From an uncultured Pelagibacteraceae bacterium (GTDB lineage: Bacteria; Pseudomonadota; Alphaproteobacteria; Pelagibacterales; Pelagibacteraceae), in assembly GCA_902535155.1 (NCBI GenBank), contig CACASB010000004.1:1-57831 (forward strand): DNA of 57,831 nucleotides, given 5' to 3'. A model generated the notes under the pieces. It had not been told where the DNA came from and ran no database searches. It saw nothing but the letters and a program-made list of their open reading frames with translations. Shown here piece after piece: positions 1 to 57,831 of the stretch. Numbering within the stretch: the first letter of the stretch is position 1; each line of letters starts with the position of its first letter. Position numbers and translations under genes: made by a program.

Positions 1-579
1 GCTTTTTCATATTCTAAATTCTTAGAATTTGAAGGAGCTCAAGACTTGCCTGGTTTCACCACTAATTATAGAGAGGATCCTGTTTTTTTAGATCCTAGAG
101 TCAAAGAACTAGGTGGAAGATTAATAATTAATTTAGAAAAATTATATTTATCTTTAAAAAAGTTAAACCTTAAGTCAGAAAATCCTGATACCTATTACGA
201 TTACAGTTTCAATTTAGGAGTCCCGCAATCAGATACTAATAAATTAAAAGAAAAACTATTTGGAATTGAATGTAATTTTGAAGAGTTAAATGCAATAGAT
301 TTTAAAAAAGGTTGTTTTATAGGACAAGAAAATACTTCAAGAATAAAACTTAAGAATAAATTAAATAAACGACTTTTACCTTTTAAAATTTTAAATGGCT
401 CATTATCAGAAAACGACAGTGTTACATACGACAAAAAGGAGATTGGTAAGGCTTTGATATCAAACAAATATAACTTTGGTCTAGTTAAATTAAATAATGA
501 TATTTTTAGTTTTGATAAAATTTTAAAGTGCGGAGATGCGGAAATTAAATTCTTTAAACCTGAATGGCTTAATTTATGA
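1..579 (+). CDS. ygfZ: YgfZ/GcvT-like folate-binding protein (5' end outside window)
   Basis: The reading frame is open from base 1, so this is the C-terminal part of a gene that begins upstream; the internal TTG at 46 is not a real start. The fragment carries KGCFIGQE at about 307-330, which matches the K-G-C-x-x-G-Q-E signature of the YgfZ/IBA57 branch of the GcvT fold. Family members bind tetrahydrofolate and help assemble or repair iron-sulfur clusters, which includes support of tRNA-modifying Fe-S enzymes. The signature cysteine is intact. The stop codon overlaps the next start (ATGA), so it is probably co-transcribed with the downstream cupin gene. The family call is firm; the exact substrate role is inference. 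Confidence 0.85.
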   Translation, partial: AFSYSKFLEFEGAQDLPGFTTNYREDPVFLDPRVKELGGRLIINLEKLYLSLKKLNLKSENPDTYYDYSFNLGVPQSDTNKLKEKLFGIECNFEELNAIDFKKGCFIGQENTSRIKLKNKLNKRLLPFKILNGSLSENDSVTYDKKEIGKALISNKYNFGLVKLNNDIFSFDKILKCGDAEIKFFKPEWLNL

Positions 580-920
580 AAAAAAGGTTAATAACAAAAA
601 TCTCTAAGGTTAAATTTAAACCATTTGATAATTACGGAAAAGTTTTTAAAGGTATGAATTGGCACAAGATTACGTATAATATAAAAAAAGGCCAAGGAAG
701 CTATATACTTAAATTAAAACCTAATACTCGAACTCCTTATCATAAACATACTAATTATGAAGAGTTTTATATTTTGGAAGGACAATTAATCGACAAAGAT
801 AATACTAAATTTAATAAAGGAGACTTTGTAAGTTTTAAACCTGGCTCTCATCATTCATCCCATACAAAAAAAGGTTGTATGCTTTTAGTTTTCATGAGAA
901 AAAAAAATAAATTATTATAA
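576..920 (+). CDS. small single-domain cupin protein
   Basis: A 114-residue protein with one cupin barrel. Cupin motif 1 is visible at residues 54-70 (PYHKHTNYEEFYILEG), with likely metal ligands H56, H58 and E62 or E63. Motif 2 lies at about 82-96 (GDFVSFKPGSHHSSH), with H92/H93/H96 as candidate ligands. It resembles the mannose-6-phosphate-isomerase-like or ChrR-like small cupins, but nothing in the sequence fixes a substrate, so I assign no reaction. The start overlaps the ygfZ stop by 4 nt, implying translational coupling. It ends just before tRNA-Leu, which is on the opposite strand. Confidence 0.75.
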   Translation: MKKRLITKISKVKFKPFDNYGKVFKGMNWHKITYNIKKGQGSYILKLKPNTRTPYHKHTNYEEFYILEGQLIDKDNTKFNKGDFVSFKPGSHHSSHTKKGCMLLVFMRKKNKLL

Positions 921-925
921 ATTTG

Positions 926-1011
926 TGGTGCGGCCGGAGAGACTCGAACTCTCATGGGGAAGCCCCACTTGGCCCTCAACCAAGCCTGTCTACCAGTTTC
1001 AGCACGGCCGC
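926..1011 (-). tRNA. tRNA-Leu (anticodon GAG)
   Basis: Read on the minus strand, a 7-bp acceptor stem (GCGGCCG/CGGCCGC) is followed by discriminator A and an encoded CCA. The anticodon arm is CTTGG-TTGAGGG-CCAAG, giving anticodon GAG. A long class II variable arm (TGGGGCTTCCCCA) and a T arm GAGAG-TTCGAGT-CTCTC are present. The length of 86 nt including CCA fits tRNA-Leu. Confidence 0.95.
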
Positions 1012-1020
1012 ATATGCGTC

Positions 1021-1049
1021 ACAATAATTGAATGACAATCTTCTTTCAA
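1021..1049 (-). promoter_or_regulatory. candidate sigma-70 promoter of tRNA-Leu
   Basis: On the minus strand, TTGAAA (1049-1044) and TATTGT (1026-1021) are separated by 17 nt. The -10 element ends 9 nt before the first base of the tRNA. Position and spacing fit a housekeeping promoter, but in DNA this AT-rich chance matches are common. Confidence 0.45.
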
Positions 1050-1065
1050 GTTGATAGGATTAATT

Positions 1066-2055
1066 ATGGAATTTAACTCAGAAGTAAAAAAAGCTACAAA
1101 TCCGATTTACGAAAAAATATCTGACATAATGCCTGAAATAGAGTGGTCTACTCATGCTCCGTATATTTATGAAATTAATAAACTAAAAAAAGAAAAAAAT
1201 GCAGTGATACTTGCGCACAATTATCAAACACCAGAAATTTATCACGGTATCTCAGATTTTTCAGCCGACTCTCTAGCCCTTGCAGTTGAAGCGGCAAAAA
1301 CGAAAGCTGACATTATTGTTATGTGTGGAGTGCACTTCATGGCTGAAACAGCAAAATTAATGAGTCCGAATAAAAAAGTCTTGTTACCTGATATGCGTGC
1401 TGGTTGTTCACTATCTTCTTCAATAACAGGAGAAGATGTTAGGAATTTAAAAAAACAATATCCAGGTGTACCTGTTGTTTCATATGTGAATACCTCAGCA
1501 GATGTTAAAGCAGAAACTGATGTATGTTGTACTTCCGCCAATGCTGTAAAAATTGTAAATTCCTTAGGTGTCAAAAAAGTTATTTTTTTACCTGATGACT
1601 ATCTTGCAAAATATGTAGCGACTCAAACAAGTGTTGAAATAATTTCTTGGAAAGGTACTTGTGAGGTACATGAGCAATTCAACGATCAAGAAATCAATGA
1701 AATTAGAAAAAATAATCCTGGCATTAAAGTGATTGCTCACCCTGAGTGTCCACCAGATGTAATAAATGCAAGCGATTTTACAGGCTCTACTAGTGGTATG
1801 ATCAAATACGTAAAAGAAAACCAGCCGGAAAAAGTTATGATGGTTACAGAATGCTCGATGAGTGATAATGTTCAAGTAGATAACCCTAATGTAAAATTTA
1901 TAAAACCTTGTAACTTGTGCCCACATATGAAGAGAATAACTCTTCCAAAAATATTAGATTGTTTAAAAAATGAAACAAATGAAATTCTAATGTCTAAAGA
2001 GACAATTGAAAAAGCTAGAAAATCTGTTGAAAGAATGACTGAAATTGGTCGTTAG
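1066..2055 (+). CDS. nadA: quinolinate synthase NadA
   Basis: NadA condenses iminoaspartate with dihydroxyacetone phosphate to give quinolinate, the committed step of de novo NAD synthesis, using a [4Fe-4S] cluster. Family motifs appear in order: AHNYQTPEI near residue 50, MCGVHFMAET near 87, DMRAGCSL (C114), AHPECPPDV (C228), VTECSMSDN near 262, and CNLCPHM (C282, C285) near the end. Three well-spaced cysteine sites match the cluster ligands. I place the start at ATG 1066 behind AGGATT; a TTG at 1051 is in frame but has poorer context. The 329-residue length is normal. nadC follows, overlapping or nearly touching it. No nadB or aspartate dehydrogenase lies in the window. Confidence 0.96.
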   Translation: MEFNSEVKKATNPIYEKISDIMPEIEWSTHAPYIYEINKLKKEKNAVILAHNYQTPEIYHGISDFSADSLALAVEAAKTKADIIVMCGVHFMAETAKLMSPNKKVLLPDMRAGCSLSSSITGEDVRNLKKQYPGVPVVSYVNTSADVKAETDVCCTSANAVKIVNSLGVKKVIFLPDDYLAKYVATQTSVEIISWKGTCEVHEQFNDQEINEIRKNNPGIKVIAHPECPPDVINASDFTGSTSGMIKYVKENQPEKVMMVTECSMSDNVQVDNPNVKFIKPCNLCPHMKRITLPKILDCLKNETNEILMSKETIEKARKSVERMTEIGR

Positions 2056-2059
2056 ATCA

Positions 2060-2890
2060 GTGCAAAGAATAAATCAAAAATATATAAATAATTTAGTTCT
2101 TAAAGCTCTTAAAGAGGACTTAAAACCAAATGGTGACATAACAACAAAGCTTTTAAATTCAAAAAATAAAATTGTTCAAGCTAAAATAATTTCAAAACAG
2201 AATGGAATTATATCTGGCATTGATTTTTGCAAGGCAGCCTTTAAACTTTTGGAAAGAAAAAGTAAATTCTTGCCAAGAATTAAAGATGGTAAAAAAATTA
2301 AAAAAAATCAAATTATTGCTGAAATAACAGCAAAAACAAAAACCATTTTGATTGCTGAAAGAACAGCTCTTAACTTTCTTAATCATGCTTCGGGTATTTC
2401 TACCATCACAAATCAGTATGTTAGTAAAGTTAAGGATAAAACCAAAATTTGTTGTACAAGGAAAACAACACCAAATTTAAGATTGTTGGAAAAATATGCT
2501 GTTAAAAAAGGTGGTGGATATAATCATAGATACAATTTGAGTGATGAAGTGCTTATAAAAGAAAATCATTTTAAATCAGAGTCGTCATTAAGAAATATAA
2601 TAAAAAAATCCTTAAAAACTAAAAAAAAAGTTACAGTTGAAATCGAGAATTTGAGTCAATTAAATAATGTTTTGGGTCTAAAATTTAACAGAATATTATT
2701 TGATAATATAAGTCTTCCTCAGTTAAAAAAATATTTAAAGATTTGTAGGGGTGAATATGAAACTGAGTATTCTGGGAATGCCAACTTAAGTAATATTATA
2801 AAAATAAGCAAAACCGGAGTAAATAGAATTTCGGTAGGCTCAATTACACATAGTGCAAAAAGTTTTGATAGTAGTTTGCTTATTTTTTAA
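2060..2890 (+). CDS. nadC: nicotinate-nucleotide diphosphorylase (carboxylating) NadC
   Basis: Quinolinate phosphoribosyltransferase converts quinolinate and PRPP to nicotinate mononucleotide, directly after NadA. Visible motifs are ALKEDLKPNGDITT near the N-terminus, AERTALNFLNHASGI, CCTRKTTPNLRLLEKYAVKKG followed by GGYNHRYNLSD and IKENH, VEIEN, LFDN, and SVGSITHSA near the end. The start is uncertain: GTG 2060 falls just after the nadA stop, while TTG 2045 would overlap nadA by 11 nt and add five residues. The 3' end overlaps the convergent ppdK stop by 11 bp, so no dedicated terminator fits between them. Confidence 0.94.
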   Translation: MQRINQKYINNLVLKALKEDLKPNGDITTKLLNSKNKIVQAKIISKQNGIISGIDFCKAAFKLLERKSKFLPRIKDGKKIKKNQIIAEITAKTKTILIAERTALNFLNHASGISTITNQYVSKVKDKTKICCTRKTTPNLRLLEKYAVKKGGGYNHRYNLSDEVLIKENHFKSESSLRNIIKKSLKTKKKVTVEIENLSQLNNVLGLKFNRILFDNISLPQLKKYLKICRGEYETEYSGNANLSNIIKISKTGVNRISVGSITHSAKSFDSSLLIF

Positions 2891-5543
2891 TTAACTCAGC
2901 TTGTGCCGCGGCTAATCTTGCAACAGGAACTCTATAAGGTGAACAAGAAACATAATTTAATCCAGTTCTAGAGCAGAAATTAATACTTTTTGGATCTCCC
3001 CCGTGCTCACCACAAATCCCAAGTTTAATATTTTTATTTTGTTTTTTGCCTTTTAAAGTTGCTATTTCAATTAAATCACCAACACCATCATCAATCGAAA
3101 TAAAAGGGTCAATATCAAATATTTTATTTTCAATATAATCATTTAAAAACTTTCCACTGTCATCTCTGCTAATACCAAAAGTTGTTTGGGTTAGGTCATT
3201 TGTTCCAAAACTAAAAAATTCAGCATGTTTTGCTATATCTTTTGCTTTTATTGCTGCCCTTGGTAATTCAATCATTGTTCCAACTAAAAAACTTACTTTA
3301 GTATTGTGTTCATCTTGAACTTTTTTTGCCACTCTAATCACTAAGTCTTTCATGATTTTTATTTCTGCTTCTGTTGAAACGAGAGGAATCATTATTTCAG
3401 GCATAGTAGACTTAAGTTTTCTTTTTTTACAATCTATTAGAGCCTCAAAAATAGCTCTACACTGCATTTCATAAATTTCAGGAAAAGATATTCCTAATCT
3501 ACACCCTCTATGTCCAAGCATTGGGTTATGTTCATGTAATTCTTCTGTTCTAGATTTTATTTCATTAACATGTAGGCCTGTAACATTACTGAGATCACTT
3601 ATCTCTTTGTCGTTTTTAGGCAAGAACTCATGTAAAGGTGGATCCAGCAATCTTACAGTTACGGGTAAGCCACTCATAATTTCAAAAATTTGAGTAAAGT
3701 CCTTCTTTTGATGAGGAAGAAGTTTAGCCAAAGCTTTATTTCTGTCTTCAATAGTTTTTGAAAGTATCATCTCTCTTACTGAAAGAATTCTATCTTCATC
3801 AAAGAACATATGCTCTGTTCTACATAAGCCAATTCCTTCAGCTCCAAAGTCTCTAGCAGTTTTTGTATCTAGAGGAGTTTCAGAATTAGTTCTGACTTTT
3901 AATTTCCTAAATTTATCGGCCCAGTTCATTAATTTTGAAAAATCTCCTGAGATCTCTGGTTTTATAGTTGGAACTTCTCCTGAAATTACTCTCCCTGTAG
4001 ATCCATCAATTGTAATTATATCACCTTCTTTTATTTCAATATTTGAAGAAGTTTTAAAAAGCTTTTCATCATAATTAATATCTATTTCACTTGATCCAGA
4101 AACACATGGTCTGCCCATGCCTCTTGCAACAACAGCAGCATGACTTGTCATACCTCCTCTAGCTGTTAAGATTCCTTTTGCCGCATGCATACCATGAATA
4201 TCTTCGGGAGATGTTTCAACACGAACTAATATTGTATCTTGCATCATACCATTTAATCGCTCTGCTTCATCTGATGTAAATACAACCTTTCCACTTGTTG
4301 CACCTGGTGATGCTGGCAGACCTTTTGCGATAGTTTTTATTTCTTTAGTTTCATCAAGTGTTGGGTGAAGTAATGTATCTAAGGAATTTGGGTCTACTCT
4401 TAATACGGCCTCCTTTTTTGAAATTAATTTTTCCTTAACCATATCCACAGCTATCTTTACAGCTGATTTAGCTGTTCTTTTTCCAGATCTTGTCTGAAGC
4501 ATCCAAAGTTTTGAGTTTTCAACAGTGAATTCTACATCTTGCATATCTTTATAATGTTTCTCTAAAAGAAGTAGAATTTTTTTTAATTTAGAAAATACTT
4601 TTGGCATAGCCTCTTCCATCGATTTTCCTTTTGATTTTGATTCTTTGTGAGCTTTTTTTGTAATATAATTTGGAGTTCGAGTACCTGCTACAACATCTTC
4701 ACCTTGGGCATTAATTAAATATTCACCATAAATTTCATTTTTTCCATCAGATGGATTTCTTGTAAATACAACACCAGTTGCACAATCGTTTCCCATGTTT
4801 CCAAAAACCATTGATTGGACATTAACAGCGGTTCCCCATTCAGATGGTATTTGATTTAACTTTCTATAAACTTTTGCTCTATTACTTTCCCAAGATAAAA
4901 ATACAGCAGAAATTGCTCCAAGTAATTGTTCATGTACATCTTGAGGAAATTGTGTATTTGTTTTTTCTTTGACAACATTTTTGAAATCTTTAATCAAACC
5001 GTCCCAATCATTTTCATCTAGATCAGTGTCCATTAAAACACCTTTTGTTAACTTATAGTTTTCAATCAATTCCTCAAAATTATAACTTTCTATACCCAAA
5101 ACAACATTTGAATACATCTGAATAAATCTTCTATAGCTATCTTTTGCAAACCTAATGTTAGAGGTTTTTTTAGCCAATGCATTTACAGTTTTATCATTTA
5201 ATCCGAGATTTAAAATAGTATCCATCATGCCTGGCATAGAGACTCTTGCTCCGGATCTAACTGAAACCAAAAGTGGATTTTTTAAATCACCAAATTTTTT
5301 ACCACACTCTTTTTCAACTAGCTTTAATTCAAGATTAATAGATTTAATTAATTTGGAATTTAATCTTTTATTATTTTTATAAAATGTTTCACAAACCCCC
5401 GTGGAGATTGTAAAACCAGGAGGAACTGGTAAACCTAGTTTTCCCATTTGGGCTAAGTTTGCTCCTTTACCGCCCAAGATAAATTTTGGATTTTTTAAAT
5501 TCTTTGACTTTTTAGATTTAAAATTAAAAACTAAATTACTCAT
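2880..5543 (-). CDS. ppdK: pyruvate, phosphate dikinase
   Basis: PPDK interconverts pyruvate, ATP and Pi with PEP, AMP and PPi. Its 887 residues match the usual bacterial size. The order is an N-terminal ATP-grasp domain (GGKGANLAQM near residue 24, VSVRSGARVSMPGMMDTILN near 95), the swivelling phosphohistidine domain (TARGGMTSHAAVVARGMGRP, catalytic His near 464), and a C-terminal PEP-binding barrel (SFGTNDLTQTTFG, LGICGEHGGDP, then a catalytic-type Cys in YVSCSPYRVPVARLA). It is the last gene of the sppA-glyQ-glyS-ppdK string; its ATG shares one base with the glyS stop (TAATG). Because the window also holds gap, pgk and class I fba, a gluconeogenic role (pyruvate to PEP) is a reasonable inference. 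Confidence 0.97.
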   Translation of the reverse strand: MSNLVFNFKSKKSKNLKNPKFILGGKGANLAQMGKLGLPVPPGFTISTGVCETFYKNNKRLNSKLIKSINLELKLVEKECGKKFGDLKNPLLVSVRSGARVSMPGMMDTILNLGLNDKTVNALAKKTSNIRFAKDSYRRFIQMYSNVVLGIESYNFEELIENYKLTKGVLMDTDLDENDWDGLIKDFKNVVKEKTNTQFPQDVHEQLLGAISAVFLSWESNRAKVYRKLNQIPSEWGTAVNVQSMVFGNMGNDCATGVVFTRNPSDGKNEIYGEYLINAQGEDVVAGTRTPNYITKKAHKESKSKGKSMEEAMPKVFSKLKKILLLLEKHYKDMQDVEFTVENSKLWMLQTRSGKRTAKSAVKIAVDMVKEKLISKKEAVLRVDPNSLDTLLHPTLDETKEIKTIAKGLPASPGATSGKVVFTSDEAERLNGMMQDTILVRVETSPEDIHGMHAAKGILTARGGMTSHAAVVARGMGRPCVSGSSEIDINYDEKLFKTSSNIEIKEGDIITIDGSTGRVISGEVPTIKPEISGDFSKLMNWADKFRKLKVRTNSETPLDTKTARDFGAEGIGLCRTEHMFFDEDRILSVREMILSKTIEDRNKALAKLLPHQKKDFTQIFEIMSGLPVTVRLLDPPLHEFLPKNDKEISDLSNVTGLHVNEIKSRTEELHEHNPMLGHRGCRLGISFPEIYEMQCRAIFEALIDCKKRKLKSTMPEIMIPLVSTEAEIKIMKDLVIRVAKKVQDEHNTKVSFLVGTMIELPRAAIKAKDIAKHAEFFSFGTNDLTQTTFGISRDDSGKFLNDYIENKIFDIDPFISIDDGVGDLIEIATLKGKKQNKNIKLGICGEHGGDPKSINFCSRTGLNYVSCSPYRVPVARLAAAQAELIKK

Positions 5544-7612
5544 TAAGTGCTCTCTATATTTGAAAAATTTATATAATTATTGAAGGTTTTACATAACAAT
5601 TGTAAAAGTTCCAAACGGTTTTTTTTTAAAGACTCGTCTTCGTCATTAACAATTACATCTTCAAAGAAATTTGATACTTCTATCTTTGCTTGTGCTAATA
5701 CCTCAAGAGTTTTTTCACAATTTTCGCCACTACCTAGACTTGTAAAATATTTTCTTATTTCTTGTATCTTTTCATATAATTTTTTTTCCGAATCATTTTT
5801 AAATAATCCTGGATCAGTAGTTTCAGATAGCTTTAATCTATTTTTTATAACTTCATCATTGAGAATATTTGAGGCTCTTTTATATGAGAAAATAATATCT
5901 TGACCTATATTTTTATCGATTAGTTTATTTAAAACAAATGCTTTATTAAATATTTTATAAATTTGATCTGTATTGTAACTACTTATAGAACATTCAATAA
6001 TATCTGATCTAATATTTTTTTCTTTCATATAAAATCTTAGTCTATCTGATATAAAACTGCATAAATCCTGTTGAGCTAATTTAATATCAAAATTCACATC
6101 TTGTTCACTAAAAAGCAAAAACGAGTAATTTATTATATCTCTTAATTTAATTTCCAATTTGTTTTCTATTATTAACCTAATAAGACCAATGGCAGATCTT
6201 CTTAATGCAAACGGGTCTTTTGAACTGGTAGGTTTCAAATTAATTGCAAAGAAAGCAGACAGTGTATCCAACTTATCACTTATAGCTAATGCAACGGAGT
6301 AGGGTTTTTTTGGAGTATTAGTTTCTGGGCCTGTGGGTAAATAATGCTCCCTAAGAGCTAAACATATATCATTATCAAAACCTTGTGCTTTTGCAAAATG
6401 GCCACCCATAACGCCTTGAAGCTCTGGGAACTCGTTTACTAAATCTGAAGTCAAGTCTACTTTACAAATAGATGAAGCTATCTCAACTTTTTCTTTACTT
6501 ATTAATAACTCATCAGAGATTAATGCACCTAATTTTCTAAGTCTTTGAATTTTTTCAAAGTAAGATCCTAATCCTTCAAAATAATTTAGTTTTTTTAAAT
6601 TTGATATACCCTTAACCAAATTTTGAGTTTTATTTTTATCCCAAAAAAATTTAGCGTCATTTAAACGAGCCTCAACAACATTTTCATTTCCTATTTTAAT
6701 TAAACCTTTGCTGTCTTTATTGTCTGCAACTATAAAAAACGTATTTGTTAAATTATTTTTGTTATCAAATGATGGAAAATATTTTTGATGAACTTGCATT
6801 GTAGTAACCAATATATCATCGGGAATCTCAAGAAATTTTTTATTAAATCTACATTTAATTATATTTGGTTTTTCAACTATATTGGTGACTTCATTTAATA
6901 GACTAGAATTTAGATGAATTTTAAGATTTTCATTTTTTGCTTTTTTGATCAATTGATCTTCAATAAATTGCTGCCTTTTGTTATTATCTAAAATGATGTT
7001 TTGTGACTTAAAAAAGGTTTGGTAATCTTTGAATCTATTAAACTTCTTAGTTCTTTGCTCAAAATCTTTATCAGTGAAAGTAGTATTTGATGAAACTAGG
7101 TGATGGTATGCAAATTCCAAAGCCTTATTATCAAAACAACATAGTATGGATTTGAGTGGCCTTCCCCAATATAATTCATGGTCGGCCCAGCGCATAGATT
7201 TCTTCCATGATATCTTGTCTAAAATTTTTGGTAAATTTTTTTGCAAAACAGACTTTGTTTCAATACTTTCAGATGGTTTCTTAAAGAAATAAAATTCTCC
7301 TTTATCAGTTTTTTTTTTAAAAGTTTTATCTATGGTTATCTTGTATGATTTTAGAAAACCATTTAAAGCGGCTTCTGGGACATTAATACTTGGGCCTCTA
7401 ATTTCTTTTTTTTTTTTGATAATTTTTTTTGATATATTTTGAAAATAAATAGTCAATCTATTTGGTATAGAGAAAGCTATCGCTTCACCACTATATTTAA
7501 TCTCTTCTTTTTCCAAAAATTCTTTTATATTTTGTAAAAAATCTTGTCTAGTCTTAATCTGTAAATTTGCAGGAATTTCTTCACTAAATAGTTCTATAAA
7601 AAATTCTGACAT
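5543..7612 (-). CDS. glyS: glycyl-tRNA synthetase beta subunit
   Basis: The beta chain of the bacterial alpha2-beta2 glycyl-tRNA synthetase, which carries most tRNA contacts. It begins with FFIELFSEEIPANLQIKTRQ, the conserved ELxxEEIP start of the family. It contains TMQVHQKYFP in the first half and SKDPFALRRSAIGLIRLI in the HD-like region, and a DALR-type helical tail. The 689 residues equal the normal length. It sits 9 nt downstream of glyQ, and its stop overlaps the ppdK start by one base. A very long T/A run near 7399-7440 inside the gene does not disturb the frame. Confidence 0.96.
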   Translation of the reverse strand: MSEFFIELFSEEIPANLQIKTRQDFLQNIKEFLEKEEIKYSGEAIAFSIPNRLTIYFQNISKKIIKKKKEIRGPSINVPEAALNGFLKSYKITIDKTFKKKTDKGEFYFFKKPSESIETKSVLQKNLPKILDKISWKKSMRWADHELYWGRPLKSILCCFDNKALEFAYHHLVSSNTTFTDKDFEQRTKKFNRFKDYQTFFKSQNIILDNNKRQQFIEDQLIKKAKNENLKIHLNSSLLNEVTNIVEKPNIIKCRFNKKFLEIPDDILVTTMQVHQKYFPSFDNKNNLTNTFFIVADNKDSKGLIKIGNENVVEARLNDAKFFWDKNKTQNLVKGISNLKKLNYFEGLGSYFEKIQRLRKLGALISDELLISKEKVEIASSICKVDLTSDLVNEFPELQGVMGGHFAKAQGFDNDICLALREHYLPTGPETNTPKKPYSVALAISDKLDTLSAFFAINLKPTSSKDPFALRRSAIGLIRLIIENKLEIKLRDIINYSFLLFSEQDVNFDIKLAQQDLCSFISDRLRFYMKEKNIRSDIIECSISSYNTDQIYKIFNKAFVLNKLIDKNIGQDIIFSYKRASNILNDEVIKNRLKLSETTDPGLFKNDSEKKLYEKIQEIRKYFTSLGSGENCEKTLEVLAQAKIEVSNFFEDVIVNDEDESLKKNRLELLQLLCKTFNNYINFSNIEST

Positions 7613-7621
7613 TATATTTTT

Positions 7622-8494
7622 TTATTTTTGGTTATCTATCCAAGCTTGACCTACACCTTTTGTCATATCTCTTATTTTTGCAATAAACTCCGCTCTTTGA
7701 GCAACACTTATTGCACCTCTTGCATCTAAAATATTAAAAACATGACTTGCCTTTAAACATTGATCGTATGCAGGTAATGGAAGTTTTTTTTCTAGCAATA
7801 TTTTTGCTTCTTGCTCAACCATATCAAAAATTTTGAACAAATTACTTACATTTGCAAACTCAAAGTTATAAGCTGAAAATTCCTTTTCTGCTTGTAAAAA
7901 AACATCTCTATAAAGAATACCCTCATTATTCCAAACTAAATCGAAAACATTTTTTTTCTGTTGAGTAAACATACAAAGTCTTTCTAGTCCATATGTAAGT
8001 TCAACTGAAATAGGTTTACAATCCATACCAGCCATTTTTTGAAAATAAGTAAATTGGGTTATTTCCATACCATCACACCAAACCTCCCAGCCTAATCCAG
8101 CTGCACCTAATGTTGGGCTTTCCCAATCATCTTCAACAAATCTAATATCATGTTCACTATTTTTAATGCCCAGGTTTTCTAAGCTACTCAAATATAATTT
8201 TTTTATATTTTTTGGTGAAGGTTTTATTATCACTTGGAATTGATAGTAGTGTTGTAATCTATTTGGATTTTCTCCATATCTTCCATCAGTTGGTCTTCTA
8301 GATGGTTGGACATAAGCTGATTTCCAGGGTTCTGGTCCAAGTGATCTCAAGGTTGTGGCTGGATGAAATGTTCCAGCCCCTACTTCTAAGTCGTATGGTT
8401 GCAAAATTACACATCCCTGATTTGCCCAAAATTTTTGTAGAGTGAAAATTGTATCCTGAAAAGTTTGTATTTTAGTTTTTTTTTTAAAAGCCAT
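7622..8494 (-). CDS. glyQ: glycyl-tRNA synthetase alpha subunit
   Basis: The catalytic chain of the heterotetrameric class II glycyl-tRNA synthetase, which makes glycyl-AMP and charges tRNA-Gly. Nearly the whole protein is recognisable: [20 protein letters not shown] near residue 23, [20 protein letters not shown] near 49, [19 protein letters not shown] and [20 protein letters not shown] in the middle, and [20 protein letters not shown] late. The 290 residues fit. The start overlaps the end of the upstream SppA gene by 11 nt, so translation is probably coupled. Confidence 0.97.
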
Positions 8495-9290
8495 ACCTTT
8501 GCCAAATAGATTTTTCCTCGATTACATTTGACAAACTATCAATATAATTTTCTGGTGATAATCTTTTAGCAAGCCATCCTTTGTTCTTCTCAAATTTTTT
8601 GATTATAACATCTTCACCATATATTTCTTTCAATATGTGGTTTGCATCACCTATTCCATCAATTAATCCTAGGTCTTTTGATCTACTGCCAGACCAAAAC
8701 TCACCTGAAAATAATTCTATTCCTAAATCTTTTTTTAATTTTGATCCTCTGCTTGTTTCTACAACATTTATAAAATCTTTATGAAGATCTAATTGAATGT
8801 TTTTAAGTCTATCAATATCTTCCTTTTTTTCTTCCATGAATGGGTCTAGGGTGCTTTTATTCTTTCCAGCTGTATAAACTCTTCTTTGTACTCCAATTTT
8901 TTGAATTAGGTCTTTAAATCCAAACGATGAATATATAACTCCTATAGATCCAATTATAGAACTTGAATTAGCATATATTTCGTCACCTGCGCAGGCTATA
9001 AGGTATCCACCAGATGCAGCTACATCCTCAGCGAAAACTATAATTTTTTTTTTTTCTTTTTCAGCAAGTCTTCTAATGAAACTATAAATTAGATGGGATT
9101 GTACTGGGGATCCTCCCGGTGAATTAATTGATATGGCAACTGCAGGTGACTTTTTTATCGCAAAGGCTTTTTTAATTACTTCTTCTTGTCCGTTAAAGTC
9201 TATTCCTTGTTTAAATTTTCCTACACTACCTATAACGCCAGTTAATCTAATATGGGGAATAATTTTTTTTTTTTTGAAAAAAGATATCAT
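8484..9290 (-). CDS. sppA: S49 family signal peptide peptidase (SppA/SohB-like)
   Basis: A ClpP-fold serine protease that degrades cleaved signal peptides or membrane-associated peptides. Visible are [20 protein letters not shown] near residue 55, the nucleophile region [20 protein letters not shown] (Ser93), and [13 protein letters not shown] with K145 as general base; the Ser-to-Lys spacing of 52 matches the short SppA type. At 268 residues it is the half-length form. No N-terminal transmembrane helix is visible (the start is [20 protein letters not shown]), which is unusual for SppA, so it may be peripherally bound. It is first in the string leading to glyQ-glyS-ppdK. Confidence 0.88.
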
Positions 9291-9358
9291 GGTTAATGCT
9301 TATAAAATTTTCTTGATAATATAAAGTCTACTTATAGTTGAAGTTTAGGGTGCGTCAA

Positions 9359-9388
9359 TTGATAAGTATGATTAATAAGCAATTATAT
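9359..9388 (+). promoter_or_regulatory. candidate promoter of ispB
   Basis: In the 110-bp gap between the divergent sppA and ispB genes, TTGATA (9359-9364) is followed after 18 nt by TTATAT (9383-9388). Transcription would start close to the ATG at 9401, giving a very short leader. In such AT-rich sequence this is only suggestive. Confidence 0.3.
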
Positions 9389-9400
9389 TAACCTAATTTT

Positions 9401-10414
9401 ATGGGATCAGTAATACAACTTAAAACAAAAATTAATAATGCATATCTAGATCTAAGAAACTCAGTAGAGCATAAACTAGAACTTGTCGAAGACAAGATCA
9501 GAAATAAATTAAAAAGCGATGTCTCTTTGGTTGATAAGATGACAACTTATAATTTAAACACAGGTGGAAAAAGACTTAGGGCTTTAATAACTCTTGGATC
9601 TGCAAAATTGTGCGGTTATTCAAAAGGTGGGAGAGATATAAATCTTGCTGCATGTGTTGAATTAATTCACGCAGCTACCTTGATGCATGATGATGTACTT
9701 GATAATGGAGAAATTAGGAGAGGAAAAAAAACTCCCAGATCAATTTGGGGAAACAACGCTTCAATTCTAGTTGGAGATTATCTTTTAAGTAGATGTTTTG
9801 AAATGATGGTGGAAGATGGAAACATTGAAATTTTAAAATTGTTATCATCAACTTCAGCTTTAATTGCACAGGGTGAAGTATTACAATTACAACATAAATC
9901 TGAAGTAGATATTATAGAAGAAACATATTTAAAAATTATAACATCTAAAACAGCTTCCTTATTTTCTGCTTCTAGCAGAGTTGGTGCAATACTTGGTCAG
10001 CAAGAGGAGAAAATTAAAGATGCACTAGATTCATATGGTAAAAATCTAGGTATAACATTTCAAATTGCGGACGATACTTTAGACTATAATTCTCAAATAC
10101 AAAAATTTGGAAAAAAAATTGGAAATGATTTTTTTGAGGGAAAAATTACACTTCCTGTAATAATATTAAATCAAAAATGTAATTCAGACGAAAAAATAAA
10201 ACTAAAAAAATTGTTTAAGAAAGAATATCGTAATGAAAATGAATTTAAGTTTTTATTAAATCTAATCACAAAATATAATGTAATATCAGAGTGTTACAAA
10301 AAAGCTGATTATTTTATTTCTCTAGCATCAAATTCTTTGAATGTTATTAAAGATTGTGAAGAAAAAAATATTCTAAAAAAATTAACGTCTTTCAGTATTG
10401 AAAGATCTTTTTAA
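9401..10414 (+). CDS. ispB: long-chain polyprenyl diphosphate synthase
   Basis: A trans-prenyltransferase that makes the side chain of ubiquinone by repeated addition of IPP. GGKRLR is at 55-60. The first aspartate-rich motif is HDDVLDNGEIRRGKK with D97, D98 and D101, without the two-residue insertion of bacterial FPP synthases. The second is IADDTLDY with D224, D225 and D228. A small residue (A92) five positions before the first motif fits a long-chain product, in contrast to the IspA-type gene at 14.1-14.9 kb. Length is 337 residues. Its stop interleaves with that of the convergent pdxH on a TTAA. Chain length (C40 versus C50) cannot be read from sequence. Confidence 0.92.
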   Translation: MGSVIQLKTKINNAYLDLRNSVEHKLELVEDKIRNKLKSDVSLVDKMTTYNLNTGGKRLRALITLGSAKLCGYSKGGRDINLAACVELIHAATLMHDDVLDNGEIRRGKKTPRSIWGNNASILVGDYLLSRCFEMMVEDGNIEILKLLSSTSALIAQGEVLQLQHKSEVDIIEETYLKIITSKTASLFSASSRVGAILGQQEEKIKDALDSYGKNLGITFQIADDTLDYNSQIQKFGKKIGNDFFEGKITLPVIILNQKCNSDEKIKLKKLFKKEYRNENEFKFLLNLITKYNVISECYKKADYFISLASNSLNVIKDCEEKNILKKLTSFSIERSF

Positions 10415-11034
10415 GGACTAAGTAAAAACTTATCCCATCTATTTTGAGTGAATTTATACTTTAATCTTTCATGAATTCTATTGTCTCCATCGAGCCAAAA
10501 TTCGATTTCATTTGGAATTAATCTCCACCCTGACCAATGTTTAGGTCTTGGTACCTGATTTGTATCTGGATATTTTTTTTTATATTTTTCTAAAGATGAT
10601 AATAACTCATCTCTATTTTTTAAAGTTGCACTTTGTTGTGATGCCCAGGCTCCTATTCTGCTGCCATATTTTCTTGAATTATAGTAATCATCAGCTTCTT
10701 TATCTGAAACATTTTCTATTGCCCCAAAAATTCTAATTTGTCTAAGTAAACTTTTCCAATGAAAACACATCGAGGCTTTTGGGTTCGCGGATAAAGCTTT
10801 GCTTTTTGGACTATTTAGATTTGTATAAAACACAAAACCTGTTTCACTAAAGTCTTTTAATAAAACCATTCGTACATTAGGATTTCCATTTTTATCGGAA
10901 GTTGCCAAAGCTAGAGCATTAGGGTCATTTGGCTCTTTTTCTTTGGCCAAATCGAACCATTCTTTAAATAATATAAAAGGATTATCCTCATCCTTAAAGC
11001 AAATATCTAGTCCTAGAGAGTTTTTTTGATTCAT
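10411..11034 (-). CDS. pdxH: pyridoxamine 5'-phosphate oxidase
   Basis: An FMN-dependent enzyme that oxidises pyridoxamine or pyridoxine 5'-phosphate to PLP. Motifs run in order: PNVRMVLLKDFSETGFVFYT, NSPKSKALSANPKASMCFHW, LLRQIRIFGAIE, SRKYGSRIGAWASQQS, HWSGWRLIPNEIEFWLDG, and a final RLKY...WDKFLLSP where the family usually ends RLxP. The 207 residues are normal. It is divergent from aroC with a 32-bp gap and convergent with ispB (4-bp overlap of stops). Confidence 0.95.
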   Translation of the reverse strand: MNQKNSLGLDICFKDEDNPFILFKEWFDLAKEKEPNDPNALALATSDKNGNPNVRMVLLKDFSETGFVFYTNLNSPKSKALSANPKASMCFHWKSLLRQIRIFGAIENVSDKEADDYYNSRKYGSRIGAWASQQSATLKNRDELLSSLEKYKKKYPDTNQVPRPKHWSGWRLIPNEIEFWLDGDNRIHERLKYKFTQNRWDKFLLSP

Positions 11035-11066
11035 AATTTAAACAAAATAATTTATATAATACAATA

Positions 11067-12152
11067 ATGTCATTTAATACTTTTGGAAAGTTTTTTCGTT
11101 TTACTACATGGGGAGAGTCACATGGCCCAGCTATAGGATGTATTGTAGATGGTTGTCCACCAAATGTACTTATAAAACAGGAAGATATTCAACGAGAACT
11201 AAATAAAAGAAAACCAGGGCAATCTAAGTTTACCACTCAAAGAAAAGAAGACGATAAAGTTGAAATATTGTCTGGTGTTTTTGAAGGAAGAACAACCGGG
11301 ACCCCAATATCTTTGATCATTTACAATAAGGATATGAGATCAAGAGATTATGAAACCATAAAAAATAAATTTAGACCTGGTCATGCTGATTTTACATATT
11401 TTAAAAAATATGGAATTAGAGATTATCGAGGAGGTGGCAGACAGTCAGCAAGAGAAACTGCATCTAGAGTGGCCGCCGGGGCAATTGCAAAAAAAGTTTT
11501 AGAAAAAAAAATAGGTCAAAAATATAAAGTCATAGGAGCCGTTACTCAACTTGGAATATTAGGTTGTGATTTAACAAGATGGAATGATAAAGAAATAGGA
11601 AAAAATCCTTTTTTTTGTCCAGATAAAAAAATTATAAAGTTATGGGAAAAATATTTGTTGGCCATCAGAAAATCGGGTTCATCTTGTGGTGCGATTATAG
11701 AAGTAAGAGCAAGAGGTGTGCCAGTTGGACTAGGAGCACCTATCTATGCAAAGCTTGATATGGATTTAGCCTCAGCAATGATGAGTATTAATGCAGTTAA
11801 AGGAGTAAATATAGGATCTGGTATGAATTCAGCTCAATTAACTGGTGAAGAAAATTCTGATGAGATTATTTCAAAAGGAAAAAATATAAAATTTAGATCA
11901 AATAAAGCTGGAGGTATACTTGGAGGTATATCTAGTGGACAAGAAATAATAGTGTCTTTTGCTGTAAAACCAACTTCATCAATTCTAACCTCAAGAAAAA
12001 CAATTGATAAATTCGGAAAAAATACATCTATATCAGTTAAAGGTCGTCACGACCCATGTGTAGGAATAAGAGCAGTCCCTATTGGTGAAGCAATGATGCA
12101 TTGCGTTTTACTCGATCATTATTTAATGAATAAAGCTCAGTGCGTTGACTAA
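11067..12152 (+). CDS. aroC: chorismate synthase
   Basis: Converts 5-enolpyruvylshikimate-3-phosphate to chorismate, the last step of the shikimate pathway, using reduced FMN. All three family signatures are present: [17 protein letters not shown] near residue 16, [20 protein letters not shown] followed by [18 protein letters not shown] near 110, and ISSGQEI with the terminal [17 protein letters not shown]. The length of 361 is usual. The stop interleaves with the dxs stop (CTAA). Confidence 0.97.
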
Positions 12153-14056
12153 TTCTGCTTTTGAGCTAGAATTTTAGAATCAATTATTTCGTAAATTTTG
12201 TTTTCTATTGCCTTGCTTTCTAAACCAGCCTCTTCATACATTTTTTTTGGATCATTATGTTCTATAAATCTATCAGGCAAAATCATAGATCTGAATTTTA
12301 TTTTTTCTAATAAAGATTTATCTGATAAAAACTTACTCAAGTGAGAGCCAAACCCACCTATTGAGCCCTCTTCAATTGAAATTAATATTTCGTGATTTCT
12401 AGCAACTTGCCACATTAAATTTTCATCAAGTGGCTTACAAAATCTAGCATCTACAATAGTTATGCTTAAGCCTTTTTTCTCCAAGTTTTGTGCTGCAATT
12501 TTGCACTCATTTAATCGTGCTCCAAAATTAATTAAAGCTATTTTTTTTCCCTCTTGAATTATTCTGCCTTTTCCAATTTCAATTTTTTCACTTATATCTG
12601 GAAGCGTGATTCCAAACCCTGTACCTCTTGGATATCTAAAGGCGCTTGGTCTGTCATTTATATCAACTGAGGTATTAATCATCTTAACTAACTCTGACTC
12701 ATCACTAGCTGCCATCACAACAAAATTTGGCAATGTAGATAAAAATGTAATGTCAAATGAACCTGCGTGTGTTGGGCCGTCAGCTCCAACTAATCCAGCT
12801 CTATCAATTGCAAATCTTACTGGTAAGTTTTGTATTGCAATATCATGCACAACTTGATCATAGGCTCTTTGTAAAAAAGTAGAATATATGGCAGCATAAG
12901 GTTTGTATCTCTCTGTTGCTAATCCTCCGCAAAATGTGACCGCGTGCTGTTCAGCTATTCCTACATCGTACATTCTATCGGGAAATTTTTTTCCAAATAA
13001 ATCCATCCCAGTACCAGATGGCATGGCTGCTGTAACTCCAATTATTTTACTATCTCTCTCTGCGTGTTTAATTAGTGTATCAGCAAAAACTTTAGTATAA
13101 GAAGGTACAGTTGCTTTTGACTTTTGCTGAACTCCTGTTTTGATATTAAATTTTGAAACTCCGTGAAACTTATCATTTGACTTCTCTGCAAATTGATATC
13201 CCTTCCCTTTTTCAGTTTTAATATGTATCATTATAGGCCCATTAAAATTACTGTTTTTTGCGTTTTTTAAAACTGAAACCAGTGTTTCTATATCATGACC
13301 ATCTATTGGACCTACATAATAAAATCCTAATGAATTAAATAAGGTGCCCCCTGTGACAGCACTTCTAAAAAAATCTTCAGCTTGGCCAGCTTTTTTACTA
13401 AATCTTTTAGAAAATGATGAAATAATTAATTTTACAGTTTCCCTAAGGCTAAAATACATTTTGCCAGTAAATAATTTTGCTAAATATGTTCTCATTGCTC
13501 CAACAGGTTTTGCAATTGACATATCATTGTCGTTTAAAATAACTATCATTTTTGTTTTTGAAGTTCCGGCATTATTCATTGCCTCATAAGCCATGCCGGC
13601 ACTAATTGCTCCATCTCCAATTATTGCCACTACGTTATCATTTTTTTTTGATAGTTTATTAGCTGTTGCTATACCAAGTGCTGCAGAAATAGATGTGGAA
13701 CTATGAGCTGCACCAAAAGGATCATATTCGCTCTCTGATCTTTTTGTAAAACCGGATAAGCCGTTTCCTTGTCTTAAAGTTCTAATTTTTTCTTTACGAC
13801 CCGTCAAAATTTTATGTGGGTAGGATTGATGTCCCACATCCCAAACCAATTTATCATTTGGAGTATCAAAAACATAGTGTAAAGCAACGCTGAGTTCAAC
13901 CACACCTAACCCGGCTCCTAAGTGACCTCCCGTAACTGAAACAGCATCAATCAATTCTTCTCTTACTTCTTTAGAAAGTATTTTAAGTTCACTTAATTTT
14001 AATTTTCTAATATCAGATGGAAATTTTACTTTATCTAAAAAATTGTATTTTTTCAT
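12149..14056 (-). CDS. dxs: 1-deoxy-D-xylulose-5-phosphate synthase
   Basis: A thiamine-diphosphate enzyme that condenses pyruvate and glyceraldehyde 3-phosphate, the entry to the MEP isoprenoid pathway. Seen in order: [53 protein letters not shown] (ThDP/Mg motif), [27 protein letters not shown] with the catalytic Glu, and [20 protein letters not shown]. The 635 residues are full length. Its ATG overlaps the ispA stop by 4 nt, and xseB lies before that, the conserved xseB-ispA-dxs order. dxr and the later MEP genes are not in this window. Confidence 0.97.
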
Positions 14057-14919
14057 TTTTCCCTATTAACAATAAATTCAATCGTATTTTTTAAATCATT
14101 GCTTTTCTTTAAGTTTTTTAAAACTTTAAATATTTTATCTTTCTTAAAATTACAGTACTTAACAGTATTTTTGTATCCGAGTAAACTTATTAAAGTTGCT
14201 TTACCTTTTTTCTTATCTTTATGAATTTTTTTGCCTAATTTTTTTGCATTACCCTTAAAATCTAATAAATCATCAATTATTTGAAATAATAATCCTATCT
14301 CTAAGCCTAAATTAGAAAATTTTTTGAATATATTTTTCTTGTTACTCAAAATCGCTGGAGCTAAAGTTGAGAACATAAACAACTTACCAGTTTTGTTTAA
14401 TTGCATTTCTAATATTTTACTTTTTCCTATTCTTTGTCTTTCAAAACTCAAATCAAGAAACTGCCCACCCGCTATTCCGGTATGACCTGAGCTAGCTGCA
14501 AGAATATGAACAAGTTGGTTTTTCTTTTTATCTTGTATAGGGAATTTTTTTTCACTAATTATTTCAAAAGCCATTGTTAAAAGTGAATTACCTGCCAAAA
14601 CAGCTGTCGACTCTCCAAATTTTTTATGAACAGTTAACTTTCCTCTTCTTATATCATCATCATCCATACATGGTAAATCATCATGAATTAATGAGTATGC
14701 ATGAATACACTCTATGGCAGCTCCGATTCTAATTAAATGTCTGTAAGGAACCGATAAAATCTTACCTATATCAACTAAAATTTTTACCCTTATTTTTTTC
14801 CCTCCAGGAAACAATCCGTATTTGATTGGATCTATTAATTTTGTTTGTTTTTGATTTCCTAGGTAATTTTTTAAGAATGTATTAGTATCTCTTGCAACTT
14901 TATTTAGTTTTTTTTGCAT
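14053..14919 (-). CDS. ispA: farnesyl diphosphate synthase-type prenyltransferase
   Basis: Builds farnesyl diphosphate (C15) from DMAPP and [12 protein letters not shown] is near residue 40. The first aspartate-rich motif, [20 protein letters not shown], has the two-residue insertion (DDxxxxD) and the aromatic residue five positions upstream that typify bacterial FPP synthases. The second is [19 protein letters not shown]. At 288 residues it is normal. It overlaps xseB upstream by 20 nt and dxs downstream by 4 nt. A geranylgeranyl product cannot be excluded. Confidence 0.92.
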
Positions 14920-15151
14920 TTTTTTTTATAATTTCATCAATTTTTGTTTTTGAATTATTGCTAATTTCTTTAGAGACAGATTGAAATTTTTTTTCTATTA
15001 AATTGTTAACTTTAATTAATTTTTGGTAATCATCAGCAGAATTTTCCAAATTTGGAGATGTTTCAATTTTAGTTAATAAACTAGTGAGAATTTCTCTTAA
15101 TTCATCTAGTGACTTTGCTTTAATATCATCTGGTAAATTTTTATCTTTCAT
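14900..15151 (-). CDS. xseB: probable exodeoxyribonuclease VII small subunit
   Basis: An 83-residue, mostly helical, lysine-rich protein. The stretch KSLDELREILTSLLTKIE followed by LENSADDYQKLIKVNNLIEK matches the two-helix XseB pattern (sLdELexiv..LE...LeesL..Y..g..L). The C-terminal tail is diverged. The call rests largely on position: it is the first gene of xseB-ispA-dxs, an order conserved across proteobacteria. XseB associates with XseA to trim single-stranded DNA; xseA is not in this window. It is divergent from the Sua5 gene with a 19-bp gap. Confidence 0.72.
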   Translation of the reverse strand: MKDKNLPDDIKAKSLDELREILTSLLTKIETSPNLENSADDYQKLIKVNNLIEKKFQSVSKEISNNSKTKIDEIIKKNAKKTK

Positions 15152-15170
15152 ATATTAGTTTTATTATTAC

Positions 15171-16106
15171 ATGAATAATAATCTTTCAAATATTAAAAAA
15201 AGCAAATATTTCCTCGATAAACACAATTGTATAGGTATGCCAACAGAAACTGTTTACGGACTAGCTGCTAACGCTTACTCCAGTAAGGCTATATCAAAAA
15301 TATTCAAATTAAAAAAAAGGCCAAAAAATAATCCCTTAATAGTTCATTATAGCAGTCTTGAAATGTTAAAAAGAGATTGTATTTTAAATGAGAATTTTAC
15401 CAAACTTTATAATAAATTTTGCCCAGGTCCACTAACGTTTATTTTAAAATTAAAAAAGGATAGTAAAATTTCAAAATTTGTAACAAATAAGAAAAAAACA
15501 CTTGCTGTTAGATTTCCTTCACATCCTAAAGCTAAAGGTCTTTTGAAAATATTAAATTATCCGCTGGCTGCTCCTAGCGCAAACATTTCATCGAGAGTAA
15601 GTCCAGTAACAAGAAACCATGTGAAAGAAGAGTTTGGTAAAAAAATAAAATATATTATTGAGGGAGGTCTTTCTAAGATTGGGTTAGAGTCTACAATTAT
15701 AAATTTGACAGGTAAGCCTGAAATCCTTCGTATTGGCAGTATAGATATTAATAAATTAAGCAAAGCATTAAAAAAAAAGTTACTTTACAGAAAAAAAACT
15801 TATATGAAAGTACCGGGTCAAAATAGATTACATTATTCTCCAGGCATACCATTAAGAATGAACTGTAAAGAAGCAAGTAAAGATGAGGCATTTATACTAA
15901 TGAAAAAAAGAAATAATAGTAATAAAAATTTTTTTTATCTTAGTAAAAACAAAAATTTAAAAGAGGCGGCAAGAAATCTGTATTCGGTTTTAAGAATGAT
16001 TAAAAAAAAAGGATATAAAAAAATTGCTGTTGAAAAAATAGAAAATAAAGGGATCGGGCTGGCTATAAATGACAGGCTGCAAAAGGCCTCGAAAAAAAAT
16101 AAATGA
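15171..16106 (+). CDS. tsaC: L-threonylcarbamoyladenylate synthase (Sua5 type)
   Basis: Makes threonylcarbamoyl-AMP from threonine, bicarbonate and ATP for the t6A37 modification of ANN-decoding tRNAs. The YrdC domain fills the first two thirds: CIGMPTETVYGLAANAYSSK, IFKLKKRPKNNPLIVHY, KFCPGPLTFILKLKK, LAVRFPSHPKAKGLLK and PLAAPSANISSRVSPVT, with GLESTII. A C-terminal Sua5 domain follows the linker PGQNRLHYSPGIPL. At 311 residues this is the two-domain Sua5 form, not the short TsaC form. It overlaps the following ABC ATPase gene by 4 nt. Confidence 0.93.
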   Translation: MNNNLSNIKKSKYFLDKHNCIGMPTETVYGLAANAYSSKAISKIFKLKKRPKNNPLIVHYSSLEMLKRDCILNENFTKLYNKFCPGPLTFILKLKKDSKISKFVTNKKKTLAVRFPSHPKAKGLLKILNYPLAAPSANISSRVSPVTRNHVKEEFGKKIKYIIEGGLSKIGLESTIINLTGKPEILRIGSIDINKLSKALKKKLLYRKKTYMKVPGQNRLHYSPGIPLRMNCKEASKDEAFILMKKRNNSNKNFFYLSKNKNLKEAARNLYSVLRMIKKKGYKKIAVEKIENKGIGLAINDRLQKASKKNK

Positions 16107-16837
16107 ATACTTTGGTGAACGTAAATAATCTATCTAAAAATTTCTCAAGTTTTGAAGCTGTAAAAGAAATTAGTTTTAGTATAAACCAAAATGAAATTCT
16201 CGGTTTACTGGGTCCAAATGGTTGCGGCAAAACTACAACTATTGGAATGATGTTAGGCTTACTAAAACCAACAAGCGGTGAGGTTATAATAAATGGTCTA
16301 AATGTTGAAAATAATAGAATAAATCTTCTAAAAAAAATGAATTTTATTTCTCCTTATATTGAGTTACCAAAAAAACTTACTGTCAAAGAAAATCTAATGG
16401 TTTATGGTAAATTATATTCTGTTCATGATATAAATAATCGTATTGATTATCTTACCGAAACATTAAGGTTGAGTGAATTCATAAATAAAAAAACTGGTGA
16501 ACTTTCTTCAGGCCAAAAAAATAGAGTCAGTCTTGCAAAAGCAGTAGTTAATGATCCAGACATTTTATTATTAGATGAGCCAACAGCTTCATTAGATCCA
16601 GAAACAGGGGATTTTGTAAGAACTTTCATAGAAAAAATTTCATCAGAGAAAAAAATATCAATCTTGCTTGCTTCCCATAATATGAATGAAGTAAAAAGGC
16701 TTTGCAAAAGTATTTTAATGATGAAAGACGGAAAAATTATAGATAGAGGCACGCCGTCAGAAATTATTTATAAACACGGTAAAAAAAACTTAGAAGAAGT
16801 TTTTTTAAAACTTAATAGAAATAAAAATGAGTTATAA
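16103..16837 (+). CDS. ABC-2 type transporter ATP-binding protein
   Basis: The cytoplasmic ATPase of an export ABC system. The Walker A sequence GPNGCGKT is at residues 37-44, the signature LSSGQKNRVSLAKA at 134-147, and Walker B ILLLDEPTASLD at 154-165, with the switch His in LLASHNMNEVKR. The domain build resembles the NodI/DrrA family that pairs with small ABC-2 permeases. Its stop overlaps the permease start by 11 nt. The exported substrate cannot be read from sequence. Confidence 0.9.
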   Translation: MNTLVNVNNLSKNFSSFEAVKEISFSINQNEILGLLGPNGCGKTTTIGMMLGLLKPTSGEVIINGLNVENNRINLLKKMNFISPYIELPKKLTVKENLMVYGKLYSVHDINNRIDYLTETLRLSEFINKKTGELSSGQKNRVSLAKAVVNDPDILLLDEPTASLDPETGDFVRTFIEKISSEKKISILLASHNMNEVKRLCKSILMMKDGKIIDRGTPSEIIYKHGKKNLEEVFLKLNRNKNEL

Positions 16838-17618
16838 TAGGATTTTAGGACTTTTTTTAAGACACTTTTTTTTAATAAAAGGTTCTCTCCCAAGAATTTT
16901 GGACTTAATTTATTGGCCTACAATTCAAATAGTTCTTTGGGGGTTTATTTCAAAGTTTTTTACGGTTCATAGTGACTACTACAATAATACTGTTGGGGTC
17001 ATACTAAGTTGTGCAATTCTTTATGATTTTCTATTTAGATCAAGCATAAGTTTCAATATGTTGTTTTTAGAGGAAATTTGGAGTAGAAATTTTACAAATT
17101 TGTTTATTGCGCCTCTTCGTATAAGTGAAATAATTATATCATTAGTTTTAACTGCTCTTTTAAGAACGTTGATAGGCTTGGTGCCTGCAATATTATTAAC
17201 ATCACCATTATTTGGTATATCAATTTTAGATCTAGGTACGCCTCTTTTTTTACTATTTTTTAGTTTATATGCATTTGGGATCACATTAGGTTTATTTGTT
17301 TCTTCAGGTCTATTAAGATATGGCCCAGCCTTTGAAAACATTGCATGGTCATCACTTTTTTTATTAGCACCTTTAGGATGTATTTATTATCCAATTGAAA
17401 TATTGCCTGAGTTTTTTCAAACTGTAGCAAAATTATTACCTTTGGTTTATATTTTTGAGGAGGCAAGATCAATTTTAGTAAATAATACTGTGGAATATTC
17501 AAATATAATGTCTGCGATATATTTAAACATCCTCTATCTATTTTTAGGAATTTCCTTATTTTACTATTCTTTTAGTAAAGCTCGTGATAAAGGAACATTA
17601 ATTAACATAGGTGAATAA
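16827..17618 (+). CDS. ABC-2 type transporter permease
   Basis: A 263-residue membrane protein with about six predicted helices, for example IYWPTIQIVLWGFISKFF near 28, VILSCAILYDFLF near 58, LRTLIGLVPAILLTSPLFGI near 113, and LFLLFFSLYAFGITLGLFVS in the middle. The final helices are near 230. It fits the ABC2_membrane family and forms the membrane partner of the preceding ATPase. Lipid, polysaccharide or drug export are all possible; an FkbM-type methyltransferase follows, but no functional link is shown. Confidence 0.85.
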   Translation: MSYNRILGLFLRHFFLIKGSLPRILDLIYWPTIQIVLWGFISKFFTVHSDYYNNTVGVILSCAILYDFLFRSSISFNMLFLEEIWSRNFTNLFIAPLRISEIIISLVLTALLRTLIGLVPAILLTSPLFGISILDLGTPLFLLFFSLYAFGITLGLFVSSGLLRYGPAFENIAWSSLFLLAPLGCIYYPIEILPEFFQTVAKLLPLVYIFEEARSILVNNTVEYSNIMSAIYLNILYLFLGISLFYYSFSKARDKGTLINIGE

Positions 17619-17662
17619 TCTAGCAAACCTATCAAAAAAAATATTATAAAAATTATATTATA

Positions 17663-18424
17663 ATGAAAAAAAATTTTATAAAAAAAATTTTCAAATTTCC
17701 TGAAATAGAAAAACTAAACAAGGAAAATATAAATAAAGATGTACTTGAAAATAAACTTATTAAAATGGGATTAATTAAAAAGACTAAGGGCGAGGATAAG
17801 ATTAAAAATGAATTAATTCAAATACGGCCTTTTTGGGATGCTCATGGTGATAACAAAGATGTAAATAAATGGAGTAGAGTTCACCCTAGGTTTGCTGAAC
17901 ATGATGGTTGTATAGTTGATTTGGGGTGTGCGGGATGGAATTTAAAGTTTGAGGATAAAACCACTGATAATTGGTCAGGATTTTTTTTTGGAAAAAAAAG
18001 AGTTATAGGAGTAGATCCACAGGAAAAACCGAATGTAAATGCTGAATTATTTAGAGGATTTGTGTCTAATTTTTCAGGGAAAGCAAAATTAAATTCAAAT
18101 GGTCATGGTGCTTCAATTAAAAAATCTTTTGATGGAACTTATGAAGTTTTATCTTGGAAAGATTTTAAAAATAAATTTTCGATAAATTCAATTTCAATAT
18201 TAAAAATAAATATAGAGGGATCTGAATGGGACTTAATTGATTCTTTTGATAATGAGGATTTTTGTAAAATAGATCAAATTTGCATCAGTTTTCATTATTG
18301 GCTTCCAAAATTTCAGAAGGATGGGGTATTGCGCACTATTAAAAATATTAACAAAATTATATCTAAGGGGTACACTATGACAGATTTAGATCTATACGGA
18401 TGGAAACTTTTTATAAAACAATAA
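17663..18424 (+). CDS. FkbM-type SAM-dependent methyltransferase
   Basis: A Rossmann-fold methyltransferase of the FkbM type, 253 residues. The SAM-binding start is IVDLGCAGWN near residue 91. A second strand, RVIGVDPQEK, ends in the acidic residue expected to bind SAM ribose. The late family motif SILKINIEGSEWDLIDSF is clear near 177-194. FkbM enzymes O-methylate sugars, polyketides or other small molecules; the acceptor here is unknown. It stands alone between an ABC-2 exporter and tRNA-Arg, preceded by a very AT-rich 44-bp gap, which is compatible with accessory gene acquisition beside a tRNA. Confidence 0.75.
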   Translation: MKKNFIKKIFKFPEIEKLNKENINKDVLENKLIKMGLIKKTKGEDKIKNELIQIRPFWDAHGDNKDVNKWSRVHPRFAEHDGCIVDLGCAGWNLKFEDKTTDNWSGFFFGKKRVIGVDPQEKPNVNAELFRGFVSNFSGKAKLNSNGHGASIKKSFDGTYEVLSWKDFKNKFSINSISILKINIEGSEWDLIDSFDNEDFCKIDQICISFHYWLPKFQKDGVLRTIKNINKIISKGYTMTDLDLYGWKLFIKQ

Positions 18425-18485
18425 TAGTTTTTAATATTAAACATAGTAGTAATTCTATTATTTATTTAAAAAAATAAGGTTATAT

Positions 18486-18562
18486 TGGTGCGCTCGCAAG
18501 GAGTCGAACCCTGAACCTCCAGAGCCGAAATCTGGCGCTCTATCCAGTTGAGCTACGAGCGC
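18486..18562 (-). tRNA. tRNA-Arg (anticodon UCG)
   Basis: On the minus strand, the acceptor stem GCGCTCG pairs with CGAGCGC, followed by discriminator A and encoded CCA. The D arm is GCTCAACTGGATAGAGC. The anticodon arm CCAGA-TTTCGGC-TCTGG gives TCG, which reads CGA and neighbouring CGN codons. The T arm contains the expected GGTTCGACTCC pattern. Length is 77 nt including CCA. Confidence 0.95.
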
Positions 18563-18585
18563 ATAAGGTATTAATATAGTAATTT

Positions 18586-19557
18586 ATGAAAAAAACCATT
18601 AATTTGTTAGTAAGAACACAGGATGATATTCTTAGGGTAGATCAATTTATAAATAAATACGAAAAAGATTTAAGTAGATCTAAAATCAAGAATTTAATAC
18701 TTAAACAAAATTTAAGTATAAACAATAGACTTAATGATGATCCATCTAAAAAAGTTAAAATAAACGACAAAATTAGCTTGATAATTCCTGAGCCTGAAGA
18801 AGTAAACCTTAAACCATTTGAATATAAAATTGAGATAGTTTTTGAGGACAATGATTTGCTTGTGTTGAATAAAAAAGCAGACATTTCAATGCATCCTGGC
18901 GCAGGGAATAAGGATAAAACCCTTGTTAATGCATTAATTAATTATAAAAAAAAATTGTCAAATATTAATGGTGAATTAAGACCAGGTATCGTTCATAGAA
19001 TTGACAAACATACTTCGGGGTTAGTGGTAATTGCAAAAAACAATTTTACACATGAAAATTTGTCAAATCAATTCAGTGAACACTCCATAGAAAGAAATTA
19101 TAAAACTTTAGTTTGGGGAAAACTTAGACCCAGTAATGGTAAAATAGAAACTCTAATAACAAGAAGTTCCAAAAATAGACAATTAATGTCTGTTAGTTTA
19201 TCTAAAGGAAAAAATTCAATTACAAATTATAAAACGCTAGAAATATTCGAAAAAGAAACAGTTCCCACTTTTAGTTTAATTGAGTGTAAATTAGAAACTG
19301 GAAGAACCCATCAAATAAGAGTTCATATGAGTTATAAAGGTAACAACATAGTTGGTGATCAAAAATATAAAAAAAAATTTAAAAAAATTAAAAATATAAA
19401 TAAAGACTTGGAAAAAAAAATCATGAATTTAAATAGACAATTTTTACATGCCGTCAGCTTAGGATTCACTCATCCAACTAAAAATAAAAGAATGAATTTT
19501 CAATCTAAATTACCAAATGAACTAGAAAATATTCTAAAAAGTCTAAGAAAAGCTTAA
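18586..19557 (+). CDS. rluD: large-subunit rRNA pseudouridine synthase (RluD type)
   Basis: An RluA-family pseudouridine synthase. An N-terminal S4 RNA-binding domain is visible (LRVDQFINKYEKDLSRSKIK, residues 16-35). The catalytic motif GIVHRIDKHTSGLVVIAKN follows with Asp140, then GRTHQIRVHMSYKGNNIVGD near 245. With S4 domain, motif and 323 residues it fits RluD, which modifies 23S helix 69 (positions 1911, 1915 and 1917 in E. coli). RluC is the main alternative. In many alphaproteobacteria an RluA-family gene precedes rpoH, as here. Confidence 0.88.
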   Translation: MKKTINLLVRTQDDILRVDQFINKYEKDLSRSKIKNLILKQNLSINNRLNDDPSKKVKINDKISLIIPEPEEVNLKPFEYKIEIVFEDNDLLVLNKKADISMHPGAGNKDKTLVNALINYKKKLSNINGELRPGIVHRIDKHTSGLVVIAKNNFTHENLSNQFSEHSIERNYKTLVWGKLRPSNGKIETLITRSSKNRQLMSVSLSKGKNSITNYKTLEIFEKETVPTFSLIECKLETGRTHQIRVHMSYKGNNIVGDQKYKKKFKKIKNINKDLEKKIMNLNRQFLHAVSLGFTHPTKNKRMNFQSKLPNELENILKSLRKA

Positions 19558-19606
19558 AAATTAATATATTGTAAAATTAAAAAAATTAATTAAATAAGTC
19601 TTACAA

Positions 19607-20497
19607 ATGAGTAGTTCTACATTTAAATACCCTGCTTTAACCAACGAAGGTGGTTTATCTTTATACTTAGAGCAAATCAAAAAGTTTCCTATGCTTGATG
19701 CTGAAGAGGAGTATATGCTTGCTAAAAATTGGAAAAATACCGGTAATGTTAAATCTGCTGAAAAATTAGTTACAAGTCACCTGCGATTAGTTGCTAAAAT
19801 TGCTATGGGCTATAAAGGATACGGTTTACCTTTAAACGAAATAATATCAGAAGGCAATGTGGGACTAATGCAAGCAGTCAAAAAGTTTGAACCTGAAAAA
19901 GGTTTCAGACTTGCAACATATGCTATGTGGTGGATAAAAGCTGCTATACAAGAATATATTTTGAGATCTTGGAGTTTAGTTAAAATAGGAACTACCACAG
20001 CTCAAAAAAAATTATTTTTCAACTTAAAAAAATTAAAAAATCAAATTGCTCCTAAAAGTGAAGGAGATATGAAAGACGAAGATGTTAGAAAAATTGCATC
20101 AACATTAGACGTAAGTGAAGATGAAGTAGTTTCGATGAATAGACGATTGTCAGGTAAAGAACAATCTTTAAACTCTCCAATTGGTGAAGATGGAGATGAA
20201 TGGCAAGATTGGGTAGTTGATAAAACTATGGATCATGATTTGAAAATTGCTCATCAGGATGAAATGGAACAAAGAAAAGATCTTTTAAAGGATTCAATTA
20301 AAATTCTTAATGAAAGGGAAAAACAAATTTTGTATTCAAGGCGCTTAACTGATAACCCTAAAACCCTAGAGGATTTGAGTAAAAAATTTAAAATTAGTAG
20401 AGAAAGAATAAGACAAATTGAGAATAAAGCGTTTGAAAAACTTCAAAAACATATGCTTAATTCAGCCAATTCTAAAAATTTGTTGCCTGCAAATTAA
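19607..20497 (+). CDS. rpoH: heat-shock sigma factor RpoH (sigma-32)
   Basis: A group 3 sigma factor directing heat-shock transcription. Region 2 ([20 protein letters not shown] type, here with II for LI) and [19 protein letters not shown] are present. The diagnostic RpoH box is [12 protein letters not shown], right after region 2.4. Region 4 ends with [20 protein letters not shown]. The 296 residues fit. Its stop interleaves with the convergent purA stop on a TTAA at 20494-20497. No long structured leader (RNA thermometer) is obvious in the 49-bp upstream gap. Confidence 0.95.
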
Positions 20498-21786
20498 TTT
20501 TCAAAAGGATCTTCAATTAAAATAGTATCGTTTCTTTCAGGGCTAGTTGAAATGCTTGATAATTTGGTTTCAATAAATTGTTCCAACTCTTTAATATATT
20601 TTTTTGCATTTTCAGGTAAGTCTTTAAAGTTTTTAATACCCTTTGTAGAAGAATTCCATCCTTGAAAAGTTTTGTAAATTGGTTTTACTTTTAATTGATC
20701 ATCAACTGCCGCTGGTAAATAATCAATTTTATTTCCATTTAATTCATATCCAACACACATTTTAATATGATCAAGATCGTCTAATACATCAAGCTTGGTT
20801 AAAGCTATTCCATTAATACCTGAAATTTTAATTGTTTGTCTAACCAAAACACCGTCAAACCAGCCACAACGTCTTTTTCTACTAGTAACTGTTCCAAACT
20901 CCTTACCTTTAGTTCCAAGTTCTTCACCGATTTCATCTTTTAACTCTGTAGGGAAAGGTCCTTCTCCAACTCTTGTAGTATACGCTTTTGTAATTCCTAA
21001 AACGTAATTTATAGTATTTGGCCCACAACCTGAACCAGTAGCTGCTGATGATGCTACTGTATTAGATGAGGTTACAAATGGATAAGTGCCATGATCAACG
21101 TCTAAAAGGACTCCTTGAGCACCTTCAAATAAAATCTTTTTTTTTTGTCTCTTAAATTCGTCAATTTCTTTCCATACTGGTTTTGAGTATTTTAAAATTT
21201 CTGGGGCAATTTTTAACAAATCTTTTTTAAGTCTGTCTTTTTGATAAATAGTTTTTCCTAATCCTTTTCTTATCGCGTTATGATGCAATAATACGGTTTC
21301 TAGCCTATGATCTAGATTTTCCTCAGATATTAAATCCATAACTCTTATAGATCTTCTTCCTACTTTGTCTTCATATGCTGGTCCAATACCTCTTCTAGTA
21401 GTTCCAATTTTAGCCTTTCCTGCGGCATCCTCTCTAATTTCATCCATCTCTTTGTGAAATGGTAATATCAAATTAGCAGATTCAGATATTATTAAATTTC
21501 GTGGACTAACTTGAATGCCTTTAGATTTAATTTCTTCAATTTCATCGAGCAAAGCCCAAGGATCAACAACTACACCGTTTCCAATTATTGAAATTTTGTC
21601 TTTTCTTACTATCCCTGATGGAAGAAGTCTTAATTTATATGTAATACCATCTATTACCAATGTATGACCCGCATTGTGACCTCCTTGAAATCTGACTACA
21701 ACATCAGCTTCACTAGACAACCAGTCCACAATTTTACCTTTTCCCTCATCACCCCACTGAGATCCAACTACTACAACATTTTTCAT
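20494..21786 (-). CDS. purA: adenylosuccinate synthetase
   Basis: Joins IMP and aspartate with GTP to give adenylosuccinate, the first AMP-specific step. The N-terminal phosphate loop is [78 protein letters not shown] and [10 protein letters not shown] follow, with [10 protein letters not shown] later. The length of 430 is normal. Its start overlaps the thiD stop by 4 nt, at the downstream end of the long minus-strand block. Confidence 0.97.
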
Positions 21787-22592
21787 TTACTTTTTTTTAT
21801 TTCAATATTATTTAAATGATTTATTGGTCCATGTCCTTTACCATAATTAGGTCCTGTCATAATAGCATGGTTAACATAATTTATTCCAAGCTCACAAGAT
21901 TTCTTTAGAGTTTTTCCACATGAGTAGAATGTGGTAATTGCACTTGAAAGTGTGCAACCTGTACCATGGGTATTTTTTGTAATAATTTTTTTGCTGTTAA
22001 ATATTTTAATTTTATTATTACTCAAAAGTACGTCGTGAATTTTTTTTGTTTCAAGATGACCACCCTTAATTAATACGTTTTTAACCCCTAAAACATGTAT
22101 TTTTTTAGTAGCATAAATCATGTCCTCAATAGTTTTTATAGTTATGCCTGAAAGAACTTCTGCTTCAGGAATATTGGGGGTAATTAATGTAACTTTTTTT
22201 AATAAATTCTTTTTTAATATCTCAATTGTTTTTTTATCAACTAATCTTTGACCTCCTTTTGCTACCATTACGGGATCAAGTATGACTTTCTTAACTTTTA
22301 TTTTATTTAATGATTTTAGAACTGTTTTTATTACACTTTCAGAATGTAGCATTCCTATTTTAATTGCATCAGGTTTAATATCTTTTGAAGTAAATTCTAT
22401 TTGTTTAGAAATCACATTTTTCGGAATTGGAATTATAGAATTTATCCCAACAGTATTTTGAGATGTGACTGCAGTTATGGCTGTCATCGCATAAGAGCCA
22501 AGTGCTGTAATAGTTTTAATATCTGCTTGAATACCTGCGCCCCCAGACGAATCTGATCCTGCAATTACTAATACTTTAGATTTTATTTTCAA
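21783..22592 (-). CDS. thiD: hydroxymethylpyrimidine/phosphomethylpyrimidine kinase
   Basis: Phosphorylates HMP to HMP-P and HMP-PP for thiamine synthesis. Motifs are [18 protein letters not shown] near the start, [49 protein letters not shown], and the anion hole [11 protein letters not shown] near 215. The 269 residues are typical. It starts one nt after the glmM stop, so no TPP riboswitch can sit directly in front of it. thiE lies at 41.4 kb; no thiC is in the window, consistent with reliance on external HMP reported for SAR11. Confidence 0.93.
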
Positions 22593-22593
22593 G

Positions 22594-23925
22594 TTAGTTC
22601 AAAGATCTTTTTACAATATTTATACAATTTAATAATAATTTTCTATTATCTGTTTCAGCCATTATTCTAATCTTAGGTTCTGTACCAGATTTTCTGACTA
22701 ATATTCTTCCTTGTTTTTTAATTATTTTAGATGCTTTTTTAATAGCATTTTTACACTTAAGTGTATCTACAATAGATTTATCTTTAACATTAACATTTTC
22801 CAATAATTGTTTTGTTGGTTTAAATACATTAAAAATTTCACTGGCTTTTTTACCTTTTCTCATTGCAAACAACACTTCCAAAGCAACTAATAGACCATCC
22901 CCTGTGGTTGCAAATTTTCCTAGAATAATATGTCCTGATTGTTCTCCTCCCAAATTAAATTTATTCTTTTGCATTTTTTCTTTTACATATCTGTCACCGA
23001 CTTTTGCTCTCAAAAATTTTATTTTTTCATTTTTAAAGTATTTTTGCAGTCCATAATTTGACATTTGGGTTCCGACTACACCACCCTTTAATATTTTTTT
23101 TCTCCTCCATCTTGTAGCTAACATTCCAATAATTTGGTCTCCGTCTATTATTTTACCTTCTTCATCTGCTAATATTACCCTATCCGCGTCACCATCTAAG
23201 GCTATACCAATGTGGGCTTTATTTTTTCTCACAAATGATTGTATTTTTTTTGGGTAAGTTGATCCACATTTTAAATTTATATTAAAACCATTGGGCGAGG
23301 TTCCGGTTTCATAAATTTTTGCACCTAGTGATTTTAAAAGATTTGGGGCCGATTTATATCCAGCGCCATTTGCACAATCTATTGCGATTCTCATTTTTTT
23401 AAGATTAAAATTACTAGGAAAATTTTTTTTTAAAATGTTAATATAGTTTTCGTTTGCATCTTCTAACCTTTTAACTCTACCCAATTTTTTAGGTATAGAT
23501 AAATTTTTTATTATTTTAGAGTCTATAAGTTTTTCAATACGCATTTCAATTTTATCTGATAATTTTAATCCATCTGGTCCAAAGAGTTTTAAACCATTAT
23601 CGTAATATGGGTTATGAGATGCAGTTATCATAATTCCCATATTTGCTCTCATCTTTTTTGTTAACATTGCAAGTCCGTTTGTTGGTAAAGGGCCCAATAA
23701 AAATACATGCATTCCAGCCGATGCGAGACCAGAGACAAGTGCGGGCTCTAATGAATATCCTGATAATCTTGTATCTTTTGCAATAATTGCCACCTGTTTA
23801 GATTTTTTAACATTTTTAAAATAAGTTCCAGCTGCTAAACCAAACTTAAAAAACATATCTCCATTGATATTTCCTTGATTAACTTTTCCTCTAATTCCAT
23901 CAGTACCAAAATATTTTTTTGACAT
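22594..23925 (-). CDS. glmM: phosphoglucosamine mutase
   Basis: Interconverts glucosamine 6-phosphate and 1-phosphate on the way to UDP-GlcNAc for peptidoglycan and LPS. It begins KYFGTDGIRGKVN. The phosphoserine loop TASHNPYYDNGLKLFG has Ser103, and the metal loop ALDGDADR lies near 245. The sugar loop LGGEQSGHI is near 328, and the C-terminal phosphate loop RKSGTEPKIRIMAE is present. The length of 443 is normal. It sits directly after folP, an order also seen as ftsH-folP-glmM in other proteobacteria. Confidence 0.97.
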   Translation of the reverse strand: MSKKYFGTDGIRGKVNQGNINGDMFFKFGLAAGTYFKNVKKSKQVAIIAKDTRLSGYSLEPALVSGLASAGMHVFLLGPLPTNGLAMLTKKMRANMGIMITASHNPYYDNGLKLFGPDGLKLSDKIEMRIEKLIDSKIIKNLSIPKKLGRVKRLEDANENYINILKKNFPSNFNLKKMRIAIDCANGAGYKSAPNLLKSLGAKIYETGTSPNGFNINLKCGSTYPKKIQSFVRKNKAHIGIALDGDADRVILADEEGKIIDGDQIIGMLATRWRRKKILKGGVVGTQMSNYGLQKYFKNEKIKFLRAKVGDRYVKEKMQKNKFNLGGEQSGHIILGKFATTGDGLLVALEVLFAMRKGKKASEIFNVFKPTKQLLENVNVKDKSIVDTLKCKNAIKKASKIIKKQGRILVRKSGTEPKIRIMAETDNRKLLLNCINIVKRSLN

Positions 23926-24972
23926 TTATTTATTTATAAATTTAAACACCTTTAATCCTTGGGTGACTTCATTAAAATCATGAACTCTCATTATTTGAAT
24001 TCCATTCATCACAGCATGAATAGAAGATGCTAATGTGCCTCCAAGTCTAATACTGCTATCATTCTTGCCAGAAATATATTTTATAAATCTTTTTCTAGAA
24101 GACCCTAACATTACAGGAAAACCTAGAGAGTGGAAGATAGAAACATTGTTTATTATGGTAATATTATGTTTCAGGTTTTTTCCAAAACCTATACCTGGAT
24201 CTAAAATAATATTGTTGTGCTTTATTCCAGCTTTTCTTAAAAGTTCAATTTTTTTTTCAAAAAAATCATATATGTCCAAAAGAACATTCTCGTAAGTAGG
24301 TTTTTTTTGCATCGTTTTTGGTTCTCCTTGTGAATGGTTAATAATTAAAGGAAGTTTTGTATTTTTGAGAAAATCAATAGTTTTTGTATCGTATGAAAAA
24401 CTAGAAATATCATTAACAATATCTAGTTTATATCTCAAAGCTCTTTGCATAACAAAAGTTTTTCTAGTATCTAAAGATAACAAAAATTTATGATTTATAA
24501 TTTTTTTAAGTAGCTTCTCTACTCTTTTCCATTCAATATTTTCGTCTACATCCTCGGATCCCGGGCGAGTTGATTCACCCCCTATATCAATAATTTTACA
24601 ACCAGCCTTTAATAATGATTTCACTCTCTTTAATGCTGAATTAATTTGGTAATATTGTCCTCCATCAGAAAAACTGTCTGGTGTGAGATTTAAAATTCCA
24701 ATCAACAAAGGCTCTTTTAAGCTGATTCTACAAAATGATTTTTGTTTTGTAATTTTCTTTAAGTCTTCTTTTATTTTTTTTTTTAGATTAGTGCTTAATG
24801 AATTGATATTTTTAATGTTTATCTTTCTTTTCTTTTTTCTAGATAATAATTCAACCGTATCAAAACATAGTTCATTATTTCCATGCAATGGAAGTGCTTT
24901 TTTTTTCTTAAGCATTTCTATTGATAATTTGCCGTAATGAAAATTACACGCTCTTGTGTAATATTTTGACAT
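23926..24972 (-). CDS. folP: dihydropteroate synthase
   Basis: Condenses p-aminobenzoate with dihydropterin diphosphate in folate synthesis. The TIM-barrel core starts at about residue 90: IGILNLTPDSFSDGGQY, IDIGGESTRPGSEDVDE, LSLDTRKTFVMQRAL, VNDISSF, NHSQGEPKTMQ (the common form is HMxGxPxTMQ), LDPGIGFGKNLKHN and GSSRKRFI. An N-terminal extension of about 85 residues, rich in lysine, precedes the barrel and makes the protein longer (348) than the usual 270-290. It starts 5 nt after the ftsH stop. Confidence 0.94.
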   Translation of the reverse strand: MSKYYTRACNFHYGKLSIEMLKKKKALPLHGNNELCFDTVELLSRKKKRKINIKNINSLSTNLKKKIKEDLKKITKQKSFCRISLKEPLLIGILNLTPDSFSDGGQYYQINSALKRVKSLLKAGCKIIDIGGESTRPGSEDVDENIEWKRVEKLLKKIINHKFLLSLDTRKTFVMQRALRYKLDIVNDISSFSYDTKTIDFLKNTKLPLIINHSQGEPKTMQKKPTYENVLLDIYDFFEKKIELLRKAGIKHNNIILDPGIGFGKNLKHNITIINNVSIFHSLGFPVMLGSSRKRFIKYISGKNDSSIRLGGTLASSIHAVMNGIQIMRVHDFNEVTQGLKVFKFINK

Positions 24973-24977
24973 TAATT

Positions 24978-26873
24978 TTAATGAACTATTTTAGGTTTCA
25001 AACCAATAGATCCTAATGCTGAGTCCGAATTATCTTCCTCAACTTTTAAGTCTTCTTTATTAGGAGGATAGACATTTTTATTAATTAAATCCTCTATTTC
25101 TGAGCCTGTTAGAGTTTCATACACAAGGAGTGCCTTTGCTAACTTATGCAAATCTTCAATCTTTTCTTTAAGAATTTTTTTAGCTTTTTCATACCCCATA
25201 TCTACAAATCTTTTAATCTCAGCATCTACTTTTCTTGCTGTCTCTTCGGACATGTTTTGTTGTCTAGCAACTGATCTGCCAAGAAAAACTTCTTCCTCAT
25301 TTTCACCATAAAGTATAGGGCCTAATTCTTTACTTAATCCAGCTCTCATCACCATAGCTCTAGCTCTCTTTGTAGCTTGTTCTATATCGCTAGAAGCTCC
25401 AGTTGTAACCTTGTCATCTCCAAAAATAATTTCCTCAGCTACTCTTCCTCCCATGGCAATTGCCATTTGAGCATGCAGCTGTTCTCTTGTTTGAGATACC
25501 TCATCTCTCTCTGGTAATTGCATAACCATTCCTAAAGCTCTACCTCGTGGTATAATTGTTGCCTTGTGAATAGGATAAGCTGCTTTTTCATTAAGAGTTA
25601 CGATAGCATGGCCTGCTTCATGATAAGCAGTCAATTTTTTCTCCTCTTCTGTCATTACCATTGATCTTCTCTCAGCACCCATCATAACTTTATCCTTTGC
25701 CTCTTCAAACTCTTGTGAAGTTACAATTCTTTTATTTTTACGTGCTGCTAAAAGAGCCGCTTCGTTCACAAGATTTGCTAAATCTGCTCCAGAAAAACCT
25801 GGGGTCCCTCTTGCAACAGTTCTTAAATTCACGTCAGGAGACATCGATATTTTTTTTGCATGTACTTTTAAGATTTTTTCTCTTCCAATTATATCAGGAT
25901 TGGAGACAACAACTTGTCTATCAAATCTTCCAGGTCTTAATAAAGCTGGGTCCAATACATCAGGTCTATTAGTAGCTGCAATAATTATCACTCCCTCATT
26001 TGTATCAAATCCATCCATCTCAACTAACAATTGGTTAAGTGTTTGTTCTCTTTCATCGTTACCACCACCTAAGCCAGCTCCCCTACTTCTACCTACAGCA
26101 TCGATCTCATCTATAAAAATGATACAAGGAGAATGTTTTTTACCTTGTTCAAACATATCTCTTACTCTTGACGCTCCCACTCCAACGAACATTTCAACAA
26201 AATCTGATCCAGATATTGTAAAGAAAGGAACTCCTGCTTCTCCAGCTATAGCTCTCGCAAGTAGAGTCTTACCAGTCCCTGGTGGTCCTACTAAAAGACA
26301 TCCCCTAGGTATTTTGCCACCTAGTCTGCTAAATTTTTTTGGATCTCTTAAAAATTCAACTACTTCTTCAACTTCTTCTTTTGCCTCTTCAACACCTGCA
26401 ACATCATTAAAAGTTACTTTTCCTTTGACTTCGTTCATCATCTTAGCTTTAGATTTTCCAAAACCCATTGCACCACCTTTGCCACCTTGCATTTGTCTCA
26501 TAAAGAAAATCCATACTGCAATCAGCAGTAACATTGGAAACCATGATAGTAAAACTCCAAGAAGTGATGGCATCTTTTCATCTTTTGGAACAGCTGAAAT
26601 ACTAACTCCACTTTCGGATAACCTTTCAACTAAATTGGGATAATTTGCAGAGTAAGTAGTAAAGCCTTTACCGTTTGCCATTACACCTTTTATATTATTT
26701 CCTTGTATCTGAACCTCTACAACCCTTCCATTATCAACTTCTTTCAAAAATTCTGAGAAAATGATTTTTTCATTATTTGCTTGTTTAATATTTTGTGGGT
26801 TTTTAAACATATTATATAAACCAATAGTCAAAACGACTATAATGGCCCACATTGCTAGATTTTTAAAATTCAT
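24978..26873 (-). CDS. ftsH: ATP-dependent membrane zinc metalloprotease FtsH
   Basis: A membrane AAA+ protease for quality control of membrane proteins and regulators. Helix 1 is at residues 6-22 ([17 protein letters not shown]), a periplasmic domain follows, and helix 2 is near 105-124. The AAA module has Walker A GPPGTGKT near 196, Walker [12 protein letters not shown], the pore and second-region motifs, and SRH RPGRFDR. The protease site HEAGH is near 420, with the downstream aspartate ligand region. The 631 residues are normal. In E. coli FtsH degrades RpoH, and rpoH is also in this window, but no regulation can be seen here. Confidence 0.97.
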
Positions 26874-26937
26874 ATTACGTTAATAAAATAAGAATTATTC
26901 TATATTAAACAAGTGCTAAATTGTAACATAATTTAGT

Positions 26938-27975
26938 TTATTTTATGTTTTCAGAGTAAATTAGTGTTGTATTATTAAATCTTTCAACGATACAGCCGCC
27001 TATGGTAGTTTTTTTAAAAGAATTGTCTCTTATTTCATAAATTTTATTTATCAAAGTTTTACCTCTAGGATAATAGTATTTTTTGTTTATTTTTGAGATT
27101 AGGTCTGAAAGTGATCTTAGCACTATTTCATTGGGTTGATTAAAAAATTTAAAATTTAGTATAAGTTTATCTTTTACTTTTTTACTAAAATAATTTGTAT
27201 TATTAAAAATATTTTGATCAGAATAATATTTTAATGTTTCATTAGCAGAATTTAAATTACAATAAGTTAAATTAAATTTTTTTTTATCAAAACCCTCTTT
27301 TTGTAGATTGCTTAATAAATTTCTAATTCTAATCCTTAAATACTCATTACTAGAATTAGATGGATCATCAATATAATAACCAAATACTTTATTTGTTACT
27401 TTTAATAAAGTTGCTTTTTTGATATTTAAAAAAGGTCTATAACCTTTTAAGCTTTTATTTATAACGGTTTCTTCAGATGAAAATGATGTCAGGCCTCTGA
27501 TACCTGAGCCTCTCAACATTCTAATAAAAAAATTTTCATATAAATCATCTTGATGATGACCTAACAATAATGCATTGATCTTTTTTTTTTTACAAAATTT
27601 TTCTAACAAACTATATCTAGCTATTCTTGCACTTTCTTGCGTAGTTTTAATTTTTTTATTTTTTTTCCAACACAATATTTCACAATTTATTTGAAATTTT
27701 TTTACCATATATTTTAAATCTTTGGCTTCTTTAGATGAGTTTTTTCTTATCTTGTGATCAATATGAACATAGTAAACTTTTTTATTATTTAAAATTTGAT
27801 AACATTTTGAGAAATATGCTAATGCTAAGCTATCGGGACCTCCAGATAAAGAAACAACAAAAGAATTAATTTCTCTCTTTTTTAAAAACGTAAAAAAATT
27901 ACTATAAACTTTTTTATATGCTTTATTATTAAGATTGCTTAAAAACTTATTATTAGCTTTGTTTTTGGCAGTCAA
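26938..27975 (-). CDS. tilS: tRNA(Ile)-lysidine synthase
   Basis: Modifies C34 of the CAU tRNA-Ile to lysidine so it reads AUA. The PP-loop VSLSGGPDSLALAYF is at about residues 41-55. YYVHIDHKIRKNSSKEAKDL and LLGHHQDDLYENFFIRMLRG follow, the latter with the conserved HHxDDxxEN. Length is 345. The start is TTG at 27975, lying 23 nt inside the end of cpoB; no in-frame ATG lies before the PP-loop. This is an essential gene in an AT-rich genome with many AUA codons. Confidence 0.93.
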   Translation of the reverse strand: MTAKNKANNKFLSNLNNKAYKKVYSNFFTFLKKREINSFVVSLSGGPDSLALAYFSKCYQILNNKKVYYVHIDHKIRKNSSKEAKDLKYMVKKFQINCEILCWKKNKKIKTTQESARIARYSLLEKFCKKKKINALLLGHHQDDLYENFFIRMLRGSGIRGLTSFSSEETVINKSLKGYRPFLNIKKATLLKVTNKVFGYYIDDPSNSSNEYLRIRIRNLLSNLQKEGFDKKKFNLTYCNLNSANETLKYYSDQNIFNNTNYFSKKVKDKLILNFKFFNQPNEIVLRSLSDLISKINKKYYYPRGKTLINKIYEIRDNSFKKTTIGGCIVERFNNTTLIYSENIK

Positions 27976-28909
27976 ACTTTTTCTCTTCGTATTTAGCTTT
28001 TTGAATAACTGATTGCTTAGCTTTTGGGTATTCCTTTTTTACTCCCTGAATCATTAAGCAACCTTGATCTTTTTCTCCAATTTGAACTAATGATACCCCA
28101 AGCTTGAGTAAATTTATAGCCGCCTTTTCACTTTTTGGATATTTTTGATAACCTTCTAAATATGCAGAAGCGGCGTCAGTATACAATTGTCTTATTCTAA
28201 AAGTTTCTGCATACCAATATTGTGCATTACCAGCTAAATTATGCTCTGGATTATCTATTACAAACTCTCTTAATGCTCTTTCGGCTGTTGTGTAATCACC
28301 TTGTTTTAAAAGACTGGTTGCAAAATTATATTGATCTTTTGGATCTGTTTTTGGTAAAATTTTCTCTTCGGTTACAAAATTTTCTGTAACTACACTGCTA
28401 GTTGTTTCAATAGATTGCGTCTTTTGAACTAAATCTTTTGTTTCAGTATCTTTGTAAGTAATTTCACCTAGGTCTTGAGGTTGAGACGAGCCGGGTAAAC
28501 TTTTATCAGGTTTTGAAGTAACAGCATTATTAACATTACCAACTTCAAGCTCTTGAAATCTTAATTGATTATCAGCCTGCACTTTAGATAACCTGCTAGA
28601 TAGTTTGTCAATTTTAAAATTAATTTCTTCAAACTTATTCGTTAATTGTTGAAATTGCTGTTCTATTTCTGATAATTTTAATAAATGTCTTGTTAGAACA
28701 TCTTCGTCATTGTTACTTAAAACCGAACTATTATTGATAATATCTTCTGATGACTGTGAATAAACAGCTTTCTCTAAAGTTTTAACATCTTGTTTTAATT
28801 TTTCCAAAATTTCAAGAGTATCTTCTTCAGCGCTTGATGGAGAAATAAAGACGCTTAAAACTATTATAAAATAAAAAAACTTTTTATCAAAAAACTCGTT
28901 AAACAACAT
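27953..28909 (-). CDS. cpoB: Tol-Pal associated periplasmic TPR protein CpoB (YbgF)
   Basis: A periplasmic protein that links Tol-Pal to peptidoglycan synthesis at division. A signal peptide spans residues 1 to about 27 (FFYFIIVLSVFISPSSA). A coiled-coil region follows at about 60-130 (SEIEQQFQQLTNKFEEIN and onward), then a low-complexity linker. C-terminal tetratricopeptide repeats run from about 198 (YNFATSLLKQGDYTTAERAL, GNAQYWYAETFRIRQLYTDA, INLLKLGVSLVQIGEKDQG). It is separated from pal by a 78-bp gap holding a hairpin terminator. Confidence 0.9.
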   Translation of the reverse strand: MLFNEFFDKKFFYFIIVLSVFISPSSAEEDTLEILEKLKQDVKTLEKAVYSQSSEDIINNSSVLSNNDEDVLTRHLLKLSEIEQQFQQLTNKFEEINFKIDKLSSRLSKVQADNQLRFQELEVGNVNNAVTSKPDKSLPGSSQPQDLGEITYKDTETKDLVQKTQSIETTSSVVTENFVTEEKILPKTDPKDQYNFATSLLKQGDYTTAERALREFVIDNPEHNLAGNAQYWYAETFRIRQLYTDAASAYLEGYQKYPKSEKAAINLLKLGVSLVQIGEKDQGCLMIQGVKKEYPKAKQSVIQKAKYEEKKFDCQKQS

Positions 28910-28936
28910 AATCTGATTAATATTTATAATGATGGC

Positions 28937-28971
28937 AAAAAAAAGACCCTAGTTTTTTAAAACCAGGGTCT
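28937..28971 (-). terminator. intrinsic terminator after pal
   Basis: On the minus strand AGACCCTGG pairs with the later TAGGGTCT, the stem being extended by a TTTT/AAAA pairing, and the 3' arm runs straight into a T tract of seven. The hairpin covers 28944-28971 and the tract 28937-28943. It lies 17 nt past the pal stop and before cpoB, so it should limit read-through into cpoB-tilS. The plus side also has a T run, so the hairpin could work in both directions. Confidence 0.75.
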
Positions 28972-28987
28972 AAGTTTTTTTAATTAA

Positions 28988-29464
28988 TTAGTTTGCTTTT
29001 ACTGTTACTGATCTTCTATTTTTTGACCAAGCTAATGGATTTGATCCAGAGTCTACTGGTCTCTCTTTACCATAACTTATTACTGATATTCTGTTCCCTG
29101 ATATCCCGTAAGTCATTAAATAATCTTTAGCAGCGTTAGCTCTTCTCTCACCTAAAGCAAGGTTGTATTCTCTAGTTCCTCTTTCATCTGCATGACCTTC
29201 CAATACAACATTAATTTTTGAATTTTTTCTTAGCCAACCAGCTTGTTTTCTTAATGTTTCTCTAGAAGCAGTTGTTAAGACTGACTCATTAGTTGCAAAG
29301 AAAACTCTGTCCGGTACTCCTGACGCTAGATATTCAACCGTATCTTTACCAGTGTAAACATCCCCTTGCATTTGGTTTGTTACTTTTTTTGTTGCACATG
29401 CAGACAACATAATTCCTGCAAATACTACTAAAAGGATGTTTTTAAAAATTTTGTTTAGTTTCAT
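28988..29464 (-). CDS. pal: peptidoglycan-associated lipoprotein Pal
   Basis: An outer-membrane lipoprotein that anchors the envelope to peptidoglycan and binds TolB. The signal peptide ends in the lipobox LSAC with lipidated Cys23. The OmpA-like domain shows VFFATNESVLT and the peptidoglycan-binding stretch VVLEGHADERGTREYNLALG followed by ERRANAAKDYL. The 158 residues are typical. It follows tolB after a 98-bp gap, the largest in the tol block, which could hold a separate promoter. Confidence 0.96.
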   Translation of the reverse strand: MKLNKIFKNILLVVFAGIMLSACATKKVTNQMQGDVYTGKDTVEYLASGVPDRVFFATNESVLTTASRETLRKQAGWLRKNSKINVVLEGHADERGTREYNLALGERRANAAKDYLMTYGISGNRISVISYGKERPVDSGSNPLAWSKNRRSVTVKAN

Positions 29465-29562
29465 ACTGCTCCTTAAATATTTATATGTACTTTTTCACAC
29501 CTAAATAGATCTTTCAAGCTTAAAAATCAAGAATTTAATAAGTTTTAGTAAATTTTTCATTA

Positions 29563-30912
29563 TTATTCACTTAATAATGACGACCAGGATGGGTCTGAGG
29601 CATCAGTTTTAGTATCAACTAATCTCTCATTATATCCGGTCAAATCTATAGACCATAATTTTGCGGAAAACCCCTTTCCCTCTGAATCTGATTTGGTCTC
29701 CCTATAGAATATTAGCACTCTACCATTAGGAGACCATGATGGTGCCTCTTGGTAGTAGTTTTCTGTTAGTAATCTTTCTCCACTACCATCAACTCTCATT
29801 ACACCTATATAGAATTTACCTTTATGAAGTTTGGTAAATGCTATCAAGTCTCCCCTAGGAGACCATACCGGGGTTCCATACAAACCATTGCCAAAAGAAA
29901 TTCTTTTTACTTTTGAGCCATCACTTTTCATGACATAAATTTGTTGGTAGCCACTTCTATCAGAATTAAAGCATATATATTTACCATCAGGTGAAAATGA
30001 AGGTGAAGTATCTATAGAAGGATGATTGGTAATTTTTTCAACAATTCTATTTTCAAGATCCATAGTATATATTTCTGAGTTACCATCTTTAGCAAAACTC
30101 ATTATTATTTTTTTTCCGTCAGGAGAGAATCTCGGAGCAAAGGTCATCCCTGGAAAATCACCAACAACTTCTTGAACACCAGTTTCAATGTCTAACAAAT
30201 ATACTCTTGGCAAGTTTTTAAAATATGACAAGTAAGTTACCATTTGATTGGTTGGATTAAATCTTGGAGTTAACACCAGCTCATTACCTAAAGTTAAGTA
30301 CTTTGTGTTATATCCATCTTGATCCATAATTGCTAACTTCTTGACTCTTTTTGTCTTCGGACCCTCTTCGGATACATAGATTATCCTAGTGTCAAAATAA
30401 CCTTTTTCACCAGTTAACCTTTGGTAAACCTTGTCTGTAATAATATGACCAACTCTTCTCCAGTTATCTGGCACTGTTGTAAAAGCTAAAGCCATCATTT
30501 CTTTTCCAGCAAGAACATCCCATAATCTAAACTCTACTCTAAGTTTATCATTTTCAAATTTTACTTCACCAGTAATCAAAGCTTGTGCCTTTATCAAAGA
30601 CCAATCCTCAAATCTTGGTTTTAAATGAGCTATGTCAGGTTTTTGTAAAAATGCTTCTTTTTTAAGAGGATTAAAAAGTCCGGAAGACTTTAAGTTATTT
30701 TCTACAACAGAAGATATATCTTCACCAATATTTTCCTTCTTTAATAAATTTTGGAATTCTTTAACTGACTTTGACTCAACAAACAAAGGTGACACCGCTA
30801 TTGGAAGTGGATTCAAGTTTCCTCTTGTAATATCAACCTCGATTAATCCAAATGAAGTTTTTGGTATCATTATAAATAAAACTGCTAATATATATAATTT
30901 AGTTTTTTTCAT
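29563..30912 (-). CDS. tolB: Tol-Pal system protein TolB
   Basis: A periplasmic beta-propeller that shuttles between TolA and Pal. A signal peptide spans residues 1-22 ([18 protein letters not shown]). The N-terminal alpha/beta domain begins [17 protein letters not shown]. The propeller contains repeated blades with a SPDG turn: [55 protein letters not shown] and [15 protein letters not shown]. The length of 449 is normal. It overlaps tolA by 4 nt (ATGA). Confidence 0.96.
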
Positions 30913-31754
30913 CCCCTTAACATCTCTCTAGCATCAAAATTCAATTGAAGATCTTTCCATCTTTCATATCCAGTTGCAGGCACCCTTAAAGGCTGGCAAA
31001 GTCTAATTGCTCTTAAAGCACTTTCCGCCAGCACTTTATAAAAACCTTGTCCAGGTTTATTCATTCTAGCGTGATCTAAAATTTCCGAATTTATTACAGT
31101 ACCATCTGGTTTTAAACTTAATTTTATTCTGACCAGTAAATTTTCATTATAAGGTAATCCTAACGGAATACTCCAACAACCAAATATTTGTGCCTTCAGT
31201 GCGTCTTCCTCACTTAAAGTTAGTGCGCTAGTGGTAATATTTTTTTGGTTTGATTGGGTAATTTTGTCAGTTTTATTAGTTGTTTCTGCAGACTCCTCTT
31301 TGGATTTATCAATTAATGCAGCAATATTGTTTGGATCAAATAATTCATCTTTTTCAAATTCTGATACTTGTTTTACCTCCTCATCAATTTTTTCAGGATT
31401 CTGTAAATCCTTCTCAGGTTTTTTTACTATTTCTTCATTTTGGTCTGGTAATGGTATCGCATCAGGTTTTTCTTTCTTAATCTGTTTTGGGGGTGCTTGC
31501 TCAGAAACAATTTTTTCTTTCTCTTTAACTTTCTCTATGATTTTTTTTGCTTTAGGTGCGAATGGTATATTTGTTTTATCTGTTATCTGAATTAGTTCAA
31601 TTGATATTAGAGGGGGCAAATCTATCGGTTTTTTTGCAATGAAAGGAAAAGTAAGTGCGGTAATAACAACTAAGAATAAATGCAATGCTGAAGAAATCGC
31701 TACATTCTTAACCATCAACATGTCATCTTTTTGTAAAAGATTATTAAATTTCAT
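30909..31754 (-). CDS. tolA: TolA-type cell envelope protein
   Basis: The inner-membrane tether of the Tol-Pal system. A single N-terminal helix spans about 17-40 ([19 protein letters not shown]). A long periplasmic linker follows, rich in Lys, Glu and Pro (residues 70-170), then a C-terminal domain that begins near 180 ([20 protein letters not shown]) and includes the conserved paired cysteines and [13 protein letters not shown]. At 281 residues the linker is short compared with E. coli TolA. Assignment is supported by its place between tolR and tolB with 4-nt overlaps on both sides. Confidence 0.9.
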
Positions 31755-32167
31755 CTCTCCTTATAAGGTTCTGAAATTAAAGCCACTTTAGTAAAACCAG
31801 ACCCTGACAACATACCCATGACCTCCAGAACTCTTCCGTAGTTTATCGTTTTATCTCCCCTGACATATATTCTTGTATCTGTTCTATTTTTCGAAACAGC
31901 AAGTATTTTTGCAATTACATTGTCATAGTCAACTTTTGACTCTTGAATAAATATTTCACCCTTTGAATTGATTGTTAAAGTAAGCGGTTCTTGCTCTTCA
32001 GGTAGGGAATCTGCTGAACTTTCAGGTAGATCAACCTGAACACCTACAGTCAACAATGGAGCTGTAACCATAAAAACAATTAATAGAACAAGCATAACGT
32101 CCACGAATGGTGTAACATTTATTTCACTTATTGGTTCTTTAGAATTTTTTTTTAAACTAAAAGCCAT
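31751..32167 (-). CDS. tolR: TolR (ExbD family) proton-channel subunit
   Basis: With TolQ it converts proton-motive force into movement of TolA. An N-terminal transmembrane helix carries the essential aspartate: INVTPFVDVMLVLLIVFMV (residues 17-35). A small periplasmic domain follows with VYVRGDKTINYGRVLEVMGM-like features (IYVRGDKTINYGRVLEVM). The 138 residues are typical. It starts 4 nt after the tolQ stop and overlaps tolA by 4 nt. Confidence 0.95.
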   Translation of the reverse strand: MAFSLKKNSKEPISEINVTPFVDVMLVLLIVFMVTAPLLTVGVQVDLPESSADSLPEEQEPLTLTINSKGEIFIQESKVDYDNVIAKILAVSKNRTDTRIYVRGDKTINYGRVLEVMGMLSGSGFTKVALISEPYKER

Positions 32168-32171
32168 AAGT

Positions 32172-32846
32172 TTAAATTATAGATAGAAATCTTTTGGCAA
32201 AGTTTTCTAGTCTTTGAGAATATTTCTTAGATTCATTATTAAATTTATTGAATGCTATAACGGCAGGAATAGCTGCTAATAATCCTAACGCTGTTGCAAA
32301 TAAAGCTTCTGCAATTCCTGGCGCAACAATTGCTAAACTAGTATTTCTTGAAACAGCTATTGATTGAAATGAATTCATTATTCCCCAAACAGTCCCAAAC
32401 AAACCTATAAATGGAGCTGTAGAACCCACTGTTGCAAGAAAGGAAAAATTTTTTTCCAAAAAATTTACCTCTGTTTCTATATTTGACTCAAGCAAACCTG
32501 TTAGTTTCTCATTCAAATTATTCCTGGATCTAGATTTTAAAACTACCTGCATGGTTTTTCTAAAAACATTAGACATTGGGTCATCTTTATTAGTAGGAAG
32601 ATTATTATAAAAGCTCTCAGCAGATTTAGATTTCCAGAATTTTTCCTCAAACTCAACGGTGCTCTCGTTTATTTTTTTAAACATTTTGAATTTTTCTATA
32701 ATTATTGCCCAAGAATATATTGATGCAGCTATCAATATAATGATAACTGATTTGACAACGATATCAGCTCTTAAAAAAAGGCTCATTAAAGAGAAATCAA
32801 CAGAGCCACCTAAACCTACAGCTTGAGAAGTTATATCTGCTTCCAT
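32172..32846 (-). CDS. tolQ: TolQ (MotA/TolQ/ExbB family) proton-channel subunit
   Basis: A three-helix inner-membrane protein: the first helix is at about 28-48 (IVVKSVIIILIAASIYSWAI). The family motif LATVGSTAPFIGLFGTVWGI followed by MNSFQSIA is near 135-162, and the third helix is ALFATALGLLAAIPAVIAFN near 180. The 224 residues are normal. It is the first tol gene here; ybgC, which precedes tolQ in most proteobacteria, is absent, and only 38 bp separate it from the resolvase gene upstream. Confidence 0.95.
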   Translation of the reverse strand: MEADITSQAVGLGGSVDFSLMSLFLRADIVVKSVIIILIAASIYSWAIIIEKFKMFKKINESTVEFEEKFWKSKSAESFYNNLPTNKDDPMSNVFRKTMQVVLKSRSRNNLNEKLTGLLESNIETEVNFLEKNFSFLATVGSTAPFIGLFGTVWGIMNSFQSIAVSRNTSLAIVAPGIAEALFATALGLLAAIPAVIAFNKFNNESKKYSQRLENFAKRFLSII

Positions 32847-32884
32847 AAAAAATCTTTCACACTAAAATGTGTCATCAATTTGTC

Positions 32885-33373
32885 TTAATTTTTTTGGATT
32901 TGATAGTAAAAACTAGCAATTAATATTGCGTCAGCTTTATTAGCGTCTTTTTTTCTTGATAATTTTGAGGAAATGTAAGGAAAAAACTCAATTGCTTTAG
33001 TTCTGCTTGAATCTTTTTGAGTATTTATAAGGTTATAATACTTTTTCCATTTTACAGGTGAAACAAAGTCCATTGGTATTTGCATTGCAGAAAATATACC
33101 TTTTAATATTCCAAATGACTGTCCAAAATTGAACATACTTGTAACTCCCTGTCCAGGCATTGCCGAGACTTGTTCTATAACCACTTTAATATCTTTTTTA
33201 TCCTCATGGATAATTACCTTTTGAATTTCATTATAAATTTGTGAGCCATTAACTTGTGACTTGTTTTTTTTTCCTACAGGCATAACTGGCATATCAAATA
33301 CATCCAATATATTCCCATCTTTGAAAATACATATTGCTCCTTTTATTCCTGGATCTATACCTATAATTAACAT
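32885..33373 (-). CDS. phage-type RuvC-like Holliday junction resolvase
   Basis: A RuvC-fold nuclease of 162 residues. IGIDPGIKGAICIF carries Asp7, VVIEQVSAMPGQGVTSMFNF carries Glu67, and KKDANKADAILIASFY supplies Asp143 and Asp148, so the four-acid active site is complete. The pattern IDPGxxGA, VYDMP-like FDMPVMP and MPGQGVxSMFxFGxxFG is that of RuvC homologues known from phages and some bacteria, not of the canonical cellular RuvC (which has IDPGxxxTGYG). It should cut four-way DNA junctions. It sits between yebC and tolQ, the normal place of ruvC-ruvA-ruvB, but no ruvA or ruvB follows. Confidence 0.82.
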   Translation of the reverse strand: MLIIGIDPGIKGAICIFKDGNILDVFDMPVMPVGKKNKSQVNGSQIYNEIQKVIIHEDKKDIKVVIEQVSAMPGQGVTSMFNFGQSFGILKGIFSAMQIPMDFVSPVKWKKYYNLINTQKDSSRTKAIEFFPYISSKLSRKKDANKADAILIASFYYQIQKN

Positions 33374-33376
33374 GCT

Positions 33377-34099
33377 TTATTCCAAAATTTCTAAGTTTGA
33401 GTAAACCTTTTGTACATCATCGTGATCTTCTAGAGTTTCTAAAAACTTTGTGGCTTCTGCAAATTGTACTTTATTTAACTTAACTTTATTAAGAGGATGC
33501 CACTCAATATTTGTAGACAAAAATTTATTAATTTTTTTCTCCATAATTTTTTTCACATCATAAATATTTTCTTTTTTGCAATGTATTTCATGATAACTCT
33601 CATTTGAAAAGCATTCATCTGCTCCAGAATTTATTGCTATTTCAAGCATAGTATCAACATCTATTTGCTCGGCATCTATTCTTATAATTCCAAGATGTTT
33701 AAAATTATGTGCAGCTGAGCCTTGGGTTCCCAAATTTCCACTATTTTTTTGGAAAATTTCTCGTATTTTTGATGCTGTTCTGTTTTTATTATCAGTTAAT
33801 GCCTCTACTATTACTGCGAGTTTATAGTTACCAAATCCCTCATATCTTATTTCATCAAAATTAGATTGATCATTAAATTTTGATTTATCAATTGCTCTAT
33901 CAATATTATCTTTTGGCATATTAGCTGATCTTGCCGCTTGAATAGCAGACCTTAATCTAGGGTTAATATCAGGGTCCTTATCACCTAACTTTGCTGCGAC
34001 GGTAATTTCTCTGGATAATTTTGAGAAAATTTTCGACCTTTCCTTGTCTGCTCTTCCTTTTTTATGTTTAATTCCAGCCCAATGTGAATGACCCGCCAT
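33377..34099 (-). CDS. yebC: YebC/PmpR family regulatory and translation protein
   Basis: A TACO1-family protein. Members act as DNA-binding regulators, and more recently some were linked to translation of proline-rich stretches. It begins with the family start MAGHSHWAGIKHKKGRADKE. I therefore use ATG 34099 instead of the in-frame extension to 34123, which would overlap the upstream gene. DINPRLRSAIQAARSANMPK followed by DNIDRAIDK and YEGFG are present. Length is 240. It lies 3 nt before the resolvase gene, keeping the yebC-ruvC adjacency common in alphaproteobacteria. Confidence 0.94.
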   Translation of the reverse strand: MAGHSHWAGIKHKKGRADKERSKIFSKLSREITVAAKLGDKDPDINPRLRSAIQAARSANMPKDNIDRAIDKSKFNDQSNFDEIRYEGFGNYKLAVIVEALTDNKNRTASKIREIFQKNSGNLGTQGSAAHNFKHLGIIRIDAEQIDVDTMLEIAINSGADECFSNESYHEIHCKKENIYDVKKIMEKKINKFLSTNIEWHPLNKVKLNKVQFAEATKFLETLEDHDDVQKVYSNLEILE

Positions 34100-34100
34100 A

Positions 34101-34907
34101 TTAAATTGTGTTTTGCAGCACACCCCCCATTAAGAAACTTTTAATTTTCTTAGTTAAACCAGTCTCAGTGCAACAATCGACAACAACCCCTGATAATGTT
34201 CCTTCCCCTAAAGACGGGAAATGTTTTTCAGATTTTTTCTTAAAAAATTTATTTATTGAATTATCTTTATCCATACCTATTACAGAATCGTAATCACCGC
34301 ACATTCCAGAATCTGTTATATACGCAGAACCTTTTCTTAAAATTCTTGCATCATTTGTTGGTACATGAGTATGGGTACCTGTTATTAATGTTGCCTTACC
34401 ATCAAATAAATGACTAATGGCCATTTTTTCACTGGTTATTTCTCCATGGAAATCAACTATTAAAAAATCATAATCTTTTTTAAGGTTATGATCTCTAAGA
34501 AATTTTTCTGTTTCTATAAAAACATCATTGCATTTTTTCATAAAAACGTTTCCCATCAAATTTAAAACACCAATTTTGAAATTATTTTTAGTAGTAAAAA
34601 TTTCAAAACCTCTTCCTGGAGCGGGAGAAATTAAGTTATGAGGTCTTAAGAGTTTTTTTTCTTTCTCAATATACTCAACGGTTTCCTTTTGATCCCATAC
34701 GTGGTTTCCTGTTGTTATCACATTAATTCCACATTGAAATAGTTCATTAGAAATTTTTTTGGTTATTCCTACTCCACTGTCAGCTGCATTTTCACCATTA
34801 GCGACAACAAATTCTAAATTATTTTGTTTGATTAAACTCGGTAAAAACTTTTTAATAACATTACAGCCAGAAGGTCCAACAATATCTCCTAGAAAAAGTA
34901 TTCTCAT
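34101..34907 (-). CDS. YmdB family metallophosphoesterase
   Basis: A 268-residue metallophosphoesterase of the TIGR00282/YmdB type. The di-metal ligands are visible in LFLGDIVGPSG (Asp), VVANGENAADSGVGIT (Asn/Glu), TTGNHVWDQKE (Asn-His), VDFHGEITSEK (His) and GTHTHVPTNDARIL (His). Studied Bacillus YmdB hydrolyses 2',3'-cyclic nucleotides, so a similar activity is possible. The order 5-FTHF cyclo-ligase, YmdB, YebC is widespread in alphaproteobacteria. Its ATG overlaps the preceding stop by 4 nt. Confidence 0.88.
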   Translation of the reverse strand: MRILFLGDIVGPSGCNVIKKFLPSLIKQNNLEFVVANGENAADSGVGITKKISNELFQCGINVITTGNHVWDQKETVEYIEKEKKLLRPHNLISPAPGRGFEIFTTKNNFKIGVLNLMGNVFMKKCNDVFIETEKFLRDHNLKKDYDFLIVDFHGEITSEKMAISHLFDGKATLITGTHTHVPTNDARILRKGSAYITDSGMCGDYDSVIGMDKDNSINKFFKKKSEKHFPSLGEGTLSGVVVDCCTETGLTKKIKSFLMGGVLQNTI

Positions 34908-35455
34908 TTGTAAACTTTATTTTCAGTAAATATATAATTCATTTTTTTATCAAATTTTCCAGTTGGAACTTTATTTATTTTTTGGCATGAAAGAGCAAGG
35001 CCAATTTTCAATAATTTTTTTTTTTTTTCAAATTTATTGATAAATCTATCATAGAAACCCCCACCATAACCAAGTCTATTTAATTTATCATCAAAGGCTA
35101 CTAGTGGTATTATAAGTGTTGAAGGTGCAATTTTTTTTAATTTTACAGGTTCAGGTATACCAAAGTTATTAATATTTAAAGGTGTATTTTTATTCCATTC
35201 ATAGAATGACATTTCGAAGTTTTTTTCTATAACTGGTAGTGAAATAATATATTTTTTTGTTCTTAAATTTTTAATTAGCTCAATTGTAGATACTTCAGAC
35301 CCAATTGGGTAATATAAGCCTATTTTTTTACTCTTAGATCCTCGACTTAATATCTTTGATAAAACCGTAAAATTAAATTTACTATTTTTAATTTTAAAAT
35401 TAGCTCGCTTTTTTAGAATTAATTTTCTTAATTGAGATTTTTTCACAACTAGCAA
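34904..35455 (-). CDS. ygfA: 5-formyltetrahydrofolate cyclo-ligase
   Basis: An MTHFS-family protein of 183 residues that converts 5-formyl-THF to 5,10-methenyl-THF with ATP. The pattern LRKLILKKRA at the start, IGLYYPIGSEVSTIELI in the middle, IIPLVAFDDKLNRLGYGGGF followed by YDRF, and a terminal region typical of the family are all visible. In many proteobacteria 6S RNA (ssrS) lies between zapA and this gene; here the zapA stop and this start are adjacent, so there is no room for it. Confidence 0.88.
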   Translation of the reverse strand: MLVVKKSQLRKLILKKRANFKIKNSKFNFTVLSKILSRGSKSKKIGLYYPIGSEVSTIELIKNLRTKKYIISLPVIEKNFEMSFYEWNKNTPLNINNFGIPEPVKLKKIAPSTLIIPLVAFDDKLNRLGYGGGFYDRFINKFEKKKKLLKIGLALSCQKINKVPTGKFDKKMNYIFTENKVYK

Positions 35456-35893
35456 CTAGTTTTTTAAATTTGTCTTTTCAACAAATTCCTCAATTTGTTG
35501 AGTTGTGTTCGAAATTATTTGATCATATTGATTTTTCAGATTTTGTATCTCATTTTCTAGTTTAGTTATGTTCTCAGAAAAAATTTTTGCTTCGTTCTCC
35601 TTATTATCTTTATAGTTATATGCTAATGCCTTAAGTTCTTTAAACTTATCGGTAATGTTTTTTATTTCTTTTTTATTAATGTCCACTTTTTTTTTAGTTT
35701 CAAAATACTCATCCATTATCTTTATTGATGTAATTAATAACAATTTGTTCTCTCCAATATTTCCTAGATCTAATTTTAATTTATCAAATTTGTTTCCAAG
35801 ATGATTTGCTAGCTCCTCTAAATGTTCCTCTTGTCCATCATCACAAGACAATAGGAAATCTTTACCATTAAATTTAATATTTACATTTGCCAT
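35456..35893 (-). CDS. zapA: cell division protein ZapA
   Basis: A small FtsZ-ring stabiliser. The N-terminal globular part VNIKFNGKDFLLSCDDGQEE followed by HLEELANHLGNKFDKL is characteristic, with IGENKLLLITSIKIMDEY next. The rest is a long coiled coil (about 70-140) that mediates dimer or tetramer formation. At 145 residues it has a longer coil than E. coli ZapA (109). It overlaps the upstream coiled-coil gene by 13 nt. Confidence 0.88.
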   Translation of the reverse strand: MANVNIKFNGKDFLLSCDDGQEEHLEELANHLGNKFDKLKLDLGNIGENKLLLITSIKIMDEYFETKKKVDINKKEIKNITDKFKELKALAYNYKDNKENEAKIFSENITKLENEIQNLKNQYDQIISNTTQQIEEFVEKTNLKN

Positions 35894-36204
35894 TTATCGA
35901 TTTCGCCTAACAGAATATCTGTTTCTTGATTTAATTCATCAATTTTCTCGTTAAATTTTAATTGATCTAAATTACGTTTAGAATTTTTGTCTTTGATATC
36001 CTTTAATTGATCCTTTAATTTAAGATGTTGATTAATTAAATTCTGATGTTTATTTTCTAATTCTTTTTTTTCAATTTCTAATTGATTTTTTTGATCAGAT
36101 AAATATTCTATATTTTTGAGACCTTCATCATCCACTAAATTAAGTTTTTTTAATTTGTCCAGAGCTATTTCAAGCTTTTTTTCTTTCTCACTGAAGTATT
36201 TCAT
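35881..36204 (-). CDS. small coiled-coil protein upstream of zapA (DUF4164-like)
   Basis: A 107-residue protein that is almost entirely charged heptad repeat (LEIEKKELENKHQNLINQHL region), with no signal peptide or membrane helix. Position and size match the short coiled-coil protein found directly before zapA in many alphaproteobacteria. A role at the division ring is inferred from this neighbourhood only; it is not recognisable beyond that. It is divergent from tkt with a 51-bp gap. Confidence 0.6.
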   Translation of the reverse strand: MKYFSEKEKKLEIALDKLKKLNLVDDEGLKNIEYLSDQKNQLEIEKKELENKHQNLINQHLKLKDQLKDIKDKNSKRNLDQLKFNEKIDELNQETDILLGEIDKWQM

Positions 36205-36255
36205 ATATATATTACATTATTAAATTGAGTCATCTTAGTCTAGATAGGTCAACAA

Positions 36256-38196
36256 TTGAAAGTAGAACATAAACAATTAGCTAACGCAATCAGATTTTTA
36301 TCAATAGATGCGGTAGAGACAGCAAATTCTGGTCATCCAGGAATGCCTATGGGAATGGCAGATGTCGCCACAGTTTTATTTAAAAATTTTTTAAAATTTA
36401 ATCCTAAAAATCCAAGCTGGATAAACAGAGACAGATTTGTTTTGTCTGCAGGACATGGATCAATGCTTCTGTATTCTTTGCTTTATTTGACCGGTTACAA
36501 AAGTGTTACTTTGGAAGATATTAAAAATTTTAGAAAACTAGATTCTATATGCGCTGGCCATCCTGAATACCATTTAAATTCTGGAATAGAGACAACTACA
36601 GGACCGCTTGGTCAGGGAATTTCAAATGCAGTCGGTTTTGCTCTAGCTGAGGAAATTTTAAAAAATAAAATTGGTAAGAAATTCATAGGCCATAAAACTT
36701 ATGTCGTAGCTGGAGATGGCTGTTTAATGGAAGGTATTAGTCATGAGGCTTTAAGTCTAGCAGGCCATTTAAAACTAAAAAATCTTATTTTATTATTTGA
36801 TAATAATTCTGTTTCAATAGATGGTCCTACTAACTTGACAGTATCTGACAACACAAAAAAAAGATTTGAAAGTTATGGTTGGAATTACTTAGATATAAAT
36901 GGACACAATGAAAAACAAATTTTTAATGCATTAAAAAAAGCTCAAAATTCAAAAAAACCGATTGCTATATCTTGTAAAACAACAATAGGTTATGGTTCTC
37001 CAAACAAAGGTGGTAAGTCATCTTCTCATGGAAGCCCTTTGGGTGTAGACGAAATAAAACTCGTAAGAAAAAAGTTAAATTGGAAGTACAAGCCTTTCGA
37101 AGTCCCGGATAAAATTTTAAATGCATGGAGGGAAATTGGAAATAGAGCATCACTGGCAGCTGAAAAAGGTAATTCTAAAGATCTTGAAAAAAAAAATAAT
37201 TTAATTCCAAACCTTATAAGTGAGGAAATAGAGGAATTAAAAAAAAATTATTTAAAAACGTTGGAGCCAATGGCAACCAGAAAATCCTCTGAAAAGTTTC
37301 TAGAAATTGCATCGAAATTAACAAATCTTATTGGGGGATCTGCTGATCTTGCTGGTTCAAACAACACAAGAACGAAAAATCATAAAATTATTAGGCCTGG
37401 AAAATTTGATGGAAACTACATTCATTACGGAGTAAGAGAACACGCTATGTGCGGAATAATGAATGGAATATCGTTACACAGTAATTTAATACCTTACGGA
37501 GGAACATTTTTAATATTCAGTGATTATTGTAAGCCTTCAATCAGGCTTTCTGCAATGATGGGTCAAAAAGTGATTTTTGTCTTTACTCATGACTCAATAG
37601 GTCTTGGCGAGGATGGGCCAACTCACCAGCCAATAGAACAATTATCGGCGCTTAGATCGATACCAAATTTAAATGTTTTTAGACCTGCAGATACAATAGA
37701 AACATTTGAATGTTGGCAGTTAGCTTTAGAAAATAAAAATACTCCCAGTGTAATTGCTTTGACTAGGCAAAAAACAAATCCAATCAGAAGAGATTATTTA
37801 AATATTAATCAATGTTCTAAGGGGGCATATGAAATAATGAGGACTGGAGATGATTTAAAATTAATTTTAATTTCAAGCGGTTCCGAGCTAGATCTTGCGT
37901 GTAAAGTTAGTCATAAATTAGCCACAGATAATATTTATTCAAAAGTTATATCAATGCCTTGTCACGAAATTTTTGATTTACAGAATGATAATTACAAATC
38001 AGAAATACTATCAAATAATTTAATGAAAGTTTCAATCGAGGCATCTGAGACTAGCTATTGGAAAAAATACACTAATAATAACGGTCTAAATTTTGGAATT
38101 GATGACTTTGGTAAAAGTGCACCATATAAAGATATTTACGATCATTTTAAATTAGATGAGCAAAATATCGTAAATAAAATTAAGGAAAAATTGTGA
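36256..38196 (+). CDS. tkt: transketolase
   Basis: A ThDP enzyme that moves two-carbon units between pentose and triose/hexose phosphates. Motifs: [18 protein letters not shown] near residue 25, [63 protein letters not shown], and [20 protein letters not shown] followed by LNVFRPAD. Length is 646. The start is TTG 36256 behind AGGT; an in-frame TAG lies 15 nt upstream and no ATG or GTG lies between. It heads the tkt-gap-pgk-fba-thiE-efp-suhB series, whose genes touch or overlap. Confidence 0.96.
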
Positions 38197-39200
38197 AAGC
38201 AAAAATTGGAATTAACGGATTAGGTAGAATTGGTAGGATGGTCCTACGATCTATTTTCGAAGAAAACCATAAAAATTTAAAAATTAGTCATATTAACAAT
38301 AGAGCAAATATTAGCACGGCATGTGATCTTATAAAGAGAGATAGTATACACGGAAAATTTAAGGGAAATGTGTCCGTTAAAAGTAATAAGTTAATAATTA
38401 ATGGAAATAAAATTACTTATTCTCAAGAAAATAATTTAAATGATATTTCTTGGGAAAAATATAATGTTGATATAGTGCTTGAATGCACGGGCAAATTTAA
38501 TTCAAAAGAGAAGTTAATTTCCCACATTAAGAATGGTGCTAAAAAAGTAATTGTTTCAGCACCATGTAAGAATGCTGACAAAACCATAGTTTATGGAGTG
38601 AACCATAAAAATATTTTAAATAAAGACAAAATTATCTCTGCTGCTTCATGCACAACTAATTGCCTAGCTCCAGTTGTTTACGTGTTAAATGAAAATTTTG
38701 AGATTGAAAAAGGTTTCATGACAACTATTCATTCTTATACGACTGATCAAAGATTGCTTGATAATTCTCATAAAGATCCTAGAAGAGCTCGATCTGCTAG
38801 CCAATCAATTGTGCCAACCTCAACAGGGGCTTCAAAAGCAATTAGTGAAATTTTACCTTCACTAAAAGGTAAATTAGAAGGCATTGCAATGAGAGTGCCT
38901 ACACCTAATGTTTCTTTAGTTGAGCTAGTCTTTTGCACAAAAAAAGATTTAACTATTAATAAAATAAATTTAGCCTTCGAAAAATTTAGTAAAAACAATA
39001 AAAATAAAGTTTTAAAGGTAACAAAAGAGAAACTTGTTTCTGTGGATTTTAATCATGATCCAGCATCATCAATTGTCGATGCAAGTTTAACAAGCGTAGT
39101 AGGTAAAAACATGGGTAAAATTTCAGCCTGGTATGATAATGAGTGGGGTTTTTCTAACAGAATGTGTGATATAGCAGAATATCTTCACAAGATTTCTTAA
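38193..39200 (+). CDS. gap: glyceraldehyde-3-phosphate dehydrogenase
   Basis: Interconverts glyceraldehyde 3-phosphate and 1,3-bisphosphoglycerate. [16 protein letters not shown] is the nucleotide-binding start, [11 protein letters not shown] has catalytic Cys153, [10 protein letters not shown] has His180, and [12 protein letters not shown] and [12 protein letters not shown] complete the fold. Length is 335. The cofactor loop reads INNR at 34-37 where NAD-specific enzymes usually have IND, so NADPH use is possible. GTG start, overlapping the tkt stop (GTGA). pgk follows with a one-base overlap (TAATG). Confidence 0.95.
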
Positions 39201-40378
39201 TGAAGAGTATTAAAGATCACGAAAATCTAGATCAAAAAAGGGTTTTGTTGAGACTGGACTTAAATGTTCCGTTAAAAAACGGCACAATAAATGATCAAAC
39301 AAGAATAGATAAAATTTTGCCAATAATTAATTTTTTACTAAGTAAAAATTCACGTATAATAATAATTTCTCATGTGGGGCGCCCTAAAGGAAAAAAAAAT
39401 AACGATCTATCTATGAGGCCGGTTTGTGAAAATTTAGAAAAAAAAGTTAATAAAAGAATTAAACTAATTAGTAATGATATTTTTGAATTAAAAAAAGACG
39501 AACTATTTAAAGATAAAGATGATGAAATTATATTTTTAGAAAATATTAGATTTTATAACGAAGAAGAGAAAAATGACTCTTCATTTGCTCGACAATTGGC
39601 GAGTTTGGCAGATTTGTTTGTTAATGATGCATTCTCTTGTTCTCATAGAGCTCATGCATCTGTTTGTAAAATCACTAAGTTTATACCCTCTTTTGCTGGA
39701 CTTCAATTGGAAGCAGAGTTGAGTGCTTTAAAAAAAGTTACATCTGAAATAAAAAAACCGGTTACTTGTATTGTTGGAGGATCTAAGATTTCCACGAAAA
39801 TTGGGATAATTAAAAATTTAATACCTAAGTTCAATAATATTATTGTTGTTGGAGGAATGGCAAATAATATTCTTAATCATAAAGGAAATCAAATAGGGAA
39901 ATCAGTTAAAGAGGAAAATTGCGAAAAAATAATTGAAGAGATATTTAAAACATCAAAAAAACATTCTTGCTCAATTACTTATCCGATAGATGTTCTAGTA
40001 GGAAAAAATCTAAATAGTATATCAAAGGTTAAAGAGCTAAATGAAATAGATGAAGATGATTTAATCTTAGATATAGGACCGAAAACAATTAAAAAAATTC
40101 AAAAAGTTATTGAAAATAGTAAAACAGTTCTATGGAACGGACCAGCAGGCTATTTTGAAAATCCTAACTTTGCAAATGGTAGTTATGAAATTGCAAAAGC
40201 AATTGTTAAAAAAAATAAAAACAAATCAATTTATTCGGTTGTAGGTGGAGGTGATACAATAGCTTTAATTAATAAAATCAATGTAATTAAAGATTTCAAT
40301 TTTGTTTCAACTGCTGGTGGTGCTTTTTTAGAATATCTTGAAGGGAGAGATCTTCCTGGTATAAAAGCTTTAAGTTGA
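39200..40378 (+). CDS. pgk: phosphoglycerate kinase
   Basis: Interconverts 1,3-bisphosphoglycerate plus ADP and 3-phosphoglycerate plus ATP. RVLLRLDLNVPLKNG, DQTRIDKILPIINFLLS, SHVGRPKG, FLENIRFYNEEEKND, FVNDAFSCSHRAHAS, CIVGGSKISTKIGII, LWNGPAGYFE and VGGGDTIALI with STAGGAFLEYL are all visible. The length of 392 is usual. It begins on the last base of the gap stop and is followed after 1 nt by fba. Confidence 0.97.
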   Translation: MKSIKDHENLDQKRVLLRLDLNVPLKNGTINDQTRIDKILPIINFLLSKNSRIIIISHVGRPKGKKNNDLSMRPVCENLEKKVNKRIKLISNDIFELKKDELFKDKDDEIIFLENIRFYNEEEKNDSSFARQLASLADLFVNDAFSCSHRAHASVCKITKFIPSFAGLQLEAELSALKKVTSEIKKPVTCIVGGSKISTKIGIIKNLIPKFNNIIVVGGMANNILNHKGNQIGKSVKEENCEKIIEEIFKTSKKHSCSITYPIDVLVGKNLNSISKVKELNEIDEDDLILDIGPKTIKKIQKVIENSKTVLWNGPAGYFENPNFANGSYEIAKAIVKKNKNKSIYSVVGGGDTIALINKINVIKDFNFVSTAGGAFLEYLEGRDLPGIKALS

Positions 40379-40379
40379 T

Positions 40380-41387
40380 ATGTCAGAGCTAAATAACATC
40401 GCACTTAAAATTTTAGAAAAAGGCAAAGGTATACTGGCCGCGGATGAAAGCACAGGCACTATGACCAAAAGATTAGATGGTGTAAATGTACGATCAACTC
40501 CAGAAAATAGATTATTATTTAGAGAAACGCTATTCAGCTCATCAGGTATGAGTGAATGTATAGGTGGCGTAATATTATATGATGAAACAATAAAACAACA
40601 AACTTCTAAAAAAAATTTGATCCCTGAATTAATTTTAAGTATGGGCTCTTATCCTGGAATAAAAGTCGATACTGGTGCTAAGGTTTTGGCAGGATCGCCA
40701 GATGAAAAGATTACCGAAGGCTTGGATGGATTAAGGGAAAGATTAAGAGAGTATTATAAACTTGGGGCAAAATTTACAAAATGGAGAGGTGTTTACAATA
40801 TATCTAAAAATTACCCTAGCAAACTTTCTATTCAATCTAACGCTCATGCGCTAGCGAGATATTCTGCTTTAGTTCAAGAGTGTAATATGGTTCCAATAGT
40901 TGAGCCAGAGGTACTAATGGATGGTGATCATTCAGCAAAAGATTGTTTTTCAAAAACTTCAGAGGTTATTAAAAGATGCTTTGAAGAACTAATTTTGCAC
41001 AAAGTTGATTTGAAGGGGATAATACTTAAACCTAACATGATTTTAGCAGGTAATAAATGTAAAAATAAAATCTCCAATAATGAGGTTGCAAAACTAACTT
41101 TGGAAAGTTTAAAAAGCTCTGTTCCATCAGAGGTTCCAGGAATAGCTTTTTTATCTGGAGGTCAATCTGAAATTGAGGCAACAGAAAACTTACATCTAAT
41201 AAATAAAAATAATAAAACCAGTTTTATTATGAGCTTTTCATATGGCCGAGCTTTGCAGCAAAGTGCCTTAAAATTTTGGTCAAAAGACATACAAAATATT
41301 GAGGGAACGCAAAAGGTTTTTAACCATCGAGCTAAAATGAATACATTAGCAGCTCAAGGAAAATGGTCTAAAGATCTTGAAAATTAA
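40380..41387 (+). CDS. fba: fructose-bisphosphate aldolase class I
   Basis: Cleaves or forms fructose 1,6-bisphosphate by a Schiff-base mechanism. KGILAADESTGTMTKRL near residue 16, ILYDETIKQQ, FTKWRGVYNI, PIVEPEVLMDGDHS and the Schiff-base lysine in GIILKPNMILAG (K217) match the vertebrate-type class I family rather than the zinc class II enzymes more usual in bacteria. Length is 335. No phosphofructokinase is in the window, so gluconeogenic use is plausible. It overlaps the next gene by 11 nt. Confidence 0.95.
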   Translation: MSELNNIALKILEKGKGILAADESTGTMTKRLDGVNVRSTPENRLLFRETLFSSSGMSECIGGVILYDETIKQQTSKKNLIPELILSMGSYPGIKVDTGAKVLAGSPDEKITEGLDGLRERLREYYKLGAKFTKWRGVYNISKNYPSKLSIQSNAHALARYSALVQECNMVPIVEPEVLMDGDHSAKDCFSKTSEVIKRCFEELILHKVDLKGIILKPNMILAGNKCKNKISNNEVAKLTLESLKSSVPSEVPGIAFLSGGQSEIEATENLHLINKNNKTSFIMSFSYGRALQQSALKFWSKDIQNIEGTQKVFNHRAKMNTLAAQGKWSKDLEN

Positions 41388-41991
41388 TAAAAAAAAATTT
41401 ATTTATTTAATTTCTCCATTGACGATTAAAAAATCGTTTTACAGTGATTTAATTAAAGTATTCAAGACAAATAAAATTAGTTTTTTTCAACTAAGACTAA
41501 AAAAGGAAAGTTTTAAAAAAAAATTGATTATCGGAAAAAAAATAAAAAAAATCTGTAAGAATTTTAACGTTAAGTTTCTTATAAACGATGATGTTTTTTT
41601 AACAAAAAGATTAAAAGCGGATGGTTGTCACCTAGGTCAAAAAGATATGAATGTCTTAGATGCGAGAAAACTAATTGGAAATAAAATAATAGGAGTCACA
41701 TGCCACAATTCAATTAATTTAGCCAAAGTTGCTATACGAAACAAAGCAGATTACTTGGCATTTGGAGCTTTTAATTTGTCAAAAACAAAAAAAGTAAAAT
41801 TCAAAGCTTCGGTCAGCATATTAAAAAAAGCTAAAAGGATCACAAATAAACCAATAGTTGCGATCGGAGGTATTAACTCTAATAATTATCAAAAACTTCT
41901 ATTGAATAAGGCAAACTTTTTGGCTATCTCAGGCTACATTTGGAAAAACAAAAAAATAAAACCAATAGAGGCTATTAATAAATTTTTATGA
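41377..41991 (+). CDS. thiE: thiamine phosphate synthase (ThiE), diverged
   Basis: Couples HMP-PP and thiazole phosphate to thiamine phosphate. Conserved pieces of the barrel: FFQLRLKKES (the Gln-x-Arg-x-Lys diphosphate site), FLINDDVFLTKRLKADGCHL followed by GQKD, IGVTCHNS, YLAFGAFNLSKTKK (usually FGPxFxTxTK) and KPIVAIGGIN. The 204 residues are near normal, but the protein is unusually lysine-rich and several positions are altered. TTG start 11 nt before the fba stop. The same gene sits after fba in other alphaproteobacteria. thiD is at 21.8 kb. Confidence 0.82.
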   Translation: MKINKKKFIYLISPLTIKKSFYSDLIKVFKTNKISFFQLRLKKESFKKKLIIGKKIKKICKNFNVKFLINDDVFLTKRLKADGCHLGQKDMNVLDARKLIGNKIIGVTCHNSINLAKVAIRNKADYLAFGAFNLSKTKKVKFKASVSILKKAKRITNKPIVAIGGINSNNYQKLLLNKANFLAISGYIWKNKKIKPIEAINKFL

Positions 41992-42548
41992 AAATTAACG
42001 CTGGTGAAATTAGAGTGGGTATGCTTTTAGAGTATAAAAATGATTTGTGGCAAGTGTTAAAAACTCAACATGTTAAACCTGGTAAAGGTGGTGCATTTGC
42101 TCAAATAGAAATGAAAAGTATTAATAAAAATACTAAATTAAATGAGAGATTTAGATCAAGTGAAACTGTTGAAAAAGCATCATTAGAGGAAATAAAATAT
42201 AATTATATTTATGAAGATGAAAAAAATTATTTTTTTATTGAGCCCAGATCATTTGAGCAGATCGAAATTAAGAAAGATATCTTAGGAAAAAAAGGAAAAT
42301 TACTTGTTGAAAATTTAGAGGTTATGATTAGTTTCCATGATGATGCAGCAATATCTGTTGAATTACCAAATCAAATAAATAGTAAGATTAAAGTTACAGA
42401 TGTGGCTTTAAAAGGGCAAACTGTTTCTTCATCATATAAACCTGCAACTCTTGAAAATGGTTTAAATATTCAAGTTCCACCTTTCATAGAATCTGGTGAT
42501 GAAATTGTTATTGATACAAGAACCATGGAGTATGTAAAAAAAATTTAA
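41988..42548 (+). CDS. efp: translation elongation factor P
   Basis: Relieves ribosome stalling at polyproline. Three beta-barrel domains; HVKPGKGGAFAQIEMKS carries the conserved tip lysine K33, the position modified in many bacteria. The terminal signature is in AALKGQTVSSSYKPATLENG form (here VALKGQ), followed by the late IQVPPFIESGDEIVIDTRTM. The 186 residues are standard. It overlaps thiE by 4 nt. No epmA, epmB or earP is in the window, so the modification state is unknown. Confidence 0.96.
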   Translation: MKINAGEIRVGMLLEYKNDLWQVLKTQHVKPGKGGAFAQIEMKSINKNTKLNERFRSSETVEKASLEEIKYNYIYEDEKNYFFIEPRSFEQIEIKKDILGKKGKLLVENLEVMISFHDDAAISVELPNQINSKIKVTDVALKGQTVSSSYKPATLENGLNIQVPPFIESGDEIVIDTRTMEYVKKI

Positions 42549-42549
42549 T

Positions 42550-43290
42550 ATGAATTCTATTTCTCCTAACCTAAATTTAATGATTAAAGCATCCGAAAAA
42601 GCCTCAAAAATCTTAATTAGAGACTTTGGTGAGGTAGAAAAATTACAAGTTTCTTTGAAAGGTCCAAATAATTTCGTCACAAATGCAGACCGAAAAGTGG
42701 AAGAAATTATTATTAAAGAACTTGAAAAATCAAAAAAAAATTTTTCAATTTTAACTGAAGAAAGTGGTTTTATTAAAAATAAAGATAAAGATAATTTTTG
42801 GATAGTTGATCCAATTGATGGTACTACAAATTTTTTAAACGGTATTCCACATTTTTGCATTTCAATTGCACTTTTGTTCGAAAAAGAAATTATTGCTGGT
42901 GTTATATATGATCCCATAAAAGATGAATTATTTTATGCTGAAAAAAACGGTGGCTCGTATTTAAATAACAAAAGTATAAGAGTTTCAAAAAAAAATAATA
43001 TTTCTGATTGTCTTTATGGGGTTAATTTTAGAAAAAATCTTCCTGAAAATTTAATTATTAGAAATACAGGAAGTGCTGCTTTAGATTTAGCATATGTTTC
43101 ATGTGGTAGATTTGATGTTTGCTTAGAAAAAAATGTAAATCTATGGGATATAGCAGCAGGTACTGTTTTGATAAAAGAGGCTGGAGGAGTAGTTGATAAT
43201 TTTGAATTTAAAGAATTTAATAAAATAAGCATAAAAGCATCAAATGAGAGAATTAGCGGCGCTTTAAATAAAAAAATTAATATCTTTTAA
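42550..43290 (+). CDS. suhB: inositol monophosphatase family protein (SuhB-like)
   Basis: A Mg/Li-dependent sugar phosphatase. Family signatures are both present: [20 protein letters not shown] near residue 80 (metal-binding Asp, Ile, Asp) and [19 protein letters not shown] near 197. ILTEESG provides the upstream Glu. Length is 246. It starts 1 nt after the efp stop and closes the tkt operon. In alphaproteobacteria efp-suhB adjacency is common. The physiological substrate is not set by sequence. Confidence 0.92.
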
Positions 43291-43318
43291 TTGTTTTATA
43301 ATTTTCTTTTGCTATAAA
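43291..43318 (+). promoter_or_regulatory. candidate promoter of rpmE
   Basis: TTGTTT (43291-43296) and TATAAA (43313-43318) are 16 nt apart in the 34-bp gap between suhB and rpmE. Initiation 7 nt downstream would fall on the rpmE ATG at 43325, and no purine-rich ribosome-binding site precedes that ATG. Evidence is weak because of base composition. Confidence 0.3.
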
Positions 43319-43324
43319 TTCACT

Positions 43325-43555
43325 ATGAAAAAAAATATTCACCCAAACTATCACAATATAAAAGTTGAGATGACTGACGGGACCCAATTTGAGACAAAAT
43401 CCACTTGGGGAAGTGAAGGAGATGTACTTAAACTTGAGATTGATCCTAAGTCACATTCTGCATGGACGGGTGGAAAACAGAAGATTTTAGACAAAGGTAG
43501 AGTAAGCAAATTTAATAAAAAATTTCAAAATTTTAAATCAGAGACAAAAAAATAA
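43325..43555 (+). CDS. rpmE: 50S ribosomal protein L31
   Basis: A 76-residue L31. It begins [20 protein letters not shown] and has [20 protein letters not shown] and [11 protein letters not shown], the alphaproteobacterial long type without the CxxC zinc-binding cysteines. ATG with no clear Shine-Dalgarno. It lies between suhB and the TrcR-type gene. Confidence 0.93.
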
Positions 43556-43563
43556 TTTAGATT

Positions 43564-44145
43564 ATGACTATGACACCATTAATGCCAATGGCAACTGCAG
43601 TATGGTTAGTTGAAAATACAACTTTAACATTTAAACAAATTGCAAATTTTTGTAATTTACATGAAATAGAAGTTCAAGGTATAGCTGATGGGGAAGTTGC
43701 AAAAGGTATTAAACCATATAATCCTATAACATCAGGGCAATTGACTAAGCAAGAAATTGATTTATCTAGCAAAGATCAGGGAAGACCACTAAATATAACA
43801 AATTATGATATAGATGTTAAAGAAACTGACAAGAAACTAAAAAAATATATTCCCTTATCCAAAAGACAAGATAAGCCAGATTCAGTTCTATGGTTAATCA
43901 AAAACCATTCTCAATTAAAAGACTCTCAAATTGCTAAGCTGGTAGGTATAACAAAAAACTCTGTTGTTGCGATAAGAAATAAAAGCTATTGGAATTTTAA
44001 TAATTTGAATGCTAAAGATCCAGTCGCTATAAATTTATTTTCACAAAAAGATTTATCAGACGCTTTGGAGAAGGCTGAAAGGCGTATAAAGAAAGAGAAA
44101 AAACTTAAAGAAAAAGGCCAAAAACAAAATCTACAAACTAATTAA
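43564..44145 (+). CDS. DUF1013 / TrcR-type transcriptional regulator
   Basis: Almost the whole N-terminal half is diagnostic: PLMPMATAVWLVENTTLTFK, QIANFCNLHEIEVQGIADGE and PITSGQLTKQEIDLS. A second helix-turn-helix-like unit follows (SVLWLIKNHSQLKDSQIAKL, VGITKNSVVAIRN). This alphaproteobacteria-specific family is named TrcR in databases and is linked there to cell-cycle transcription. Length is 193, with a basic tail. It stands 8 nt after rpmE and before rpsU. Confidence 0.85.
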   Translation: MTMTPLMPMATAVWLVENTTLTFKQIANFCNLHEIEVQGIADGEVAKGIKPYNPITSGQLTKQEIDLSSKDQGRPLNITNYDIDVKETDKKLKKYIPLSKRQDKPDSVLWLIKNHSQLKDSQIAKLVGITKNSVVAIRNKSYWNFNNLNAKDPVAINLFSQKDLSDALEKAERRIKKEKKLKEKGQKQNLQTN

Positions 44146-44204
44146 AAAAATAATAGACATAAATTTCTTTAGATGTTAATTACTACGCATTTTTGGAGGA
44201 TGTT

Positions 44205-44399
44205 ATTAAAATAGACGTTAAAGACAATAATGTGGAACAAGCTTTGAGAGTTTTAAAAAGAAAACTTCAAAGAGACGGTTTTTTTAAGATTGTTAAACTT
44301 AAATCTAATTATGAAAAGCCGTCAGAGAAAAAGAAAAGAATTCTTCAGGAAAACATTAAAAGAGTAAAAAAACTAAACAAATTAAAAAATAGAATTTAA
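44205..44399 (+). CDS. rpsU: 30S ribosomal protein S21, apparent ATT start
   Basis: The small basic S21 protein: KIDVKDNNVEQALRVLKRKL then QRDGFFKIVKLKSNYEKPSE, with a Lys-rich tail. By alignment with family members, which start M-x-V-x-V-x-x-N-N-V, the initiator falls on ATT at 44205. A strong GGAGGA lies at 44195-44200, just before it. An in-frame TTG at 44193 would place that ribosome-binding site inside the gene. The ATG at 44200 is in another frame and ends after four codons. The gene gives 64 residues from ATT or 68 from TTG. tRNA-fMet follows within 4 nt. Confidence 0.85.
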   Translation: MKIDVKDNNVEQALRVLKRKLQRDGFFKIVKLKSNYEKPSEKKKRILQENIKRVKKLNKLKNRI

Positions 44400-44402
44400 T
44401 AT

Positions 44403-44479
<77 letters not shown>

Positions 44480-44483
44480 AATC

Positions 44484-45179
44484 TTAGATTTTAAATTTAG
44501 ATTTTCTACTATCAACTAAAAAAGCTTTGACTGTGTCATTTGTCAATTTTTTAAAGGATCTTCCAAATTTCTCTATTTTTGAAATTATATTTGGCGGTAT
44601 TGTAATTATATGACATCCAAGTTGGGACGCTTGTGTAAAATTATATGGTTCTCTAACACTAGCCCAAAGAATTTTTACGTTTTTAAATTTTCTTGCGCTA
44701 TAAAGACTTTTCTTTATTTCTGGAATTGGATCCTTGCCTACATCGCCAGCTCTTCCAGCAAATACTGAAATAATTAAATTTGTATTTTTTTTAATTTTAC
44801 TTAATATTTGTAAGGTTTGTTTATGAGTATATACTGCAGTTATATTCATTTTAATATTTTTTCTGCTTAACTCATTAATGACTTTACCCATAAATATTCC
44901 TTTAGAGTTTTCTACAGGTATTTTGACATAAACGTTCTTCCCCCAGGATTTTATTTTTAATGCTTGACTTAAAATATTTTTATAATCATCTGCGAAAACC
45001 TCAAATGAAATTGATTTATTATTACAATTTTTTAAAATTTCTTTTGAATACAACTCATAATTTTTGGCTCCTGCTTTTCTCATTAAACTTGGGTTGGTAG
45101 TAAACCCTTTTACAATTTTTTTTTTAGAAAATTTTTTTATTGTAGTAATATCTGCAATATCGCAATAAATTTGTGTCAC
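44484..45179 (-). CDS. transaldolase-like aldolase (fructose-6-phosphate aldolase/TalC subfamily)
   Basis: A short transaldolase-fold protein (231 residues). YCDIADITTIKKF is the start strand with the conserved Asp; KGFTTNPSLMRKAG holds the TTNPS motif; and YVKIPV carries the Schiff-base lysine K86. NITAVYTHKQ, SVFAGRAGDVGKDP and ILWASVREPYNF complete the family set. It could be a transaldolase or a fructose-6-phosphate aldolase; length alone does not decide. GTG start, 2 nt after the pntB stop. A tkt gene is nearby on the other strand. Confidence 0.85.
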   Translation of the reverse strand: MTQIYCDIADITTIKKFSKKKIVKGFTTNPSLMRKAGAKNYELYSKEILKNCNNKSISFEVFADDYKNILSQALKIKSWGKNVYVKIPVENSKGIFMGKVINELSRKNIKMNITAVYTHKQTLQILSKIKKNTNLIISVFAGRAGDVGKDPIPEIKKSLYSARKFKNVKILWASVREPYNFTQASQLGCHIITIPPNIISKIEKFGRSFKKLTNDTVKAFLVDSRKSKFKI

Positions 45180-45181
45180 TT

Positions 45182-46579
45182 TTAAAAACTCTTAATAATG
45201 TCTTCAGTCATTTTTTTTGCATCTGCAAAAAGCATCAAAGTGTTTTCTCTGTAAAATAGATCATTATCTACTCCTGCATAGCCTGGGGATAGACTTCTTT
45301 TAACAAATAAAACTGATTTTGCCTTTTCTACATCTAGTATTGGCATACCATAAATAGGGCTTTGTGGATCAGTTTTTGCTACTGGATTCGTAACATCGTT
45401 AGCGCCAATTACATAAGCCACATCGCAATTAGCAAAATCATTATTAATTTCCTCTAATTCAAATACCTCATCGTATGGAACATTTGCTTCAGCGAGTAAT
45501 ACATTCATGTGTCCAGGCATTCTTCCTGCAACAGGGTGTATAGCATAAGAGACTTTGATACCATTTTTCTTTAAAGTATCCACCATTTCTCTTAATGCAT
45601 GCTGGGCTTGTGCAACAGCCATTCCATATCCTGGGACAATAATTACAGACGATGCATTCTTCATTAAAAAAGCGGCATCATCCGAATTTCCACTTTTTAC
45701 AGGTTTTTGTTCTATGTTATTAGATTTCGATATTTGATCGGTACCCCCGAACCCACCTAAAATTACGCTAAAGAAAGATCTATTCATTCCTTTACACATT
45801 ATGTAAGATAAAATTGCTCCTGAAGAACCAACTAAAGCACCCGTAATAATTAATGCTGTATTTTCTAAAGTAAAACCTATTCCTGCTGCTGCCCACCCCG
45901 AATAGGAGTTTAACATTGATATTACCACTGGCATGTCTGCTCCACCAATTGGTATTATTAATAGTATTCCAACCAAAAATGAAATTGCTATTAAAGTCCA
46001 AAACAAATTTGAGGCTTGTATTACACATAGAAAATAAGTTAAAGCTACTAGTGATATTAAGATAATTAAATTTAAAATATGCTGACCTGGGAATGTAATA
46101 GGTGCACCAGACATTATTCCTCTTAGTTTTAAAAATGCAATTATTGAGCCAGAAAAAGTTACAGCACCAACAGCTGCTCCAATTGACATCTCAATTAAAC
46201 TTGCTAGCTTAATATTGCCAGTTGTACCTAGATTAAATGCCTCTGGATTTAAAAAAGCTGAAATTGCCACAAAAACTGCAGCTAAACCAACTAAACTATG
46301 GAAACCAGCTACCAGTTCGGGCATTGCTGTCATTGGAATTTTAAATGCTATAAAAGCACCAATGCTTCCTCCAATCAAAATGAAAACAATTACATAAATA
46401 AAGCTAGTTGAGAAGTTGCCTGTTGATAAAAATGTTACTACAACTGCGATAAGCATTCCCAAAATACCAAAAAAATTACCTTGTCTTGAAGTCTCAGGAG
46501 ATGATAGTCCTCGTAAGGCTAAAATAAATAGCACACCTGAAACTAGATAAAATAAAGCAAGTAAATTTGTAGAGATCAT
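45182..46579 (-). CDS. pntB: NAD(P) transhydrogenase subunit beta
   Basis: The membrane and NADP(H)-binding subunit of the proton-translocating transhydrogenase. About nine helices fill residues 1-270 (LLALFYLVSGVLFILALRGL, ITFPGQHILNLIILISLVAL and others). Domain III follows with VPGYGMAVAQAQHALREMVD, YAIHPVAGRMPGHMNVLLAE, VIGANDVTNPVA and VKRSLSPGYAGVDNDLFY. Length is 465. It overlaps pntAB by one base. The enzyme makes NADPH from NADH using proton-motive force. Confidence 0.96.
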   Translation of the reverse strand: MISTNLLALFYLVSGVLFILALRGLSSPETSRQGNFFGILGMLIAVVVTFLSTGNFSTSFIYVIVFILIGGSIGAFIAFKIPMTAMPELVAGFHSLVGLAAVFVAISAFLNPEAFNLGTTGNIKLASLIEMSIGAAVGAVTFSGSIIAFLKLRGIMSGAPITFPGQHILNLIILISLVALTYFLCVIQASNLFWTLIAISFLVGILLIIPIGGADMPVVISMLNSYSGWAAAGIGFTLENTALIITGALVGSSGAILSYIMCKGMNRSFFSVILGGFGGTDQISKSNNIEQKPVKSGNSDDAAFLMKNASSVIIVPGYGMAVAQAQHALREMVDTLKKNGIKVSYAIHPVAGRMPGHMNVLLAEANVPYDEVFELEEINNDFANCDVAYVIGANDVTNPVAKTDPQSPIYGMPILDVEKAKSVLFVKRSLSPGYAGVDNDLFYRENTLMLFADAKKMTEDIIKSF

Positions 46580-46881
46580 TATTTTTTCTTCTTTTTATAC
46601 ATTGCTAGCATTCGCTGTGTTACTAAGAAACCTCCAAAAATATTAACAGCGGCTAATATAATAGCTAAAAATCCAAATACACTTGCCTCGTTAAAAATAT
46701 TTTCATTATTTCCTGCCAAAGCTGCAATTATAGCTCCAACTATAATTACTGATGATATTGCATTTGTAACAGACATTAAGGGTGTGTGAAGAGAAGGTGT
46801 AACGCTCCACACTACGTAATATCCAATAAAAATTGAGAGTATAAATATACTTAGCCTGAATATAAAAGGATCTATTTCCAT
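46579..46881 (-). CDS. pntAB: NAD(P) transhydrogenase subunit alpha, membrane part
   Basis: A 100-residue protein with three helices, equal to the C-terminal segment of E. coli PntA: FRLSIFILSIFIGYYVVWSV, TPLMSVTNAISSVIIVGAII and FLAIILAAVNIFGGFLVTQR. The split into three genes is common in alphaproteobacteria. It starts 1 nt after the pntAA stop and overlaps pntB by one base. Confidence 0.93.
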   Translation of the reverse strand: MEIDPFIFRLSIFILSIFIGYYVVWSVTPSLHTPLMSVTNAISSVIIVGAIIAALAGNNENIFNEASVFGFLAIILAAVNIFGGFLVTQRMLAMYKKKKK

Positions 46882-46882
46882 A

Positions 46883-47971
46883 TCAAGTTATTAAAGTTTT
46901 TTTAATTATTTCGTCTTCCAGGTTTATATTAATTTTATTGTTTTTTTTATCATATAAATTTATGACAAAATTAAGTAAATTTTTGGAGTATAAATTCGAC
47001 GCAGATACTGGGAGTTTATTAAGTAAATTACTATCACCCAATATTTTAACACCATTTACATCAACTATTTCATCTGGTTTAGCGAATTCAGTATTTCCTC
47101 CTTGGGATGCAGCTAAATCATAAATGACTGAACCTTTGGGCATTCCATTAATCATATCTTTCTTAATTATCAGAGGGGCTCTTTTACCTGGTATTAAAGC
47201 TGTACAAATAACTATATCTATTTTTTTTAAAGTTTCTTTCAGCAAGTCTTCTTGTTTTTTTTTAAATTCTGCTGAGGCCTCTTTTGCATATCCTCCTGAT
47301 GTTTCTAGATTTTCTGAGCCTTCAACTACTAAAAACTTTCCGCCTAAACTTTCAACTTGCTCTTTAGATGCCATCCTAACATCGGTTGCAAATACGATTG
47401 CTCCCATTCTTTTTGCTGTAGCTATAGCTTGCAATCCGGCAACTCCCGCACCAACAACAAGAACCTTGGCTGCTGGAATGGTTCCGGCAGCAGTCATCAT
47501 CATTGGAATTGCTTTATTAAAAAAAGAAAATGCATCAACCACAGCCTTGTATCCAGCTAAGTTTGCTTGTGAAGATAAAATATCCATAGATTGTGCACGA
47601 GTTATTCTTGGTAATAATTCCAAAGAAAAAACATTGATATTATTTTTAGAAAGCTCTGAAATACGGTCTTTATTATTAGTAGGATTGAAAACTCCTATCA
47701 AATTTTTATTAGGTGATAAATTTTTTAAGTCTTTTTCAACTGGAAGGTTTAGTTGCAATAAGATATCACAATTTTTTAAAATTTCTTCTTTGTTGTTAAA
47801 AAACTCAGCGCCATTTTCTGAAAATTTTTGATCATCAATATCAAGATGAGAACCATAGTTTTTTTCGAGGTATACTTTAAAACCGTTCGATACAAATTTT
47901 TTTACGTTTTCTGGTGTTACAGAAATTCTTTTTTCAGAAGCTTTATTTTCACAAACAGAACCTATTATCAT
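46883..47971 (-). CDS. pntAA: NAD(P) transhydrogenase subunit alpha, NAD-binding part
   Basis: The cytoplasmic NAD(H)-binding domain I. It starts MIIGSVCENKASEKRISVTP, typical of PntA/alanine dehydrogenase proteins. The Rossmann loop is VVGAGVAGLQAIATAKRMGA near 165. The GG-rich mobile loop SGGYAKEASAEF and PGKRAPLIIKKDMINGMPKG are present. I use ATG 47971 (362 residues) because the protein aligns from there; an upstream in-frame start at 48001 would run into the small gene before it. Confidence 0.93.
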   Translation of the reverse strand: MIIGSVCENKASEKRISVTPENVKKFVSNGFKVYLEKNYGSHLDIDDQKFSENGAEFFNNKEEILKNCDILLQLNLPVEKDLKNLSPNKNLIGVFNPTNNKDRISELSKNNINVFSLELLPRITRAQSMDILSSQANLAGYKAVVDAFSFFNKAIPMMMTAAGTIPAAKVLVVGAGVAGLQAIATAKRMGAIVFATDVRMASKEQVESLGGKFLVVEGSENLETSGGYAKEASAEFKKKQEDLLKETLKKIDIVICTALIPGKRAPLIIKKDMINGMPKGSVIYDLAASQGGNTEFAKPDEIVDVNGVKILGDSNLLNKLPVSASNLYSKNLLNFVINLYDKKNNKININLEDEIIKKTLIT

Positions 47972-47987
47972 TAAAACATTTTTGAAT

Positions 47988-48098
47988 TTATAATAAAACA
48001 ATAGCTAAGACTACTAATATAGCAATAACTGATATTGTCCCCCAAAGAACAAATTTTGTAAAATTTTCCCAAGTTTTCTTGTGGCTATCGTTTTCCAT
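47988..48098 (-). CDS. aa3-type cytochrome oxidase subunit IV-like small membrane protein
   Basis: A 36-residue reading frame starting at ATG 48098 and ending TAA at 47988-47990. The N-terminal part is MENDSHKKTWENFTKFVLWG and the rest is one hydrophobic helix (TISVIAILVVLAIVLL). The H-K-x-T-[WY]-x-x-F-x-K-[FL] start followed by W/Y-G/S-T-I-x-V matches the small bacterial aa3-type oxidase subunit IV family. In other alphaproteobacteria, as I recall, this small gene is also found next to pntA. It sits between rpmJ (4 nt away) and pntAA (16 nt away). Reading frame, position and pattern agree, but 36 residues limit certainty. Confidence 0.65.
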   Translation of the reverse strand: MENDSHKKTWENFTKFVLWGTISVIAILVVLAIVLL

Positions 48099-48102
48099 AG
48101 AT

Positions 48103-48228
48103 TTATTTTTGTCTAGCTTTAAATTTTGGATTTTTTTTATTGATTATGTAAACTCTTCCTCTTCTTTTAACCATCTTAGAGTTTAAATCTCGTTTTTTTA
48201 GGGATTTAAGAGAACTTTTAATTTTCAT
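48103..48228 (-). CDS. rpmJ: 50S ribosomal protein L36
   Basis: A 41-residue L36, read from ATG 48228: [18 protein letters not shown], then [18 protein letters not shown] and a KARQK end. [12 protein letters not shown] is the L36 core. The zinc-binding cysteines are replaced, as in the alphaproteobacterial Cys-less form. It begins 10 nt after the 3' end of 5S rRNA on the same strand, with no terminator between them. Confidence 0.92.
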
Positions 48229-48238
48229 AATGTAATAG

Positions 48239-48353
48239 CCTGGCAACGTCCTACTCTCCCATGCCTTAAGACAAAGTACCATCGGCGCAGAAGGGCTTGA
48301 CTTCCGAGTTCGGAATGGGATCGGGTATTACACCTTCGCAATAATCACCAGGC
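48239..48353 (-). rRNA. rrf: 5S ribosomal RNA
   Basis: On the minus strand the RNA begins GCCTGGTGATTATTGCG and ends GGACGTTGCCAGG, closing helix I. The conserved inner parts CCCGATCCCATTCCGAACTC and GATGGTACT are present, with GGGAGAGTAGGACG near the end. Length is about 115 nt. No 16S or 23S gene lies in the window: upstream on the same strand is a sugar-nucleotide gene, downstream is rpmJ, so the gene is not in an rRNA operon here. Confidence 0.95.
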
Positions 48354-48359
48354 AAAGGT

Positions 48360-48387
48360 CTTATACTTCATTATGCGGACTTGTAAA
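48360..48387 (-). promoter_or_regulatory. likely promoter of the isolated 5S rRNA gene
   Basis: On the minus strand TTTACA (48387-48382) and TATAAG (48365-48360) are 16 nt apart, and the -10 element ends 6 nt before the mature 5S end. It lies in the short 53-bp gap after fcl. Position relative to a stable RNA makes this more credible than most matches in AT-rich DNA. Transcripts would run through 5S into rpmJ. Confidence 0.6.
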
Positions 48388-48406
48388 TATCAAATTTTAG
48401 CTAATT

Positions 48407-49336
48407 TTAATAATTTTTTTGGAAATCCTTAAGAGTAATATCTAAACCTCTGTGAAAATCACTTTCTGGTTTCCAGCCATATTTTTTTGCTATAGATATA
48501 TCCAAACATTTTTTTGGCATACCATCAGGTTTTTTTTTATCAAATTTAATTTTTAAATTTACCCCAATCTTTTTCATTAAAAATTTAGTATACCATTTAA
48601 TTGAGTAACTTTTACCAGTTCCAATATTTATAAAGTCTTCTTTAATCTTTTTATTCATAAAAAAAATAAGTGCGTTAGCAAAGTCATCAACAAACATCAA
48701 TTCTCTTCTCGCATTACCAGAGCCCCATAATACTATATGTTTTTTATTTTTACTTTTCGCAATATAAATCTTTTTAATCAAAGCAGAAAAAAAATGTGAA
48801 TTTTGAAGATCATAATTATCCCCTGGGCCATACATGTTTGGTGGCATAAAGCATTTATAATTTAAATTATGATTTTTTGTATAATTGGCACACATATAAA
48901 TACCTGCAATTTTAGCTACTGAATAAGCATCATTCGTTTCCTCTAATCTACCTGACAAAATATATTTTTCTTTCATTGGTTGTTTAGAATTTTTTGGATA
49001 GATACAGCTTGATCCTAAAAAAATTAAATTTTTAATTTTTGCTAAATAAGATCCATGTATTAAATTATTTTGGATTTGAAGATTTTCATAAAGAAATTTG
49101 TCTTTAAATTTTGAATTAGCCAAAATACCCCCTACTTTTGCTGCAGCTATGATAACTAATTGAGGTTTATTTTTTTTTAAATAATTGAAGACTTTTTTTT
49201 GATCTAATAAATTCAGTTTATTTTTGTCAGCTAATAATAAATTTTTAAATCCTAGGGATATAAATTTTTTTTTTATAGATGAACCAACCATACCTTTGTG
49301 TCCTGCAATGAAAATTTTGCTTTTTTTATTTAACAT
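48407..49336 (-). CDS. fcl: GDP-L-fucose synthase
   Basis: An SDR epimerase/reductase that turns GDP-4-keto-6-deoxymannose into GDP-L-fucose. IFIAGHKGMVGSSIKKKF is the NADP-binding start, FLGSSCIYPKNSKQPMKE the substrate loop, and NDAYSVAKIAGIYMCANY the Tyr-x-x-x-Lys catalytic pair. LMFVDDFANAL and NIGTGKSYSIKW follow. Length is 309. It overlaps gmd by 11 nt, so the pair should make GDP-fucose for surface glycan. It is the last gene before 5S rRNA. Confidence 0.94.
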   Translation of the reverse strand: MLNKKSKIFIAGHKGMVGSSIKKKFISLGFKNLLLADKNKLNLLDQKKVFNYLKKNKPQLVIIAAAKVGGILANSKFKDKFLYENLQIQNNLIHGSYLAKIKNLIFLGSSCIYPKNSKQPMKEKYILSGRLEETNDAYSVAKIAGIYMCANYTKNHNLNYKCFMPPNMYGPGDNYDLQNSHFFSALIKKIYIAKSKNKKHIVLWGSGNARRELMFVDDFANALIFFMNKKIKEDFINIGTGKSYSIKWYTKFLMKKIGVNLKIKFDKKKPDGMPKKCLDISIAKKYGWKPESDFHRGLDITLKDFQKNY

Positions 49337-50369
49337 TTAAGATATTTAATTCCTCTGATATCATTTCCTCAATAAGTTGATCAATATTTGTTTTTGGCTT
49401 CCATGAGAGTTGTTTTCTGGCTTTTGCAGCATTTCCTAAAAGTGTATTTACATCTAGTGGCCTGATGTAATTTTTGTCTATCATAATGATGTTTTTTTTT
49501 GTATTTAAGTCAAATCCTTTTTCACTTATGCCTTTTCCTCTCCAAACAATATTAAAGTTTAATTTCCTAGCTACCAAATTAACAAATTGTCTTATGCTTA
49601 ATTGTTTACCAGTGGCAATAACAAAGTCATCTGGTTTTTTTTGTTGAAGAATTTTCCACATAGCGATCACATAATCTCTAGCATGCCCCCAGTCTCTTTT
49701 AGAATCTAAATTTCCTAAAAAAAGTTTTTTTTGCTTGCCCATTTTAATTTTTACTAAGGCTCTTATAATTTTTTTTGTTACAAAAGTTTCTCCTCTTCGA
49801 GGACTCTCATGATTGAAAAGTATACCGTTGCAACCAAAAATATTGTACGCTTCCCTGTAGTTTTTAGTTATCCAATGAGCATATAACTTGGCTACGCCAT
49901 ATGGACTTAAAGGATAAAAATTTGTTTTTTCATTTTGAGGTGTTTCTTGAACTTTACCGTACATTTCAGAAGTTCCAGCTTGATAAAATTTTGTTTTTTT
50001 TTCCAATTTATGAAACTTTATAGCCTCCAATATTCTTAAAGTACCAAGCGCATCTGCATTTGCAGTATATTCGGGAACCTCGAAAGAAACTGCCACGTGA
50101 GATTGGGCAGCTAGGTTATAAATTTCGTGAGGTCTAATTGACTCTATTATTTTTGATACAGAGGTAGAGTCAGTTATATCACCATAATGTAAAAAAAAGT
50201 TCCTGGATTTAATCTGTGGGTCTTGATAAATATGATCCACTCTAAAAGTATTAATTGAAGATGACCTTCTTTTTACACCATGAACTAAATACTTTTTTTT
50301 TAGTAACAGCTCAGCAAGATAAGATCCATCTTGTCCAGTTATTCCAAAAATAAGAGCTTTTTTTTTCAC
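49326..50369 (-). CDS. gmd: GDP-mannose 4,6-dehydratase
   Basis: An SDR-type dehydratase that makes GDP-4-keto-6-deoxy-D-mannose. ALIFGITGQDGSYLAELLLK is the nucleotide-binding start and VHGVKRRSSSINTFRVDHIY a family hallmark. AGTSEMYGKVQE and SPYGVAKLYAHW contain the catalytic Thr/Glu and Tyr-x-x-x-Lys; FNHESPRRGETFVTKKI and LDSKRDWGHARDYV follow. Length is 347. GTG start. Mannose-activating genes (manB, manC) are not in the window. Confidence 0.96.
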   Translation of the reverse strand: MKKKALIFGITGQDGSYLAELLLKKKYLVHGVKRRSSSINTFRVDHIYQDPQIKSRNFFLHYGDITDSTSVSKIIESIRPHEIYNLAAQSHVAVSFEVPEYTANADALGTLRILEAIKFHKLEKKTKFYQAGTSEMYGKVQETPQNEKTNFYPLSPYGVAKLYAHWITKNYREAYNIFGCNGILFNHESPRRGETFVTKKIIRALVKIKMGKQKKLFLGNLDSKRDWGHARDYVIAMWKILQQKKPDDFVIATGKQLSIRQFVNLVARKLNFNIVWRGKGISEKGFDLNTKKNIIMIDKNYIRPLDVNTLLGNAAKARKQLSWKPKTNIDQLIEEMISEELNILNVK

Positions 50370-50530
50370 TTATAAATTTAAATATAATTAATTTTTTGCA
50401 ATGTAAAGGTTAATAAACTTTTGTCTATACAGTATCGTTTTTATTTTTTTTTGCAGTCATTTTAGCCTAAAATTATTAAAAAAGTTTAAAATATTAATTA
50501 AAAATTTGTTTTTCTGAATATTAATTATTT
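50370..50530 (-). other. 161-bp intergenic gap in the polysaccharide cluster
   Basis: The longest gene-free stretch in the window. It is strongly AT-rich and has no reading frame, tRNA or clear hairpin terminator. It could hold a promoter for gmd-fcl, but I see no convincing element. It separates gmd from the membrane-protein gene. Confidence 0.5.
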
Positions 50531-52228
50531 TTATTCTTCAATTTTAAAATTTTCAGGAAGAATAAAAATAAATCTTCCATATTTTTTTTTAGCAATTAGT
50601 TTATTTTGATTTTTGCATGAAACTTTTAATTTTGTACAATCATCGTAAAATTTTTTAATATTAGTAAATTCTCTTTCAACTCTAAAATGGTGATCTTCAT
50701 CAACATGGTAGTAGACGTTAAAAACTGGCGAGTATTTATATATTTTTTTTTCTTGAACAATACGGTCTATGTTTCTATAGGAGAATATTGAAATAGTTAT
50801 GAAAAGTATAATAAAAATTTTATTTTTAAAATTTTTACCATGATTTTCGAAATTTGATAATTTAGCAGACAGAGGAATAAATATTAAAATCGCAATAATG
50901 TAGTACCCTCCATATCTTAGAGATGGGTGATTATAAAACCATTCTAAAAACAATAACACTAAAGTAAAATATAATAGGTTTAAGTTTTCTTTTTTTTGAT
51001 AATTTATTTTCTTTGAATAAAATACAAAATAAAAAATTATTGATAATGATACTAATCCTAACAAGTAATCACTCATTTTATTAAAGAAGTATCTATCTAT
51101 CCAACCAGAAAACCAATTCAAATATGAGATGTATTCTTCTACATTCTCGACTCTGAAAATTGGGGTAGCACCGGCTTTTGACCAATTTTCATAATGTATC
51201 TTCATTCTTAAAACGTCGTCTAAAGAAGCAGACCAGATATAATTCTCAAAACAAGTAAGAGTAATTGGATACATTAGACATCCAGAGTTAAAAAAATTAA
51301 TTGTTATAATTAAACTTAAAAATAAAATTGAAAAATAAAAATAGTAGTTTTTAGTTATTTCTTTAAAATAATTTAGATTTTTTTCTTTATAAATAAAATA
51401 TATTATTGGCACTAACAAAATCAAATAAACTAAATACAGTACCTTTAATGATATTGCCAAAACGCCAATAACAAAAATTTTAGTTGAGAATGAATTAAAA
51501 TTTTGCTCTTTAAAGAAAAAGATTAATATTTCAGATATTAAAATAAAACTCAAAATTTGTGCAGATCTATCGGTTCCGTGTTCTGCTAGTCTATAAAAAA
51601 AAACTAAAATAAAAGATAATGAAAGCAGATTATAAAAAAACAATTGATCATATTTTTTTAAATTGTATTTTTCTAGGATTTTTAAAGAAATTGTAAATAT
51701 AGAAAAGCCCATAATTAATACTGCTCCTATATGGTAAGAAAAGTGTTTAATAACAGGCAGGAAGAACAATGAATTGAAATAAAATATAGATGAAGGGTAA
51801 CGCCATGATGGATCGTAGTTACCAACACCTATAATAATTTCTGAAGTAGTTAAATAATTTGTGTAAGGGAAATGATAATAAGGAAAATCATCATGTGTTT
51901 TAAAACCAAAAAAAGAAATAAGAATTACAAAAAAAACAATACATAGAACTATTAAATTATTTTTTTTATAATTTGATCTTAATAAAAGTATGAACATTAA
52001 AATTCCTAAAAAGAATATAATTGAATTATGAAGTAAGCCATGTTTGATAAAAAAATGTGATATATAGGAGTAAATAGTTAAGAAAAAAATTCCAATCAAT
52101 CCACAATACCCATAGTCCAGATCAACGTTTTTATTAGTAAAAATTTTTCTAAAAATGAAACCATATCCCAAAGTTGAGATAATGCTCAAAAAATAAAATA
52201 GTATTATATTTATTAACTTAACACTCAT
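50531..52228 (-). CDS. large polytopic membrane protein, possible GT-C type glycosyltransferase
   Basis: A 565-residue protein of about 12 or more helices in residues 1-480, then a soluble tail of about 80. A conserved-looking acidic loop early in the protein, FGFKTHDDFPYYHFPYTNY near 118, and later loops NYDPSWRYPSS and LAEHGTDRSAQ lie where lipid-sugar-using GT-C enzymes place catalytic acids. I do not recognise the family with certainty; it resembles uncharacterised envelope membrane proteins found in polysaccharide clusters. A polymerase or flippase role cannot be excluded. It lies 3 nt after the WecA-like gene. Confidence 0.6.
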   Translation of the reverse strand: MSVKLINIILFYFLSIISTLGYGFIFRKIFTNKNVDLDYGYCGLIGIFFLTIYSYISHFFIKHGLLHNSIIFFLGILMFILLLRSNYKKNNLIVLCIVFFVILISFFGFKTHDDFPYYHFPYTNYLTTSEIIIGVGNYDPSWRYPSSIFYFNSLFFLPVIKHFSYHIGAVLIMGFSIFTISLKILEKYNLKKYDQLFFYNLLSLSFILVFFYRLAEHGTDRSAQILSFILISEILIFFFKEQNFNSFSTKIFVIGVLAISLKVLYLVYLILLVPIIYFIYKEKNLNYFKEITKNYYFYFSILFLSLIITINFFNSGCLMYPITLTCFENYIWSASLDDVLRMKIHYENWSKAGATPIFRVENVEEYISYLNWFSGWIDRYFFNKMSDYLLGLVSLSIIFYFVFYSKKINYQKKENLNLLYFTLVLLFLEWFYNHPSLRYGGYYIIAILIFIPLSAKLSNFENHGKNFKNKIFIILFITISIFSYRNIDRIVQEKKIYKYSPVFNVYYHVDEDHHFRVEREFTNIKKFYDDCTKLKVSCKNQNKLIAKKKYGRFIFILPENFKIEE

Positions 52229-52231
52229 AAA

Positions 52232-53236
52232 TTATTTATTTTTACTTTTTAGCAACATAAAAATAATTGTATAAAATATAGTACAACCAATGATAATTTT
52301 AATTTGATACACTGTATTATAAGGATCTTGCAAACTAATTAATATTATCAGTAAATTAAAAAAATTAATTAAAATACTACCTATGTTGTTAGCAAAAAGT
52401 TTGTTTTTAAATAACCTTTTATTTATTTGTTTATAAAGTAGTTGATGTAAATGATTGTTGTCTGGTGCTAGAGGAGACAATTTTGTTTTAAGTTTTCTAA
52501 TAATTGAGAAAAGATTTTCATAACATGGGTACCATATTAGTGTAATAAAAAAATAAGGAGAAATATTAGGGTTTAACTTATGACTGGTAATAATTAAATA
52601 TCCCACAAAAAAACTCATCAAGTAAGCTCCGCTATCTCCTAACATCAGCACATTAAATAGATTTAAAATTGCTAAAATTGCTAAGAAAAATATAAAATTA
52701 ATGAAAATATTTTTATCTATAATATTCTGTGGAACAAGGCCTAGTTTAAATATAACAAATATAACTGACGTCATATAAAGTATTAGAAGTCCATTCAACC
52801 CATCGATAAAATTAGAACCGTTTATTAAAATTAGTAAACAAAATGAAGTAAAGAAAATATTTAAAACACTAATTTCTAATAAATCGTCAAAAAAATTTAC
52901 TCTGGATGAAATTATTTCTAAATCAAGTGTATTTACAGAAATTACTACAAAAGTTAATTGAAATAATATTCTTTTTTTAGGTGATGCTAAAATTTTTCTA
53001 TCAGATAAAAAACCAATCAAAGTTATAAAGAGTATTGATACAACAAAAAAAAAGTTTTCTAAATTTAATAAAATTGTAGGTATGAATAGTAGTGCACCTC
53101 CTACTAAAGGAATATTTTTTTCATTTGAAAAAAGCTGATGATTATCGCCAGAAAAATTAGATAGGTAATTTTGTTTTTTAAAATAAATTGCAATTAAAAT
53201 TGTAAATAAAATATAAATTAAAGAAAAATAAATCAT
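52232..53236 (-). CDS. WecA/MraY family glycosyl-1-phosphate transferase
   Basis: A polytopic transferase (334 residues, about 10 helices) that moves a sugar 1-phosphate onto undecaprenyl phosphate and so starts a surface glycan. Family motifs are GSNFIDGLNGLLILYM near 140 (the NxxDGxxG site), MLGDSGAYLMSFFVGYL near 197, and PDNNHLHQLLYKQ near 258 (HxH). The first aspartate motif reads LIGFLSDRKILASPKKR, so DD is replaced by SD. Its start overlaps the GT2 stop by 4 nt. The sugar used is unknown. Confidence 0.87.
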   Translation of the reverse strand: MIYFSLIYILFTILIAIYFKKQNYLSNFSGDNHQLFSNEKNIPLVGGALLFIPTILLNLENFFFVVSILFITLIGFLSDRKILASPKKRILFQLTFVVISVNTLDLEIISSRVNFFDDLLEISVLNIFFTSFCLLILINGSNFIDGLNGLLILYMTSVIFVIFKLGLVPQNIIDKNIFINFIFFLAILAILNLFNVLMLGDSGAYLMSFFVGYLIITSHKLNPNISPYFFITLIWYPCYENLFSIIRKLKTKLSPLAPDNNHLHQLLYKQINKRLFKNKLFANNIGSILINFFNLLIILISLQDPYNTVYQIKIIIGCTIFYTIIFMLLKSKNK

Positions 53237-53979
53237 TTATTTTTTAAAAGAAAATTTATACCCAAACAAATTAAATAGTAGGTGGATTTCAAAAAATTGA
53301 AATTCATATATTTATTATAAACAGTAAAACCATCAATTAATTTCCTTAATGTTGAAGAAGATAATGAAGATTTAGACTTTGTCCACAAAGTTAATTCCTC
53401 GTCTAAAGCATGTATCTTTATCTTTTCTTTTAACAATTTTAACCAAAGAACAAAATCCTCTTTTGTGGTCAAGGATGCAAACTTAATTTTATCATTAATT
53501 AGATCTTTTTTTATTATCATTGTGGAAGTACCAATGTCGCAAGATTTTAGTAACTCATTTAATCCATTAAATGTTCTGGCAGTTCTTTTTCCAATGACTT
53601 TTTTAAATTCATCAATTATTAAATAAGAAGTATGCGTTGCGGCGTAATCTTTAGACCTCATAAAAGTAATTTGATTATCTAGCTTATTCGGCTTCCAAAC
53701 ATCATCGGCATCCAAAAAGGCTAGATACTTTCCTTTAGATTTTGATATCCCAATATTCCTAGATATCCCTGCTCCCAAATTTTTTTGGTTTTTAATTATT
53801 AATATTCTCTCATCTTTTACTTTTATTTGCTCAAGAAAATTTAGATCTTCAAAACTTTCATCATCATAAATTATTATTATTTCAAAATTTTTATAGGACT
53901 GATCTAGAACAGAATTTATAGTTTCTGTTATATATTTTTTTTTTTTATAATATGGAATTATTACACTTACCAAATCCAT
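53233..53979 (-). CDS. family 2 glycosyltransferase
   Basis: A GT-A fold inverting glycosyltransferase, 248 residues. VSVIIPYYKKKKYITETINS is the start, NQKNLGAGISRNIGISKSKG the nucleotide region, and YLAFLDADDVWKPNKL near 91 the DxD-type metal site. No membrane helix is clear except perhaps a short C-terminal hydrophobic stretch (LICLGINFLLK). Donor and acceptor are unknown. It is the first gene of the polysaccharide cluster, 20 nt after the rpoD stop. Confidence 0.88.
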   Translation of the reverse strand: MDLVSVIIPYYKKKKYITETINSVLDQSYKNFEIIIIYDDESFEDLNFLEQIKVKDERILIIKNQKNLGAGISRNIGISKSKGKYLAFLDADDVWKPNKLDNQITFMRSKDYAATHTSYLIIDEFKKVIGKRTARTFNGLNELLKSCDIGTSTMIIKKDLINDKIKFASLTTKEDFVLWLKLLKEKIKIHALDEELTLWTKSKSSLSSSTLRKLIDGFTVYNKYMNFNFLKSTYYLICLGINFLLKNK

Positions 53980-53999
53980 TTATTAAATAAATTACAAAC

Positions 54000-54977
54000 T
54001 CAACTTTCCAAAAAACTTTTTAATTGTTTTGATCTGCTGGGATGTTTGAGTTTTCTTAATGCTTTTGCCTCGATTTGTCTAATTCTTTCTCGAGTAACAG
54101 AAAACTGTAGGCCAACTTCTTCGAGTGTGTGGTCTGTGTTCATTCCTACTCCAAATCTCATTCTTAAAACCCTTTCTTCTCTTGGTGTTAATGTTGAAAG
54201 AATTTTTGTTGTCGCTTCACTCAGATTAGATTTTATTGCTTGCTCTAGTGGAGCTAAAGCTTTTGTGTCCTCAATAAAATCTCCAAGGTTACTGTCTTCT
54301 TCATCGCCCACTGGTTTTTCTAATGAAACTGGCTCTTTAGAAATTTTTAAAACTTTTCTCACTTTTTCTAAAGGCATTCTTAGTTTTTTTGCTAATTCCT
54401 CTGGTGTTGCCTCTCTTCCAAATTCGCTTAATATAAGTCTTTGTGTTCTCACAATTTTGTTTATTGTTTCAATCATATGAACTGGGATCCGAATAGTTCG
54501 AGCTTGATCTGCTATAGATCTCGTTATTGCTTGTCTAATCCACCAGGTAGCGTAAGTAGAAAATTTATATCCTCTTCTATACTCAAATTTATCAACTGCT
54601 TTCATTAGTCCAATGTTGCCTTCTTGGATTAAATCTAAAAACTGCAAACCTCTATTAGTGTATTTTTTTGCAATAGAAATTACCAATCTTAGATTTGCTT
54701 CTACCATCTCTTTTTTTGCTATTCGAGACTCTTTTTCTCCTTTTTGAACTCGGCTAACTAATTTTTTAAAATCTGTAACGCTTATTCCCAATTTGTGACT
54801 TATCTCGATTAATCTATCTTTTATATTTTTAAATTCGTTTTTATTTTTATTAAAAAAATTTTTCCATGAAGGATTAGAGGCTAAAAAGTTCTTTAAATTT
54901 GGATTTATTTCATTTCCAATATAAAATTTTATAAATTCATCTCTAGAAATTTTGTCATTCATTGCAAGTCTAAGCAA
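54000..54977 (-). CDS. rpoD: housekeeping sigma factor RpoD, C-terminal part (frameshifted)
   Basis: Sigma-70 regions 2 to 4. Visible are [20 protein letters not shown] followed by [20 protein letters not shown] (region 2.1-2.2), [20 protein letters not shown] (2.3-2.4), [13 protein letters not shown] (3.0), and [20 protein letters not shown] with [20 protein letters not shown] (region 4). As it stands it would have to start at TTG 54977, but coding similarity continues upstream in this frame ([18 protein letters not shown]), which shows it is the second half of a gene whose first half is at 55003-55854. Removing one base of the six-A run at 55020-55025 joins the two into 617 residues. Confidence 0.92.
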
Positions 54978-55002
54978 ATTACCCTCTAGTGAGATTATTT
55001 TT

Positions 55003-55854
55003 TTATTTTCTGTATAGTGTTTTTTGCACCAAAGTTTCTAAAACTGAGGGGGATAGTTGCAAAGATTTTATGCTTTGTAGAATATCATGAACTAATTTTT
55101 GATAATTTTTTTCTTTCGCAGGCGAAAATTTAATACTATTCAAAATATAATTTAGTTTTTCTTTTTGATGTTTTATTAATTTAGAATAATTTTTTGTCAA
55201 ACTATTTACCGTCTCTAAAACCTTAGGTTTGATTTCACTTTCCATAGCTGCAAGAGTTGGATTAAATTCATCTTCATCTTCTGAGTTGGATTCTTTCTTG
55301 TCTTCTGAAGAATTCCCTTTATCTGACTTTAATTCTTGCTTATCTTTTTTGTTCTTTAAATTTTGTGTGGAATTTTCTTCCTCCATGTAGTTAGTATCAA
55401 TATCAATTATTTCACGAACCATTATCTCATCATTTTGAAGTTTTTCATTCCATTCGTAAAATTGTTGGGCGGTTATAGGGCTTTGAGATAATGCATTTAA
55501 CATGACATCTTTCCCAGCCTCAATTCTTTTAGCAATAGCAATCTCGCCTTCTCTCGATAAAAGTTCTACACCACCCATTTCCCTTAAGTACATTCTAATA
55601 GGATCATCGCTTTTATCTAAACTTTTTGGCTCTTCTTTGCTTTGATTGTCTCTTTTTTTTATAGACTTGAAGTCAGATTTTTTTTCAACAAGAGTTATTT
55701 TTTCATCAAGCATATGTAAAAAAGCTTGTGATAAATTTTGACTTGATAAATTTCTTTTACCAAGAGACTTACTGAGTTCCTCATAGGTGATAAAACCTCT
55801 ATGAACACCCCTGCCCATTAATCTTGCAAACGATTTTGTAATTATTCTTTCCAC
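55003..55854 (-). CDS. rpoD: housekeeping sigma factor RpoD, N-terminal part (frameshifted)
   Basis: Sigma-70 region 1. [20 protein letters not shown] near residue 18 resembles region 1.1, [20 protein letters not shown] followed by [17 protein letters not shown] is region 1.2, and an acidic linker (residues 165-205) is part of the nonconserved region. The frame ends with QKTLYRK and TAA at 55003-55005, directly after an A6 run, while the sister frame continues the protein. GTG start at 55854. It lies between dnaG and the second rpoD half, the standard dnaG-rpoD order. Sequencing or assembly error, genuine mutation and programmed frameshifting are the options. Confidence 0.9.
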
Positions 55855-55920
55855 AGTTTTAAAATTGGAAATCCTTATATAAAGACAATTTTAAAAAAAT
55901 CTACGTTTTTTTAACTTTAT

Positions 55921-57696
55921 TTAATTAATATTTTGCTCTTTTTTTAGCCTTCTGATTTCATCAAAAGTAGTTTGATTGAAATCTTTGGCAAATTTTGATT
56001 CTAACTCCTGAATTCTCAGTTCAAGACTATAAGTTTTAAGATCTTTTTTTATATCTTCAAAAATTTCAACTAATTTAGAATGATTTTCATCGTTTTTTTT
56101 AACGATATGTTTGACTGTAGCAAATTTATTAATTTTATCTAAGTATTTATTATCAATAATGATATCATTAAAATTCCTATCTTTTAATGATTGCTCAATT
56201 AGTTGAAAAAGAATTTTATTCTCTTCTGAAAAAAATAACACATCATTAAATAGGTCTAAACGATGAAAAAAAAAATCTAGATTATTTAAAATTATGTACA
56301 ACATTGAGAATTCTTTAATTTCAATAGAATTAAACTTTTGTGTCTCCTTATAAATATTTTTTGTTATTTCCAGTGATTTCGTATTTTTAGGTTTGTAATT
56401 TTTTTGGTTAAAATTAATTTTAGACGGAAGAAAATTTAATAGTTGATCTAAAAAATATCCTAAAACATATTTTTTAACAATATTATCAACAATAGTATTG
56501 GCTAAGTTTGTTAATTTTTTTTCAATCATGGCAAGTTCCGTGGGTGTTTTTTTGGAATTGTTTATGTAATGATTGAAAATAAACCTATGTATTTGTATTT
56601 TATTATCATCAGAATATTTTAAAAAATATTCTCTACCCTTGCTTTTTATAAAACTATCAGGATCTTCTCCATTAGGTAAAAATAAAAATGATATTTGCTT
56701 TTCAGGTTGTAAAAATTTTAAAGAATTTTCAGCTGCTCTTAAAGCTGCTTTGAAACCACTATCATCTCCATCAAAACAAATTATAATTTCTGGATAAAAT
56801 TGACCTAGTGATAAAACTTGTCTATTTGTAAGTGCAGTGCCGAGGTTCGCAACACAATTAAATATTTGATTATTATATAAACTTATAACATCCATATAAC
56901 CTTCAACTAAATAAACTTCATTATTCTTAATAGAAACTTTTCTTGCTTTATTTAAATTATAAAGATTGTTTCCTTTTTTAAAAAAATTTGTTTCCGGAGA
57001 ATTAATATATTTTGCTAATTTTTTATTGTCTTCAATTATTCGCCCTCCAATGGCTATTGGTTTACCTGTTAGAGAATAAATTGGAAAAATAAGTCTCCCT
57101 CTAAATCTGTCAACATATTCATTTTTTCTCTCATCTAAATAAAATAGGCCTGAGTCTTTTAAACTTTTTTCCTCAAATTGACTCTTCATATTTAAAAATG
57201 TTTTAGACTCAAATGGTACGTAGCCTAAACTAAATTCTTCAACAACTTTACTATCTAGACTTCTATTTTTTAAATAGTCCAGAATTTTATTATTTTGATA
57301 ATTTTTTGAAACTATATTTATTTTGTTACTTTTAATATAAGTTGCATATATTTCAGTATAGATATTCCAATCTTTTTCTCTTTGTTCATCTTGTTTAGTA
57401 AATCTGTGAGGTTGAATGCCAGCAAGATTTGCTAAACTCCTAACTGCTTCTCCAAATTTTAAATTTTGTGTTTTCATTAAAAAATCAAAAATATTTCCAT
57501 GTTCTCCAGTGCTAAAACAATGATAAAAACCTTTTTCATCGTTAATAGTAAATGAAGGAGTTTTTTCATTTTTAAAAGGAGATAAACCAACAAACTCTTT
57601 ACCCTTTTTTTTAATTGCTAAGTATTTAGACACAACGGTAGATACTTTTAGCCTTGATTTAATTTCTTCTAAATATTCTTTTGGATATTTCATCAT
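55921..57696 (-). CDS. dnaG: DNA primase DnaG
   Basis: Makes RNA primers for replication. The N-terminal CHC2 domain region (KKGKEFVGLSPFKNEKTPSF, then DEKGFYHCFSTGEHGNIFDF) keeps the fold pattern, but of the usual Cys-His-Cys-Cys ligands only Cys60 remains (Ser39, Lys42 and Thr63 replace the others). The RNA polymerase domain shows RGRLIFPIYSLTGKPIAIGG, YLVEGYMDVISLYN (TOPRIM Glu) and IICFDGDDSGFKAALRAAE (TOPRIM DxD). The C-terminal helicase-binding region is diverged. Length is 591. It starts 7 nt after the YqeY-like stop. Confidence 0.95.
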   Translation of the reverse strand: MMKYPKEYLEEIKSRLKVSTVVSKYLAIKKKGKEFVGLSPFKNEKTPSFTINDEKGFYHCFSTGEHGNIFDFLMKTQNLKFGEAVRSLANLAGIQPHRFTKQDEQREKDWNIYTEIYATYIKSNKINIVSKNYQNNKILDYLKNRSLDSKVVEEFSLGYVPFESKTFLNMKSQFEEKSLKDSGLFYLDERKNEYVDRFRGRLIFPIYSLTGKPIAIGGRIIEDNKKLAKYINSPETNFFKKGNNLYNLNKARKVSIKNNEVYLVEGYMDVISLYNNQIFNCVANLGTALTNRQVLSLGQFYPEIIICFDGDDSGFKAALRAAENSLKFLQPEKQISFLFLPNGEDPDSFIKSKGREYFLKYSDDNKIQIHRFIFNHYINNSKKTPTELAMIEKKLTNLANTIVDNIVKKYVLGYFLDQLLNFLPSKINFNQKNYKPKNTKSLEITKNIYKETQKFNSIEIKEFSMLYIILNNLDFFFHRLDLFNDVLFFSEENKILFQLIEQSLKDRNFNDIIIDNKYLDKINKFATVKHIVKKNDENHSKLVEIFEDIKKDLKTYSLELRIQELESKFAKDFNQTTFDEIRRLKKEQNIN

Positions 57697-57703
57697 AAAA
57701 TTA

Positions 57704-57831
57704 TTATTTATTTAAAAGTTCTTTCAATACCTTCCCAGCTAAAGAAAAATCTAATGTATCTGAATAGTTTTTTTTTAATTCCCCCATAACTTTGCCCATA
57801 TCCTTAATAGATAATGCTTTAGTGGAGTTAA
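57704..57831 (-). CDS. GatB/YqeY domain protein, C-terminal fragment
   Basis: The gene runs off the right edge; only the last 41 codons are present, ending in TAA at 57704-57706. The visible part ALSIKDMGKVMGELKKNY with DFSLAGKVLKELL matches the end of the GatB_Yqey family (SMKDMGKVMxxLKxxY...). YqeY proteins resemble the tail domain of amidotransferase GatB and may bind tRNA. The order yqeY-dnaG-rpoD is conserved in alphaproteobacteria. Confidence 0.85.
   Translation of the reverse strand, partial: NSTKALSIKDMGKVMGELKKNYSDTLDFSLAGKVLKELLNK

Follow-up and report, generated by a model that had tools for sequence, protein, structure and literature searches.

A phage-type, MOC1-like Holliday junction resolvase gene appears to occupy the former ruvCAB place in SAR11 bacteria

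RuvABC appears to have been lost in SAR11 bacteria and to have given way, at its place in the chromosome, to one small nuclease of phage type. The window, by which we mean the whole stretch of 57,831 nucleotides analysed here, is SAR11 DNA and is 87% identical across 10.4 kb to the SAR11 record AG-917-B07; the genome from which it comes comprises 0.88 Mb in 36 contigs and is 75% complete. With a probability of roughly 0.85 we propose that the gene between yebC and tolQ specifies a resolvase of the MOC1/phage type with an RNase H fold, which acts alone and probably as a dimer, that this gene replaced ruvC, ruvA and ruvB in place, and that RecG serves for branch migration. Stand-alone resolvases are known in plastids and phages.

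The minus strand of the window has the gene order ymdB-yebC-resolvase-tolQ-tolR, with the following features:

34101..34907, minus strand: ymdB-like gene upstream of yebC, a conserved flank, confirmed by HMM
33377..34099, minus strand: yebC, left border of the slot, confirmed by HMM
32885..33373, minus strand: MOC1-like/phage-type RuvC-fold Holliday junction resolvase of 162 amino acids, in the former ruvCAB slot
32172..32846, minus strand: tolQ, right border of the slot, confirmed by HMM
31751..32167, minus strand: tolR, a conserved flank, named by its place after tolQ

The resolvase frame begins with ATG, 3 nt past the yebC stop, and ends 38 nt ahead of tolQ. No second gene was found between yebC and tolQ in the window, and the preliminary description of this DNA was thus right in placing a lone gene (ORF 32885-33373) between these two HMM-confirmed borders. 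Its statement that ybgC has gone applies to the window locus, but two genomes of divergent genera of the same family (G030 and G009) retain ybgC between the resolvase gene and tolQ. As to yebC itself, its longest frame, which opens at GTG 34123, extends into the upstream gene (window positions 33377-34123), while the conserved start MAGHSHWAGIKHKKG corresponds to ATG 34099.

What the slot after yebC normally contains was read from RuvB-positive control genomes. Three of them (G203, G193 and G199) show yebC-ruvC-ruvA-ruvB-ybgC-tolQ-tolR, the order that had been given for many alphaproteobacteria, and a fourth (G190) has yebC, a methyltransferase-like ORF, ruvC, ruvA and ruvB. RuvC follows yebC in all seven RuvB-positive genomes read (these four plus G197, G205 and G341), in G190 with the one ORF between; in G205, ruvB is located away from the yebC locus. 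Since RuvB-positive genomes carry RuvC after yebC, the resolvase gene can be said to occupy the former place of ruvCAB.

The replaced genes were searched for across genomes, f1 denoting the window's family and f2 the only other sampled family of its order. RuvA, for which the 75% complete source genome alone was searched, gave no match there, while 10 of 14 controls were positive. With the specific RuvB model TIGR00635, not one of 118 f1 genomes, the source genome included, exceeded the cut-off (best score 38.4 bits versus 299.05), nor did any of 97 genomes of the order, and 10 of 14 controls passed. Canonical RuvC (PF02075) was likewise found in none of the 97 order genomes and in 8 of 14 controls. 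At the level of the class, 169 of 190 genomes have RuvB with an E value of 1e-30 or better, and 21 are RuvB-negative. Because no sampled f1 genome passes the specific RuvB cut-off, the absence of RuvB from the source genome is not a mere assembly gap. The claim that ruvA and ruvB are missing, for which intact ruvAB elsewhere in the genome would have been fatal, therefore stood up to the genome-wide search.

The broad Pfam model RuvB_N yielded four weak matches in the source genome, two of them just over the cut-off (29.1 and 30.6 versus 27 bits), in frames of 426-801 amino acids. We rejected them as true RuvB, given that the same model is positive in 14 of 14 controls including archaea and that TIGR00635 reaches 38.4 bits at best; they are read as a general AAA+ signal from other AAA+ proteins.

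A search for RecG, which had been suggested as an alternative helicase, detected a RecG-like protein in the source genome at 634.7 bits (positions 2-626 of 629), slightly below the curated cut-off of 659.4. Such proteins score above 450 bits in 97 of the 118 f1 genomes; none of these genomes reaches the curated cut-off, the best scoring 658.4 bits, and 8 of 14 controls do. Because RuvAB is absent and a RecG-like protein was found, RecG is a candidate branch-migration partner of the resolvase.

The resolvase gene is a regular constituent of the family. It was detected in 101 of 118 sampled f1 genomes and in 42 of 45 high-quality ones; among the three high-quality genomes without it, two (G097 and G058) lack a YebC match too, and in the third (G023) the contig ends within yebC. 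All 30 fetched f1 loci have the order ymdB-yebC-resolvase-tolQ, one of them with ybgC between the last two genes. A wider view comes from named genomes, scanned with a query set headed by a viral protein: the best 80 of at least 572 relatives (among at least 598 candidates) all bear the title Pelagibacteraceae or Pelagibacterales, and 79 of these 80 loci show yebC-resolvase-tolQ, the 80th having a short flank without a TolQ match. In the order sample, the MOC1-like gene is found in 47 of 48 f1 genomes and in none of 49 f2 genomes, and in the class sample the protein occurs in 3 of 190 genomes, all three of which are RuvB-negative and two of which belong to one family. Values of dN/dS range from 0.02 to 0.13 over 23 pairs and from 0.02 to 0.06 against the two closest relatives tested; judged by these codon comparisons the gene is under strong purifying selection. 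Presence in 101 of the family's genomes together with the dN/dS of 0.02-0.06 goes far beyond chance. Two oddities among the matches are probably assembly effects: one (G045:C44:72183-72521) lies inside an 813-amino-acid open frame and begins at query residue 49, and genome G047 has two equal-scoring copies on separate contigs (C17 and C20).

These data also bear on the idea that the arrangement is an artefact of assembly or binning, with viral sequence joined to a SAR11 contig and ruvAB residing in the missing quarter of the genome. The source genome, at 75% completeness and in 36 contigs, would leave room for it, but the gene order is kept in the single-contig, 99-100% complete genomes G003, G017, G026 and G035, and in G009 with ybgC between, RuvB being under the cut-off in all five, and it recurs in the 79 named records. 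The complete genomes refute this explanation, whose probability we put at practically nil.

The protein itself is of the phage-like type of RuvC-fold nuclease, as had been noted in the preliminary description. Canonical RuvC models failed: it scored 16.1 bits with PF02075 (cut-off 22.2) and 17.8 bits with NF000711 (cut-off 163), and for TIGR00228 no match was listed at E values up to 1. Its best family match is PHROG 1770, 'Holliday junction resolvase', with 130.6 bits over residues 1-158. MOC1 accounts for nine of ten matches in a search of PDB sequences (best E 9.4e-15). An AlphaFold2 model (pLDDT 87.3, pTM 0.85) retrieved MOC1 in all of its top 12 Foldseek matches, and in the VIA comparison MOC1 reached a Z score of 22.5, filling the top nine rows, with RuvC no higher than 17.9. 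By sequence and by predicted fold, the protein is closest to chloroplast MOC1.

The full-length profile match and the MOC1 fold place the protein in the MOC1-type/PHROG 1770 group. It departs from the narrow plant MOC1 type in its catalytic tetrad, where D7, G9, E67 and D148 make three of four positions acidic, and in the cytosine-reading D183 loop, where it has Q75, invariant in 17 family members; because the tetrad is only three-quarters acidic, we filed it as MOC1-like and not as MOC1. Nor is it canonical RuvC on curated scores, on the presence of RuvAB in the same genome or on tree position. With MOC1 of plants and green algae (PDB 6kvn, 6is8, 8kfv) it shares the RNase H fold (Z 22.5, rmsd 1.9 over 159 residues), the catalytic D116, E175 and E258 (the last as D), the active-site lysine and the stand-alone character, whereas it has G9 for D118, Q75 for D183, M72 for Y180 and A144 for H254, is about 30% identical and is encoded on a bacterial chromosome at the ruv locus. 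With canonical RuvC, which works with RuvAB, it has in common the fold (Z up to 17.9), the place after yebC and the GIDPG start of the active site, but it fails the RuvC models, sits on a separate tree branch and belongs to a family in which the sampled RuvB scores stay under the cut-off. The RuvC of a Lactococcus phage (4ktw) is also a phage resolvase with the RuvC fold and reportedly works without RuvAB; it matches only weakly in sequence (E 0.55) and has a lower fold score (Z 15.3). Archaeal Hjc and the phage PD-(D/E)XK resolvases have another fold, and the window protein is not of that kind.

Relatives of the window protein are common in viruses. Its identity is 32-43% with nine phage proteins and 39-48% with the best 80 viral loci; tblastn gave matches in 110 phage records, and a query of viral stretches with an alignment returned at least 588 relatives among at least 600 candidates (a single-protein query of viral contigs had found none). 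The PHROG 1770 members of Salmonella phage epsilon15, Planktothrix phage PaV-LD and Microcystis phage Mwe-JY08 represent the best family match; they differ in that identity stays at or below 48% in the best 80 viral loci and that the window gene has a fixed place in the chromosome, without phage genes beside it. The 208 viral loci were fetched with flanks of up to 5 kb (MOC1 type) or 1 kb (other types), and none of them matches the yebC, tolQ, tolR or ymdB of the window, which speaks against their being mislabelled host loci. MOC1-like phage proteins are already known: one phage record cites CDD cd22992 MOC1 and another names MOC1.

For phylogeny, 116 distinct rows were drawn from 133 loci (among them 10 of the 80 named loci, every eighth), the window and two plant fragments, and identity thinning left 58 rows. 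In the resulting tree the SAR11 proteins form one branch (100/96) among viral proteins. When 11 alphaproteobacterial RuvCs were included and seven long-branch viral rows dropped, RuvC and SAR11 each formed a branch of their own (100/100 and 98/96, respectively). This outcome, with phage and SAR11 rows in the tree and the 11 RuvCs apart, agrees with the proposal that the protein lies outside canonical cellular RuvC.

Could the protein nevertheless be a vertically inherited cellular RuvC that diverged rapidly after the loss of RuvAB, with no phage-type newcomer involved? It occupies the slot of ruvC, it has GIDPG at the first catalytic position as several of the aligned RuvCs do, and in an AU test a placement of SAR11 on the RuvC side of all viral proteins was not rejected (p 0.254). 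We consider such an origin unlikely all the same. The scores are far under the RuvC cut-offs (17.8 versus 163 for NF000711, 16.1 versus 22.2 for PF02075), while five RuvCs from the same slot of other alphaproteobacteria reach 98-162 bits with TIGR00228; the identities to phage proteins and viral loci are those given above; RuvC separates at 100/100; and in f2 the slot is filled by a PD-(D/E)XK nuclease, whose other fold is beyond the reach of divergence. Going by these sequence relationships, acquisition of the SAR11 resolvase from a phage is likely, though not proven.

Residue correspondences were taken from the PDB sequence-search alignment of the window protein to tobacco MOC1 (NtMOC1):

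33353..33355, minus strand: codon of D7, aligned with catalytic D116 of NtMOC1
33173..33175, minus strand: codon of E67, aligned with catalytic E175 of NtMOC1
33149..33160, minus strand: M72-P-G-Q75, counterpart of the MOC1 base-recognition loop, NtMOC1 Y180 and D183 aligning with M72 and Q75
33014..33016, minus strand: codon of K120, aligned with NtMOC1 K230 and, by a one-residue numbering offset, taken as the counterpart of maize MOC1 K229
32945..32947, minus strand: codon of D143, aligned with NtMOC1 D253, which was mutated there without effect
32930..32932, minus strand: codon of D148, aligned with catalytic E258 of NtMOC1

D7, E67, D143 and D148 as well as residues 71-88 (AMPGQGVTSMFNFGQSFG) are invariant across 17 aligned family members. 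K120, the MOC1-type lysine, is invariant in 7 SAR11 sequences, 9 phage sequences and one from family f119, and the MPGQG loop is identical in four of the nine aligned phage proteins. According to PMC7078210, the catalytic tetrad of tobacco MOC1 consists of D116, D118, E175 and E258, cytosine is read by D183 and intercalation is by Y180; D118 and D183 are essential and D253 is dispensable. For maize MOC1, PMC11183143 describes a strong impairment by replacement of K229 with alanine and a role of H253 in holding a third metal ion, the H253A variant having significantly lower activity; RuvC likewise is without the D117/D118 acid. The counterpart of maize H253 (NtMOC1 H254 by the offset) is A144, the neighbour of D143.

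The four active-site acids named in the preliminary description are all present and invariant, but D143 should not count as an established one because mutation of D253 was without effect in tobacco MOC1 (PMC7078210). From the alignment, the chemistry looks RuvC/MOC1-like with three acids, and the invariant glutamine of the base-recognition loop predicts a cleavage preference unlike that of MOC1. Activity or specificity may differ from MOC1 because G9 replaces D118, Q75 replaces D183 and A144 replaces H253.

The altered loop leaves some room for another function, namely that of a domesticated phage gene that is not the cell's general resolvase and serves, for example, in debranching of replication intermediates or in flap or three-way junction cleavage. 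A paper on a phage RuvC (PMC3864405) describes resolvases of viruses as typically more promiscuous, and the base-recognition residues of the window protein are unlike those of MOC1. To us this seems improbable in view of a gene that is fixed at the ruv locus, near-universal in its family and under strong purifying selection, in sampled genomes from which RuvC and RuvB are both gone with none left for the task; moreover, the nucleases found at the same site in other families are labelled Holliday junction resolvases.

The preferred reading therefore remains replacement of the cellular RuvABC by a stand-alone resolvase, an idea of the preliminary description that is supported by location, family-wide presence and the zero counts for RuvB (118 genomes) and RuvC (97 genomes). 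To that description the analysis adds the kinship with MOC1, the family-wide extent of the change and the presence of other resolvases in this slot in other lineages. In this model the resolvase would have replaced ruvC-ruvA-ruvB between yebC and (ybgC-)tolQ in the ancestor of the window's SAR11 family. Its base-recognition loop would open the four-way junction, and two symmetric, metal-dependent nicks would be made by D7, E67 and D148 with the assistance of K120, while RecG instead of RuvAB would drive branch migration. That the window resolvase cleaves junctions, forms a dimer and works with RecG we infer from the features described above.

The slot after yebC has received other proteins elsewhere. 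In f2 it contains a PD-(D/E)XK nuclease of 123-127 amino acids in 15 of 15 loci (a further f2 genome, G168, is without a YebC match). Seven aligned members show an E...D...ExK pattern. The one scanned by profiles (from G119) scored 32.7 bits with PDDEXK_15 (cut-off 27), 14.5 bits with the Hjc Pfam model, which is under the cut-off of 21.1, and 74.8 bits with PHROG 244, labelled RusA-like Holliday junction resolvase. It is 53% identical to a protein of Roseobacter phage CRP-810 which is annotated as a Holliday junction resolvase (PMC11288001). When profiles of the f2-type and PHROG 2002-type nucleases were run against the PDB, six matches resembling designed proteins and one further match at E 0.11 came up; none was used.

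The yebC locus was read in all 21 RuvB-negative genomes of the class, the last of which (G358) was identified by elimination. Nine of them have a phage-type resolvase directly after yebC, the slot proteins of G234 and G339 being placed by similarity alone:

G000 and G009 (f1): MOC1-like resolvase after yebC
G302 (f119): divergent MOC1-like slot protein, PHROG 1770 with 79 bits
G358 and G234 (f51): PDDEXK_15 with 76.6 bits and PHROG 244 with 54.2 bits, both scores for G358
G345 (f142), G215 (f32), G208 and G339 (f25): PHROG 2002 Holliday junction resolvase, with 41.4, 35.6 and 28.7 bits for the first three

The slot nucleases of f51, f142, f32 and f25, four further RuvB-negative families, are likewise of the PD-(D/E)XK kind, though different from that of f2. 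Another five genomes (G292, G303, G333, G229 and G269) keep a canonical-looking RuvC after yebC, and thus RuvB loss does not always bring a resolvase swap; the RuvCs of G292, G303 and G333 were tested by HMM, and that of G333 falls barely below the TIGR00228 cut-off. Neither a phage-type resolvase nor RuvC was seen in the stretch covered for five more (G287, G202, G257, G318 and G355), and two (G296 and G311) have no YebC match. The genomes G303 (locus L090), G292 (L098) and G333 (L109) are examples of RuvC without detectable RuvB, and two of them are 99-100% complete.

We lean, with some reserve, towards the view that in Alphaproteobacteria with small genomes incoming genes have repeatedly landed in the slot after yebC, RuvABC having been lost and different phage-type stand-alone resolvases acquired there on at least three occasions, perhaps five. 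With the same reserve, the acquired types would be the MOC1-like protein in f1, the divergent MOC1-like one in f119, two distinct PDDEXK_15/PHROG 244 proteins, one in f2 and the other in f51, and PHROG 2002 in f25, f32 and f142. Resolution in SAR11 would accordingly be accomplished by a one-protein machine that is uncoupled from branch migration, has a cleavage specificity of its own and is convergent with the chloroplast kit. Whether f119 acquired its gene separately can be stated only as a possibility, because SAR11 and f119 as one clade was not rejected in the AU test (p 0.125); the tree place of the f119 protein shifts once plant MOC1 is removed.

In near-surface ocean waters SAR11 outnumbers every other planktonic group, and marine SAR11 isolates, unlike freshwater ones, show recombination rates among the highest reported for bacteria (PMC7542561). 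In a 2025 analysis, as far as its main text goes, SAR11 is described as missing the RecBCD, RecF, MutS and MutL genes, and that text contains no word starting with 'ruv' or 'resolvase' (PMC12374537). By contrast, a survey has small-genome marine cyanobacteria retain ruvABC (PMC5101192). Passages on ruv, resolvase or Holliday were looked for in PMC3815206 and PMC4053759 and not found, and PMC3686209 names a 'Putative Holliday junction resolvase, core'. In open-licence PubMed Central we found no report of RuvABC loss in SAR11 or of a resolvase swap at the yebC slot. The enzyme type is known; its setting appears to be new, and recurrent replacement at one locus appears to be undescribed. The 'core' resolvase just mentioned may be YqgF/RuvX and was not used as evidence. 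If our reading is true, the last step of SAR11 recombination will be seen differently, in a way that is testable with one small protein, and the repeated swap at one locus represents a natural experiment on the needs of a minimal resolution system.

Phage relatives exist for all types of slot resolvase, MOC1-like and PD-(D/E)XK alike. For the f51-type protein, tblastn found matches in 95 phage records (best identity 45%); the PHROG 2002 type matched two phage records, and its identity to viral-contig proteins reaches 81%. The 81% refers to a protein on viral contig L357 and the slot resolvase of f142, which brings phage and host closer together than the maximum of 48% seen for the SAR11 protein; the ORF that precedes this protein resembles, by eye, a terminase small subunit (the two lie at L357 1001-1288 and 354-752). 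At the f51 locus of G234 (L405) the resolvase gene is directly followed by TilS-like and FtsH-like ORFs, named by eye, and ybgC, tolQ and tolR are without a match on the 10 kb stretch. It looks as though ruvCAB-ybgC-tol-pal had been lost in one piece and a resolvase had remained there instead.

Chloroplast MOC1 may itself stem from a phage-type resolvase, perhaps that of a cyanophage, the branches concerned being long. Plant MOC1 groups with PaV-LD and a pair of viral contigs (L044, L123 and L183; support 98/95 when the tree contains f119), and the same rows are nearest by path when f119 is left out. In a tblastn search with tobacco MOC1, an Erythrobacter phage ranks first (34.4% identity), and PaV-LD reaches 34.0%.
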